This document shows, one piece after another, positions 1-64,000 of a stretch of DNA of 64,000 nucleotides. The translations under genes and the position numbers were made by a program. The stretch is from Hawksworthiomyces lignivorus (Eukaryota > Ascomycota > Sordariomycetes > Ophiostomatales > Ophiostomataceae), in NCBI GenBank assembly GCA_002917075.1, contig NTMA01000106.1, positions 1-64,000 of the forward strand, read 5' to 3'. Position 1 is the stretch's first letter, and every line of letters begins with the position of its first letter. Below the pieces are notes generated by a model that had not been told where the DNA came from, did no database searches, and saw only the letters and a list, made by a program, of their open reading frames with translations.

Positions 1-503
1 GGGGGGGTTCCTCCCTTTTTTACAACTATATTGCAATGACTTGCTAACATTTTGAGCAGGACCTGGAGCACGCCACGTCCATCGCCTACCGCATGGTCAC
101 GCAGCTGGGCATGTCGGAGAAGGTGGGCCCCGTGCAGTTCTGGAACCGGTACAACCAGCTGAGCTCGGAGACCAAGGCGGTGATCGAGGCGGAGGTGCAG
201 AAGACGCTGTCCGAGGCGTACGAGCGGTCGCGGCGGCTGCTGACGTCCAAGCGGAAAGAGCTGGACCTGCTGGCCAAGGCGCTGCTGAAGTACGAGACGC
301 TGGACAAGGAGGAGGTGCTGAAGGTGATCTCGGGGCAGAAGCTGACAGACCGCATTCCCGTGCCCGAGGGACCCATGCTGGTGCCCAAGTCGCCGGGCCC
401 GCTGGAAGAAGAAGTGCCGCCGGGCGGTCTGCCGGGTGCCGGTCCCGTCGGCGACGGCGAAGACAGCAAGCAGCCCCCACCACCTCAGCCGGCCACGCCA
501 TAG
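1..503 (+). CDS. yme1: Mitochondrial i-AAA protease (Yme1/IAP-1), last exon only
   Basis: The window opens inside an intron (bases 1-59, branch-like GCTAAC, acceptor GAGCAG). The terminal exon is 60-503 in phase 0 and encodes about 147 residues. It reads DLEHATSIAYRMVTQLGMSEKVGPV, then LSSETKAVIEAEV, SKRKELDLLAKALL and YETLDKEE. That is the C-terminal helical part of the FtsH/M41 metalloprotease domain of the inner-membrane i-AAA protease, which degrades unassembled and regulatory proteins on the intermembrane-space side. The AAA module and HEXGH site lie upstream, outside the window. The last 45 residues are Pro/Gly-rich and not part of the conserved fold. An m-AAA subunit (Yta10/Yta12) is less likely because the GMSEKVGPV and KLTDRIPVPEGP segments match the i-AAA branch better. 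Confidence 0.85.
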
Positions 504-1953
504 GGAGTGGCGGGAGGAAGAGGAGGACGGACGAGGCGTTGAGAAAGCAGGACAGCTTTTGGATATGGGAACCAATCTCCACGAAGACAGCGGTCGGGAA
601 TTAGGAGAAGAACTTTGTGGCAACAAAAAAAAAAATTGTGGATTCTTTCTACGCTCTCGTGTACAGATGACGACACATTGGGGACTGGACTGCCCTCCTC
701 TGTGTTCTGTTAGACTTACCTGTTATTGTTCCATTAAACGTTCATTTTTCTTTTGTTCAAGGAAAGCAGCCTGCCCGTGATGCTGCTGCTGCTGCTGCTG
801 CTTGGAAAGCATGATTTGTCAGATGAGAAATACGGCATTTGAAAGGAAGATGAGAGAAGCTGTTTGCAAGTTTTTTTTCCCGCGTGTGAATATGTGACTC
901 TGCCGACGCGTATTACTCGATGTGAAGACGCTGATAACGAATTGAGGACGGACTTTTGGTCTTCTTGAGACGCTGTTATGGCCAGGCAGAACAAGGGTCG
1001 TCGGCTTTAGATTTTGGCTTTTGGGTGCGCTTATGCATCTAAGCAGAAATGCGTAGCACCTATCGCCGACACAGCAACAGCCAGCGGCGTTTGGGGTGAT
1101 TGGTGCGGCCATAGGATATTAAGGGCCTTTGTGTGCGTGAGAAGTAGGCTGGAGCGTATTAGTTACTGTATTAAACTTATCAGAGGATCTTTGAGAGGTG
1201 GCAGCGGTCCTAAGGGTATCGGTAAGTCCAGACTCCGGCGGGCGGCGTTTACCAAAGGCATGGGTAGGATCTGCTGTGTAAGTGAAGTGATACATACAGG
1301 CACTGGAGCTATGGAGGATGCGTCATTGCAGCGACTACGACTTGTCTCTACACATACCTTGATAGTCAAAGGCGTACTGTGATGGGAATACTACGGGCAG
1401 ACTAAGCACGCTCGATGATAAACAGTCCGCCCACATGGGCTTTCTGCCCGCTGCAGCCCACCACAGCATGCTGCATGACGATCCCCCATCCGCCCTGGCC
1501 GTGTCGTCATTCGACCATCCGCTCGCCAGCCCGCTCGCCATCTGCTCACCAATGCGCTCGCCATCCAGCCAGCCGCCCGCTAACCACCACCAAAAAAAAA
1601 AAAAAAAGCATGAGCGGCGCGGTAGGGAAAAGGTAAGGGGAAAAAAAAGAAAGCCCCGCCACTGGCTTCAAAGCCGCTCTGCCAGCTTTATTAGGTGGGG
1701 CAGGCGAGTCAGTCGTATGGATGAGGTGTATTAGTCCATGTATTAGCAATTCGACTCTGCAGACGGAGAGCTGTTTTTGGCTGAAGGCTCGAGAGAGCGC
1801 CTTTGTAGAATCGAACAAAAAAAAAAGTATAAGTATCAGGAGATTCCCAGTTTAGATTCTGTTCTCAAGTTCTGTTCCAAATAGCAATTCGAATAATCTT
1901 CTTCACATCTTCTCACCCCCCCCTCAATCATCTATCTTGAAGCTATCAATCAT
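504..1953. other. Intergenic: yme1 3' region and reductase promoter
   Basis: No convincing gene. A (CTG)6-7 run lies at about 780-803 just past the yme1 stop, and an A15 run at about 1591-1605. Bases 1890-1945 are strongly pyrimidine-rich (TCTTCTCACCCCCCCCTC), as expected for a leader just before the reductase ATG. Short open frames here have no recognisable protein features. Confidence 0.6.
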
Positions 1954-3333
1954 ATGCTCCGAACTGTGCCTCTCGTCGCACAAATCGCCAGACCTCGGCC
2001 TGTAATTCGATCAATTCGATCAATTCGTCCTATCCCAATTCGTAACCAGACGGCGAGCATCTCGTCTGCCATTCAAGCAAATATGACCAAGGTTCTTCTG
2101 ACTGGTGCGTGTTTCTGTCCCTTATTCGAGAGGTTGGATTGTCGCGTGATCTTGCGACGGCCGACTGTGTCCAGTCTGTTATACACAATTTTTGAGCGCG
2201 TGGGCTGACATTGACCGGAAAACAATAGGCGGCTCTGGCTTCATTGCCGGTAAGTTTTAGAAATATGAACGGCTTATTTCATGCTGTCTTTCTACAGAAG
2301 CTCTGCTCGAAACCCCTCTGCTAACACTCTCCTTTCCCCCCCTCCGCCAGCCCACATCCTCGAGCAGCTCCTCGAGCAGGGCCACTCTGTGGTCACCACC
2401 GTGCGGTCCGAGGAGAAGGCGGCCCGGATCCACGAGGCCCACCCGACGCTGACCAAGGACCAGCTGCAGACGGTGATCGTGCCGGACATTGCGCAGGAGA
2501 CGGCGTTTGACGAGGTGGTGCAGACGCCGGGCATCGAGGTGGTGCTGCACACGGCGTCGCCGTTCCACTACCGGGTGACGGACGTGCAGAAGGACCTGAT
2601 CGACCCGGCCGTGGTGGGCACGACGGGCATCCTCAAGGCGATCGCCAAGTACGCGCCGCAGGTGCGGCGCGTGGTGGTGACGTCGTCGTTTGCGGCGATC
2701 CTGGACGCGAGCAAGATGGCGGATCCGGCGACGGTGTTTTCCGAGAAGTCGTGGAACCCCATCACGCTGGCCGACGTGGGCGGGTCGCCGGCGCTGGGCT
2801 ACCGGGCGTCCAAGAAGCTGGCGGAGCGGGCGGCGTGGGACTTTGTGGCGGCGGCCAAGCCCAGGTTCGACCTGGTGACGGTCAACCCGCCGCTGGTGCT
2901 GGGCCCCGTGGTGCACCACCTCGAGGGGCTGGCGGCCATCAACACGAGCAACGAGCGCGTCGTCGACGCCATCACGGGCGTGTGGAAGGCCCACGGCGTC
3001 GTGCCCGAGACGGGCGTCCTCAACTGGGTCGACGTGCGCGACGTCGCCCGCGCCCACATCCTCGCCGGCCTCGACAAGCCCGACGCCGGCGGCCACCGCC
3101 TCTGGGCCACCGCCGGCTACCTCAGCAACCGCGCCATCCTCGACATCATCCGCAAGAACTTCCCCGAGTACGCCGACCGCCTGCCGGGGCCCGAGGTCAA
3201 AGGCGGCGAGCTGCCCGCGAACCACTACCGCTACGACAACAAGGAGACCGAGGCCCTGCTCGGCATCAACTGGATCCCCCTCGAGAAGAGCATCATCGAC
3301 ACCGTCAACAGCGTCAAGGCGCACGTGGAGTAG
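1954..3333 (+). CDS. Extended SDR reductase (GRE2/methylglyoxal- or ketoreductase-like)
   Basis: Three exons: 1954-2104, 2229-2249 and 2351-3333, joined in frame by GT-AG introns; 384 aa from the upstream ATG or 341 aa from the ATG at 2083. The joined N-terminus of the core gives MTKVLLTGGSGFIAAHILEQ, the Rossmann TGGSGFIA nucleotide-binding loop. YRASKKLAERAAWDF supplies the catalytic Tyr-x-x-x-Lys. Family members (yeast Gre2, dihydroflavonol-4-reductase-like enzymes) reduce aldehydes and ketones with NADPH; the substrate cannot be read from sequence. The 21-nt middle exon encodes just the glycine loop. The 43 residues between the two ATGs (MLRTVPLVAQIARPR...) are rich in Arg and lack acidic residues, like a mitochondrial presequence. 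The CT-rich leader sits directly before 1954, so I list the longer form but cannot exclude 2083 as main start. Confidence 0.85.
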
Positions 3334-3586
3334 AAAGGGGGAGAGAGGGGGGGAGAGGGGAGAGGATAGAAAGGGTAGACGGGGAAGAGAGTTTGGGTAG
3401 GAAAAGGCGCTCGCTTTATTTTTTTTAATTGGCATGTCACTGGCTAGACAGCTGCTGTCAGGATCCATGTTCTGAATAGATTAATGCGTTTCCTTTTTTT
3501 AAGCTTTTGTCCTTTCTACCTGTAGGCCATGAACCAGTCATGTGATGATACCGCTCGTCATTAAAAAAAAAAAAAAAAAAAATTCA

Positions 3587-5018
3587 TTATGAATCCACCT
3601 CCATGGCTTGAGGCAGTGCCTGCGGCGGTTCCTCGGCGGAGACGGCAGCGGCAGTGAGCTGCTCCAGGAGCGCCCTCCGCCATGCTTCGTACGCCTGCTG
3701 CTTCGCGTCGCTCAGGAAGTCGTACCGGGCCTGCAGCATGCTGTCGGCGCGCCACAGCTTGGTCGGGATGCCACCGTCGCCGTCTTCGCCGTCGCTGCCA
3801 GACTGTTCCTGCTCGGCATCGTCGTCGTCGTCGTCGTCTGCTTCGTCGTCTTCGTCTTCGCCGCGCTCTTTTCTCGCCCGCAGGTGCGCAATGTCCCGGT
3901 ACCAGTCGCTCTGCAGCCACTGCCGGTCCGACACCTTGACGAGCGCGTCGCGGAATCCCCGGCGGCGGAGCGGGCGCCAGCCGGCCCAGAAGTGGGCTGC
4001 TCGGTCGTCTCTGCTGACGTCATCGTCGCCTGGCACTTCAACACCGCCGTCCTCGCGCACCCGCTCGAACGCGGCCAGGATCGCCTTCTCGTCGGCCTGG
4101 AACTGCTTCGTGTCGAGGTCGGCACCGGTGCCTGCACCAGCGCCCTCCCGCCAGGACGTGGCGCAGTACAGGTAGAGCGCCGCGGCCAGCGCCGCCCAGT
4201 TGGCCTCGACCCAGGCGAGCGTGTCCTCGTCCTCGTCCTGGTCGTCGCCGCGCCCGCGCCGCTGCCGCCGCCGCTCCTTGGCCTCCAGTGACGCCTCGCG
4301 GTGCACGGCCGCCAGCCCCGCCGCCACCGTCGGCCCCAGCTGCGGATGGCCTAGCGCGCCGCAGACGAACCGCACCGTAGGCCGCAGCCAGGGCGGGAAG
4401 GCCGTCGTCGACGAGCCGGGCGTCTTGCTCGGCGTCTTGCCTGGCGTCTTGCCTAGCGTCTTGCTTGGCGTCTTGCTCGGCGTGGCCGTCTTGGCGGGCA
4501 TCTGCCGCGTCGGCGTCTTCGTGGGCGTCTTCGTGGGCGTCGCGCCGTCTGTACGCCGTCTTGCCGCTGCCGGCGACTGTAGGCTGCTGCTGCCGCGGCG
4601 GCCGTCGTCGCTCTCGCCCAGCCGGCTCGCTGAGGAGACTGACCGCCCCGGCGGCGGCAGGACCGTGTTGAGGTGCGTGTACAGCCGCCGGTAGAGCCGC
4701 GGCTGGATCGGCGGGCGCGGCTGGATCGGCGGCAGGTTGAGGACGGTCTTGAGGCTGCAAAAAGGGGTGTGCTGTCAGCAACGCCGTCCTTCCTTGCAGA
4801 TCTGCTCTTTCACTCTCTCTGGCTACTCACCGGTCGCACGCAATGTGCGCGCACGCATACGGCCGCGCCACCTCCTCGTCCGCCCGCAGCGCGCTGGCCC
4901 GCTGCCGCGACTGCGCCAGCAGCGAGCCCGCCAGATTGGCCAGCGTCGGCGGCAGCGGCTCGCCGTCGTTGAGCGTCGGCAGCAGCGACCGCAGCGCCTG
5001 GTCCGTAGAGCGGTTCAT
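3587..5018 (-). CDS. orc6: Origin recognition complex subunit 6
   Basis: Two exons, 5018-4831 and 4754-3587 (intron with GTGAGT donor), 451 aa. The N-terminus (MNRSTDQALRSLLPTLN, then LANLAGSLLAQSRQRASALR, EEVARPYACAHIACDRLK and PPIQPRLYRRLY) is the cyclin/TFIIB-like first domain of fungal Orc6. Orc6 belongs to the complex that marks replication origins and loads MCM with Cdt1. Residues about 120-170 form an array of T-P-x-K/R units (see finding). An acidic stretch (DEDDEADDDDDDDAEQEQ) precedes the conserved C-terminal helix LWRADSMLQARYDFLSDAKQQAYEAWRR, which is typical of the Orc6 tail. The start is the only ATG before the conserved N-terminus. The gene ends close to the convergent reductase; a 20-base A run at 3563-3582 lies between them. 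Confidence 0.88.
4418..4546 (-). repeat. Degenerate TP-x-K coding repeat in orc6
   Basis: A 12-nt-like repeat (variants of GTCTTGCTYGGC on the plus strand) encodes TPTK TPTK TPTR ... TPSK TPSK ... TPGK TPSK TPG. It lies between the Orc6 N-terminal fold and the acidic linker. Confidence 0.8.
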
Positions 5019-5439
5019 TCTTAGGGGGGGACTGGTGGACTAAAAGAAAGTCGGGTGTTGGCAGTTCGAGAGCTTGTAAAGGAGCGTACTCCGTATAAGA
5101 GCCAGCTATTTTTACCGCCTGCAAAAGAAAAATTCGAGCGCGTCGCGCGACGCTATGACGTACATGCAGCGGGCAGCCCGCAGTGGCTGGTTACCCGCTA
5201 GAGAGCCCACGCCACCATCGTTTCCGGCGCTGCTGACAGCGTTGCAGCCGCTGATTGTACGGGCGCTGAGTGTAGCCCCCAGTGTAAGATGAGCTCCAAT
5301 CTTGGCAAGCGATAACGCAAAATTAGGGGTGAGGGTCCTCTAAGAGGCAGAGATCTTCGTATATGCCTCTCTCTTATTTCTCTTTCTCTTTTCTCTTCTT
5401 GTTTTTCTTTTCTCTCCACCGCAAATCCACACATCAACT
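5019..5439. promoter_or_regulatory. Divergent promoter region orc6 / EF-hand gene
   Basis: About 420 bp between two divergent start codons. The right end (5360-5420) is a CT-rich tract (TCTCTTATTTCTCTTTCTC) just before the EF-hand ATG. No specific operator was recognised. Confidence 0.5.
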
Positions 5440-6247
5440 ATGCACGCAATACAATTATTTCTGTCGGCCAGCCTGCTGGCGACAGCGCTGGCCCACGGCG
5501 ACCACGGCGGCGGCGGCCAGAAGCCGGTGGTAGACGATGACGCCGACTGGATGACACGGCACATGGCGGGTAAGTAGGAAACGGAGAGAGGTGGAAGGGG
5601 AGGGGAAAGGGGGAGAGCTGGAGCGGGATGCAAAAAGGGAGCCAGCGGGAGGCAATGCGAAATAAGAAAAAGGGGGAGAGCCGGCTCATTGGCATTTGGA
5701 ACTGACAAACATCTTTTCTTTTTTTTTTTTCTCCGCGCGCGCAGAGGAGCACCACATTGCCGGCTTCGACGCCGACTCCTTCTTCACGCTGCACGACTTC
5801 GACGAGGACGGCCACTGGTCGCCGGCGGAGATCGAGCGCACGTACGGCCTGCACGATGCGAGCAACGCGGTGCTGCCGGCAGAGAAGCGCACGGCGGTGA
5901 TCGACGCGGTGCTGGCGCTGTTCGACGGAGACGGGGACGGGCGGGTCAGCCGGGCCGAGTGGCGGCGCGGGCGGCACGAGGAGAGCAAGACGCTGCCGGA
6001 CATGGGCACGGGGCCCGGCCACCACGGCAACGACGAGTACGAGTACGAGATCCACCACTGGGAGAAGTACCACGACGAGAACACCAAGCTCGAGGACCTG
6101 ACCCACCCTGAGGACATTGAGCACTTCAAGATGCACGAGGAGCGCGAGGCCGAGGAGGAGCGCCGCGCCGCCGAGCAGGCCGCCCGCGAGGCCATGCCCA
6201 TCGTGCTCGAGAACATCCCGGTGCGGTTTCGGCGGCAGGCCGCATGA
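5440..6247 (+). CDS. Secretory EF-hand calcium-binding protein (Ssp120/nucleobindin-like)
   Basis: Two exons, 5440-5569 and 5745-6247, 210 aa. Residues 1-18 (MHAIQLFLSASLLATALA) are a signal peptide, followed by a His/Gly-rich stretch. Two canonical EF-hand loops are visible: D61-x-D-x-D-G-H-W-S-x-x-E72 and D104-G-D-G-D-G-R-V-S-x-x-E115. The C-terminal third is a charged helix (HEEREAEEERRAAEQAAREA) that may form a coiled coil. Signal peptide, paired EF-hands and acidic coiled coil fit the Ssp120/nucleobindin group of secretory-pathway calcium-binding proteins. No membrane span or HDEL-type retention signal is present; the protein ends RFRRQAA. Family assignment is by architecture. Confidence 0.75.
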
Positions 6248-6667
6248 GGAACGAGTGTGTTTGTTACTTGCAGATAGAAAAAGCATCATCTATTACTAGA
6301 CATTCAGGGGAGGACTAGGAAAGGCCTCATCTTGGGAAACAAAGTTTGGATATATTTATCTTTCTATGCAAATCCTCCCACGGCAAAATGACATAATAAA
6401 TAATACAAATTACGGTCCAGCGCTCAGCCCAAAGAATAAGGAGACATAAAAGAGGGTGAAAGAAAATGATCCATCCGCTCTTTATTTCATGTACAATGCC
6501 CAAGGAAACAAAAAAAAATGATAAAATAAAGGGAAATCATTGGGCCCATCTCTCTCACACGGGAGGGAGGTAGAAAGGCGAAGAGCCCGAGAGCCTGCCT
6601 TGCTTGCGGTGGGCGGGCTCCGCCTCGCAAAGGCGCTGCTGGCCGGGCCCGGACATGCCACCCCTCT
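6248..6667. other. Convergent 3' flanks
   Basis: AT-rich 420 bp between the EF-hand gene (plus) and ppg1 (minus). Several AATAAA-like strings (around 6395 and 6525) could serve 3'-end formation on either strand. No gene seen. Confidence 0.5.
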
Positions 6668-8121
6668 CTACAAGAAGTAGTCGCTGGGGCCCCGGCGGTT
6701 GAAGGGCGTGTGCCGGAACTCGTCGGGCACGGCGGAGAAGATGCGGAACTTGGAGTCCAGGTTGCTGTCGACGGTCATGATGGAGGCCACATTGCCGCAG
6801 CGGTAGCAGTAGTTGGGGGCGGACCACACGGTGACGACGGACTTGTCGGGGAAGTGAAACTGGAGACTGCGTTAGCACGACAAGAAGGCGAGAGAAAAGA
6901 AAGAATACAGGCGTTTGGAAAACGTCATCTGCTATGAACGCACCTTGTAGCCCTCGTTGACCAGCTGGTGGGCGCGGGCGATAGTCTTGAGGCCGTTGAC
7001 GTGGTTGAACTCGCTGGCGACCTTGTCGCCGAAGAGCCAGCCGGCGCCGCGGGGGCTGACGGCCCAGGTGGAGATCTCCTCGGGGTCGCTCCAGACGAGG
7101 TCGCAGAAGGCGCCCTCGTGGGGGATCTCCTGGGCGCGGGCGACGACGCGGATCTGGTCGATGGTGCGGATCTCGGGCGACAGGCCGCCGTGCACGCACA
7201 GCACGGTGCCGTCGACGATGGCGGCGAGCACGAGAAAGTCAAACACCTGGCAGCACGCCTTCCACACCGACGCGTTGCCGTACTTCTGCTGGCACTCCTC
7301 GTAGAACCCGTACACCTGCGTGATCTGCCGCGACTCGTGGTTGCCCCGCACCAGCACGATCCGGTCCGGGTACTTGGCCTTGAGGCACATCAGCAGCGTA
7401 AACGTCTCCAGGCTGAAGTACCCCCGGTCCACAAAGTCGCCCAGGAACACGAACCGCGTGTCTGCCGACTGCGGCTGCGCCCCGATCGTGCTCGCCCCGC
7501 CCGCGCCCCCGGCCCCCGCGCCTGCGCTGCCCGATGACGCCCCCTCGGTCGTGTTGCCCGTGTGGCTCTCTGCGCTGCTGATGTCTGCGTCTGCGCCGTC
7601 CGCCGCCGCATCTGCCGCCTCTGCTTCCTCTTCAGCCGCGTCCCCGCCGTCCTCACCCTCGCCGCCGCTGCCGTCCATGGACTTGAGCTTCCTCCGCAGC
7701 CGCGGGTTGCGGATCTCCGTCGGCGGCTCAATATCCTCGGACGTGATGACCGCCGTCATTGTCCGCGGCGCCTGCACGTCTGTCTCGCCCGGCATTCCGC
7801 CGGCCACGCGGAACAGCTCCAGCAAGTCGTAGAACTGGCCGTGGATGTCGCCGCAGATGGTCACGGGCGTCGAGACCGGCTGGATGTTGGATTCTGGCGA
7901 TACCACCGCGCAGTCAGCATACTTTTTGGATCAGATATTCGTTTGTTTGAGCAGTTCTGCGAGTCAAACCCACCCTCCATCAGAACCTCCTTTACCATCT
8001 CGCACAGCTGCTTCATGACAGCCTCGGGGAGATAGTGGCACTGCTTGGCCTCCTCGAGCCAGGCATCGAGCCCAGCGCCTGGCTGCAGCTTGGCCGGCCC
8101 TGGCCTTGGTACGTCGGCCAT
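6668..8121 (-). CDS. ppg1: Ser/Thr phosphatase PPG1 (PP2A-like catalytic subunit)
   Basis: Three exons: 8121-7974, 7893-6944 and 6859-6668, 429 aa. N-terminus [16 protein letters not shown]. Metal-site motifs appear in order: GDIHG (residues 64-68), GDFVDRG (about 200), RGNHESRQ, then ARAHQLV and [12 protein letters not shown]. The C-terminus is DYFL, the carboxyl-methylated tail of PP2A/PP4/PP6-type enzymes. These motifs and the stretch [11 protein letters not shown] match filamentous-fungal PPG1, a phosphatase linked to the STRIPAK complex and to development. Between GDIHG and GDFVDRG lie about 130 residues instead of the roughly 20 usual in PP2A. The extra part is acidic and Ala/Gly-rich ([17 protein letters not shown]), so it is probably a disordered loop. 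Exon joins restore the conserved reading at each boundary. Confidence 0.92.
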
Positions 8122-9686
8122 TTTTGCGACGGTATATGACGAAGCAGAAGGAAGAAAAGAGAAAGAGAGAGAGGAAGAGACGATTCGCGTGCGGGTTGTT
8201 GCAGCTCTTCCTCTTGATGGCGAATTAACGAAGGCGCAGATTCATACGGCGGCCCACGTGGATCTCCAAGTCGCTGGATGCGGGCTGATCGTGGTCGTGT
8301 GAGGGGCGATGTTACGTCTGTAGAGAGGCTTCGACAGTTGTCAAAGGCACGGCCGCAACCAGATCGGTTGTATCTGTGTTCGTGAATCCGCTGCTATGTT
8401 GTGCGGACCGCGGGAGAAGCCGTCGTTGGTCTTCGTTGCATTTCCCACCAAAAAGTGAAGTTCAGCACCGCCCAATTAATATCGCCTAGTCCAGCAATCT
8501 GAAAACAGTAGCGTCAAGTCGGCAGAACCCCTGCTATCGCGGTCACCTGACCATGCCGTAAGCATACCGCTGTAAGGCTTATATTTACAGCGAATTCCTT
8601 TTGCCGCTGTAGATGCGATTGATCACAGCAATTCAGCTGGAATATATTATGCAAGGGCACAAAACAGTGAAAGTGCAAATAAGACAAAGGTGCAGCCAGC
8701 GATGGCATTACCTATTTTAGAACCAGCCTGCAGTACCACTAAAAAAGTAAACAGAAATAGGACAGGCGCAAAACAAAACGGCACAAAACAGCAGAGCGAG
8801 GCCTACTACGTCTACACTACCACGCAGCTCTTGAAACAGGTGGAGGCTGCTGGGCGGCGGTGGCAAAGAGCAGCCAGCGACACCATAACTATGAGCAAAC
8901 GGACTGCTGAAGAAAGCACTCGAAGCTTGCAACCGCTGTCGAATTTTGGCATAGAGAGAGAGTCTTGCGCTCGTCAACTAGTGATGTCGATTGACGTCCT
9001 CTGCTATCACCGTCACCTGACTCTTACACCATGAACTATTCATTTAGCTAGCTTATACCACAAGAGTCCCTTCTACATCTGCTAGTGGAGAATTAGCCTA
9101 TAGACTGCTATGGCAGCAGTCTCTTCCTGCCAAACCTGCCGTCTACAATGCTATGGTCTATTCTGTAGTGCTGCCCAGCGCCGTAAATTGCAGTCCCCAA
9201 CAGAAAGGGAAGCGGCGACTCTGTTATCTATGAACTACCCCGTACAGGGCGGTAAAAGAGCCATTCAGTGGGAAAGCGCAACCAAGTGGAACCTCGGTGC
9301 CTCTTTCCTATCACCGCCAATTTGTCGTGCCTTTTGCGCACCAACTGATTTTCTCTTTCCCCGCCAATGAATTTTGGAAGCTGCAAGCAGCTAAGAATTT
9401 ACGATCCAATCCAGAGGCACTGCATATCACACCTTGACACACACTCACACACTCACACACACACCCCCCAATACAGAGACGCATTCTCTGTCTCTGGCTT
9501 CATAGGAACCCAAGCAATACGGTATTTCAGAGCTTTTTATCTAATTCGCAACTAGTTCAATCACGCTTGATGGTCGATCCAGGAGTTTTACGAGCAGCAG
9601 CACAGCAGCAGCAGTGACCCAAAGAGGGCTGAAGAAAATCGTCATATTCATGTTGCGGTGACGGTGAGCAGAGCCTTCACGTTAAC
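8122..9686. promoter_or_regulatory. Divergent intergenic region ppg1 / upf3
   Basis: About 1.5 kb without a credible gene. Two similar strings, CTGCTATCGCGGTCACCTGA (near 8531) and CTGCTATCACCGTCACCTGA (near 9000), occur 470 bp apart. A (CA)-rich microsatellite sits at 9434-9467. The last 80 bp hold CAGCAG repeats just upstream of the upf3 ATG. Confidence 0.5.
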
Positions 9687-12143
9687 ATGTCGGCCCCGCA
9701 GCTTCTGCTCTCCCGCAAGGCCAATGGCGTCCTCCCTGTAGCTGCTCCTGCCTCTCCAGGCGCCAATCGGTCTACGTCTGGGGGAGGCGGAGCAGCAGCA
9801 GCAGCAGCAACGCCGGCTACGACGGGCACGACAGCATCGGCTGCGACGGGCGATGCTACCAAGCCCGCAAAGGCGGCGAAGCAGGCTGTCGAGGGCGAGA
9901 AAGTGGTCATCCGTCGGCTGCCGCCCGGCTTGACCGAGGACGAGTTTGCGACCATCCTCGGCGACGACTGGAAGCCTGGCAACGGCCGCGTCGGCTGGTG
10001 TTCCTACCACCCGGGCAAGGTGTCCAAAGAGTGGGTCTTCTTCCCCTCCCTCTCTTTATCGACTGTTCTTGCCTAAATGAGGAGGGCATGCCCAATCATC
10101 TAACTTGGAAACTCTAAATCTAGTGTCTCAAAGCCTCCCCGCCCAGCATTTGCCTCGCTCCACGTTCTGCGCCGCGAAGACTTGAACGCCCTCTCGGACG
10201 TCGTGCGCGCGGCCTCCTGGGTCGATGCCAAGGACACCTGGTCGAGCCCCGTCCTCGTGGGGCCGCCCGCCGCCGAATTCGCCATCTACAAGAAGGTCCC
10301 CAGCGGCAAGCGCCGCGTCGACAGCCGCCAGGGCACCATCGACCAGGAGCCCGAGTTCATGGCGTTTCTAGAGGCGCTAGCCAACCCGGCCGCCGCAGCA
10401 GCGGCAGCCGCCTCGGCCGCGGGCAAGGACGGTGCGTCGGCAGCGGACAGCGACATGAATGCCGCGGCTGGAGACGACGATGCGACCAAGTCCAAAACGA
10501 AGACCACGTCCACGCCGCTGATCGACTTCCTGCGCGAGAAGAAGGCGAACAAGAACAAGGAGGGCCACGGCAAGTCATCAAAGCGCCAGGACGGAAAGGG
10601 CAAGGGTGCTGTGTCAGGCGGCGGCGAAGAGACGACCAAGAAGCGTGGCCGCGACGGCAAGGGCGACCACCACAAGGACCGCGACAAGGACAAGGACAAG
10701 GAGAAGGAAAAGGGCAAGTCTGGTGGCCGGTCCAAGGGCACGGTGAAGATTCTCACGAAGAAGGCTGGTGCAGACACCGCAGCCGACGCCAACAAGGCTG
10801 CGAACGCGGCGAGCAACGCTTTGGCCGCGGTCGCGGCGGCTTCGTCATCGTCTGGCGCCAAGGAGGACCTGCCCAAGAGCCGCCGCGCCGGCATCTTGGC
10901 CGCCGCACGCATCCTTCAGCGCGACCTCGGCCTCAGCCCGGGCAACGCGCACAGGCGAGCGAGGGCGGCAGCTGCTCAGGCCGCCCAGGCCGCCGCACAA
11001 GGCGGCGGCGCAGCGGACGACAAGAAGGAGGACGGCGCGGTCAGCAACAGCGGCAGCAGTAGCACAACGGCTCCAGCACCCGCTGCTGCTGCTGCTGCTG
11101 CTGCCCCTTCAGCATCATCCGCGACCACAGCTTCTGCACAGTCTGCAACAGCAGGCAGCTCAAAGGGTGGTAATGCGCGAGAGGAGCGATCGTCTCGCGG
11201 ATCGCGCGGCAAAAAGGGCACTGACCGGGAATCTGGCAAAGGGAAAGGAAACGGCTCGGCTGCCGCAGACAAGACGTCTGAGGCGACACCAAGCAGCACA
11301 CCTACCAAGATCCTTCTTAAGAAGAAGGAAGAGACGCCGGCAGCGTCTGTAGCGACTCCCCCAACGGGACCCAAGGCAGGCGGTGGTGGCGGAGGTGGAA
11401 AAGCTTTGGGAGGCGGTCAGCAAGAGAAGGGCAAATCAGGAGCATCTGGGGAAGGCCGAGCAAAGAAGTCCGGAGGCGGCTCCGCGCAGCAGCAGCAGAC
11501 GGCTGCCGCTTCGTCTTCGTCCTCTCTGGCGGGCCCCACTCCCGGCGCCACTCGGGCCTTTGTCAAGCATGTGAACCAGTCGCAGGGCGTTACTGAGGCC
11601 CTGCTGAAGGAGGCCATGCAAGCTTTCGGCACAGTGACGTTTGTGGAGATCGACCGCCGCAAGGGCTTCGCCTTTGTCGACTTTTCCACGCATGACAGCT
11701 TAGTCCGGGCCATGGCTGCGAGCCCAATCCCTGTTGCCCAGGCCAATGTGCAGGTCCTCGAGCGTAAAGAGCGCGAAGCCAAGAAGGGGAACAGCGGCCA
11801 GCAGCAGCAGCAGCAATCGGCCGCATCCGGCTCGGCAAATGCCGCTGGAGCGTCTGCTTCTAAGAACAAGCAGGCTAACGACGCACAAACAGCCCCGCTT
11901 TCTGACAAGGCATCCGCCAATGATGCCGGCAGTGCGGCCGGCGACAATAAGCGGGCACCACGCCGGCGCGGTGGGCGTCGACGCGGTGGAGGCGGCGGCG
12001 GAGGCGGTGATGGCGAATCCAAGGAGAATCAGTCTACGGGAGGAGGAAGTGGTGGTGGCGGTATTAGTGGTGGGAATCGACGAGCAGCTGCAGCGGCTGC
12101 AGGATCTGGTGATGCAGTGGCAGCCACTAATGCAGCGGGCTGA
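9687..12143 (+). CDS. upf3: Nonsense-mediated decay factor UPF3
   Basis: Two exons, 9687-10030 and 10124-12143 (branch CTAAC near 10110), 787 aa. Residues about 70-205 form the Smg4/UPF3 domain: KVVIRRLPPGLTEDEFATIL, DDWKPGNGRVGWCSYHPGKVSK, then RPAFASLHVLRREDL, RQGTIDQEPEFMAFLEALANP. Splicing gives VSKD-VSKPPRP, matching the family. A second RRM-like module lies at about 590-665 (TRAFVKHVNQSQGV, FGTVTFVEIDRRKGFAFVDF). The rest is low-complexity: Lys/Asp/Glu-rich, poly-Ala, Gly/Arg-rich, ending in GRRRGGGGGGGG. UPF3 bridges UPF2 and the ribosome or mRNP to trigger decay of transcripts with premature stops. Yeast Upf3 is about half this length; the long linker and extra RRM are the notable differences. 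Confidence 0.88.
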
Positions 12144-13959
12144 GTACGGCAGGGAAGCACAACATGCACCAAAACTGTCAGCTTTTTCCAGAGACGAGGG
12201 CGGTCTACTCTATTTTGCCGTCGCTCCGGAACAGAATCCTTACCAAGTATGACGAGCAACGGCTGCCTTTACCCATTTACTCGAGGTCAAGGTTGTGCGC
12301 TCAGCGTTACGAGAACATTGCGAGGAAGATGAAGACAGTCAGATGGAACGGCCGGACGAGAGAATCAAAGAGTTTCCAAGCAGAGAGGCGGACGAGCCTC
12401 GGTCTCGGTCACGCAGCCGCGCAGTCCTATTCTTTTCCCTCAGCCAAGAGGCAGCCCATGCTACGGGAAGTATTACTCTTGGCTCGGCCTGTTCGCAGCG
12501 AATTCTACCGTCAGGTGAGCACAGGAACGGTGGAGAATGAGAGCAGTACGTTTCTCTATCCGTCTCCGCTGTTTTATTGATAAGAGAAGTCCTACAGCTG
12601 TGATCATGAGCAGAGGGGTGTGCATATCGATAGAGCTCGTGGTATCGGTATTTTCAAATACGGCTCTGATCTCTTATGATCAGTTAATAAATATTACATA
12701 GCTCTGTCAAATCACATCATTCCATGACATTCGTGAATGAGAAAATATGTCTTCTTTTTTTCCCCTATCTAGGCAACAGGCACGGCCGTCTTTCTCCGTG
12801 TGTTGATTATCAAGAGATGAGAAATGACCCTCTTCCAGCTTTTGCTGTTGGATCCACCCCGACCGGTAAGGCCTCAGCTGAAATTCCTTGCCAGACCGGC
12901 TGCGCCGCTGCGCAATATCCAGGCAGGCAAGGACAGAAAGAGATCTCTAGATAATAAAGGATATCTCCCCCGCAATTGACATCACGTCAAGTGATGACCT
13001 GCGTCCTATCCCTGTAATAGACAGCAGTTGGCGCGCTGCTGCCTGGGCTTGTCCGGTCACAAGAGGCACTGCGGAGAGCGAAATATTGATAAAAACCAAA
13101 GAAGTATAAATGCGCTTGTTCAATCAAAAAACAGCGAATTGCGAAGTTGCCTTCTATCTAATAAAAATCCCTCCGAGGTGGTTTTCTTTATATGACAATG
13201 AGAATAATAAACACGCGCGTGTTGTGCCTGGGCTTGGGGTATCCTGTAATAACCTGTGTGGTTTTTGCTCCTTTATCCTCCCTTTTTCCCTCCCTTTCGT
13301 CTCGTCTTTCCATCGTACAAATAAACACAACACCAGTAACAGTAAAAAATATATGCCTCCAAGGGTGATTATTGTCCTTGGGAGGAACATGTACATGAGT
13401 AGATTCCTTCTCTTTGCGTTCCTGATCCCAAATAATATCGATCCCCTTCCATGCCTGCTTCTCCATTCCGTCTCTCCGTTCCATCGTAGCATACATGAAA
13501 AGTGATAAAACGTGATTATACATGACCAAATCCCCTCATACATGACAAAAGACCGCTGGTGCACACCTCCCAAAAGCCCAGCTAGTTTCCCTTCTATGCA
13601 CGATGACCCGAAAAATGTAACGCAATTAGTTGTTGTTCCGCCCAACGTTTAACGCCATGTTGTGTGTCCCATCTCTTTTATGCCCGTTTGTGGGGGTCCC
13701 ATACATCCCATTGAAACAATCCTTGTCGTACAAAAATAGCTTCTCCTTATACAGCGAAGCCCTCTCCTCTCCTGTCCAAACCTATTGACAAGGGAAACGA
13801 AAGGCAAGAGAGAAAAGAAAAAAAAGTAACAATAAACCCAAATAAAGACAAAGCGGGCGGAAAATACAACAAGAAATGTATGTGTTGAAGCCGAAATAAA
13901 AAACAAAGCAAGAAGTTTTAGAAAAAAGAGGTAGAGGATTGTGTGTTGAACAATATTAT
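12144..13959. other. Convergent 3' region, no gene seen
   Basis: About 1.8 kb between upf3 (plus) and the coiled-coil gene (minus). The sequence is AT-richer toward the right (13080-13960). Open frames are short and lack domain features or codon bias. Confidence 0.5.
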
Positions 13960-15339
13960 CTACCGTCGGGGCAGCCGAGGGTCGCGCTGGTTGTAGCCGC
14001 CGTAGTAGGTTGGGTCGTGGAACGGGTCGCCGGCCGCGTCGTCATAGATGGTGAGAGTGGTGTGCATCGGCTTGTCGCCTCGCGGAGACACGAGGGCGCT
14101 TGCCTGCGGCACACCGTAGTGCGCCTGCGCTTGCCCATAAGGGGCGGGGGCGTATCCAGCAGCGGCAGGGGGGATCATGCCGGCAAGCGGCGCAGCGCTG
14201 CGCGGGATGCCCTTGTTCGGCGACGTCGGCTGCTGGGCGACCAGGCCGACGACAGGACGCTGTGGGTGCGCTGGGTGCGACGGGAGCGGTGCGTGAGCGA
14301 GGCCAGGGTGGCCAGGGTGGGGGTTGCCGCCCGGACCGAAGGGCTCGACGTAGCTCTGGCTCTGGCGACGGGCGCGCGGGGTCGGCGGGCCGCGCGGGCT
14401 GCTGTCGGCGCTGGCGCTGCTGCCATTGCTGCCGCTGCTGCCGTTGCCACTGCTGCCGCTCTTGTGGTGCTTGTGCGAAGACGACGAGGCGGCGGAGGAG
14501 GAGGCGGAGGCAGTGCTGTCGTGGAGGAGAGCGGCGTCGTCCTTGGGATCGAAGCGCTGCGAGAGGCGGCTTTTCTGATCCTTGACCGTCTCGTGCTTGC
14601 TGGTCTGGCGCGAGATCTTGGCCGTGCTCGTGCTGCTGCTGCTGCTGCCGACCTTGGCGCGGGAGCTGCTGTGGCCGCTGCTGTGGCTGCTGCTGCCGGA
14701 GCTGCTGCCGCTGCCGCCGCCACTGCTACTCCCTTTAGAAGAGGATTTGCCATCCCGTGAGTGCCTGGAAGACTTGGACTCGGAGTTTCCATTCATGCCT
14801 CCGTGGACGGAAACTGAGCCGTGTGGGCTGGTGCCGGCTACAAAGGGCGGCGTGACGTTGCGCTGCAGCTCGTTGAAGCGGCCGTTGGCCACTGCGAGCT
14901 CCTCACGCAGGGTGTCCACTTCGTCCTGGCAGGCGTCCAAGTCGTCGACAAGGGCTTTCTTCTCCTTGGTGAGGGTCTTCTTCTCCTCCTCGAGCTGCTC
15001 GTTGCGCTCGACGATGGCGCGCCACTTGGCATCGACCTCAGAGCAGTTCTTTTGCGCCTGGCTCAGCTCCTCTTCCAGATCCTCGGCGCGGGTCTGCCAG
15101 TGGTCTCGTTCCGACAAGACGTTGCGGTAGGCTTCCTGTAATGAGTGGAGGTCGGTCCACTGGTTCACGCTGCTACCGCCGTGGGAGTAGCGGCTGCTCC
15201 CCGCGCTGCTGCCAGTACCACCGGCAGCGCTGCTGCCGTGGTAGTCGCTCACCGAGCCAGCTCCCGAGTCGCTGGCATAGCGGGACGATGTCCCGCTAGA
15301 CGGTGGCGACTCGCGAAAGTTGACCCTCCTCCCAGACAT
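13960..15339 (-). CDS. Coiled-coil protein of unknown function
   Basis: Single-exon frame of 459 aa starting MSGRRVNFRESPPSSGTSSR. Residues about 62-165 are a strongly predicted coiled coil by eye (LQEAYRNVLSERDHWQTRAE, EEEKKTLTKEKKALVDDLD, VDTLREELAVANGRFNELQR). Flanking regions are Ser/Gly-rich (SSSGGGSGSSSGSSSHSSGH), and the C-terminus is Pro/Gly/Tyr-rich with PYGQAQAHYG and ends YYGGYNQRDPRLPRR. I do not recognise a family with a defined function; cytoskeletal or scaffold roles would be guesses. Its upstream side is CT-rich on the minus strand for over 1 kb, suggesting a long leader. Confidence 0.75.
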   Translation of the reverse strand: MSGRRVNFRESPPSSGTSSRYASDSGAGSVSDYHGSSAAGGTGSSAGSSRYSHGGSSVNQWTDLHSLQEAYRNVLSERDHWQTRAEDLEEELSQAQKNCSEVDAKWRAIVERNEQLEEEKKTLTKEKKALVDDLDACQDEVDTLREELAVANGRFNELQRNVTPPFVAGTSPHGSVSVHGGMNGNSESKSSRHSRDGKSSSKGSSSGGGSGSSSGSSSHSSGHSSSRAKVGSSSSSTSTAKISRQTSKHETVKDQKSRLSQRFDPKDDAALLHDSTASASSSAASSSSHKHHKSGSSGNGSSGSNGSSASADSSPRGPPTPRARRQSQSYVEPFGPGGNPHPGHPGLAHAPLPSHPAHPQRPVVGLVAQQPTSPNKGIPRSAAPLAGMIPPAAAGYAPAPYGQAQAHYGVPQASALVSPRGDKPMHTTLTIYDDAAGDPFHDPTYYGGYNQRDPRLPRR

Positions 15340-18300
15340 CCTGAAAGGCGGGAGTCTGGCTTCCTTATATGTGTCCTTGGTTTATGAGTGGCTTACCCTC
15401 ACTCTGTGGTCTGAAAATGAAAAGGATTCCTTTGGTTTGTCTGCCAGATGGAATACACCCGCTAGTTTGGGGCGAACTTCCTCAGGTTTGTGTTCCTATT
15501 CGGGCTTGTGCATGAGATGCGCTGTACTGTTGCTGCAGGTTTGTTTGGTAACGATTTGGTTTGGTCAGGAAAGACAAAGCAAGAGAGTTAAATCGAGACG
15601 ATAAAGTTGCAGATTGGCGTGGTTTTGACTGGATAGCAGGCGAAAATAGACGATACAGGATGGTTTGCGTATAAAAGGAAGATGGAGGTGGGAGAAGAGA
15701 AGGGACTGGACTGTAGTGCTGCAGCGGTGCCCAAAAGAATTATAAGAAAAATTCTGGAAAAAACCCACGGAAGAGAGCAGGGTTACAGAACGGAGTCACT
15801 GACACGCACACAATAACGGGGTATGTCGGACAAAATCAAACAGAGCAGAGCGCAAAAAATAGAGCAGCGATGAACTGTTTGAAATTAGGACAAATTGGGC
15901 GCAGTAGTGTGCAGTTGGGCAGTGCAGGCGCGGCAAGGCTGCGAATGGATAAAATGGTTGGGCTCCAACGTATAAGACAGGGATTGAGCCTAATGGAGAA
16001 GGGAAAATTTTTCAGATATTATTAGGGGGAAAGGGAGAGAGAAAAAGAGAGACACGACCGGGGGTACCCCTTTTTTGGGTCTCCGTTTTGAATGTGAATT
16101 CTGCACTTTTTGAGAGGCGCTGGTCTGCCGAAATGAGTGAACGAAAGAAAGAAAAAGAAGTTTCAAAGACTGAAGTCCCCAAGGGAAAACAGATGCGGAA
16201 GTCGGAAACGTAAACCAGCGATATAAAGGAAAAGAGGCAGGACAAATGTGTCTCCTCCACTAATATCGAGTGGAGCACGAGCGAAATATGTGTGGTTGAG
16301 AGCGAGGGATGTCTCTTTGTATTTTTATTCCGGAAGAAGAAAGTATTTCTTGTAAGTTGAGTCGCTGCAGAGCGAGCGGATGGTTGCAGCGGACGGGTGG
16401 ATGCCTCGGCGACGTCCAGCCGTTTTTTTAACCAGTTGTGTGCCTGGCAAGGACGAAAATGCGAACTGGTAGGAGAAATAAAAAGGTAGGGGGTGTGGAT
16501 ATGTGTGGAAAGGGCCGGCAGACCGCGTGGTGGATGCGGTTCGCAGGTGCGGTGGGAGCGACTTATATGTCTGCACGCTTGGCTGGCGAGATGTTGTCCA
16601 GTCACTCTGCGCTCCGTAGTCTGTGCCTAAAAAAAAAAAAAAAAAAAAAAAAGAGAGAGACTAGGAAGAACAGAGATGAGAGGGGACAGACTGCGCAGCG
16701 GTGCTATAACAGGGGGCTCTTCTGATATTAATGGGGATCCGGAGAGCACACAGGCTGGGCGGACACTGAGCAGAAAAGCAGCGGAAGTATGGTTGCCGCT
16801 TGGAGGAACAATTTTTCAAAAAAGAGAGAGACCAAGGAAGAGAAGGCAGAAGAGAGAAGGGAGCAGCGAGTTCGTCCAGTTATATTTGGGTTGGATAAGG
16901 GAGGGTTAGGAATGGACCAAACGGCTCATCGTCGAGGACAACCGTTTGGCTGCAAACTGATCTAGCGTCGCCTTTTTTCTTGTCTTCCTCCTTCGGTGCG
17001 GTTCTCCGGGTGAACCTGCGTTAGATGGGTCAGCCAGTCTGACCACCGTTCGCCGTGTAGAATAGATCTTGCCTTGTGTCTGGTTTTCTGTCTCTGTCCT
17101 AGGTTTGCGGTTGCGGTTGCGGTGGTAGAATGCGTCCGCCAGGCACACTACGCACGGTGCATGAGGCGATGCAAAGCAAGGAGCGATTCGCACTGGTACA
17201 GCAGAAGGCAGGCCAAGAAATCCTCCTGAGGTGCTGTGTCCTGAGTTCTGGGGTGTCTGCCTGCTTGCAGTACGAATTCTGCCTGGCTGTCGCTCCTGTA
17301 ATAATACGGGACTGAGGTGAGGGTGTGGTGGCTGCCTTGAATCATGGATGGGGAGCCTATCACAGTGGAAATTCGACGGGAGGGCTCGTTCGTCTTTTTT
17401 GACGGCGCCTCTTCCGTCGTCTGTTTTCTTTTCCTCTTCATGCTTTCTCACAGGAATGCGCCGCCACGCAGTGCACACATAAGCATACGCACAAAGAATG
17501 AGCATCCCCCCCCCTTGCCCCGTTGCCGAGAAGGAGTTTTGAGTGACAGGTGTGAGGCAAGCAGCCAATGAGAGAGACTGAGCCTATGTGTTCCTGTTTC
17601 TCTCAGAGTCCCTCTATTTCTTTCCCTGGCCCTCGGCCCTCGTTGGCCTGTTCTTTTTCGGTCTGTCTCGTGTTCCTATTTGACAGGCGCAGATGCGCGC
17701 ATGTCAAAAGTATGCGCAGAGCAGGCAAAAGCTGTCCTGTTAAATGCTGTGACTCATCCGAGCACACAAGAATGCAGTACAAAGGGCGTCTCTCTTGTTT
17801 TATGCGTTGCGGTGCGATACACACACATGGGTCCCAGGATCGCCGTCTGTTTTACTTTGGATCGTCTTCCCTCAGGGTCCCTCAGAGTGCCTGTCGTACT
17901 GATCTTCTTCTCTTCCCTTCTTTCTTCTTCCTTATTTCTCTGCTGCTCTCTGATCTCCACCCCCTTGTCAGTCGCGTACGTCCTGGCCCTTTACTATGAT
18001 CCTTTTCTTGCCTCTGTCTTCTGCTATTACTCCTCGTGTCTTTCATTTTCCGCGACGAGACTTGTTCCATAGACGGGAGGCCGTCGGATCCATCCGCAGC
18101 TCATTTCATTCCGCTCGTTTTTATGGTTGCATTGTCTTCTTTTTTTTTTTTTTGTTTTCTTTGTCGCAAAGAACAACTAACCCCCCTGTCCATTTTCTCG
18201 GTAATTTACCTTCACTCTGGCTCATCTCCTTTCTTTTCTTCTTTTTCCTTCTTTTCTCTTTCCCCTTTTCGCTCTTTCCCTGCATTTTCCTTGCGCATTT

Positions 18301-21057
18301 TTCCCCTTTCCCATTCCCCCTTTGCTCCTTCCTTTCTTTTTCGTTGCTCCTTTTGTGCGCACGCTCCTGCCTTCTCGTAGCTTTTTTTGTGGGACGTTGT
18401 TCCCAGTTTCCTGAATTTCCCGCGTAGTCGTACCTTCTTTTTTTTTCTGCTCTAATAACAGGCGGTCGCGATCGCTCTTTCTGGTTATACTTTCTTGTCT
18501 TGGGTTGGCGCCAGGGTCCGTCCCGACACCCGCATGGCGACGGTGGGGTAGCTTTTGCGACTCGCACTTGCACGAATTCGACTGGGCTGGTGAGGAGACT
18601 TGGAGGGGCGGCGCGCCATGCTCACAGGGCTGAGACGCTATAAAGCGTGGCAAAGGAAACCCACAGAGGGAGACCACCTCACAACTAATCCAACCTCTGG
18701 CTCTGAGCTCTTCCAACGGGCGGCTGCACTGCCCGCGTCATTTCTCAGTTCTTGTCGCAACGTGCTTTTAATACATGTAGAGACATAGTGTGGAATCAAA
18801 TTTAGCAGCCACGGCAGACTGCGGGAGGCAAAAAGTTGATAACCCCACTTGCCAAATGGGGAGAACACCACATATAATAACTTGTAAACACAATGGGCGG
18901 GCAACATGGAAAGGCGCAAGGAAAACACATCCCCCTGATGACGACTCCTGCCACACTCAGAGTCTGAGTACGTGGTAATGTACTCCGTGACTCCATAATA
19001 ATAAGGAGCTTTCGTTGAGCTCCTTCCTGCCCCTCTTCATCCGCCCGTTCCATCTGTATTGTCTGTATTGCCCCTTCCACAGTGCTCCATGGCTAGTTGC
19101 ATTTATGCATCTATTTATATAGGTGCTATATAAAGAAAGAGAAAAAGTGGTGAGAATCATTCAGGCGGGCTGACTGCAAAGTCCGTCCAGATATATATCG
19201 GAGTCTTCCACGTTTTCTTCCAAGGAAAAAAAAAAAAAAAAAAAAGGAAAAAAAAAAGGAAAAAATGAAAATGAAAAAAGAAAATGAAACCATCAATAAA
19301 TACGAAAGGAAGAGAAGCTTAACTTGTTAAGGAAAGGACGGCCTGGTTTGTTCACCCCGCGATAAGAGTTCGACGGACATCCTAAATGAAAACCTATATG
19401 GGGAAGCCAAAAGATCGCATGTAAGTAATTACAGGTAATCATAGGTAATTAGGCGGGTCAATCAAAGGGAAAAGCCGGGCGTAGCACGCGATCGCCTGTT
19501 GTCTGGCTGGTCGCTCTCTTTCCCTCTGTAGCCTATCCCTCTTCCTCGCCTGTCCCTGTCTCTCGGGGCCTTGCTCCATCCCGCCCATCCTGCGCTGCTC
19601 TCCCACGCACTCTGCCGACTCGCCTGTTTGTTCCGTGTTCCAAGAACGGGAAAGCGCTTCATATACTTCGGCGTTGGCCTGGCATGCACTTTCGCGTGCT
19701 TCATCTACGGAATATCGTTCTTACAATCAGTTTACCATAACATCAACTGGCCTCTTGACGCCTCTGCATAACCTCTTTATTCCATCTACCGATATCGCGA
19801 CGCACCGCCCGTCTCGATGTCCATTTCTTTGGCGCATCCTCACCGGGCGCCGTGTCGACTTACACGAATTCGCACAAAAGAAGCATGGTCGTCGCCTTGG
19901 TGGCAACCATGTCCCTCTTTTCCCCCTCTTTGTCTCTTAGTGTCGTTTCCGATTGCATCGGCCTCAATGCAACTCTGCATTGCACACGGGTTTTGTCCCG
20001 GCGGGTTAGAGCTGGGCAACTGGCAAATCGCAGACTTCTGTGCAGCCACTCCTCCCTAGCCAAAGGGAAAAGGCCGGAACCGGCTGGACTGCGTACGCAA
20101 GACATCAACTGGCGTTGCGAACGACGTTCGCAAAGGATGCTGCATGAGTTCGGCCCATCTTTTTTAGTTTCTTTGGATTTTCTTTTGAGGCCAGCGGGGG
20201 AATGTCCAATGACGGCGCAGTTCATAAATACAACCGAAAGTTCAGATTTTCGTACTAGACGAGTCGTTTTTGATGCGATCCTTCGTAGGAACATGGCAAA
20301 TGCGTATATCTCTAAATGATCTTGCCGCGCGGCGCATTATCACAGTCGTAGAAAAGCTGGTTTCTATCGGTCCGTTGCGTATTTGAGCCTTGATCTGTGC
20401 AAAACTGAAGATAATTTACACAGAGAAGAGGAGGTTCTCTTTTCCATAGGCTTTTTGTGAGTGAAGATCGGTACCTTCATCAGCAGAGGTATACACTTAT
20501 CCGAAAATGGCATTATCACTCAAACTTCCTGTTTGGGACGATAATACGGGATCAGTACGCAAAACCACAAGCCGAAGACATGATCTCTGTTATCGATGCT
20601 TCTGCTTTCTAGTTACAGATATAGGGAGAAAAATGGAAAGGTAGAGTAAATATAGATCAGATGAGTTTTTTTTAGTTTTTTTTTTAATTTTCCTAGAAAG
20701 AGAAAATGAAGGAAACAAAGAAAATCATTAAACGAAAGTATCCGAAACATAACCGTTAAAACCGTCCACGATCACAGATGATGAATGCAAGAGTCATCTT
20801 TTCAACCTGCTCAATCTCTCATCGCAGCTATAATCTCTATTGTTGAAAATCAAGACTTTCTTCTTCAGCCACCTGCAGTCTCTAGTGCCGCTCATTCTGT
20901 TTTTTACTTAAAAATACTGAAAAACTCCCCTCTTCCGTAGTGAATTCAAATATCCGCTTTCTAGCTCTTCTGCATGTATGTTCCCATTCCCTGCTCTGTG
21001 TAGTTTTTTTTGGTTCTGTGAATGAGGCCCCGGTCTCTCTTCATATGGCGGCGTGGA
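15340..21057. other. Gene-sparse 5.7 kb stretch with strand-biased pyrimidine tracts
   Basis: No protein gene could be supported. From 15340 to about 16900 the minus strand is CT-rich (plus reads GAGAGAGAAAAAGAGAGA), while from about 17580 to 18480 the plus strand is CT-rich (CTTTCTTTTTCGTTGCTCC). Opposite-facing CT-rich tracts look like two divergent leaders or promoters. A-runs occur at 16628-16651 and about 19226-19260. No tRNA or rRNA was recognised. A non-coding transcript cannot be excluded. Confidence 0.5.
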
Positions 21058-21837
21058 CTATCTCCGCCTCGAGGACCGACAGCGGACCTGGATCACGTCT
21101 TCTTCATAACGGTTTTGGCGACGTTTCCGCGCCCGCCGGTCCACCTCGTCTTGGTAGTCGTCCCGGGAGTGGTCGCTGCGGTAGCCGTAGCGAGCCGCCG
21201 TGTCTCGCGGAGAGAGTGGGTAATAGGCGTCGTCTTTCTCACGTCGATCGTAGTGCCGCCCGCGGTGACCGCGGCCGTCACCACGACTGTAGTGGCCGTG
21301 CCAGTCGTACGAGCTGTCCCTGTAATACGTCTCATCGTCCCAGTGGACGTGGGACCTGGAGTTCTTTAGCTTTCTGTGCTTCTTCTTCTTGTCCTCCTTC
21401 GGGCGCGAGCGCCTGGCCCCGTCGGCTCTACCAGTGCGGGCACGATGTGACGGCGAAATAGCTTGGCTCCGCCACTCGGGAAGACAAAAGATCCTGCTGA
21501 ATCCGCTGTCGCACCACCGGCTGCGCCTATTACTGCTGCCGCCGCCACCCATGCCACTAGTATAGTCGTATGATGGACGGCGCGTCTCTCGCTGTTCGAC
21601 AGTTCTCACGTACGGATAAGAATAGGAGCTGGAATAAGAGGAATAGCCACCGAAGGTCGATGATCGACTGGTACCATGGAAGAACGGAGCGGCTGGCGCT
21701 CGGTCGTATCCATAGCCATGCGTCGTAGCAGGACCGGTTCGATACGATAGACGCTCGAACCTTGGGGCATTCGAAGAGCCATGCCGAAAAAAAAAGGACC
21801 AGCGCGACATTTTGAATCTGTCGATGCAGGTGGCCAA
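21058..21837 (-). CDS. Hypothetical basic Tyr/Arg-rich protein
   Basis: One frame of up to 259 aa; the ATG encoding MSRWSFFFRHG (about 21810) is as likely a start as the upstream one. The protein has a Ser/Tyr-rich region (SSYSSSYSYPY), a GMGGGGSSNRRSR turn, a Lys-rich patch (RRSRPKEDKKKKHRKLKN), and a long Arg/Asp/Tyr-rich tail with repeated RGD/GRG/RDD (YSRGDGRGHRGRHYDRREK). The composition is that of a disordered, perhaps RNA- or chromatin-associated protein, but no domain is recognised. It could contain an unrecognised intron near the Cys-containing middle. Reading-frame length in GC-rich sequence and coherent composition are the only support. Confidence 0.45.
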   Translation of the reverse strand: MATCIDRFKMSRWSFFFRHGSSNAPRFERLSYRTGPATTHGYGYDRAPAAPFFHGTSRSSTFGGYSSYSSSYSYPYVRTVEQRETRRPSYDYTSGMGGGGSSNRRSRWCDSGFSRIFCLPEWRSQAISPSHRARTGRADGARRSRPKEDKKKKHRKLKNSRSHVHWDDETYYRDSSYDWHGHYSRGDGRGHRGRHYDRREKDDAYYPLSPRDTAARYGYRSDHSRDDYQDEVDRRARKRRQNRYEEDVIQVRCRSSRRR

Positions 21838-24153
21838 GCAATGCTATTACCAAACGATCTGAAGAGTTCTCTTTGCTGAACAGGTGAGAGCTGGGATCAG
21901 CTAGGACAGTGAATTCAATATCTATTAGCTGGCGTTTGACATCAACGGGATAGCAAGCTGTGTCTCAAAGTCTTACCTCAAAGAGAATCGCTCTTCTTTC
22001 ACGGCGAAACACTCGGTGTTCCTCGAGCTGAAGTGGAAGGGATGTAGGAGAGTGAGGGGAGGAAAGCAAGTCCTTTGTCAAAGATGAAACTCCTTTAGAA
22101 CTATTCCCTTGAATCGACGATTTCGTTTTAATTCGAAACTATTGCAATAGTTACATAGTGAGCACCAAGATTCTGTGCCTTTCTTCTATCATTGCGTCTT
22201 CCTCCCTTGAGCTACGCAGTAACGAAAACCTCCTTTTCTGCTTGGTTTAGGGTGGAAAGATACCTCTTGAGACAAGACTAGGATTTCCCTATACAATATC
22301 AAAAGAAAAACACTCTAGAAGCAGGGTACTTGTCTTTGAAAAGATAAAATTAATAAAAAGAATAAGAAAATTAAACAAAAAAAAAGAAGAAGAAAAGGGT
22401 GAAGAGAAAGCATATAGATCTGATTACCAGACAGCATGATGATACACAACTCCAAGAAAACGGTGAAATCAGTGACTTTTTATATTCCACGAGAGGCCGT
22501 GATTCACAGAAGACATCTTTGAGAGTCATCCTTGATTGTATGTCAAATTTGGCTTGCCGAGTGCGGCTCTACAAGTTACCAAGAAGCCGGTCTACATAGT
22601 AGGCCATGAACGACGTGCCACCAGATGTCAATATGCGACCTGAGGAGGGGCGCGATCGTCGGGCAGGAGGAAGTGATTTCATGATACACGATCTCTTCGG
22701 TCTACTCTTTAGACAATGGCATTGTTTCTGTCAGCCACAATAGACGAGCGCTGACAGACGCTTGCGAAATCAGGCTCTGATGCGTGCTTTGCTGCAGCCT
22801 CTGATGCAGCCTCTTAGGAAGGCCTGGCCTTGTTAAGACGAGGTCGTTGTAACCATATGAGGCAGCAAGGAGGCCTGAGGTCGAAAAAAAAGAAGCAGAC
22901 GACTCCGTCCGCAAATCAGGTTTCACAAAATGGATAATACGCTTCTTCACGAGGTACAGAGGCAGATGGGCGCAAGCAAGAGACCCGTTCGTAATAAGAG
23001 AGTAAAAGGCGGTGAAATGGAAAAGGGGTCATTAAGAGGTCTTTGCTCGTTAAGGGGGCCGAATTTCTCACAGCCTCGCTTTGTTGTGGTCGACTAAAAA
23101 GGCTGCGAAAAGTGGCCAAAATCAACCAATCAGACACAACTTTTTATGTCTGAAAAATCGAAGAAGGTTGCTAAAGATCCTCCAGGTCGCAGAATAGGCC
23201 CTTCTTAAGAAGGCCGACGTCTAGAACAAAAAAAAATCGGCAGCCCTCACAGACATAGGAAGAAACGAGAGGAAACAAAAGGAAACGAAAAGAGGCCACG
23301 AGAAACAAGATTTTGGTGTTTCAAGTGACCAATTCTCTCTTTATACAGTTGGACAACAAGGAGGCGATGCAAACGCAGAAGGCGAACAAGAGAGGGTTAC
23401 ATGGAAAAGTGAAGGCCTCGTAAGGAAGACAAAGGGCTGAGGGCTGAGGCAACCACAAAAAAAAGGTGTAACCATCATCTGGTGCTCACTGCAACAGAAG
23501 AATTCTCTCTTGCCGCCGGCATCATACTTATCACTTCGCATCAGAAAATAAAAATCTAGGCGCGCGTCATGAGGATATCTATTTTTCTTGGTATCTATTT
23601 CCTATCTCTGCTTCTCATCCAATTCTACGCTCAAAAAAAGCCGGCGCCTATCGTGTGACCACCATCTGTTCAGCCTCATCGACCTCAAAAGGGTAACGTC
23701 TCTTCCCTGAGTGGCGCATCTTCCCCTCTTGTCTGTCGACGGGCTCGGCGCGAACGGAAGAGGAACTAGCCGTGCTGGGCTGGAGAGAAAGAATAGCGTT
23801 TCGCTACCCGCTGTGTGCCGCACCGCTCGGTTTGGGGGCGGGCGGAGGTCGTCCCATTTCCATTTCCTTCGGCCTGCTCTGTAAGAAGAGCTCGCTGCTG
23901 TTGTAACTTGGCTAAAACTGGCTATAGGGTATATAATTCGTTATTCGTTGAAATTCTTAATCTTTCAGAGCACATGGACACGGAGATGCTGAGGCCATGC
24001 GGGAATGGCAGAGGCCGGCCATTTTTTCTGCACAAAAGTAGAAAATTGTCACAGTCATCTGCCACGAGACACGCACGTGGGCTCTTGAACCGGTGAGAGT
24101 ACGTTATGGTCGGCTGAAATACTATCCACCTCTCAAGGGAATACATTGCGTGT
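21838..24153. other. Intergenic 2.3 kb, AT-rich, no gene seen
   Basis: Upstream of the minus-strand Tyr/Arg-rich gene and downstream of the tbf1-type gene. The sequence is A-rich around 22320-22400. Only short, featureless open frames are present. Confidence 0.5.
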
Positions 24154-24591
24154 TCATCCAAGAGCGGCGGGCAGGGCCACCTTGAGGCGCCTCATAACGG
24201 CCTCTTCGGGCGTTTCTTCAGGCTCCACGGCGGGAACCTCGATGGGAGCAGCAGGTGCAGGGGCGGGTGCTGATATCGTCTCAGTAGCTGGCTCAGATGT
24301 AGCAGAGACGCCGTTGTTGGTGGTGGTGCTGGTGGTGCTGCTGGTGGTGGTGCTGCTGTCCGTTGCGGAAATCGCATTGCTCAGTTCTGTGTGTAGGTGC
24401 TGCTGGAGCAGCCACAGCCGGTCCTCGATTCTGGGCTCAGCTGGAGGTATCTCGGCTGGCTTCTCCTGCGGCTTTTCCTCTGGCGGCTGCGACACAGGTT
24501 GGGGCTGCGCCTGCTGTGGGAGGGAAGGAGTCTGGCTCTGTGATGGAGCGGGCGGCTGGGAGGAGGGAGGCTGAGGCTGAGGCTGCTGCGT

Positions 24592-24626
<35 letters not shown>

Positions 24627-24973
24627 GCTGCAACTGCTGTGATTGCTGCAGCTGCTGGAGGTTTTGCAGCTGCTGGGTAGGAGATGGTGTGGGCTGCGGC
24701 CGGGGCATCAGAGCCGGCTGCTGCGCAGGCGCTAGCGGCGTGGGCGGTTTGGCCTGGAGTGGTGGCGGCTGCTGGGCTTGCGCCGGAGCCTGCGCTAGGG
24801 TTTGTGCTGGAGCTGGAGCTTGGCCCGGTGCTGCTGCTATTGCTGGCCGGGCCTGCTGCGGCTGCTGTTGTTGCGGGATCGGCTGCGGCGTCAAGCGCTG
24901 GGCGGCGGCTGCGGTGGCGGTAACGCCGTTCGTTGCAGCGCCGACGGGTGCCGGCGACGAGCTTGTTGTTCGC

Positions 24974-25004
<31 letters not shown>

Positions 25005-28000
25005 CGGCGGCGGCATTGCTGATGGCGTGTGGCGTGGTCGGCAGACCAGCTGCCACCACGGGCCGGCCGAGCGTTCCTGTCGCCCCTGCCGCTGCTCCTA
25101 GCTGGCCAATGGCCGCGATTCCCGACCGCGCCGCCGCCAACGCCGCCTGCACGGCACTCAGCTGCGAAACTGCCGTCGTCCCGCTGGAACCGGCGGCGGC
25201 TTGCCGCTGCTGATGCTGCAGCAGCAGTTGCTGCTGAGCAGGCGTCAGCCGCGATACCGGGCCAGCCAGCCGCGCGGCTGCAGCTGCAGCGCTCGCCAGC
25301 CCGCCAACGGCCGTCCCTGCGCCGGTTCCGGCGCCGGCAGCCTGGCTCTTGTCCTGCAGGCCGCCCGCAAGGGTCATTATGCCCTGGACGCGGGCCTGCT
25401 CCTCCTCGTTGTTGACGCGCGCGCGCTCTTCGGCCTCTTTGCGGGCGGCCTGGCTCGGGGCACGGGTTTTGAGCTCGCCGGTGACGCACTTGAGGTAATA
25501 CGGCATCTCCGAGTTCGTCTTGAGGAAGAACAGCTTAAGGTTGCGGGCTTTATCCTTGAGCTGGACCTGACTGCGGTCCTTGAGGATGTCCGAGATGGAC
25601 CCGTTTGCACCGAACAGCTGCAGGATCTGCGACCAGTGGGGGCCTTTGACCATGTCAAGACCAGCCATCAGCGCCTGTTCCTCGTCGGGGGTCCATGGCC
25701 TGCGCGTGCTGTGCAGCCCCTCGCGCCGAACATGCACGGTCGTCTTGGCGGCAGCGGCCTGGCGGGCCCGCTGGTAGAGGATGGCGCTGGGTGAGGACTG
25801 GTTTGGCGGCAGGGCTGAATTGGAATTCGTCGTCTGGGCTGGTGTGGTGTTGGTTGGTGGTACTTGTACCGTAGGCTGGTAGGTGAATGATGGTGTGCGG
25901 CTCTGGTAGAGAGCAAGCTGGTTTGCGTACGTGTTTTGCATGCTGCTGAGAGCGGCTGTCCAAGAAGAATCATGATTAGCACATCGAATAGAGTCCAAAA
26001 GAAAACAAAGATGCACTTACCATTGGCTGCAGCGACAGGGGACTGCGCTTGCGCCGCTGCGAATGCCGCTTGCGAGCTTTGGGCCTCCTGGGTGAGCCTC
26101 TGCTTGATCAGCATGGACAGTCCACTGAGGTCGGATGTTGCGCCGGCCGCGTCAGATGCTCCATTTTCGTTCTTTGTGGTCGACGGTGACGCCGCCTGGG
26201 ACGCTTGTGCGCTCTGTGCAGCTGCAGCGCTCTTCTTTACAGCTTCCTGGATGAACTTGCTCAAGCCCTCGGCTGACGTCATGGGTGCCGTTACAGGCTG
26301 AACAGGCACGCTGTTCTGGGGAGCTTGAACCGGTTGTGCTGGTGGGTCTACTGTTCTTGCCGCCTCGGTTGACGATGCCATAGCAGCTGCTAGCATAGAG
26401 GCAATGTTGTCCCCGACTGTTGTGAAAATCGAATTATCGACTGATGGTGGTTGTTCCTCTACTTGGGTCTCTTCCTCAGCCGGGATCTCGATTCCATGGG
26501 ACTCGGCGTATCGTAGTATGACGTCTGAATTTGCTTGTAAGTATGTGCCCAGCTCCTCTCGGAAGCTGTCCAGCGGGTACTGCTCTGTCAATTTCTCTAT
26601 CATCCAATGTTAGCAAGCCAAGGCATGCAATATAGATTTGTCAGTGCCTTACTCCTTGATTCGTCCGTCTTAGCCGCTTCCAGCAGCTGCTCCTTTGCCT
26701 TCATCATATCTCTCAGAAAAGCCAGCTCTGGTTCTGACAGAGGGACATCCGGATGCAGCTGCTTTAGCTGGTCCTCAAGGTCGGCGGGGAAGAGGCGCTC
26801 CAAGAAGTCGCCGCGCTGCTTGTCGTCAGGCAACCGTAGTAGCTCCCGGGCTAGGGTGCGAAACTTGAGGCTGAGAAAGATAGTGCCGAGGTCAGCTGTC
26901 AAGGCGCCGGATTCGGGAAGGAAGGTCATGAGGAAGTGGTCGTGTATGTCGATGAGAGGCACGTCGCCGGCCTCGACGACGCTCGTGCAGATGGTTGCCA
27001 TGTTGGCGACCTGGATAGTCTCCTGGTCCCCCAGCTCTTTTATGTCTAGCTCCTCCGGGAGTAACAGAGGCGTCGTGTCTGAGAACAGCTTCCGAGTGTT
27101 GCAAAAGGCGCCTCGCAAAGAATTGTACACCCGGCCTAGCTCAGATTCGTTTTCTGGGCTGTCGCGGAGGGATTCCGGTTTTGGCTTCTCACTCAGCGCA
27201 TAGAGTATTTGTACCGCCTACGGAACGTGGTTAGACAAGGCAAAGAAAAAGAAAGCTCAAACGAAAATGCTAAAAGGGGAAAGCAATTGCGGCTGGGGAC
27301 GACGTACTAAGCTCCCTAATAATGGCAGGCCCATAGACCGGACGATGTATGTGGGATTCTGCGAGAAGCGCATCTTCTTCTGATCGCGCTGCCCCACGAC
27401 ACCCGCCCCGCTTGCGCCATCATCTGCCCCTCCAGCGACGCTTTCTTTCTTTGCGCTAGCCGGCTCCCGCACCGGCGCTGCATGCGCCGGTGTCGACAAG
27501 CGCTGAGATGTAGCAGCTGGCACTGGGATAGCGATCGCTGGTAGGGCGGCTGGTGTAGCAGCAGCTGGTGTAGCGGCAGCTGGTGTGGCGGGGACTGATG
27601 TGGCGACGACTGGTGTGGAGATGGCCGGTGTGGCAGCTGGCGGCGTAGATGGGAGTGGTGCAGAAGCTGGTGCCGGCGTAGCTGTGGCCGACTCCGTGGG
27701 AGGGGGAGGGGGAAGGGAAAGTGGTGGCTGCGGTGGCGTCGGCGCTGGTGCCAGTGCTGGTGCCGGTGTTGATGCGGGTGCTGATGCGGGTGCTGGTGCG
27801 GGTGCTGGTGCGGGTGCTGATGCGGGTGCTAGTGCTGATGCCGGCTGGCCCAATTGGCCACTCATCGAGCCGAGCGCAGATTTGAGCATGGCCTCGATGT
27901 CCAAGCCCACGGACGACTCGACCCGCGGAGCATCGCCTTCGGTCTTGGCCCGCTTCCGGTCACCCTGCTCACCGCCCTCATCGCCGCGTTCCTCGGGGTG

Positions 28001-28257
28001 CGCCCGCTTTAGAGCATTCTGAAGCGAGGCTTGAAGGGATTCGACGAGGCTGTTCGACACGAGGGACGAGGCGTCCGTTGTTGGCTCCGTCTTGATAGTT
28101 GCTGCTAACCTAGTTTAGTATGCCTAACTCTCACACTCTCCCCTCTGTCAAACCAAATAAACAAAACCAATCAATTCTCACGTTTTTGCGACGGCAGCGT
28201 CAGTGCCGGCGACGGCGTCGGCGTGGCGCTTGGGATACCTCCACCGAGGTCCGCCAT
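24154..28257 (-). CDS. tbf1: TBF1/TRF-type telobox Myb protein (TTAGGG-repeat binding)
   Basis: Five exons: 28257-28182, 28104-27308, 27217-26653, 26596-26021 and 25955-24154. All phases close, giving 1271 aa. Residues 1-291 are Pro/Ala-rich with an imperfect APAPAPASAP repeat. Residues about 292-480 (AVQILYALSEKP, FCNTRKLFSDTTPLLLPEEL, DHFLMTFLPESGALTADLGTI, KFRTLARELLRLPDDK) resemble the TRF-like homodimerisation domain. Residues about 757-820 hold a single Myb repeat (RRPWTPDEEQALMAGLDMVKG, HWSQILQLFG) with a telobox-like third helix (LKDRSQVQLKDKARNLK). TBF1-type factors bind TTAGGG repeats at telomeres and in promoters. The C-terminal 400 residues are low-complexity Pro/Gln/Ala, including a run of about 12 Gln. 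The exon 1/2 join uses the second of two nearby acceptors (TAGGTTAG) to keep frame. Confidence 0.85.
24592..24627. repeat. (TTG)n/(CAA)n microsatellite in tbf1
   Basis: About twelve TTG units on the plus strand encode a poly-Gln run in the C-terminal tail of the Myb protein. Length variation would keep frame. Confidence 0.9.
27730..27850 (-). repeat. Imperfect tandem repeat encoding Ala-Pro units in tbf1
   Basis: Repeated GCTGGTGCGGGT-like units on the plus strand encode APAPAPAPASAPASTPAPA on the minus strand. Part of the N-terminal disordered region. Confidence 0.75.
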
Positions 28258-30171
28258 GGCGGCGTCAAGGCGGAGAAGGAAGAGAGCTTTGAGAAAAAAT
28301 ACGGCAGAATGCGCCTCGTCCGAAACGAGCCCGGAAAACTTGGTTCAAAAAGGATGTTCCGCCGGCTAAGAATAAATTGAGCGATGGCCTGTGGATAGAG
28401 AAGAAGAAGACGCGGTATACGGGATCGCTGCGGTCGGATGCTGTCGACGTCGTCGGTGCGATAAGGATCGGGAGACGGACTCTATCGTTGACGAAGCAGC
28501 AGGCGCCGGAAAAATAAAATTTGAGGTTTTTCCGAGAGTTAATCCGGGATCGCTGCCCTTATTTCTTGCCCCAGGGATCTCCCCGCTTTCTGATACACAC
28601 GGCCGCCGTAAAACGCGACGTAATAAAAACTGCCCAAAATATTCCCTCGCGGACTATTGCTCCAAGAGCGAAGCTGAGATACGGAGTAATACTCTCCTGC
28701 TGCTGTTGGTGCTGGTCATTACTATTGAACCGATGCCTAGCGAACGCCCCTGTGCCGCGCAGACTTCCACCGGATGCAGGAAATATTAGTGGCGCTCTAG
28801 GCCTACGAATGGCAGCCAACGTCATGGCTAGCGACCGCCATGCATTGGCTCCTCACAGTACTTTGGCTGGCTCGTTGGAACTCATCACTGTGCCATTCAT
28901 TAACCAAGTAGTGTCCTCTACAATAACGGTGATGATCTTGTACGACGAAGTCAATTAGCGATGCGCAACTTGACTACTCCGTAACATTTTTATTCTTTCA
29001 AGAGAGTACAACAATCAGCTATGAGAAAAATTACCGGTGGAGGCTTTTGCAATCGATGAAAAGATGAACGAAACGCCTTTATGGTCCAGCGCAAAATCTT
29101 TATCGCCAGCTCTCATAACTTCATCTCGCCCCCAGTCGGTAATTTTTGATAGCTGTATCGGTAATTTTGGAACAAAAAAAACCTCATCAATAACGGTGAT
29201 GTTCTCTGTGAATGTGGCGGTGCAGAATGTCAGCCACACCAGCACTTATTCATCGTTTCTGATGACAATTTGCCATTTTCTCTTCCTGTACTCTACTGAA
29301 TAATAGAGAGGTCTGCTTGAAAGCTGATTTGGGGGTTTTGTATCATCATAGTGAGGGGAATCAGGTAATATGCCACGCCTGTGGCCTGACCTTGTCCTTG
29401 CAGAACCCCAGATTCCCCGGAGAAATGCGTTCTCCCCATCCAAACATCTGGAGAAGAACCTTGGAATATTATTAATGAAACATCTCCGGGGATTATTTCT
29501 TCCCATGAACTGAGCCGCAATTGATAATGTGCTTCCAGGCGCTGTAGGGTGGTGCTGTGCTGCTTTGCAGGGGCTTCCGCATTCAGGGAGAGCTGATCAA
29601 CGGACAGCCGGAGCCGATTTCCTCTTTCTTCGCTGCTCTCGTGAAGTCCATTTTTAAATCCGTCTAATCACTGGTCTAGACGTTGCACAGCAATACGTGC
29701 AGACAATACGTGTACCTTTATGGCATTTCTTACACACCAATAGTGGATACAAAAATACCCAATTTACACTCAATGCCGTGCTGACGGGTGCTTTCTCCAT
29801 ATGCGGTCAGACGGGAGATGGGCAGGTCAATCGCTTTCTACCGTTAGCAAGGCTCAGGAGCTATGTAGGTCTTTGACTGGGGCAGCACAAGAGATGCAGT
29901 CAGATGGTCCAATTGTCGCATTATTCGCGCTTTGTATCACATTCTACTGGGCGATTCTCCTCCCAAAAATAGGAGCATCGTACCTTTTTCGGTGACAAGG
30001 AACGAAATCACATCAGTCCGTTTTCGGGGTTGCGGGAGGTTCCATGGCGGAGCAGCAGAGATGATTGGGTTTGGGGGGGCGGCTGCTTGTCTCTTGGGTC
30101 GTCTCGTTCCCGATTAGTGAACACTGTCTATTGGTAGAAAACAGACATGGAGGAAATCGTGTAACGCATCA

Positions 30172-30218
30172 TGCGTTTGCATTTGCATTTGCATCTGCAT
30201 TTGCATCTGCATTTGCGA
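30172..30218. repeat. Hexanucleotide run (GCATTT/GCATCT)
   Basis: Seven to eight imperfect units of GCATTT and GCATCT in tandem; no gene overlaps it. Confidence 0.8.
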
Positions 30219-31577
30219 TTGTATTCGCGTATGAAGGCCAGGACGGAAGACGACCAGGATAGATGACCACGCACACAGCGAGAGACCGCGGACCGCGCGG
30301 AGTGGAGGAGACGACGAAAAGCAAAAGCACCAGGAAGCACCTCTTCATCAGAGCAACTCGACCAGGCCAAAAGTGGCATGGCGCTATCATCGCTAGAACG
30401 TCCCCCCCAACCTTGTTTTTCATGGTGCTGTGGGGGGGAGGGGTTCTGAGGACAATTACCCAACGTGTAAGCTGTTTGGCTGGCGGGGTGGGTGCTATGC
30501 GACAGATCGGAGCCGCTCGACCAGTCGCCACTTATTGTCCCGAGGCGAGCAGACAGACTTAGATGGGGCCTTTTATCTCGGCGTTTGGGGAGTGGGTTCA
30601 TATCGAAGAACAACATCTGCGTTTTGCGGTACCCTGCCTATGCTGCTTTGGGAGCCGTGATTAGAAAATTGGCGCCTGCCATCTCCATAATAGGAACCGA
30701 GAGCATCTGGGAGAGAGAAAGATGATAACGAGGGGCACTGCATGGCTTAGATGGTATTTGCGGATGGGACGATCTGGCACTAAGGCGGCGCTGCGGAACC
30801 GTGATGGTTCTGTAACCGCGTCTGATATGGCACCAAACAGGTGTCAGTAGTGTCAATAATGGCTAGTCATTGCAGTAGATGGGAGGGGAAGAAAGGGGAG
30901 GAGAGAAGGAGGAGAAGCTTTTTGCATTGGTCGACAAGTCAAGACGGAACCGGTTGGTGCCAAGGGAAGACAAAAGGACATGGGAATACGGGGAATATGG
31001 GGATCTGCGCAGAGAATGCGGGGGATCTCTGGAGGGGGCAAAAAGCAAAGGCAGAGGCAAAGGGATACCTCTGAGCATGAGGACATGTACAGAAGTAGAT
31101 ATCGCTAGGAGAGTGCTGGAAATTGTAGTTGAGCTGCTAGAAACGGTATACTTGCTGTTCGACATGACGTCTAGCAATGTCGTTTCGTTGACGTTGTCCA
31201 GGTGGCAGAAGTTGGTGCGGTTACTGCGGCGGCTTGCTGCTGCTTGGTGTACCTAGTCTCCATTGGCAATCTAAATGGGGGACACTGGTGACGAGCTAGC
31301 TCGCAGTTAGCAGCTTTGCTAGCCAGGCGAGCTTGTCCCCCATTACCCCGAGATACGACTGCAGTGCGTGTAGATGCGCGCCCGGAGAGGTATCGTGTCC
31401 CCCGTTTCAGTCCTTCTGCATTTTGTTTCTCCGTCTCCTGCACCTGCGATGTATCCTCTGTAACGTCTTGGCCACCCTCCAACCATTCCCCCGCTTTAAA
31501 CCGAGCTGGTGGTCGGTTGGCACATTCCGCAGCACAATTGCTCGCTCCCTGCTGCTCCCAGATACATCGAGCACTAC

Positions 31578-31787
31578 TATATAACGAGCCGAGGAGCCTG
31601 CTTCCTCTCTCGATGTGAAAGAACCCCTCTCTCTTCTTTTGTCTTCATTTTCCAGTCCCGTCTTCTCCTCCATATTGCTTCTTCCGTCTCCCATTTCTGT
31701 CACACAGTAGCTCTTTTTTTTTCTTTCTTCTTTTGGCTTGTTTTCATTTCACATCAGCTTTATATACCCCTCCTTCTCTTAATCAAA
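31578..31787 (+). promoter_or_regulatory. TATA box and CT-rich leader of the aldehyde dehydrogenase gene
   Basis: TATATAA at 31578-31584 is followed by CT-rich sequence (31605-31780) up to the ATG at 31788 with context AATCAAAATGGCG. This is the common layout of highly expressed ascomycete genes. Confidence 0.6.
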
Positions 31788-33506
31788 ATGGCGAGCCTTT
31801 CCATCGAGCTGAAGACGCCTGTCACTGGCACTTTCACGCTCAACACTGGTCTGTAAGTACAAAGAGTGCACCGTAGATGCCTAGAGACCCAGAGGCCGAG
31901 AGAACGGCCCAGAACTTCAGAGAAACACGATTTCCTAACATTGGACCCTTCCTCCTTCTTTTCTTTTTTTCCTTTTCTACAGGTTCATCAACAACGAGTT
32001 CGTTGCCGGCGTCGACGGCAAGACTTTTGAGGTCATCAACCCCACCACGGAGGAGGTGATCTGCTCGGTGCACGAGGCCACCGAGAAGGATGTCGACATC
32101 GCCGTGGAGGCGGCCCGCACCGCCTTTGAGGGCACCTGGCGCAAGACCACGCCGCAGCAGCGCGGCGTGTACCTGCTGAAGCTGGCCGAGCTGGTCGAGA
32201 AGAACCTCGACCTGCTGGCGGCCGTCGAGTCGCTGGACAACGGCAAGTCCATCTCCATGGCGCGTGGCGACGTCGGCGCCGTGGCCGGCTGCATCCGCTA
32301 CTACGGCGGCTGGGCCGACAAGATCGAGGGCAAGACGATCGACATCGCCCCGGACATGTTCAACTACACCCGCCAGGAGCCGCTTGGCGTCTGCGGCCAG
32401 ATCATCCCCTGGAACTTCCCCCTGCTGATGCTGGCCTGGAAGATCGGCCCCGCCCTGGCCACCGGCAACACGGTCGTGCTCAAGACCGCCGAGCAGACCC
32501 CGCTGTCCGCCCTGGCCTTTGCCGGCCTGGTCAAGGAGGCTGGCTTCCCCGCCGGCGTGCTCAACATCATCTCGGGCTTCGGCAAGGTCGCCGGCGCCGC
32601 CATCTCCGCCCACATGGACATCGACAAGGTCGCCTTCACCGGCTCGACCGTCGTCGGCCGCACCATCATGAAGGCCGCCGCCTCGTCCAACCTCAAGAAG
32701 GTGACGCTCGAGCTGGGCGGCAAGTCGCCCAACATCGTCTTTGACGACGCCAACATCGAGAACGCCATCGACTGGGTCAACTTTGGCATCTACTACAACC
32801 ACGGCCAGTGCTGCTGCGCCGGCTCGCGCGTCTACGTCCAGGAGGGCATTTACGACAAGTTCGTCGCCGCCTTCAAGGCCCGCGCCGAGAAGAACAAGGT
32901 CGGCGACCCCTTCGCCGAGGACACCTTCCAGGGCCCCCAGGTCAGCCAGCTGCAGTTCGACCGCATCATGGGCTACGTCAAGGCCGGCAAGGACGAGGGC
33001 GCCACCGTCGTCACCGGCGGCGAGCGCCACGGCGACAAGGGCTACTTCATCAAGCCCACTATCTTCGCCGACGTCCGCCAGGACATGAAGATCATGCAGG
33101 AGGAGATCTTCGGCCCCGTCTGCGCCATCGCCAAGTTCAAGGATGTCGACGAAGCCATCAAGCTGGGCAACGACACCACCTACGGCCTGGCTGCCGCCGT
33201 CCACACCACCAACATCAACACCGCCATCACCGTCAGCAACCAGCTGCGCGCCGGTACCGTCTGGGTGAACTGTGAGTTTTCTCTCCCCCCCTCTCTCTCT
33301 CGTCTTCTTCTTCTTCCTCTTCCGCTGCAACTCCCGTGCGAAGCTACTCGTTATTGACACCTTCCCTAGGCTACAACATGCTCCACCACCAGCTGCCGTT
33401 CGGTGGCTTCAAGGAGTCTGGCATCGGCCGCGAGCTCGGCGAGCTTGCCCTGCTCAACTACACCCAGAACAAGTCTGTTGCTATCAACCTCGGCGTGAGC
33501 TTGTAA
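31788..33506 (+). CDS. aldA: NAD(P)-dependent aldehyde dehydrogenase
   Basis: Three exons: 31788-31852, 31983-33271 and 33370-33506, 496 aa, the usual size for class 1/2 ALDHs. It oxidises aldehydes to acids (acetaldehyde to acetate in ethanol use for the AldA branch). The sequence shows [18 protein letters not shown] (cofactor domain), FTGSTVVGR, the general-base Glu in LELGGKSPN (about residue 265) and the nucleophile in GQCCCAGSR (middle Cys about 299), then EEIFGPV and the C-terminal [16 protein letters not shown]. No signal or mitochondrial presequence is obvious, suggesting the cytosol. Codon use is strongly biased to C-ending codons compared with the accessory genes, indicating high expression. 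The gene symbol reflects similarity to the Aspergillus enzyme and is not proof of orthology. Confidence 0.93.
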
Positions 33507-34309
33507 GAACAGCGACAGACTGAAAAAGAAAAAAAAGCAATAAAAGATCAAAAAAAAAAAGGGAAATTGTACAAAAGCGCACAGGTGTAGCAAATGTGGG
33601 CACAACTTCGACAGAACGTTGTCTTGAAGCTAGCATGGTAAAAATGATGATGGAAATGGGAACCTAGAGCATCCGAAATATGGGAAGAGAAAGAAGATAG
33701 CTTTTGTAATGAATACGAGCCACGATATCTTTTGCCAAAAACTTGGATGCTTTCAATCTTAATCAACATTACGTGAACTAAATTCATGACAATAGTAAAT
33801 TGTAGTACGCACTCTTACACACGCCATTGCTCAACTGGAATTGTGACTGTATGAACAAGCATAAGAGAGGTTGCTAGCAAGTGCACCCTTCTAAACAGGG
33901 AGGAGGCTGGGCATCTCGTACACCCGTAAAACATTTCCGTATCATATGCCCTCGTTGTCTTTCACACTGGAAACTCTGTGAGACTGTTCTAAAATAGGAA
34001 AATGTGCCCGATACGGCGATTGGGAGGACAGCCAAAGAGCATGGCGGGTCCCCTCTTAACAAGCAGCCCCGCACTAAGGGCGCTCTTTTGCGCGCGGTCC
34101 GCGTCGCGTAATTAAAGCATCCAGACTACGAGTACACGGGAACGACAGCCGACAGGCGACAAGCGAGCACTACGACGACAAAAAGAAACACCGACTGCTA
34201 GACCAAACAAGTAGAACACGACTGAGATAAGGAAGCCAAAAAAACAGGCGAACGAAAGTCGAAAACTACTGATTGGTCTCTCTGAAACCCTCCGACGCTC
34301 TACACTACA
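33507..34309. other. Intergenic region aldA / dad1
   Basis: AT-rich 3' flank (CAATAAAAG at about 33538) followed by the dad1 promoter. No gene seen. Confidence 0.5.
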
Positions 34310-34775
34310 ATGTCCCGCGCGGCTTCCGCCATGGGTGGGACGCGTCCCGGAGGCGGCGGCCAGCCTGCGCAGCGCAAGTCCTACTTTGAACAGCAGCGCG
34401 AGCTCCTCTTGGGAGATATTGCTATGGTATGATCCAGTTCCTTTGTCACACCCTGCACGGGGCTTCCGTATAGCTTGCGACTGGTCCTTTTTTTGACACC
34501 ATTTATGTTTGCAGTCTTTCGAACAGGTTCTGGCCAACATCAACAAGCTGAACCGATCTCTGGAGGCAGTGGTGACAGTAGGCAACGAGTTCTCTTCGGT
34601 GGAGGCGCTGTGGTCCCAGTTCGAAGGGGTTATGGGCAAGGAGGAGGAGAAAGAGCCGGAAGAGGGCGAGGGTGAGACGACGGTTGCCGCGGCTGATGAG
34701 GAGGAGCCGCAACATCGACCACAACAGAACGACGGTGCCGAAGATGCAGTTGGGCGTCGCAGGTTGGACGACTGA
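34310..34775 (+). CDS. dad1: DASH complex subunit DAD1
   Basis: Two exons, 34310-34426 and 34515-34775, 125 aa. The core [33 protein letters not shown] then [21 protein letters not shown] is the conserved Dad1 helical hairpin; the intron falls exactly between the two helices. DASH is the kinetochore ring complex that couples chromosomes to microtubule ends. The C-terminal 45 residues are acidic and Glu-rich, beyond the conserved part (yeast Dad1 is about 94 aa). A short Gly/Ala-rich N-terminal extension precedes the fold. Confidence 0.92.
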
Positions 34776-35503
34776 GAAGACTGAAGACTGGGGCTGAAGA
34801 CGAGGCGTGATTTACCGGACTTGGACCGGGACTCATGCATGTTTCAATTATTCCAAGATGCATTTACGGGAAATAAGGGCAGAGCATTATGATTTTGCAA
34901 TGGGTCACGATTCTTTACATGTCGCATAATAATTGGATCAATATTTCATGTTACAAAGGAAAAGTCTTAATTTTATGAGAGACAGATACTACAAAGACGA
35001 CGCCATCCCGTCCCATAGGACGAGAAACCCTCGTCTGATAAAATATGCTGCGCGCTCCAAGAATCAGATCCGCTGGAAGTATACAAAGCAGCAACTCTGC
35101 AAGGCATTGTAGACTTCCTCTGATCGGATCCTGGTGACGTAAGTAGAACATAAACAACTAAAAGACAACATTTGAGCCTGTCCCCTGTCCTGTATGTTCC
35201 CGATCCAAGCCAAACAAAACAAAAAGCAATGAAAAGAACCAGATCAATCCGAATCAAGGGCGAGAAGACTCTGGTGGAGGAAGTAAGAAGGACCAAAAGA
35301 AAATATTGTGTTGTTTCGTGTCATATCATGCAAGAGATGTGGATCAATCATTACTTTGTGTTCTTCTCACCAGAACATTCCCTGCCTTTCCCATCCGCCT
35401 GTTGCCAACCTCTCCTCTAGAGTTGCCCCTCTTCTCGCTCTCTTTCTTCTTCTTCTTCTTCTTCCTTGGCGAGCTCCTGCCGCCAGCGCACCCATTCACC
35501 ACC
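34776..35503. other. Convergent 3' region dad1 / rho4
   Basis: About 730 bp, AT-rich on the left, CT-rich near 35430-35465. No gene seen. Confidence 0.5.
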
Positions 35504-36532
35504 CTACAATGGGATGCACCGTCTCTTCTTCCGCTTGATAGGGCCGCCGACAGGGATGGAGCCGCCGCCAAATGTGATGCCGCTGCTGCTGCCTCCGCTA
35601 GCTGCGCCCTTGCCGGCACTGTTGCTGCTGGCCGCCTGCATCTCCTGATTTTTGCGGTCGTTGGCCACCACGGTCAGCAGGGCCTGCTCAAAGATCTCGT
35701 CAACACCTTTCATCTCCTTGCTGCTGCACTCCATGTACTGTGCGCCCATCTTCTTGGCGACGGCTAGACCCTGCTCGGTGGTGACGGGGGTCAGGCCTTG
35801 GGTCTTGAGCATGTCGATGCAGGTCTTCTTAAAGCGGAGATCGGACTTGAGGCCCACTAGGATGAGTGGCGTGTAGGGACAAAAATGCAGGACCTCGGGG
35901 TACCACTAGAGAATATGTTAGTAAATTGAAGCGGGCAGAAACGATGGCTATGGGGTAGGGAGGTCGCACCTTATCCATGACATTTTCCAGCGAGTTGGGG
36001 CAGTCGATGGCAAAGCAGACAAAGATCAAGTCCGTCTCGGGGTATGAGAGTGGCCGCAGCCGGTCATACTCTTCTTGGCCAGCCGTATCCCACAGCGCAA
36101 GCTCGACTGTCTTGCCGGACGGCGGATGTGTTGGATACGTAATGTAGTTCTCAAAGACGGTAGGAACATATTTCTTCAGGGCGAGGAGAGTTAGTTTAAA
36201 AGCGAGAGCCAACTGGCAGAGCAGAAGTAGCAACGCACCTCTGGGAAGTATCCCTGGCTGTAGCTGATCAGCAAGCATGTCTTACCGCAGCCGCCATCGC
36301 CCACGACAACGATCTTTTTGGAGTATGTCGGCGGCTCGGTCATGGACGTCATGGCCGTGGCGGATGATTCGCGACCTGAAGACGACGATGAGGCGCTGAA
36401 TGTGGTGCCGTCACTTGACCGTGCGGGCCGGTTGTCCTGCCGCCGGTCGTTGGTTGGCCGCCGCTGGATGTCGTATTCGTATATGTCGCGGGCGGGCTGC
36501 TGGTAGTAGGAGTTGCGGTATTGCGATGCCAT
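35504..36532 (-). CDS. rho4: Rho-family GTPase Rho4
   Basis: Three exons: 36532-36239, 36173-35970 and 35905-35504, all phase 0, 299 aa. A roughly 70-residue Ser/Arg/Tyr-rich N-terminal extension precedes the G domain. P-loop [11 protein letters not shown] is at residues 78-88, effector region [10 protein letters not shown] starts exactly at the exon 2 boundary, then [27 protein letters not shown] and [15 protein letters not shown] polybasic stretch (KRKKRR) and the CAAX box CIPL end the protein; Leu at the last position predicts geranylgeranylation and membrane attachment. The long N-terminus and roughly 300-residue size match fungal Rho4, which controls septation in filamentous fungi. Confidence 0.88.
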
Positions 36533-37471
36533 TGCAAAAGGGAAATAAATAATAAGGAATACAACAGAAGAGAAAGAAAATTAGAGCAGAGCAGAGCAGA
36601 GCCTGCCTCTTAAGAGAGGATGAATAACAGCCAAATCGTCTGTCTGTCTCTTTAAGAGGCGCTACCAGCTAGCCGATAAGTTTTGATTGAGCAATGGATG
36701 TAATGTAGTAAAATCGATAATTGAAGACGAGTTCGTCTTTCGATGTCGGAGAAGAAAAAAGAAATGACTCCTTTTCGTCTTTTTCTTTTTTTTTTCTTTT
36801 TAAAAGTGGTGAGGATTTTTAAACATGAAAATAAGAAGGCCTCATGAGGAATGAAGCAATCTGAATTTTGCAGAAGAAAAGGGAAGGAAGGAAGAAGAGA
36901 GGAGACTCAGATCAGGAAGGAAAGAGAGAGGAGTGAGAGATTAAAGTTGACGTTTTGCCTGTTTCGTACACCCAAGTCAGCGTTCGCCGGGCAACGCGAT
37001 GTAAGCCGTTGTTAGGGAGTGATTCACCCTAGGCAAGTGCAACCAAGGGCAGCTGGAAGTGGGGTTTAGTTGTTTCTTTGGCGCCATGGCGAAGGAAGGC
37101 ACGATTGGCGGATTGATTTTAAATCGATACATGGTCCGTGCATGAACCCACCGTGCCTGCCTGGTGCGGCACCCTTCTTTGGTGGCTCCAAAAATCTGAA
37201 TTTATGTACGATTTCTTTTTTCCATTCTCGTTTTTCACTTCTCCCTCTCTTCACTTACCACGCGACGTCTCTTCTCGCTCCTACGTATATATTGTCCCCA
37301 CGCGTTGTCACACCGAGGGTCCTGCATATTGGAAAGTTTCATATCTAGGTCCGTCAAAGGCACTAAAAGCAGCTGGTTTTGCTTTTTGTTTATTCTTTTG
37401 GCATACCATTTACTTCCCACCGTCTTTTCGATACAATCTTCATACCATAGCCCCTCCTCTTCTGCTTCACC
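36533..37471. promoter_or_regulatory. Divergent promoter region rho4 / elongin C
   Basis: About 940 bp between divergent ATGs. The left half is CT-rich on the minus strand (rho4 leader); 37200-37470 is CT-rich on the plus strand (elongin C leader). A short AGAGCAGAGC repeat lies near 36583-36602. Confidence 0.5.
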
Positions 37472-38128
37472 ATGGCGAGCGAATATGTCACGCTCATATC
37501 AGCCGAGGGCTTCGAGTTCGTCGTGATGCGTGCCGCTACCGACGTCAGTCCTGTGATCAAGCGCATGCTTGACCCCAAGAGCCAGTTTGCCGAAGCCAAG
37601 TCTGGGCGCTGCATGTTCCCCGAGATCAGGTATGCAGAAAAAAAACCGGAAACCGATATGCTGCAAGATCTACCCCACCTGTGATGATAGTAAGAGAACA
37701 TCTCTTGAGCTTCTCGACGGAGCCATTGGACACTCCTGTTTGTCAAAAACAAAAGGTCCTTTTGGTTCCACGTGGGATTATTTATTCATCTACACTTGAT
37801 CTGAGATTTTCTTGTATCCTTGTTTTTCCATTTCTGATGTGCTGCTACATGCCAAACAACAGCGGCCAGCTTTTTGCTGACTCTGGCCTGTCTTTCTCTC
37901 TGCGCCTGCTCCCCTTTACAGTGCTCCCGTGCTCGAAAAAGTCGTCGAGTATTGCCAATATTGGTACAAGAATCAGAACAAAGAAGACGTGCCGGACATG
38001 GAGATCCCTACCGAGCTATGTCTTGAACTGCTGATGGCAGCCGACTATCTCGGCATGGACAGTAAGTTTTGCTTCTTCTTGGTTAGATGAGACTGGCCTC
38101 TAATGAACACTTCGCAGAGCTCGGATAA
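37472..38128 (+). CDS. elc1: Elongin C
   Basis: Three exons: 37472-37629, 37922-38061 and an 11-nt terminal exon 38118-38128, 102 aa. The protein (MASEYVTLISAEGFEFVVMR, IKRMLDPKSQFAEA, CMFPEIRSAPVLEKVVEYCQ, EDVPDMEIPTELCLELLMAA, DYLGMDKLG) is the SKP1/BTB-fold elongin C over its full length. It is an adaptor in cullin-elongin ubiquitin ligases. The 292-bp first intron interrupts before SAPVLEKV. The last exon supplies only Lys-Leu-Gly plus the stop, reached by the acceptor TTCGCAG. Confidence 0.9.
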
Positions 38129-38877
38129 AACACTTGTAAATCCAAAATATGACGGCCACGTCGACAGCTTTCCCAACCTCTCCGAACCAAGCCGAGTGAC
38201 TTGAACTAGAAATAGAGGAGCAAGCCATGTGTCTTATTTTTGATTTATCTTGACAAGCATTTTCAGGATCGATATGGTCCGTACGCCTAATGTCTTGAGA
38301 ACATGGCAACTCTTGCAAGACAGAACCATGGTTGCTTATAAATCGCCTTTCCAACAAGTACTTTGGATCTCAACTAGAGTATATGCTTGAGGTTATGGCT
38401 TGTTTTACGCATCCCCATCGACAGCACTTTAGACTGTGCGTGTACTCCTGATGACGCGGGCTTGCCTGCTGTCTGTGGTCTGTGTGCCGTGCGGTCGGTG
38501 GAAGATGAGAACTCCAGTCCCCCACACTCTGCTTGACTCTTTTGCGTATGCCGTGGAGATCTCGCTTTTTCAGAGGGGACACATTTTTTTGGTACGAGTT
38601 TAGAAAATATATATTTTTCCGTGAAAAAAGATTTTAAGGATACCAAAGACTCCCGAAAGACTTCAAGTGTTTGGAATGTAAAGCGACACAAGTGCAGCGC
38701 AGACCGTAGACCGCTTCTATGCGCCTAGTAACAGCTCCCTTCCCTATATACCATATTTTCACCGTCCCACGCCAATAGTTTCCCGTAAAGAAAATCAAAT
38801 CATATACCTCATGCCGTCCAAAAAATGTAAGAGAGAAAGTAGCCGCCTCATCTAGCTGTCCCATCCTGGATCTGCAT
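38129..38877. other. Convergent 3' region elongin C / dbr1
   Basis: About 750 bp, AT-rich, no gene seen. Confidence 0.5.
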
Positions 38878-40900
38878 TTACCACCTCCCTCGCCATCCTC
38901 GGCCGCGGCCGCGACCACCTCTTCCCCTGTTACCTCCCCTGCCGCCGCCTCTGCCGCCGCCACCGCCGCCACCGCCTCGGTAGCCTTCTCGCTCATCGCG
39001 CCTGCCATAGCCATGTGACGCTGCTGGTCCGATGCGCTTCCGCTCTGCCCGCTCCTCCGCCGGCGCGTCCCAGAGGTTTGGTACGCCCACCAGCGCGCAG
39101 AAGGCTGCCGTCTGCGGGTTTGTATACTCGTCTGGCTGCCCGCCAGGCGCATATGTCTCCGGGTGGCCCGCTACGGGTGCGTGGACGGGTGCCGTCGGTG
39201 CGAAGTTGGCCGGTACCACCAGGCGGCCGGGGGCGACGATATTCTCCTCGACCCACGCGCGCTCGGCGTCTATCAGCGGGCGGTAGTGCGCCTCGCCGCG
39301 GTCAGGGGGTATGGGCCGCGTCGGATCGCCGATCGCCAGGTCCGGCGCGAAGACGCGCGTGATGGCCAGCCACTCCGGGTCGTACTCGAGGCGGTAGCGT
39401 CCCGGCGTGGGACCCGGGGCAGAGAGGGGCGGGTAGGCCGCGGCGGCCTCGGTGCTAGCAGACGGGATCTCGTAGAGCTGGAGGAAGTGGCGCCCGGGCA
39501 GGCACTTGTCTAGGGCTAGGAAGCGGACTGTCGTGTTTGTGATGGTCGGGGGCACCGGCTGGCCGGGCGGCAGGCGCGGAAGGTGCGACTGCTGCTGGCT
39601 CTGCTGCGGGCGCAGAAAGGACGCCGGGAGCTGGGAGAGAAGCTCGCTCGACACGCCATTAAAGCTGCTGATCGCGGTCTCACTCTCGCCCTCCTTTGCC
39701 TCTGCGGGTTTGCTGCCGTTGGCTTCTTTGGCTGCCTCGGAAGCAACAGCCCTTGTCGTCTGCGCAGGCTTGCTGTTTTCGCTGGGGGCAACTTCGTCAT
39801 CGTCGTCAAGATCCAAGTCAATTTCGTCCGGATTGTCAGCAGCTGCGCTGGAAGCGGGTACCTCTGCGTTGACGGGTGGTGGCAGCTCGAGTTTCCTTGC
39901 CGGCGGGCCTTGTGAGGAAGAAGACACCGCTGGATGAGGCGTGTCCGCCGCCCCATCCGTCGCCAAGCTGCCACTCTCCTCCTGGCCGGCACCAGAAGGC
40001 GGGTCGTACTGCTTCACGGCCGAGAACTTGCAGTGCAGGTGCGCCGAGAACCAGTACCGCGGCCGCAGCCGGTCCATGACGTACTCGGCGGCCGGGCTGC
40101 CGAGCGTGCCCTCGGCCGACTCGCTGCGAAACGCGGGCTTCATGCGGAACAGGCGCGCAGAGTCGCCGTGGGTCTCGACCGCCCGCGGCCAGTCGTGGCT
40201 GAGCCCCACGTCGACGGGCTCGCGCAGCTGCAGCAGCTTGCGCACGTCCAGCTCGCGCACGTGGTAGAAGCTCTTGACGTCGTCCTGGCTGAAGGGCAGC
40301 CGCTCGCCGTGCGGCCGGCGGTAGTCGAAGCCCTTCCAGATGCCGCTCAGCCCCGCCAGTCGCAGCGGGCCCAGCCGCAGCACGTTAGCCGCGCCCCAGT
40401 AGTAGATGTTGGGCGCCGCCCAGCCGCCGTAGTACAGCTCCCACATGTAGCCGGCGGCCTCGTGGTTGCCGCCCACAAAGACGGTCAGGTAGGGTGCCGT
40501 GCGCGCGCCCGAGTAGTAAGCGTGGAAGTCTCCCATGGCGCGGTACTTGGGGGGCACGGACATGACTGTCAGATCCGCAGCGTTGCGGGTGGCCTTGCCT
40601 CCCCCAAGGAGCGATCAGCGCCTGGTCTCTCCAGAGCCGAATAAAATAAAATGAAATCCCAAAGAGATAAACACCTACCTGAAAGTCTCCACCAATGATC
40701 AAGAGGTCGACGCCATCCCAGCCTCTTTCTTTGCAGGACGTCTCGACGGAGGCGTATATCGCATCAAGGAGACCATGACCCTGCACATCGAGATCAGCAC
40801 ACTTGTATTTTCAGTAGCTCAGTTTTTCCTTGATGTTGTCGCCTACACAACCCTCGACGGCAACACGCACGCCCGCCACTTCGAATGTGTCGGTGGTCAT
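38878..40900 (-). CDS. dbr1: RNA lariat-debranching enzyme DBR1
   Basis: Three exons: 40900-40847, 40780-40679 and 40593-38878, 623 aa. Splicing gives VRVAVEGCGHGLLDAIY, LLIIGGDFQ-ATRNAADL and VPPKYRAMGDFHAYYSGA. Metallophosphoesterase motifs appear in order: GCGHG, GGDFQ, GGNHE, LSGIWKGFDYRRPH, SHDWPR and SAHLHCKF. DBR1 hydrolyses the 2'-5' bond of excised intron lariats in the nucleus. The C-terminal half is specific to fungi: an acidic DEIDLDLDDDDE patch, a conserved LEYDPEWLAITR block, and a final RGG-rich tail ([19 protein letters not shown]) suited to RNA contact. The first donor is GTAGGC, chosen because it gives the required GCGHG motif. Confidence 0.92.
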
Positions 40901-42605
40901 TCTAACGGCACTGTCAGTTTCTCCAGTGGATTTCGGCCTGCTTCATTTCTCTTTCTTGGACGTAGTGAACTAATTAGGAACAGATTCTCTTCATCGAGGC
41001 TTCTCAGTTCGAGTCGATGTCACGTGAGTGTCCCGCACGTGACGGCTCTGAAAATGCACCGAGTATGAAAGAACTATCTCTGGGTGCCTCTTGAGATTGA
41101 AGTAATTTATATTGAAAATAAAATATACACAAAGGTTTCATATAGTTGTCAAGTATAATATGGTAACTCACTAGTGATGAACCTAAACGTAGCGGAAGCT
41201 GATGACGAGCGAACTTACAAAAGACTAAGTAGTAAGAGAATATTTCAGTAGATATAAAATTTTTACGCTTGAAAAACGCTGTTGGATTTTAGTTGAGACA
41301 CTAGATATAATAAATCGCTTTTAGAGCGGATGTAATTGAGAGTTGTGACACACATATCAGCGAGATGAAAGGTGAATTGCGGCTCTTATATCTTGTTCTC
41401 AGAGGTCTAGCGATTTACAACGCCTATGTTAATGAATACCTGATTCGTAGACTTGGAAGAAATGTGCGGCGAACTTAACAAGTCACCCAAAAAACATTCA
41501 GTATCGCTGCCTAGTTCTCACACCATTATTTAGAGAGCAGAACAATACAAAGGATCAATCTTTCATATACTGTCTTGTTTCGGACTTTGTAAAACACGTC
41601 ACTTCTTAAATCAACATGACGAGGCTGTAAAGCGCTGTCATCAATATCAAGATCGGTACATGCTTATCCATTGCAGCAGGATAGTCAGTCCCGTCTTTCT
41701 GCCTTCGACAGCGCTGCCACAAGCCAATTCAGACGACCATCGGCATAATTCGAGGTATCCTTTGCCAATGTAGTTGCTACGGTCGTACTTCAAGAACGAA
41801 AATAATTGGTAGTTGGAATAGAGCACCATTGGTGACTCAGACCGCTTCTATCAAATTGACTTGGAGATTCTGAGCCATCGAAGGCGTGTCACTGAATGTG
41901 TCTATCTTACGCTGCAGGCATTACTCGCCAAGACAAGAGACAAATTTTTGAACAATGTGCCTAAATATATTCGTATCTGTGCAACCAAGACACCAGCGTC
42001 TCTCAGACCCCAAGTTGCGAGCGTGGGCCGACCCGCTGATATGGCCTAGACCAAGCCACATTTGCACTCTTATCTAGGCTATAGCTTGCCTCTATAGCAT
42101 CGGTTCTAGTGTCTTTGGAGGACGCCAGTTACCACATAATTAGTGCCAATTAAAGAATGCAGACATACATCTTTGTTTTCTCGCAAACCGAAGATCTGAT
42201 AAGAAAAAGTGCCCGTTCTAGGACGCTGGTAGCAGAGCCTTTCTAATCGAGAGGAATTCACTGGAAACCGTGTGTTTGCCTCAAAAGACTGATGTATCAT
42301 TTCCAGCTAGGTCTATGGTTACAGTATGAGTCGGAAAGGCAATTTCTCCGTGCTGACCGCATTGGGATTCTCTGAGGCCTATATAAAGAGATCTGGGATA
42401 CCCCGCTCGCTCCAGTTTCTTCTTTTCGCAACTTTCCTCAAACTCCTCAGTGTGAGGCCCAAGTGCTTCGAGTCTGCGAAAAAGCCGTGATAGAGCAGCG
42501 TTGCCTGTGTATCTTGGCCACTTTCGAGACTAGAAACCATATATTAGATAGAAACAAGAAAATAGAAATATAAATTGAGCTGCTGTAACCATTACAAGAT
42601 ATAAA
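40901..42605. other. AT-rich intergenic region opening the accessory island
   Basis: About 1.7 kb, clearly AT-richer than the housekeeping flanks (for example 41090-41600). No gene or intact transposon is recognised; the base composition would fit old RIP-mutated repeats, but no element could be identified. Confidence 0.5.
42380..42605 (+). promoter_or_regulatory. Core promoter of the NACHT gene
   Basis: TATATAAAG at 42380-42388, followed by a CT-rich tract (42405-42450) about 160-200 bp before the ATG at 42606. Suggests the gene is transcribed. Confidence 0.55.
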
Positions 42606-45601
42606 ATGGATCCAGCTTCTGCACCCGATGTTGTTGTCGACTTCCTGCGTGTTGCTAGCAGGATCCATCGAGCAGCCAGCGGCCTTCACGGTGACGCAAG
42701 CCCAGGCTCGCTAGCAGATCCACATTCTACTGGCCAGTTATCCGCCGACCTTGGTGCAGTGCTTGACGGCCTCTGTTCTGCAGCCTCGCAGGCAGATGGT
42801 GTCACGCTACCAAGGGCGTGCCGCAAGGTGGGCTTGGACTTACTTGTCCATCTTGATAGATTTGCTTCCCCAGACAAGCCAGGTGACTGCAATGCCCTCC
42901 GCGAGCTGTGGCCAGTCCCAGACGTACAGGCTCTATCGGAACGCCTTCAAGACCTGATCTTCCAATGGAGAGATCAAAATCAAAATCCAAGGTTATTTGT
43001 CCCCCCAATTTTGCGTCTCTCTTATACAGAATATACTCTGACCTTGCGCATAGAGCCGATAATTTGCTGTCTCAACAACTCGAGCTTCTCAATATCAACT
43101 CTATTCAGAGTGAAGTTGATACAGAGACAAATCTTCCGAAGACAACTGCTGGGTCAGAGCAGCCTCCTGTGGAAGATGCACCTCTCAAAAACGAGGCCGA
43201 CAAAACAGATGCGCAGCGAGGCCCTCAGCAGAGCGAGATTTCCCGCGTTCCCAAACCCCAGCACACGTACGCACCTGCATTCATCCTCCAAGATTTTATT
43301 TTGGATGGCCTCGCGTACAGTTCGATGCGAACTCGTGAGGAGGAGGTGACCGAAGCTCATCAGAAGACCCTTGAGTGGATTTTCCAAGCAGACGACAGCG
43401 GAGCGCCTCAAGCAGGCCGAGACATCCTCGGCAGGCAGTTCATTCGATGGCTGGCCACGGACGATCTCGGACCCATTTATTGGATTACTGGCAAACCGGG
43501 CTCGGGCAAGTCGACTCTCATGCGCTTCTTTTTCGAACAGAAGAAGACGAGGGAGAAGCTCCTGCAATGGTCCAGGGAGCGTCCTGTTGCCGTTGCTGGA
43601 TTTTTTTTCTGGACCAGCGGGTCGAGAGAGCAGAGGTCGCAGACGGGGCTACTGCGGTACCTCCTCTACCAGCTGCTCTCTGAGCACAAGGACCTCATAC
43701 CAATGGCGTTTCCCGACCTTTGGCAGCGGCTGCAGGCTATGACGACCAAGGAGAGGGTCCTCTATTCAATTGAATGGGCAGCTTCCGACCTAATGCAATC
43801 GCTGAACTCGTTCTTGGACGTGGCACTTCAAACCACGAATGTCGCCCTGTTCATCGATGGCCTCGACGAATTTGATGGAGACCATCAAGCCATTGTCCAT
43901 TTTTTCAAAGATTTGAGCGAGAAATCCGGCGGCAAGGGACTGAAGTTATGCCTCTCATCTCGCCCCTGGGATGTTTTTGAGAGAGCTTTCGGGGACTCTG
44001 TGCCGAATATGCAGCTGCAAGATCTGTCTCATGGGGACATGGTTGTGTATGCCAGGGACCGCTTGCGTGAGAACTCGATTGTTCGCGAGTTATATGATGG
44101 CAGACTTGAGGCATTTGAAGCTCTGGCGGAGGAAATCGTCAGACGGGCAGATGGCGTGTTTCTCTGGGTCCGCCTCGCAGCCAACAAAATGCTAGGGACT
44201 GTTGGGCCAAATATTAACCTGGAAAGTTTGGAAACAACTCTGCACTCACTGCCGACAGAGCTAGACGACTTGTTTGAGAAACTGATTTTCAAAGACCAGG
44301 CCGCGTCTCAAATTGCGGAAACCAGTGTCCTCTTCCAGCTCATCCAGGGCAGGGAGATTGTCGCTGACTTCGTCAGAGACGAGTCTGCAAACTCGCTTTC
44401 CGTCTGGGAGCTCGCGTTTGCGCTCGATGACGAGGATGACGAGGCGGCTCTCAATCTGCCTGTTCAAGAGGCAAGCGGACCAGAAGTCCGGAAGAGGAGC
44501 CAAACGACGACAAGGCGAATTCTCGAGAACTTTGCTGGGCTGATTGACCTCTACGGCCGCCACAGTACCGCCGATGTGAGACGCGGGTCAGTATCCGGCG
44601 ATGAGAAAGTTACCCAGGCCGACCGAGAGAATGCTAGGAAGAAGGTTTCTTACATCCATCGGACAGTGCGCGATTGGCTGATTGGTGCCGAGGACGTAAA
44701 GGAGCGTCTATGGCAGCACTCACCGGACCACTTTGACCCGCACTTGCGCCTGCTGCGCTCCTACGTGCTCCGCCTCAAGCTGTCCCTGAGAAGGCTTGAG
44801 CGCCATCGACGTCTCAACGACTGGTGGCCAGACATCGTGCTTGCCCTGACGCACGCGAGGCACGTCTGCCGCGATCCGCTGGACCAGCAGCGTCTCTTTG
44901 TCAACGAGCTCGACAAGACGCTCTCGTGGTACTGGATTCCCAGGACCAGAGACGGGCCTGGCGATCACTGGTCGCGCAGCGCCTTTGGCTCCTACGAAGT
45001 CCGCATGAAGGCGCCGCCGATCCAGAACCCGTTTCTCTGCCTCGCCGCCAAGTTTGGCCTCACGCGGTACATCTGCAGCGAACTCGAAGCTCGCGCTGCG
45101 TCCAAAGAGCTGGCCCCGGACAGCAGCACAGAAACGACCGACGACAACGAAGAAGAGCAGCCTGGGTCGGCACCACTGCTGGCGTACGCAACAGAATTTC
45201 TCTGCTCGCGGAACAAGACCATCTTTCCGCTTTCGGATCCGGAGCTTGTTTCCTACCTCTTGAACCACTCGTCTGCTGTCAATCCGCCGCCCAATCACAC
45301 GTATCTGGACTTCGTGAGGCGGTTTCCGCTTACTCCATGGATAGCAGTGCTACGTCATCTCCGCGATGCGCGCAGGAGAAATTGGATTCAGTACTACGAT
45401 GTCAACTCGCAAGGGACCGCACGGTGGGCGTCGATCGTGGAGATGTTCATTCAAGTGGGAGGGCTGGATATTGCCAGGACCATCGTGAAAGAAGACAGCT
45501 TTGACCCTGAGATCAGTGGCGTTGGAGTTCTGCAAATGCTGGAGGATACATATGGTGCCGTGGAGGTTCGAGATTTGAAGAATATGCTTGCTGCTCTTTG
45601 A
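42606..45601 (+). CDS. NACHT (STAND/NLR) protein with fungal N-terminal domain
   Basis: The N-terminus (MDPASAPDVVVDFLRVASRI to LSERLQDLIFQWRDQ) runs in one frame and the remainder in another. A 38-bp intron, 42992-43029 (GTTATT...ATACAG), joins them exactly into 985 aa; a frameshift is the alternative. Residues 1-130 resemble the helical N-terminal domain common in fungal NLRs. The NACHT module has Walker A GKPGSGKST (about 283-291), Walker B VALFIDGLDEFD (about 400), and LCLSSRPWDVFERAF (sensor Arg). Downstream is the helical DUF7791-like region (YIHRTVRDWL). No WD40, ankyrin or TPR repeats follow, so the sensor part is unlike the neighbouring WD40 gene. Such genes act in non-self recognition and regulated cell death. 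The P-loop frame is open for 857 codons, so selection for function is plausible. Confidence 0.8.
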
Positions 45602-46996
45602 TATGCCACCGGAGACGACGTCACAAGTTAGAATGATTGCCGAGGTATGCTGGCTAAGAAGAAAATCCTCAGCTTTTAACAAATTATTTTTTCCTTCATC
45701 TAGATATTCTAGCAAGTCATGAATAATCCACACGCACGACTGCGTAGTTGCCATAGTGTGTTTTACAGAAAATCAGACGTTTTTGGAGGGCATACGCTCT
45801 TCTCCTTGTCAAATAAGATTTTCTCTCTAAATCCACAATGGTAGTTCATTTGTTCGTGAATGTTGCCTCCAATTTGTACTCCCAAGCAGTGGCAGAAGAG
45901 GTCCTGTCTTCGCATGGGCTTGACTTGCTTAGGGGCGTCACTACAATCTACAACAGAGACTTTGAGAATTGCACAAATGGCTCATTTACTAATTAAAATA
46001 ATGGAACCTATTAATAGAAGCTCTTGTCCTAGGGATGAGCTTTATTGAGTTTCTGCATTACCACCAGCAAGAGCCAACCTCCAGCTGTTACACTACGTTG
46101 CATTGCAGGCACCAAGAAGGGACTGAATCTGTTGCTCAAGCTCCCTACGGCCAAAGAAGAAACTACCAACGGAAGCTGTAGACCATCAAATGTCAAGGCG
46201 GATGTACCACACACTCTTTTTCGCTTTGCTACATCCTCTACAATCTTCCTATCCACGTGAAAGACAAGAAGAATATCAGTAGCTCTATACAAGTTTATTG
46301 TACGACTTACATTTAGTCATGATGTCACCATGTATGTTTCTTCTCTATTTTTACTGCCTCTTTTTATCTATCTGAATAAACAGTTTTCTGTATGCGATGA
46401 CAGGGCAATGCTCTGGACTTCTAGTGGCAACATTGTACTTACAAACACTCTACGTTGGAAAAACGTAGCATTCTTCTAGAGAGGCATTTTTGACTTGCTC
46501 TGTAGCGATAGATAAATACATCTACTTTTGGCAATGCTTTTACGCCCGACGCCGTCCCAATGTGGAAAGTTTCTAACGCAGCTAGGGAAAAAAGTACGCA
46601 CCTACACAATGTCCTTACGTGTCGAGATACTGTCGGGCGTAAAATAGGCTCTTCTCCTACGCTGAATTATGGCAGCATCGTGAGATTTTGGCGTCGATTT
46701 GTCATCTGGACTCGGCCTAATCTCATTCTTTCGAATATCGCTTATTCAAAAGCACAATCGGCCCGTGCCGGATTGGCCTTTCAAGTCCAGCCTTGCTGTG
46801 ACGAATGCATACAAGACCTGGCGTGCTCGCATATAAAATGTAAAGACGAGACACGATTCGTGAGTCGATTATCCAAAGAGCTTCATTGCTGTTTTGGTTC
46901 TTTTGTTGTCTATGCTCTGATTCATACTAGAAATTATTGGTTTGCTTGGTAGCGTTAGGACTTTTTCTAATGTTTTAGAGGATCCTGTGCTTTGCA
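45602..46996. other. Intergenic 1.4 kb, AT-rich
   Basis: No supported gene. An open frame at 46560-46952 contains a Cys-rich patch (CCDECIQDLACSHIKC) but lacks coding character and is not joined convincingly to the HET gene. Confidence 0.45.
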
Positions 46997-48793
46997 ATGG
47001 AATCAACGAGCTCTGAAGATATCCTTGTGCGTTTCGAAATTGGCCGCCCTACTTTTGGCTATGGAGACACTAATACTTCGGTGATGAAACAGGATCCTGT
47101 CGGGGGTGTCGACCGGACACCGGACGCTAAGATTAGCAAAGCGGCGTCACACGCTAGGTATTGTACAACAAGGCACGGCGCGGCTTGTCAGTTGCCTCCC
47201 ACGGTGCCACCGCCGACGAGACTCGTCGATATCGAACAGCAGGGGGATAGCGAGATTCGGCTCATAGAAACCGCGCAGCAAACGCCTAGCGACAGCAAAT
47301 ACATTGCGCTAAGCCACTGCTGGGGCAACCTGCCGCAGCTTCACGATACGAAGACGACGCAGGACAAGCTGGCCGACTACACGCGCAATATATCCATAGC
47401 GACGCTCCCACAAACGTTTAAAGATGCCATCCGCATCACCCGCGGACTCGGCGTCCGCTACCTGTGGATAGATTCCCTCTGCATCATACAGGGAGACGAA
47501 GCCGACTGGGAGAGGGAGTCTTCGATGATGAACAGCGTGTATTCGAATGCCTACTGCACCATCGCCGCCACCGCTTCCGCGGACGGGAGCGGCGGCTTGT
47601 TTGTGCCGCGGTCCGCTGATCCCATCCCGGACGGTCACGAAGCACCTCAGCCGAGGTCGGACGTGCCGGATAACGTGACGCTGCCAGCGCCGCCGCCCAT
47701 CTGGAAGAAGCTCGTCGAGTCGGGTCCACTTGGCAAGCGCGCGTGGGCCTACCAAGAGCGCCAGATGTCCCCCCGCGTCTTGCATTTTACAAGCCACGGG
47801 ATGGTGTGGGAGTGCTGCACCTGCCTCGCAAGCGAGGACAAGCCCGGGCTAGGGCTGCAGCCGATCGTCGCACCTAGTGATGTTTATGTTGAAAAGGCCT
47901 TTGACCTGGGCATAGGCCAGAGCCTTCTCAGGATGTCCGATCCGATCGACCTGAAGTACGAGCTTGGCGGTCGGACCGAGCTCCAAATTCTGTACGACCG
48001 CTGGCTCGACGTGATGGAAAACTACAGCCAGCGGGCGCTTACTAGGGCTTCAGACCGATTTCCAGCTCTGTCCGGCCTTGCAAAGGACTTTGCGCAGAAG
48101 ACGGGCGATGTCTACCTGGCCGGTTTGTGGCAGGGTGACCTGCATCGCCAGCTGCTTTGGATGAGGTCATACTTTGGCGCCGCGCCCGTCGAGGTCTTGC
48201 ATTGGGAGCGACCGTCCGTGTACCGAGCGCCGTCGTGGTCATATATGGCAATCGATGGGCCAGTCAGCACGAAGCTAGAGATTCGAAACAGCAGACTGAC
48301 ACAGCTCCCGAACAAATCACAGCTGCAGATTCTCAGCGCGACGAACATCCCGGCCGGGCAGGATCCTCACGGTGCTCTGTCCACCGCCAGGTTGCACGTG
48401 TCTGGCCTCCTCAAAACTGCCTTCCTGTCTGGGCCTGCGAAGAACAAACACTATCGGTACCTGGATATCTATATTCGCAGTGGCAATGTAGTGACCGTTC
48501 GTAACATAGGACGAATTTGCTTGGACATTCCTGAGGAGGCTGGGTCATTGGACTTTTTGCATGTGACCTGTCTCAGCGTCATCGACTATGGCGTGGTCGA
48601 CCCTCGGTTGCTTGGGTTTGGCCGAGTCCTCGGCGCATATGGTTTGCCTTTGCCTGTCACTGCTATGAATGCTGGACTGGCACTTGTTCCGGTGGATTGG
48701 AAGCGGCAGATATACAGACGCATCGGTGTAATGGAGTGGCATGACGATGACTTGTTTGATGGAGTCAATCCGGCCTCCATCACGATTGTGTAG
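46997..48793 (+). CDS. HET-domain (heterokaryon incompatibility) protein
   Basis: One exon, 598 aa. The HET domain spans about residues 98-205: KYIALSHCWG (block 1), TLPQTFKDAIRITRGLGVRYLWIDSLCI (block 2) and NAYCTIAATASADGSGGLF (block 3). HET proteins trigger cell death after fusion of incompatible strains; the HET domain is thought to be the death-inducing part. RAWAYQERQMSPRVLHFTSH follows, also typical. The C-terminal 250 residues are variable with no repeats. The N-terminus is shorter than in many HET proteins, so an upstream exon may be missing. It is on the same strand as, and 1.4 kb downstream of, the NACHT gene. Confidence 0.88.
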   Translation: MESTSSEDILVRFEIGRPTFGYGDTNTSVMKQDPVGGVDRTPDAKISKAASHARYCTTRHGAACQLPPTVPPPTRLVDIEQQGDSEIRLIETAQQTPSDSKYIALSHCWGNLPQLHDTKTTQDKLADYTRNISIATLPQTFKDAIRITRGLGVRYLWIDSLCIIQGDEADWERESSMMNSVYSNAYCTIAATASADGSGGLFVPRSADPIPDGHEAPQPRSDVPDNVTLPAPPPIWKKLVESGPLGKRAWAYQERQMSPRVLHFTSHGMVWECCTCLASEDKPGLGLQPIVAPSDVYVEKAFDLGIGQSLLRMSDPIDLKYELGGRTELQILYDRWLDVMENYSQRALTRASDRFPALSGLAKDFAQKTGDVYLAGLWQGDLHRQLLWMRSYFGAAPVEVLHWERPSVYRAPSWSYMAIDGPVSTKLEIRNSRLTQLPNKSQLQILSATNIPAGQDPHGALSTARLHVSGLLKTAFLSGPAKNKHYRYLDIYIRSGNVVTVRNIGRICLDIPEEAGSLDFLHVTCLSVIDYGVVDPRLLGFGRVLGAYGLPLPVTAMNAGLALVPVDWKRQIYRRIGVMEWHDDDLFDGVNPASITIV

Positions 48794-49175
48794 AGCCCTG
48801 CCCAAGCGGATGCTGGTATAGCACAAGCCTGGGGAATACTTGTGTATCACGATGAATATTATTTATGAGCGCACAAAAAAATTATGAAATCGATATTAAG
48901 CCTTGCAAACAGCTTGAAGTTCCACGCTGTTCGGCACACAACAATAACAGCTCAGGCGCCATGGGAAGTGTATTTTGGATGTAACGCATCTTGTAGTGCC
49001 GCACCTAATGGCCGACTAGCAGTTTATCACGAGGCGGTTCTTCAGATCAAATGACAGGTAGGCTCGTACGTAATGACGCTCCTAATTTTCTTATCCGACT
49101 AGCAAACTTGACAACTTGTGATAGTATCAATAACTAGGCTGTGATAAGCCGGAAAATATAGTTTCATATTTAATA
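48794..49175. other. Short intergenic region
   Basis: About 380 bp between the convergent HET gene and NLR pseudogene; nothing recognised. Confidence 0.5.
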
Positions 49176-50509
49176 TTAAGCCGCAAACCGCACTATGTCC
49201 ACAGAGCCGGAGAAGTGTCCAAAAGCAAAACTGGTGCCGTGAGATGCGATGCAAAAGGCTCTATAGTCTGGCGGGAGCCAGAGCACGTTTTCTCCATTAC
49301 GGGTTACCCATTCATTACCGACAAAATAATAAGAACCATTGTAAGGCGACATCTTGATTTCCGGATCAAGCCTCAACGTGCCACGATTTGTTTTGAGAAA
49401 TCGAGTATCGGCAGTGAATGCTAGCTCGGCAATACTGCAGTCAGTACTGAGAGTCTGCTTTAGCTCGCCTGTTGCTGTGTCCAAGAGCTGGACCGTCTTA
49501 TCATCTGAGGCCAATGCTAATAACTTGCTATCGTGCGAGAACGCTAGAGCTGTCTGCCTTATACGGTCAAATAGGTATAGTGGAAAGTTCATCGCGTCAC
49601 TGCAATTCCCTATTGTCTGCTGAAGCTTGTGATGCTAATGCTATCGTCTTAGCGTCGGATGAGAGTGCAACAGCCAGGCCGGCGAGTTTGTGCTGCAGCT
49701 CTCCCGTCATTATATCCCAGAGAAAAACATCATAGGCCATTGATACTGACGCTACTGCTTTATTGTCGGGCGAGAATGCTGCAGCCACAATCCAGTCACT
49801 ATGGCCTCTTAATATCCGTTGTAGATCGCCCGTTGCCATGTTCCAGAGCAAGATACTCTTATCATATGATGCTGACGCTAAAATTTTGCTGTCAGACGAG
49901 AATGCGAATCCGGTAATATCAGCACGATGGCCCTTTAGCGTCTGCTGTATGTCTCCTGTCGCCGTATTCCAGAGTTTCACATCCTTGCGATATGCCGAAG
50001 CTACTATCTTGCCGTCAGCTGAGAATGTCACAGCATTGAACAAGTTGTCATGGCGGTTATTTAACCTTAGTTGCAACTTGCCAGCTTCTGTGTCTCGCCT
50101 TTCTATATCCCAGAGTCGAATAGTTTCGTCACTTGACGCTGACGCTACTATTCTGTTACTAGGCGAGGAAGCTATAGAGGTGATCCCACCGCTATGGCTT
50201 GTGAGTATTTGCTGTAGTCTTCCTGTTGCGGTATCCCAGAGTTGGATAGTCTTGTCGTATGACGCTGATAATACAGATTTATTGTCAGGAGAGAATATAA
50301 TGGCGCTGATTGCGCCATAATGGCCTGTAACTGTCTCTTGGGGCTTGTCAGTTTTCATATCCTGGAGAATATATCTTTCGTGATTTGATGTTGACACTAT
50401 TATCTTCCTTGCTATGGAGGTGGTCCTGCCGCTGCGGCCTGCGAGTGTAGCTGGCCCGTCGCCCTGTCCCAAAACCCGACAAACTTGTCATACTGCGAAA
50501 CTATTGCCT

Positions 50510-51060
50510 TGCCGTCAGGCGAGAATATCACAGTGTAGGCCAAGATACCATTTCTATCTTCTATTTTGCGTTGTAACTCGCCTGTTGCTGTGTCCGGGAG
50601 CCAGATGCTTTGGTCATAAGAGGCTGATGCTAGCGTCTTGCCATCAGGCGAGAATGCCACAGCATTGACTGGATTGCTATGGCCCTTCAGTGTGCGCTGT
50701 TGCTTGCAGGTGGCCGGATCCCAGAGCCGGACGGTCTTGTCAGAGGAGGCTGACGCCAGTGTCTTGCCATCGGGAGAGAATGCCACGGCATTAACTCTGT
50801 CTCTATGGCCCTCTAGTGTTTGCTGTAGCTCGCCAGTAGCTGGGTTCCAGAGTGGAATGGTCTTGTCACTTGCAGCTGACGCTAATGTCTTGCCGTCAGG
50901 CGAGAATGTCACAGCTTCGACGCCATTTCTGTGGCCATATAGCGTCTGCTGTTGCTCGCCAGTGGTCGGGTCCCAGAGCTGGATGATTTTGTCCAAGGAG
51001 GCTGATGCTAGTGTCCTGCCGTCAGGCGAGAATGCCACAGCGTTGACGGTGTTACTATGG
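50510..51060 (-). repeat. 126-bp tandem repeats encoding 42-aa WD40 units
   Basis: The string CTTGCC(A/G)TC.GG.GAGAATG recurs at 50637, 50763, 50889 and 51015, exactly 126 bp apart. It encodes AVAFSPDGKTLASASSDKT-type blades. Units farther along (49600-50450) are more diverged and of less regular spacing. Confidence 0.9.
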
Positions 51061-52114
51061 CCTTCTAGTGTCTGTAGACAAGCATTCCAAGTTAAACCAA
51101 CTTTTAGCGCTCATAAGACCCATTCGGGGGTAAGAATGCTTGAATGAGGCTCTAACTATGCTCCTTTCGGGTGCAAAAATTATCGCAGATTCATACAGTT
51201 GAAGGGGATACAGGTCGCCTGCCGAGCGACAATTCAGCACGAATCGATTTGCATCATACAAAAAGGTGGAAACTTCGACACCTGTACTTGGCTAGAAGCT
51301 TCTTAGCGTTTTTCAACAGGGAGGCTTTAATGGCACGTACATTGACAAGAGCTTTAAGGGTGCTAATCATAACTATACTCTGAGACAGCTTACCCAGGAA
51401 GCACAATGCTTCCAGCCAGTGAAGGAAATGCCCTTTGAGGAAGCCAAATGCTTCATGACCGTCGGCAATGGCAGTTCTGCTTTTGTTCAAGATGGTAGAC
51501 CCAATATAGGCTTGCGTATCGAATGTGTGCTGGCAGATGCATACTAATTACGTCTGGCTCAACATCTTCACGAGTCGTTCCGAGCAGTTTCAAGTTGCAA
51601 ATATCCTTCCTTAGATGACCACTAGAGGAGAGAAGTTCCAAGCACCTGGCCGCGATGTTCTTGTGCGTCACTTTTCATCGACCCAAAATAGATTGCTATT
51701 GCGCTTCTCTGGGTCAATGAGAAAATCACGAAAAGACAAGTGAAAGAGCCGTACAGGCGAGGCAGAATCAGATGGAACATGCTCGCCTCTCTTGAAGAAG
51801 AAGCTGCCGCCAAGGCATTCTTGTTTGGCAAATCCATCCGCGAGCGTATGAGAGATCGTAGACTTCCCAGTGCCAGCCATGCCATTCAGCCAGAATATGC
51901 ATTCTCCCTGTGAGTCGTCGGTCCATCTCATAACCTTCTCACGAAGGTCGATTCGGGTCTCGCGATGACACCGCGCATCATGCTCTCCATCGTGAGAATC
52001 AAAGGCTGCACCATGCGCGATCGGCAGTTTCGAGAGCACGTATGTCTTGGGTGACACTGAAACCATTAGCTTTGGATGCACCGCTGCCCAGATCGCGCTA
52101 ACTTCACCTGAGTC

Positions 52115-52183
52115 GCTGTGGATCTCATTTCGGACCGTCCCATAGTTGATCCCCACCTAAGAGCCTCGATTCTGATCTCCGAA
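52115..52183 (-). other. Putative amyloid (prion-like) motif, NLR copy
   Basis: Encodes FGDQNRGS-stop-VGINYGTVRNEI at the extreme N-terminus of the NLR pseudogene. It matches the C-terminal motif of the adjacent effector-type gene at 14 of 21 positions. The stop is TAG where the partner has a Gln codon. Confidence 0.75.
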
Positions 52184-52204
52184 AGTCACAGGCGACTGTG
52201 CCAT

Positions 52205-52520
52205 CCTCACGATCGGATGAATTTCCTTTTAAATGGCTGCGGTTCGCGTCGCCGTACAATAGTCCAGTCCGAGAATATGAGCGAGGCTTTGCACTACACG
52301 TGACTTCTACCCAACCGATCCCTCTCTTCCACACAAATCACAGGGGGGGCGTGCTGCCCAAGGCGTTTTGAAGAGGCTCTTTTGATTCATTGGTTTGTGA
52401 GCACCTCCCCCCTCTAATCTATTTCTGGCAGCTACTTATTAAATGGGTAATTCCTGAGGGATTTTCGTCTGTCAGAGATGGATGCAACAGCAAACCTACC
52501 AAAGTACTACTCTGTTCACC
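52205..52520. promoter_or_regulatory. Shared 316-bp divergent promoter of the NLR/effector pair
   Basis: Separates the ATG of the NLR pseudogene (52204, minus) from the ATG of the effector-type gene (52521, plus). Contains CACGTGA near 52288. Head-to-head spacing would allow co-regulation. Confidence 0.5.
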
Positions 52521-53369
52521 ATGGATCCCGCTAGCATCTTAGGCATAGCTAGTACCGCGCTGCACGCTGTCCATGTTGTGCTGGGCGAGGTTTAATCGAT
52601 CATAGATGCGCCAGACAATATTAAGTCACTGGCGGAAGATCTGCTCGCCGTTGAGGAAGCCCTTAAGTCCCTCGAAAGTGCTCTCCATGGCACACAGATT
52701 ATTGTGCCCGCGAGCGACCAGCTTAGAAAAACGATCGATCTATGTACCAGGTCATGCACTAAATTCAAGAGCGCTCTCAGTCGGTGGACCAAGCATAGTG
52801 AGGATGGAAAGCTCTCTGTGAGAGATCGTACAGTAGTTGGCCTTTTCAAAAAGAGCTAAGTAAAGTCCATGTCCGAACAACTGTAGAGTTACAAACTAAA
52901 TATCACTATGGTTGTCAGTATCGTAACTATGTAAGCTATGCCTCACCCTCTTTAGGCGACTGTAGGAAAATACTTACAAGAGACTAGGCAGAGCTCTCTG
53001 ACGCAAGGAGACAGATCTGAAGAGATAACGACGAAGATCTCCACTACAGGAAACGAGATTAAGGAAGCAATCCAAACGGCAGACAAAAGGTTGGCTGAGA
53101 CAAAGAGCGCACTAGATACGCTTGATAACGCAGAAATCGACCAAGGCGAGACGGTGGAAGATCAAGACAGTGCAATTGGCCAGATTAGAGTCGAGAAGTC
53201 TGCCCTAGAAACATCAGGCGAATTGCTTAAAGAACTCCTCTGGGCTGTCCGAGCCGCAACTGCGAACGCTCACACTGGTCAAAACGTGAACATTCACTTT
53301 GGAGATCAGAACAGGGGCTCCCAAGTTGGGATGAACTCGGGGACAATCACCAATACTTTCAATAATTGA
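52521..53369 (+). pseudogene. HeLo-like-type effector gene with C-terminal amyloid-like motif, interrupted by stops
   Basis: One continuous frame of 282 codons starts MDPASILGIASTALHAVHVV. It contains LAEDLLAVEEALKSLESALH, SCTKFKSALSRWTKHSEDGK, VVGLFKKS, KSMSEQL, YKLNITMVVSI, then a coiled-coil part (EITTKISTTGNEIKEAIQTA, EKSALETSGELLKELLW). This is the fungal N-terminal (HeLo-like, PF17111-type) family. It ends with FGDQNRGSQVGMNSGTITNT. In-frame stops lie at 52593 (TAA), 52857 (TAA), 52884 (TAG), 52932 (TAA) and 52953 (TAG); none is TGA, and no frameshift is needed. An intron at 52860-52955 could remove three stops, but the sequence inside it matches the family, so I read it as coding. Members act as cell-death effectors or signal carriers for a partner NLR. 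As it stands the gene cannot make the full protein. Confidence 0.75.
53298..53366 (+). other. Putative amyloid (prion-like) motif, effector copy
   Basis: Encodes FGDQNRGSQVGMNSGTITNT plus a short FNN tail at the C-terminus. It is Gly/Asn/Gln/Ser/Thr-rich, nearly uncharged, and follows a coiled coil, as in fungal prion-forming signalling domains. The intact-frame copy supports its reading. Confidence 0.75.
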
Positions 53370-55392
53370 GATTAAATTAGCAGTCTTCTTTCTTGATGCA
53401 CTACTTCTTGGCAACTGTGGTGTTGTGGAACATGGATATATTAGCCTAGGTGCAAAACCGTTGCGGAAAGTGTTTTCAGTAACGACTCGGTCAGGCAGTG
53501 GGCTTTGTCAGATTTACGATTGTGCGTTTTCTTGCTTTTCATATTGCGAACAGAATGACTCTTGTTCTTCCCGTATTATTTTCCTCTTTCGATAATAAAG
53601 CTATCTTCTTTTGCTTTAAATAACTCTGATGTACCTGCCGGTCACAAACTGGTCATCTGCATGGCACTTGTCTCCCCTCCTAAATCCCGCACCTCAGGAA
53701 ACAGTTGAGTTGCCAACCTCTCAGCGATTTTCAATTCAAACGATTATCTTCTGCGTGAATTGTCCTTCTCCTTGCGGCCTTGATGCGAACCGAACACCCA
53801 CTTCTTTGGAGACAGTCAGCCGGGCTTCATATTTTTTGTGGGTACTCGGACACAAATCTTCTGCTTCCTCTCCTTATCACACTCTTCATGGCTCTGGTTT
53901 CGTCTATCCTAACTAGTCCATACGACAGAGGCAGAGAAATTGTCGTTTCAGTTGGCCAAGTGAAAGAAAATACGATTTTACTACAGTATATGTAAACGCT
54001 TCCTGTCACATAGCTGGATCATTTACAAAGATGTGATGCTTCCAGAACGGAGCTAGGTTTCAAGTCATGCTTGACGAACAAGCGTGCACTATCCGCGACC
54101 TTCTAGAGCCAGAAGGTTTCATGGACCTTGAAACAGAAAAAGTTTGTGTGGCTGAAGAGACAGCAAAGATTTTAAGTTTTATTACTTTCGACGACAGAAT
54201 GATAAGAGACTTTTTGAATAGTATCTTCCTCGTGGCTGATTTTACGGCTTGTCGAATATAAACAATGATAATAGATTAGAGGAATATGGTTTGTCTTAAT
54301 TTAATTCTTTATCCTTAGATCGCTTTAATACACGATCGATATCAGTAACAGACCATATCAAGAGAGACAATACAGAAATGATGAAAGCAGTAATGGTCAA
54401 GATGTGTTAAAACTGTTTGACTTTTTCAAAGTTTCTAAACAACCTTGCTAATAAGATCCTTATCAACTTATGAGACTAGAGTGATTTAACCACCAAGCTG
54501 GCTCATGAATAGATTCATTAGGTGCAATGCAGACATTCTTTAAGTACAGCTTTAAGCACTACAACAGCCGCGATAGCGTCTGTCCTCTTTACATTAGAAC
54601 ATCAAAAAGCGTAACTCTGCTCATCTTTTGCGGGTCTCGTGGCAGCTGAGGCCAATGGTGAGATGCTTGTCCCCGAGGCTAGCTGCACAAGTTGTTCCTA
54701 TCGATACTCACGGCGAGACAACAAGTTAATACGTAATAATCTGTGCTCCAAACGGTGTGCATACAATGCACACGAACCTGCTCCAATCCCCCCACCTCAT
54801 CTGCGTGGCAACAGAACAGGTGCGGGGACCAAGATTCTTAGTCGTCGGATGCCGACGATACCCACATTCCAGAAGAACGGAAAACGGTGCAGGCCGCTAA
54901 TATCGCCATGCTGATTGGCGGTCGTCTTGTAAGATATGATTAAGTCTTGCATTCTACAGTGCAAAGACGACGCTACACAAAAGTACAAAACTTTAGTTGC
55001 TGAGTACAAAGGGACAGCTAAAGTCTGTTTCTTATCTTGCCTCCTCTGAGAGAGGGGTGAATGAGAGATCTGCAACTCTGCTATAGGATAGTTTATGCCA
55101 ATTAGATATTCGACATATCGATTATCACATCGTTGGGCACATCTGGATAGTTTTCTACGGCTGATCAGCTGCTATTTCGCTCTTGCTGCTGTTTCAATCT
55201 TGGTTGTTGGAACACAGATACGTTGATAATTCTCGTGGAACAGCGTTAACTCTCCGATAAAATTTGTTGTCAAAGCATAACGAATAGCCGATAAGACATT
55301 GATTCATTATCACAGGCTGGCTGTCTGGCCAGACCGCAAATCTGCGGACAACTCTCTGATCCATATCAGGATCTTGACTTCTACGATCGATC
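53370..55392. other. Intergenic 2 kb, AT-rich, right edge of accessory island
   Basis: No supported gene. An open stretch near 54639-54914 has a few Cys and basic residues but no recognisable domain. The xanthine dehydrogenase promoter occupies the right end. Confidence 0.5.
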
Positions 55393-58300
55393 ATGGCTCC
55401 CATCGCGATTTCGCCGGAGCGCGATGCCGTGGGCAGCCTGACGACGACATTTGACGACACGCTCCGATTCTACCTCAACGGTACGCGGGTTGTTCTCGAT
55501 GAGATCGACCCGGAGGTGACGCTGCTAGAGTACCTGCGGGGCATTGGCCTGACAGGGACAAAACTGTAAGTGTGTGGTCTTGTTGTCCGGCAGCGGTGGG
55601 AGCCGAGTCTAATTTTTGGGGGGGACGCAAACATGCTAACGGTTTCTCACCTCTCTCCAGAGGCTGTGGTGAGGGCGGCTGCGGCGCTTGCACGGTGGTC
55701 GTGAGCCAGTATAACCCGACGACAAAGCAGATCTATCATGCCAGCGTCAACGCGTGCCTGGCGCCGCTGGTCAGCGTCGACGGCAAGCACGTCATCACCA
55801 TCGAGGGCATCGGCAACGTGAAGCAGCCGCACCCGGCGCAGGAGCGCGTGGCCCAGGGCAATGGCAGCCAGTGCGGGTTCTGCACGCCGGGCATCGTGAT
55901 GAGCCTGTACGCGCTGCTGCGGAACAAGGAGGCTCCGACGGAGCACGACATCGAGGAGGCCTTTGACGGCAACCTGTGCCGGTGCACCGGGTACCGGTCG
56001 ATCCTGGACGCGGCGCAGACATTCCGGGCGATCGACGCCGGCAACGGGTGCGCCAAGTCCAAGGCGAACGGCGGCAGCGGGTGCTGCATGGACGGGGCGG
56101 ACGGAGCGGGCGGCGGGGGCGGCTGCTGCAAAGACAAGCAGGCCGACGGCGTCGTCGACCAGCCCATCAAGCGGTTCACGCCGCCGGGGTTTATCGAGTA
56201 CAACCCGGACACGGAGCTGATCTTCCCGCCGGCGCTGAAGCGGCACGAGTACCGGCCGCTGTCGTTTGGCAACAAGCGCAAGCGGTGGTACCGGCCGGTA
56301 ACGGTGGAGCAGCTGCTGGAGATCAAGAGCGCGTTCCCGCAGGCCAAGATCATCGGCGGCAGCTCGGAGACGCAGATCGAGATCAAGTTCAAGGCGCTGA
56401 GCTACCCGGTGTCGGTGTATGTGGGCGACATTGTGGACCTGCGGCAGTACGCGTTCCACGACGACCACGTGGAGGTGGGCGGCAACGTGACGCTGACGGA
56501 CCTGGAGCACCTGGCGGAGCGGGCGGCGCAGCACTACGGGCCGGCGCAGGGCCAGGTGTTTGCGGCCATCAACAAGCAGCTCAAGTTCTTCGCGGGGCGG
56601 CAGATCCGCAACGTCGGCACGCCGGCGGGCAACCTGGTGACGGCGTCGCCCATCTCGGACCTGAATCCGGTGCTGATGGCGGCCGAGGCGGTGGTGGTGG
56701 CCAAGGCGCGGGACGCGACGAGCCCGGCGGGGCCGGCAACGGCGGCCATCGACATCCCCATGTCCGGGTTCTTCCAGGGCTACCGGCGCACGGCGCTGCC
56801 GGCGGACGCGGTGCTGGCAGCGATCCGCATCCCGCTGACGCACGCGACGGGCGAGTACTTTAGGGCGTACAAGCAGGCCAAGCGCAAGGACGACGACATT
56901 GCCATTGTGACGGCGGCGATGCGGGTGCGGCTGGACGCGGACGGCGTGGTGGCGCAGTGCAACCTGGTGTACGGCGGCATGGCGCCGACGACGGCGGCGG
57001 CCAAGACGGCCAACGCGTTCCTGGTGGGGCGGCGGCTGGCGGAGCTGGAGACGCTCGAGGGCGCCATGAACGCGCTGGAGCGCGACTTCAACCTGCCCTT
57101 CTCGGTGCCGGGCGGCATGGCGTCGTACCGGCGGGCGCTGGCGCTCAGCCTGTTCTACCGGTTCTACCACGAGGTGATGGCGGAGCTGGGCGGCGCGGAG
57201 GGCGAAGAGGGCGAAAAAGCAGCCTCGGCAGCAGTGGTGGACCGCGCGGCCGTCGCGGAGCTCGACCGCGACATCTCGACGGGCGAGACGGACAACGACG
57301 CGGCGGTGGACTACGCGCAGGAGATCGTGGGCAAGGCCAACCCGCACGTGGCGGCGCTCAAGCAGACGACGGGCGAGGCGCAGTACACGGACGACATCCC
57401 GCCGCTCAAGAACGAGCTGCACGGCTGCCTGGTGCTGTCCAAGAAGGCGCACGCGCGCATCCTGGCGGTGGACTACGCGCCGGCGCTGGACGTGCCGGGC
57501 GTGGTCGAGGTCGTCGACCGGCGCAACATGCCCAGCGACGCGGCCAACCACTGGGGCGCGCCCAACTTTGACGAGGTCTTCTTCGCCGAGGACGAGGTGC
57601 ACACGGTGGGGCAGCCCATCGCCATGGTGCTGGCGACGACGGCGGCGCGCGCGGCCGAGGGCGCGCGCCTGGTCAGGGTCGACTACGAGGAGCTGCCGGC
57701 CATCTTCACGATGGAGGAGGCCATCGAGCAGGAGAGCTTCTTCGATTTCCACCGGGAGATCCTGAACGGCGAAGACGTGGACGCCGTCTTCCCCAAGTGC
57801 GACTACGTGTTCACGGGCACGACGCGCATGGGCGGCCAGGAGCACTTTTACCTGGAGACGAACGCGGCGCTGGCGGTGCCCAAGCCGGAGGACGGCGAGA
57901 TCGAGATCTTCTCGAGCACGCAGAACCCGAACGAAGCGTAAGTGGCAACCCCCCCCCCCCCCCCCCCCCCCCCCCCAAAAAAAAAGCGGAACAACCTTTA
58001 TGAAATATTGCAGCTAACACTGTTTTTCCTCCTTCTCTAGGCAGGTCTTTGCGGCGCGCGTGTGCGGCGTGCAGGCCAACAAGGTGGTGGTGCGGGTCAA
58101 GCGGCTGGGCGGCGGGTTCGGCGGCAAGGAGACGCGGTCGATCCAGCTGGCGTCGATCGTGGCGCTGGCGGCCAAGACGACGCGGCGGCCGGTGCGGTGC
58201 ATGCTGACGCGGGAGGAGGACATTCTGACGTCGGGCCAGCGGCACCCGTTCCTGAGCAAGTGGAAGGTCGGGGTGAACCGCGACGGCAAGCTGCAGGCGC

Positions 58301-59823
58301 TGGACCTGGCGGTGTACAACAACGCCGGGTGGTCGTGGGACCTGTCGGCGGCGGTGTGCGAGCGGGCGATGACGCACAGCGACAACTGCTACCGGATCCC
58401 CAACGTGCGGATCCGCGGGCGGCTGTGCCGCACCAATACCATGTCGAACACGGCGTTCCGCGGGTTCGGCGGGCCGCAGGGCCTGTTCGTGGCCGAGAGC
58501 TACATGGCCGAGGTGGCGGACCGGCTGGGGATGCCGGTGGAGCGGCTGCGCGCCATCAACATGTACGAGGTGGGCGAGCTGACGCACTTCAACCAGGAGA
58601 TCAAAGACTGGCACGTGCCGCTCATGTACCAGCAGGTGCAGGAGCAGACGGGGTACGCGGCGCGGCGGGAGGCGGTGGAGGCGTTCAACGCGCAGAGCCG
58701 GTGGCGCAAGCGCGGGCTGGCGCTCGTGCCGACCAAGTTTGGCATCTCGTTCACGGCGCTGTGGCTGAACCAGGCGGGCGCGCTGGTGCACGTGTACCAC
58801 GACGGGTCGGTGCTGGTGGCGCACGGCGGCACGGAGATGGGCCAGGGCCTGCACACCAAGATGGCGATGATCGCGGCGCAGGCGCTGGCGGTGCCGCTGG
58901 ACGACGTGTTCATCAGCGAGACGGCCACCAACACGGTGGCCAACGCGTCGGCGACGGCGGCGTCGGCGTCGTCGGACCTCAACGGCTACGCCGTGTTCAA
59001 CGCGTGCCAGCAGCTCAACGAGCGGCTGGCGCCGTACCGGGCCAAGCTGCAGGCGCAGAACGGCGGCAAGCCGGCGACCATGCACGACCTCGCCCACGCC
59101 GCCTACATGGACCGCGTCAACCTGTCGGCGCAGGGCTTCTACAAGACGCCCGAGATCGGCTACGACTGGACGGCCAACCGCGGCAAGATGTTCTTCTACT
59201 TCACGCAGGGCGTGGCGGCGGCCGAGGTCGAGATCGACACGCTCACGGGCACGTGGACCTGCCTGCGCGCCGACGTGCTCATGGATGTCGGCCGCACCAT
59301 CAACCCGGCCATCGACTACGGCCAGATCCAGGGCGCCTTCGTGCAGGGCATGGGCCTCTTCACCATGGAGGAGAGCCCCTGGCTGCGCACCGGGCCCATG
59401 GCCGGCTACCCCTTTGCCCGCGGCCCCGGCGCCTACAAGATCCCCGGCTTCCGCGACGTGCCCCAGGTCTTCAACGTGCGCCTGCTCAAGGGCGTCGAGT
59501 GGGAGGAGCTGCGCACCATCCAGCGCAGCCGCGGCGTCGGCGAGCCCCCCCTCTTCATGGGCAGCAGCGTCTTCTTCGCCATCCGCGACGCGCTCAAGGC
59601 CGCCCGCGCAGAGTACGGCGTCGTGGCCAAGACGGTGGCAGACATTGAGGAGGAGGAGGATGACGACGAGGCGGCGTCAGCCCTCGACAAAGACGACGGC
59701 CTGCTGCGGCTCGAGAGCCCAGCCACGCCAGAGCGCATCCGCCTGTCGTGCGTCGACCCGATCATGGAGCGGGCGCGGGTGGAGGCAAAGCCGGGCGAGA
59801 AGAGCTTCTTCATCTATATCTGA
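55393..59823 (+). CDS. xdh: Xanthine dehydrogenase (purine hydroxylase)
   Basis: Three exons: 55393-55565, 55661-57937 and 58041-59823, 1410 aa. It oxidises hypoxanthine to xanthine to uric acid, using molybdenum cofactor, two 2Fe-2S clusters and FAD. The splice join gives GTKLGCGEGGCGAC (first cluster, about 55-68); the second cluster is QCGFCTPGIVMSLYALLRN and NLCRCTGYR (about 127-168). The FAD domain has KIIGGSSETQIEIKF (about 286); the Mo domain has GEAQYTDDIP, GGGFGGKETRS (about 839), NTAFRGFGGPQG (about 951, with the substrate Arg) and the catalytic Glu in RGVGEPPLFMGSS (about 1317). A Cys/Gly-rich insert lies between the Fe-S and FAD domains. No peroxisomal C-terminal signal is evident (ends SFFIYI), so a cytosolic enzyme is likely. 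Confidence 0.95.
57949..57985. repeat. Poly-C(28)-A(9) tract in xdh intron 2
   Basis: A run of about 28 C followed by 9 A starts 11 bp after the GTAAGT donor of the second xdh intron. It lies wholly within the intron. Confidence 0.9.
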
Positions 59824-61898
59824 GAGACTGCTGCTTGGTACGGTCCTCTCGGACGGCGGTTGGGCAGATTTTTTGGCGGAGAGGCTGCTCTGGTATGAGG
59901 AGCTTACTGGTTCAAATTGTGTACCATTTGGAAAGGGGAAATTATCGTGCCTAGTGAATTTTATTTTTGACAGCTTCTACGAATGCAAACATCATGACAC
60001 GTGAAATAAAGACATCTCCTTATGCCAGCAATCTAGCCATACGTAGATAAGCTGCGTGCCTCTGGTTGTGAAGGAGAGAGAGATCGTTCGAGCTCCCAAG
60101 GGAAGAGGGAAAGTTGATGCAAAGACAGTGCGACAGAGTGATACTGTGTAAAGAAACCACTGTGTACATAGATTACGGAGAAGGTGACACTAAAAATCGT
60201 CGATGCAAGGCGCTAGAGCCCTACGAACCACAGCGGATACTTCTTCCGCACTCTGGTAGAAGCATGGCGCTTTTGTAGCTTTTCTCCGCACGAGCATGCC
60301 TGGCGGCAAGCCAAACTTTGGGGCATGCAAGGGGAGCTTGAGAGCTTTTTGTCCTCGGTAAAAGGAAAAGATGGTCGGGTATCGGGGGGGGGAAGAAGCG
60401 GGAGAGAGCAGAGAAACGAGGGACAATACGGGGTACATGGAGAAGATGTCAACAGCATAAAATTAAAAAAAAAAATTAAAAAAAGAGAAGGGAAAAATAA
60501 AAGTGGGAAAATCGGAAGCCAAGAAAAGTGAGATATGAGAGACGAGCAATTGCCTAGAAAGAGAAAGAGCAAGGCCAACAGGCTGGTTCCTTCCTTTTCA
60601 CAATCTATACATGCAAAGCATACAAACTGATAATGCATACAGATTCATAGCATTTACTTGCAGCAGCAATGAGCAGCAATGCGTCCATTCGAGTATCGTA
60701 CATTGTGGATTTGCAGCTGCATATGGCAGGTGCAAGCAGGTACAGAAGTTATCAGAAGGAAAGCAAGGAGAGGTAACGCTAATGCGTAAACCGCGCTAAT
60801 TCCCAGTGACTGCGGTTCTTCTTTTGATTTGCTCAATTTTGGGAATTTTCTATTTTATTTTCGATTTTATTTTACTTAAATTTTCTCCCCTAATGCGACT
60901 TTTCCTCCCCCCCCCCCTCCATCGGTCCTGCTGTCCGTTCGTAAGTCGGCTTCTGCCCGCCGCCCATTACCCATAGCCCACATCGCCCCCATCGCTCATC
61001 CATCGCCCATCGCCCGCCATCTTTTTGTATATTCCCGTGCTATTTCTGCTACTGGTCTGCTTTCCTTGCTCACGCGAGGATCTTAAATCCTGCGCTATTA
61101 CTTCGTAATCGTACAGCCTCTCTCTGGCTTAGCCGAACTACTCTCATCACCAATTTTTTTCCCTCTTCTAACTTTCTACTCCGACTCTTTTTCACTCTTT
61201 CTTCGTTTTTACAACCCCGCAAATCAATTGGGTCTTAAATCAGTTCGCTCGATTTTTTCGCAAATGCATTTTGCTGGTATCCCAAGTAGAAAGACACTAA
61301 TTAACAAAATATCACATATAAAACATTCCACACCGCGTTGCGCCGACCCACTTCTCTGGCGTTTTTCTTCCTGCCCGCATCCTAGCTGGACACCTCTCTC
61401 CGAACGTCTTCACCTTACGCACAACCAATCCCAAGGAAGAACGACAACTGTCCATATTTGGCCTGCAAGAAGACCAGCCGCCAGCTCGGTACCGATTTCG
61501 AAGAAGCGCTTTGCGAAAGCTGCAACATCACGCGCCCACCACACACCCTAGACGAGACGCTCATTTGCGCATTCCATATTCTTGCGTAACCATCCCTCTT
61601 TCTAGGCCGGAACCAGACGACGGCAAATAAGAATTCAAAACGGGAGAGGAATAGAACAGAAAACGAAAGAAATACCGATCTGGAGGGGTCCGAAAGACCC
61701 AATGGAACTGTAGCCGGGGTGAACACTGCAGAAGTACAGGCGACTTGCCAAGGATCAGCGAACGCAAAGGACTGGTTGACACAGAACTAGTGCCTGAAGG
61801 AACGAGGAGGACGACCCGGAAGCGGAGTACGGAAAGGAAAGGAGAGGGCGAGACGCATAGGAGCGATCAGGGCAAGACTGGAGAAGGAGGCCGAAAGC
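59824..61898. other. Intergenic region xdh / acuK-type gene
   Basis: AATAAA at 60005-60010 may be the xdh poly(A) signal. Bases 60820-61240 are T/C-rich (promoter and leader of the next gene), with a C11 run near 60908. A CCCATCGC-type repeat occurs around 60960-61020. No gene seen. Confidence 0.5.
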
Positions 61899-64000
61899 AT
61901 GGACAAAGAACTTCTGCACAAGACGGCCACCCGCATTGCGCCGGCCGGCCGCGGCGACGGCACGTCTGAAACCAACGGCTTCGGGGAGGGCAACAACACC
62001 TCCGGTAGCGGCGACGGCGCCAAGTCTGGTGGCCAGAAAGCGGGAGCCGCCAGCAACGGCAACCTAGCTGCGGCTGCACTGTCTGATCATAACAACAACA
62101 ACAGTGGCAGCGACGCAGCGCGTACGCCCAAAAAGCGGCGCAAGGTGAATCATGGTGCGTTGTCTCTTCCTTGTGCATGTGGCGTGGGGATGGGAGGGAG
62201 AAGAGTGTCAGGGTGCTGTGCGTGGTCCGCTGTGCCTGATCGGACTGCAACAGCACCTCCGCGCGCGGCTATGCAGTTCGCGTAGCTTCCGTGTTGGATG
62301 CAGCTCTGCAGCTGGCGAAGCCATCGACGCTTCACAGCCCAACGCGCCGGGCACTCTTTCTTCCCTCCTCATGTCACATATCTAGCCCCCCTCCGCCATC
62401 TCTTACTTGCATATATACCTTTTTGCTGACCATCCTTCGGCTTACACAGCATGTGTATACTGCCGTCGATCTGTGAGTTGCTCCCATTCCCAGTTCTTGA
62501 TTTATAAGGCCGCGAGGGACGTTGCGGCGATCGTCTCTTGGCTGTGAGCTGGATCTGCTTTTCAGACGACTATCTGCGCAGTTTCTTCTCTTCTTCTCCC
62601 TGTTAGCTGCCGCACCCGCATAGCGATGTGGGAGACGAGGTCTAGGAGCTGAAGGCTGCAGGCGCGTCGGGCCGCGTAGAAGAGGCCTGATCAGAGCATG
62701 GTCTAAGCCATCCCGCTCTGGTTTGTTTTTACGTCTGAGGGCATGCAGCTATATGGCGAGATATGAGAGATCTGCAGCCAGCCGTGTATTGGCTGTTGCA
62801 TATGCACCAACGCCTTGTTCCTCCTTCCTTTTTGTTGTGAAGAATTGATGCTAACCTGGGAATTTGTCGTATTTTCACAGCATATGACATGCGACCTCGT
62901 AAGTACAGCTCTGTTATCTTCATATAAAGCGCCTCTCGCTGCAGGCTCACCCCTGCTGGTCCTCCCCCTAACTGCTGTCCTCCCACACGAGCTGCCTGTC
63001 CTACTTATTGCCGTTGAAAAACTTCTACATTCTTCCCAACCTTTTTCTTCCCCCAGAGCTTGGCCTTTCTACGCATCACAACTACCCGATGGCCTTTTTC
63101 TTTGTATATTTATTGACGGGCTGCAAACCAGGAACGGCCATGTACGAGGTGTGTCAAGCGCAACATCGGTCATCTCTGCCATGACGAACCCCGAGAGACG
63201 GAATCGAGAAAGTCAAAAAGCGTTGTCGGCACCTCTGTGGCCGACGAATCTGAGGACATTGCAGAACCGCGCTCCTCTCTCGATCAAAAGAGCTCAAACG
63301 CCATGCGCCCTCCGTCTTTCGATGCCGGCCGAGACGCTGCGAAATCAACCTTCAATGCGAGCATCCTCGGCCAAAGCAATCCGCTACAGCTCGTGCGACC
63401 AAATGCAGTTTCTGGACTGCAGTCCAATGTCATGGCTTCAAATGACGTTAACCAGTGTATGTTGTTCTCCTGCAGTTTTTCTTCCCCTTCATTCCTCTTT
63501 TTGCTGTGTTTGCCCTTTTCAGATTTGCTGCTGCTTCTTGTATCTGTCTTTTTTTATCCTTATCTCTCTTGCTGCGTCTTTTATCTCTTCGAGAAGCTCT
63601 TCGTTGCGGATTTTACCTTCTCCATCTTGTTCCCCACAGCCCCTTTTCTTTCTTATTTTTTCCTAGAGCTGTCTATGAGGACAACTAGAAACAAAGCAAG
63701 ACTCACTTGGTATTTGCTCCTACGCTGTCTTATTCTCTAACACTTATCAGTCGGTGGATTCTCGGACGCCTGGTTGACGGCGCAGAACCACTTTCACGAT
63801 ATGCACAACCATCCTAGCTACATGATTGTTCCTGAGGTCAGCGGCGAGCTGCAGTTCCTCAACGATTTCCTCCAAAGCAGCATGGTAGACGATGCCGCTT
63901 ATGTATCAGACGACCAAGGCAACCAACTGCTGAGGAGTGCCCCGCCTGGCGTTCCTACCAACTTTTTGACCAGTGGCACTGCCAACGATGCCAGCAATGC
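61899..64000 (+). CDS. acuK: Zn2Cys6 activator of gluconeogenesis (AcuK/ERT1 type), 5' part
   Basis: Exons: 61899-62154, 62450-62472 (23 nt), 62881-62898 (18 nt), 63132-63456, and 63751 to beyond the window. The splice product reads KKRRKVNH-ACVYCRRS-HMTCDL-ERPCTRCVKRNIGHLCHDEPRE, a complete Zn2Cys6 cluster with six Cys (C-V-Y-C, T-C, P-C-T-R-C, L-C). The downstream block GGFSDAWLTAQNHFHDMHNH and LQFLNDFLQSS matches the AcuK/ERT1 family, which activates gluconeogenic genes such as PEPCK and FBPase on non-fermentable carbon. A C-terminal PAS-like domain is expected outside the window. The N-terminal 80 residues are Gly/Asn/Ser-rich. All exon phases agree. AcuM is the close alternative; both share the cluster. 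Confidence 0.85.

Follow-up and report, generated by a model that had tools for sequence, protein, structure and literature searches.

A head-to-head NLR and HeLo-like gene pair of Hawksworthiomyces lignivorus as a very probable relic of a PP-type amyloid signalosome

Introduction

The closest described counterpart of the locus reported here is the PNT1/HELLP system of Podospora anserina, in which, as described in PMC7885112, two adjacent genes encode a receptor with the PP amyloid signalling motif at its N-terminus and a HeLo-like effector with the same motif at its C-terminus. The first 31 residues of PNT1 have been reported to form a prion and to activate HELLP; the PNT1 gene is described with an intron after 94 coding bases, in phase 1, and the HELLP gene with one intron, at nucleotides 429–475. 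The PP receptors whose domains are described in the sources used here, PNT1 and two Arthroderma STAND proteins, combine NB-ARC and TPR. In the system described for Chaetomium globosum, CgPNT1/CgHELLP/CgSBP, the PP motif is again common to receptor and HeLo-like effector. A second system of P. anserina, NWD2/HET-S, is described with a NACHT-WD40 receptor and a divergent neighbouring effector, but it uses the HET-s class of motif and an effector of the HeLo, not the HeLo-like, family.

The PP motif, named in 2012 (PMC3321046), is defined by the core NxGxQxGxN, and most PP motifs start at positions 5–9 of the NLR (PMC9815663); the Pfam family Ses_B serves as the PP set in PMC8086366. The family PF17111, whose current Pfam name is PigL_N, is called HeLo-like in PMC9815663.

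We analysed a window of 64,000 nucleotides from H. lignivorus, part of contig C9 of a 43.7 Mb genome in 191 contigs, whose HET, NACHT-WD40 and HeLo-like genes are the gene content of a filamentous fungus. An earlier note, made from the letters of the window, had proposed that an NLR pseudogene and an effector-type gene share here an amyloid-type motif, as known signalosomes do.

Results and Discussion

Layout of the locus and the shared motif

Two relics lie head to head in the window, an NLR on the minus strand with its start codon at 52204 and a HeLo-like effector on the plus strand with its start codon at 52521; the distance of 316 bp given in the earlier note was confirmed, as was the orientation. 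The features are collected in Table 1. Read from 52204, the NLR gives MAQSPVTFGDQNRGS, then an in-frame stop, then VGINYGTVRNEI; the effector, read from 52521, begins MDPASILGIAS and finishes with NIHFGDQNRGSQVGMNSGTITNTFNN and a stop codon at 53369.

Table 1. Features of the NLR/HeLo-like locus (positions in the window).
Feature	Position	Strand	Evidence or remark
WD40 repeats over two alternating frames	49176..51110	-	WD40 196 and 146.9 bits, 2 of 3 open pieces
Linker between NACHT and WD40, broken frames	51151..51667	-	tblastn pieces of L027 residues 682-850
P-loop-containing start of NACHT/NPHP3-type domain, fused to the last part of the NACHT region	51671..52156	-	NPHP3_N 39.6 bits, tblastn
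N-terminal end of the NLR: PP motif (52183-52121) interrupted by an in-frame TAG; start codon at 52204	52121..52204	-	translation, Ses_B, PP profile
Intergenic stretch separating the divergent start codons	52205..52520	.	316 bp
HeLo-like effector relic, 282 codons, five in-frame stops	52521..53366	+	PF17111 56.0 bits (X at stops)
Last open effector frame, 137 aa, motif at end	52956..53369	+	ORF; sole methionine inside motif
C-terminal PP motif FGDQNRGSQVGMNSGTITNTF, unbroken	53298..53360	+	Ses_B, PP profile 37.7 bits, core search

The motif common to the two proteins spans 21 residues, 14 of which are identical when the stop of the NLR is scored as a mismatch; the shared string FGDQNRGS.VG.N.GT, on which the earlier note was built, was confirmed. 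Both termini are short and rich in G and N, which might favour a chance or compositional likeness of two G/N/Q-rich ends. When the N-terminal 57 residues of the NLR, its stop written as X, were compared with the last 60 of the effector, the best ungapped BLOSUM62 score was 79, a value reached by none of 5000 shuffles, the maximum of which was 46. Moreover, among 939 stop-to-stop frames of at least 40 aa in the window, the first 35 residues of the NLR scored 99 against their own frame, 79 against the effector frame and 38 against the next one. In the whole genome, a degenerate DNA pattern for FGDQNRG had two sites, which are the NLR and the effector copies, and the reversed control had none. 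The core N.G.Q[V/I]G.N, a pattern that misses the NLR copy, for its stop, and both variant copies of a second pair on contig C163, was found twice in 43.7 Mb, in the window effector and on contig C90, with no site in the reversed control; the C90 site was taken as chance, being devoid of the F-G flank and antisense to a frame of 422 aa. With these figures, with shuffled peptides scoring at most 12.8 bits against the PP profile presented below, and with divergent adjacent genes that belong to the expected families, we regard a fortuitous likeness as exceedingly improbable.

The DNAs encoding the two motifs match at 43 of 63 bases and at 10 of 21 third codon positions, and 6 of the 14 common residues are written with different codons. 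The two copies do not come from a recent DNA duplication; since their DNAs have diverged in this way, it is the protein sequence that has kept the likeness, as would be expected of motifs that needed to match each other. The C. globosum system is described as comprising three genes, one of them for a lipase; by contrast, a six-frame scan of the window with the PP profile, in search of such a third gene, gave the two known copies only, the next score being 6.1 bits.

Class of the motif

By its sequence, the shared motif is assigned to the published PP (pseudo-palindrome) class, on the core pattern and on a profile of our own, with the scores for Pfam Ses_B lying below its cut-off. The core of the effector copy, N-R-G-S-Q-V-G-M-N, fits NxGxQxGxN exactly, and the NLR copy fits it except for the stop at the central position; the NLR motif begins at residue 8, near the published range of 5–9. 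Ses_B was the only Pfam family reported for the NLR fragment at E-values up to 10 (14.6 bits) and was among the weak Pfam matches of the effector (15.4 bits, and 19.3 bits in the genome search); overall, the window copies scored from 12.7 to 19.3 bits, all under the curated cut-off of 23.2. At E-values up to 10 no sigma or HET-s family of Pfam was found on either copy, and in searches of the genome the sigma family PF17106 had 8 matches, all on contigs other than that of the window, and the HET-s family PF11558 had matches on C117, C107 and C137 only.

The earlier note had left room for a distinct or little-described variant. In favour of a distinct, unnamed amyloid signalling motif are the sub-threshold Ses_B scores of both copies and the form FGDQN-GSQVG, which is rarer than FGPGN-GxQVGQNYG in the PP set used; the PP consensus given in the 2012 paper (QLxG; PMC3321046) is also slightly different from the QVG of the window motifs. 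To this the database motifs provide the answer. A PP profile was built from 43 distinct 21-mers of database NLRs, excluding the window motifs, drawn from the relatives of the receptor on C163, of which 1393 were found and 120 are listed, 48 of these with a PP core within the first 130 residues. Against this profile the window effector scored 37.7 bits and the window NLR, with X at the stop, 28.1 bits, and the receptor and effector copies of the C163 pair 29.7 and 12.9 bits; the best shuffle of any of these four peptides gave 12.8 bits (500 shuffles per peptide, 434 to 469 of them with a score, the rest without). With the stop left unbridged, the NLR motif yielded 12.8 and 5.2 bits for its two parts.

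Among the relatives listed, the closest motif is that of P0208, from Trichoderma barbatum according to its source, with 16 of 21 residues identical to the effector copy and 14 of 21 to the NLR copy; P0208 begins MAQ, as the window NLR does. Three Podospora NLRs (P0160, P0178 and P0210) are equally close to the effector motif, each at 16 of 21, and the motif region of P0160 starts MSDSYRFG, identical to what the PNT1 primer given in PMC7885112 encodes. The GSQVG form is therefore present in NB-ARC-TPR NLRs of the database, including Podospora proteins and one that matches the PNT1 start. An unnamed class is thus very unlikely, and the variant suggested in the earlier note gives way to the named PP motif, in a form close to the tested motif of PNT1/HELLP. 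The motif is now placed in the PP/RHIM-like class.

The earlier note had staked its proposal on two observations that would speak against it, the absence of the motif from other NLRs and an equal frequency at random positions of unrelated proteins, and neither of them refuted it. At least 58 of the 120 listed relatives of the C163 receptor (of 1393) carry PP ahead of the P-loop, a count that is not independent of the profile, as the core pattern for picking its members was written after the C163 copies had been seen, and that takes in one protein, P0181, without P-loop by the pattern used. Over 158,861 residues downstream of the P-loop, taken from all 240 proteins listed as NB-ARC-TPR or as NACHT relatives, the best profile score was −2.0 bits; the background was taken there because some proteins have a genuine PP motif after residue 150.

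Two groups of the 120 listed NB-ARC-TPR relatives have a different N-terminal arrangement. Six of them (P0169, P0236, P0194, P0196, P0231 and P0238) have PP at residues 256–430, still before the P-loop, and P0169 and P0236 list PF01048 (PNP_UDP) as well; these proteins represent fusions of an effector with a receptor, or else gene models that were merged. In six others (P0164, P0191, P0214, P0223, P0235 and P0240) PP is replaced by another N-terminal motif, roughly NNxFGDNATIHQGDINNVFNY, which was matched to no named class.

The receptor relic

The NLR had been called a pseudogene in the earlier note, and so it is: the gene is dead, its motif being interrupted by a stop, its NACHT region short of about 290 residues and its frame broken at several points. 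When three HET-NACHT-WD40 frames from this genome served as tblastn queries, 288 to 295 residues of the NACHT core proved to be absent at 51778/51779, where residues 342–351 and 631–644 of these frames stand adjacent in the relic. A GT is found after 97 coding bases, a place at which no intron is required for the frame.

The receptor is what sets the window pair apart from PNT1/HELLP. PNT1 consists of NB-ARC and TPR, whereas the window NLR has NACHT (NPHP3_N, 39.6 bits) and WD40, and since its receptor is of the NACHT-WD40 type the pair is not an orthologue of PNT1/HELLP; by motif and layout, as far as the sequence can tell, it is nonetheless a PP signalosome relic. The nearest receptors in the genome are of the HET-E/HNWD type: the NACHT start of the relic aligns with the three closest own-genome HET-NACHT-WD40 copies at 56–58 percent, but their N-terminus is HET-like, as judged by eye, in place of the PP motif. 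The best NACHT relatives in databases have 70–73 percent identity, in alignments that cover some 60 percent of the region used as query. Of the 647 NACHT relatives 120 are listed, and none of these 120 had a PP motif, so that no intact homologue among them supports PP on a receptor of this type, a result that counts against the relic reading; several of the same 120 list PF17111 or RelA/SpoT (PF04607) domains. A PP motif on a NACHT-WD40 receptor and the joint decay of both partners are each mildly unusual.

Downstream of the NLR relic, at 46979–48793, lies a single-exon, apparently intact HET-domain gene, with a stop-to-stop frame of 604 aa (PF06985, 113.3 bits), so that the window holds a further gene of the incompatibility type. 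On the other side of the locus, a C run followed by an A run occupies 57950–57985, between coding pieces of a xanthine-dehydrogenase-like gene; judged by eye, these runs are probably inside an intron.

The effector relic

In addition to what the earlier note had seen, the effector is broken as well. When read through its stops it matches PF17111 over residues 4–191 with 56.0 bits, against a cut-off of 27.2, and a piece of 87 aa alone gives 33.9 bits. The proposal of an amyloid-type pair, with the motif at the NLR N-terminus and at the C-terminus of a HeLo-like effector as in known signalosomes, is hence borne out by the motifs, the layout and this PF17111 match. The 282 codons of the relic, a probable intron included, compare with the 271 aa given for HELLP in PMC7885112.

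In-frame stops stand at codons 25, 113, 122, 138 and 145. At least five other PF17111 genes of the genome are split at profile positions 138–147, as an intron would cause, and the stops at codons 138 and 145 fall about at this place, as judged from the coordinates; the stretch with these last two stops would end at nucleotide 435, to be compared with the 429–475 of the HELLP intron. All splice sites were judged by eye, without transcripts. Introns as an explanation of all five stops were rejected, codons 25, 113 and 122 being away from the intron place of the sister genes. Because these three stops are left unexplained by an intron, the killing domain of the effector is regarded as broken.

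A search with the effector read-through gave no database relatives at an E-value of 0.001, among 1126 candidates. An AlphaFold2 model of the same read-through (17 NLR rows) had a pLDDT of 61.9 and a pTM of 0.42, and Foldseek gave this low-confidence model no significant PDB match, the best E-value being 0.088; with no database relatives and a poor fold prediction, it is the Pfam profile that carries the HeLo-like assignment.

Repeat-induced point mutation (RIP), marked by a positive composite index, was considered as the cause of decay and rejected: the index is −0.29 for the effector, −0.76 for the NLR and −0.55 for the whole window, with no RIP signature.

A second PP pair on contig C163

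A second head-to-head pair (L003/L024) was found on contig C163, at L024:5750-9623 (108749–112622 of the contig). Its receptor, on the minus strand, has an exon encoding MESAGMFFGPENQGFEVGNNFGSIRNEF, which matches Ses_B with 21.4 to 22.1 bits, under the cut-off; a probable 5' splice site follows, and then a frame of 819 aa with NB-ARC (35.3 bits) and TPR_10 (127.2 bits). The probable intron comes after 97 coding bases, in phase 1, close to what is described for PNT1. The effector, on the plus strand, starts with MDQAKVTAILTS and finishes with VYFAAQSNGVQIGTNYGNISGWTVGAPQKK; the predicted start codons are 448 bp apart, and PF17111 gives 22.4 bits, below the cut-off. The effector motif is weak, with 12.9 and 8.9 bits against the PP profile, and no Pfam family matched it at E-values up to 1; as the profile score is weak and Pfam gave nothing, its reading as PP relies on its position and on the core SNGVQIGTN. 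The frames read have no stop, and from its sequence the pair looks like an intact PNT1/HELLP-type system. The presence of this pair speaks for the reading of the window locus as a PP signalosome relic, and its weak effector motif and low PF17111 score speak against it.

The C163 pair and the window pair thus have in common the head-to-head layout, PP on both proteins and a HeLo-like effector (below the cut-off on C163), but they differ in the receptor, NB-ARC-TPR on C163, and in the likeness of their own two motifs, identical at 6 of 21 positions on C163 versus 14 of 21 in the window. Across the pairs the identity is 7 to 11 of 21. PP matches above 6 bits in HeLo-like loci were restricted to C9 and C163, among 30 of the 32 PF17111 matches, with 1.5 kb taken on each side.

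Origin and fate of the locus

With its two motifs, of PP class by sequence, their positions, the orientation and protein families of both genes and the lesions that they have accumulated, the locus belongs, in decayed form, to a kind of signalosome already described, and is very probably what is left of a PP-type NLR signalosome akin to PNT1/HELLP. That the motifs fold as amyloid, that one templates the other and that the cell is killed would follow by analogy with the tested systems of P. anserina and C. globosum. The ancestor could have been a NACHT receptor sensing through WD40 repeats, with a PP amyloid motif at its N-terminus; a ligand on the repeats would have led to receptor oligomerisation, the clustered PP motifs would have stacked into an amyloid seed, and this seed would have converted the matching C-terminal PP motif of the HeLo-like protein encoded by the divergent neighbour; the helical bundle of that protein might then have attacked the plasma membrane, causing cell death. 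The templating invoked in the earlier note would fit such an ancestor, but not the locus as assembled, where both genes are relics: the receptor motif has a stop, the NACHT core is lost and the killing domain of the effector contains stops, so that the system is dead in this assembly. In this, too, it differs from PNT1 and HELLP, which are intact and have been tested.

The state of the two partners leaves some room for a null haplotype: the system would still be segregating in the species, inactive in this strain but intact in others. Both partners are broken, yet the effector motif is unbroken and the layout of the pair is kept; moreover, inactive NLR haplotypes have a published precedent in NWD2/HET-S, in which nwd2 was inactivated by a transposon in all the het-s isolates of P. 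anserina analysed (PMC3321046). On the other hand, the large NACHT loss, the several frame breaks and the three effector stops have the look of old decay and not of a single recent event, and we consider this reading possible but rather doubtful. In a more elaborate and unlikely version, a PP N-terminus would have been grafted onto a HET-E-like NACHT-WD40 receptor and both partners lost jointly in a silenced haplotype, with intact haplotypes segregating as an allorecognition or immune polymorphism and with possible cross-talk with the C163 pair.

The stop-free frame at 52956–53366, with its unbroken motif, could also be seen in the light of the second PP system of the genome as a het-s-like exaptation, in which expression of the 137-aa C-terminal frame, free of the killing domain, would supply a prion or else a decoy or sponge for the C163 pair. 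However, the sole methionine of this frame is inside the motif, three unexplained stops stand upstream, and the effector motif has just 11 and 8 of 21 residues in common with the two C163 copies, so that we give this alternative very little credit.

Under the preferred reading, that of a PP signalosome relic, the shared motif can still be recognised after both genes of such a pair have decayed, which allows relic loci to be found by motif. If intact haplotypes exist, the locus could be used to study cross-activation between two PP systems of one fungus, and to learn whether such pairs usually end with the joint loss of receptor and executioner.

Other amyloid motif genes in the genome

PP, sigma and HET-s, all three older motif classes, are present in this one genome. 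Sigma motifs (L062–L069) are on C133, C114, C118 and C110, and 6 of the 8 matches are above the cut-off. Two longer frames, lipase-like by eye, have the motif at their end (C133 and C114), and three shorter frames, which may be SesA-like, have it near the end (C114, C118 and C133); in addition, a 70-aa frame on C118 has the motif at residue 11, and C110 has two weak repeats. Of the HET-s type, a HET-S-like frame on C117 (L070) carries the motif and lies head to head with a frame bearing a motif that is similar by eye; a short frame on C107 (L071) passes from a HeLo start almost directly into the motif, a possible deletion; and on C137 (L072) a motif below the cut-off was observed at residue 87 of a long frame.
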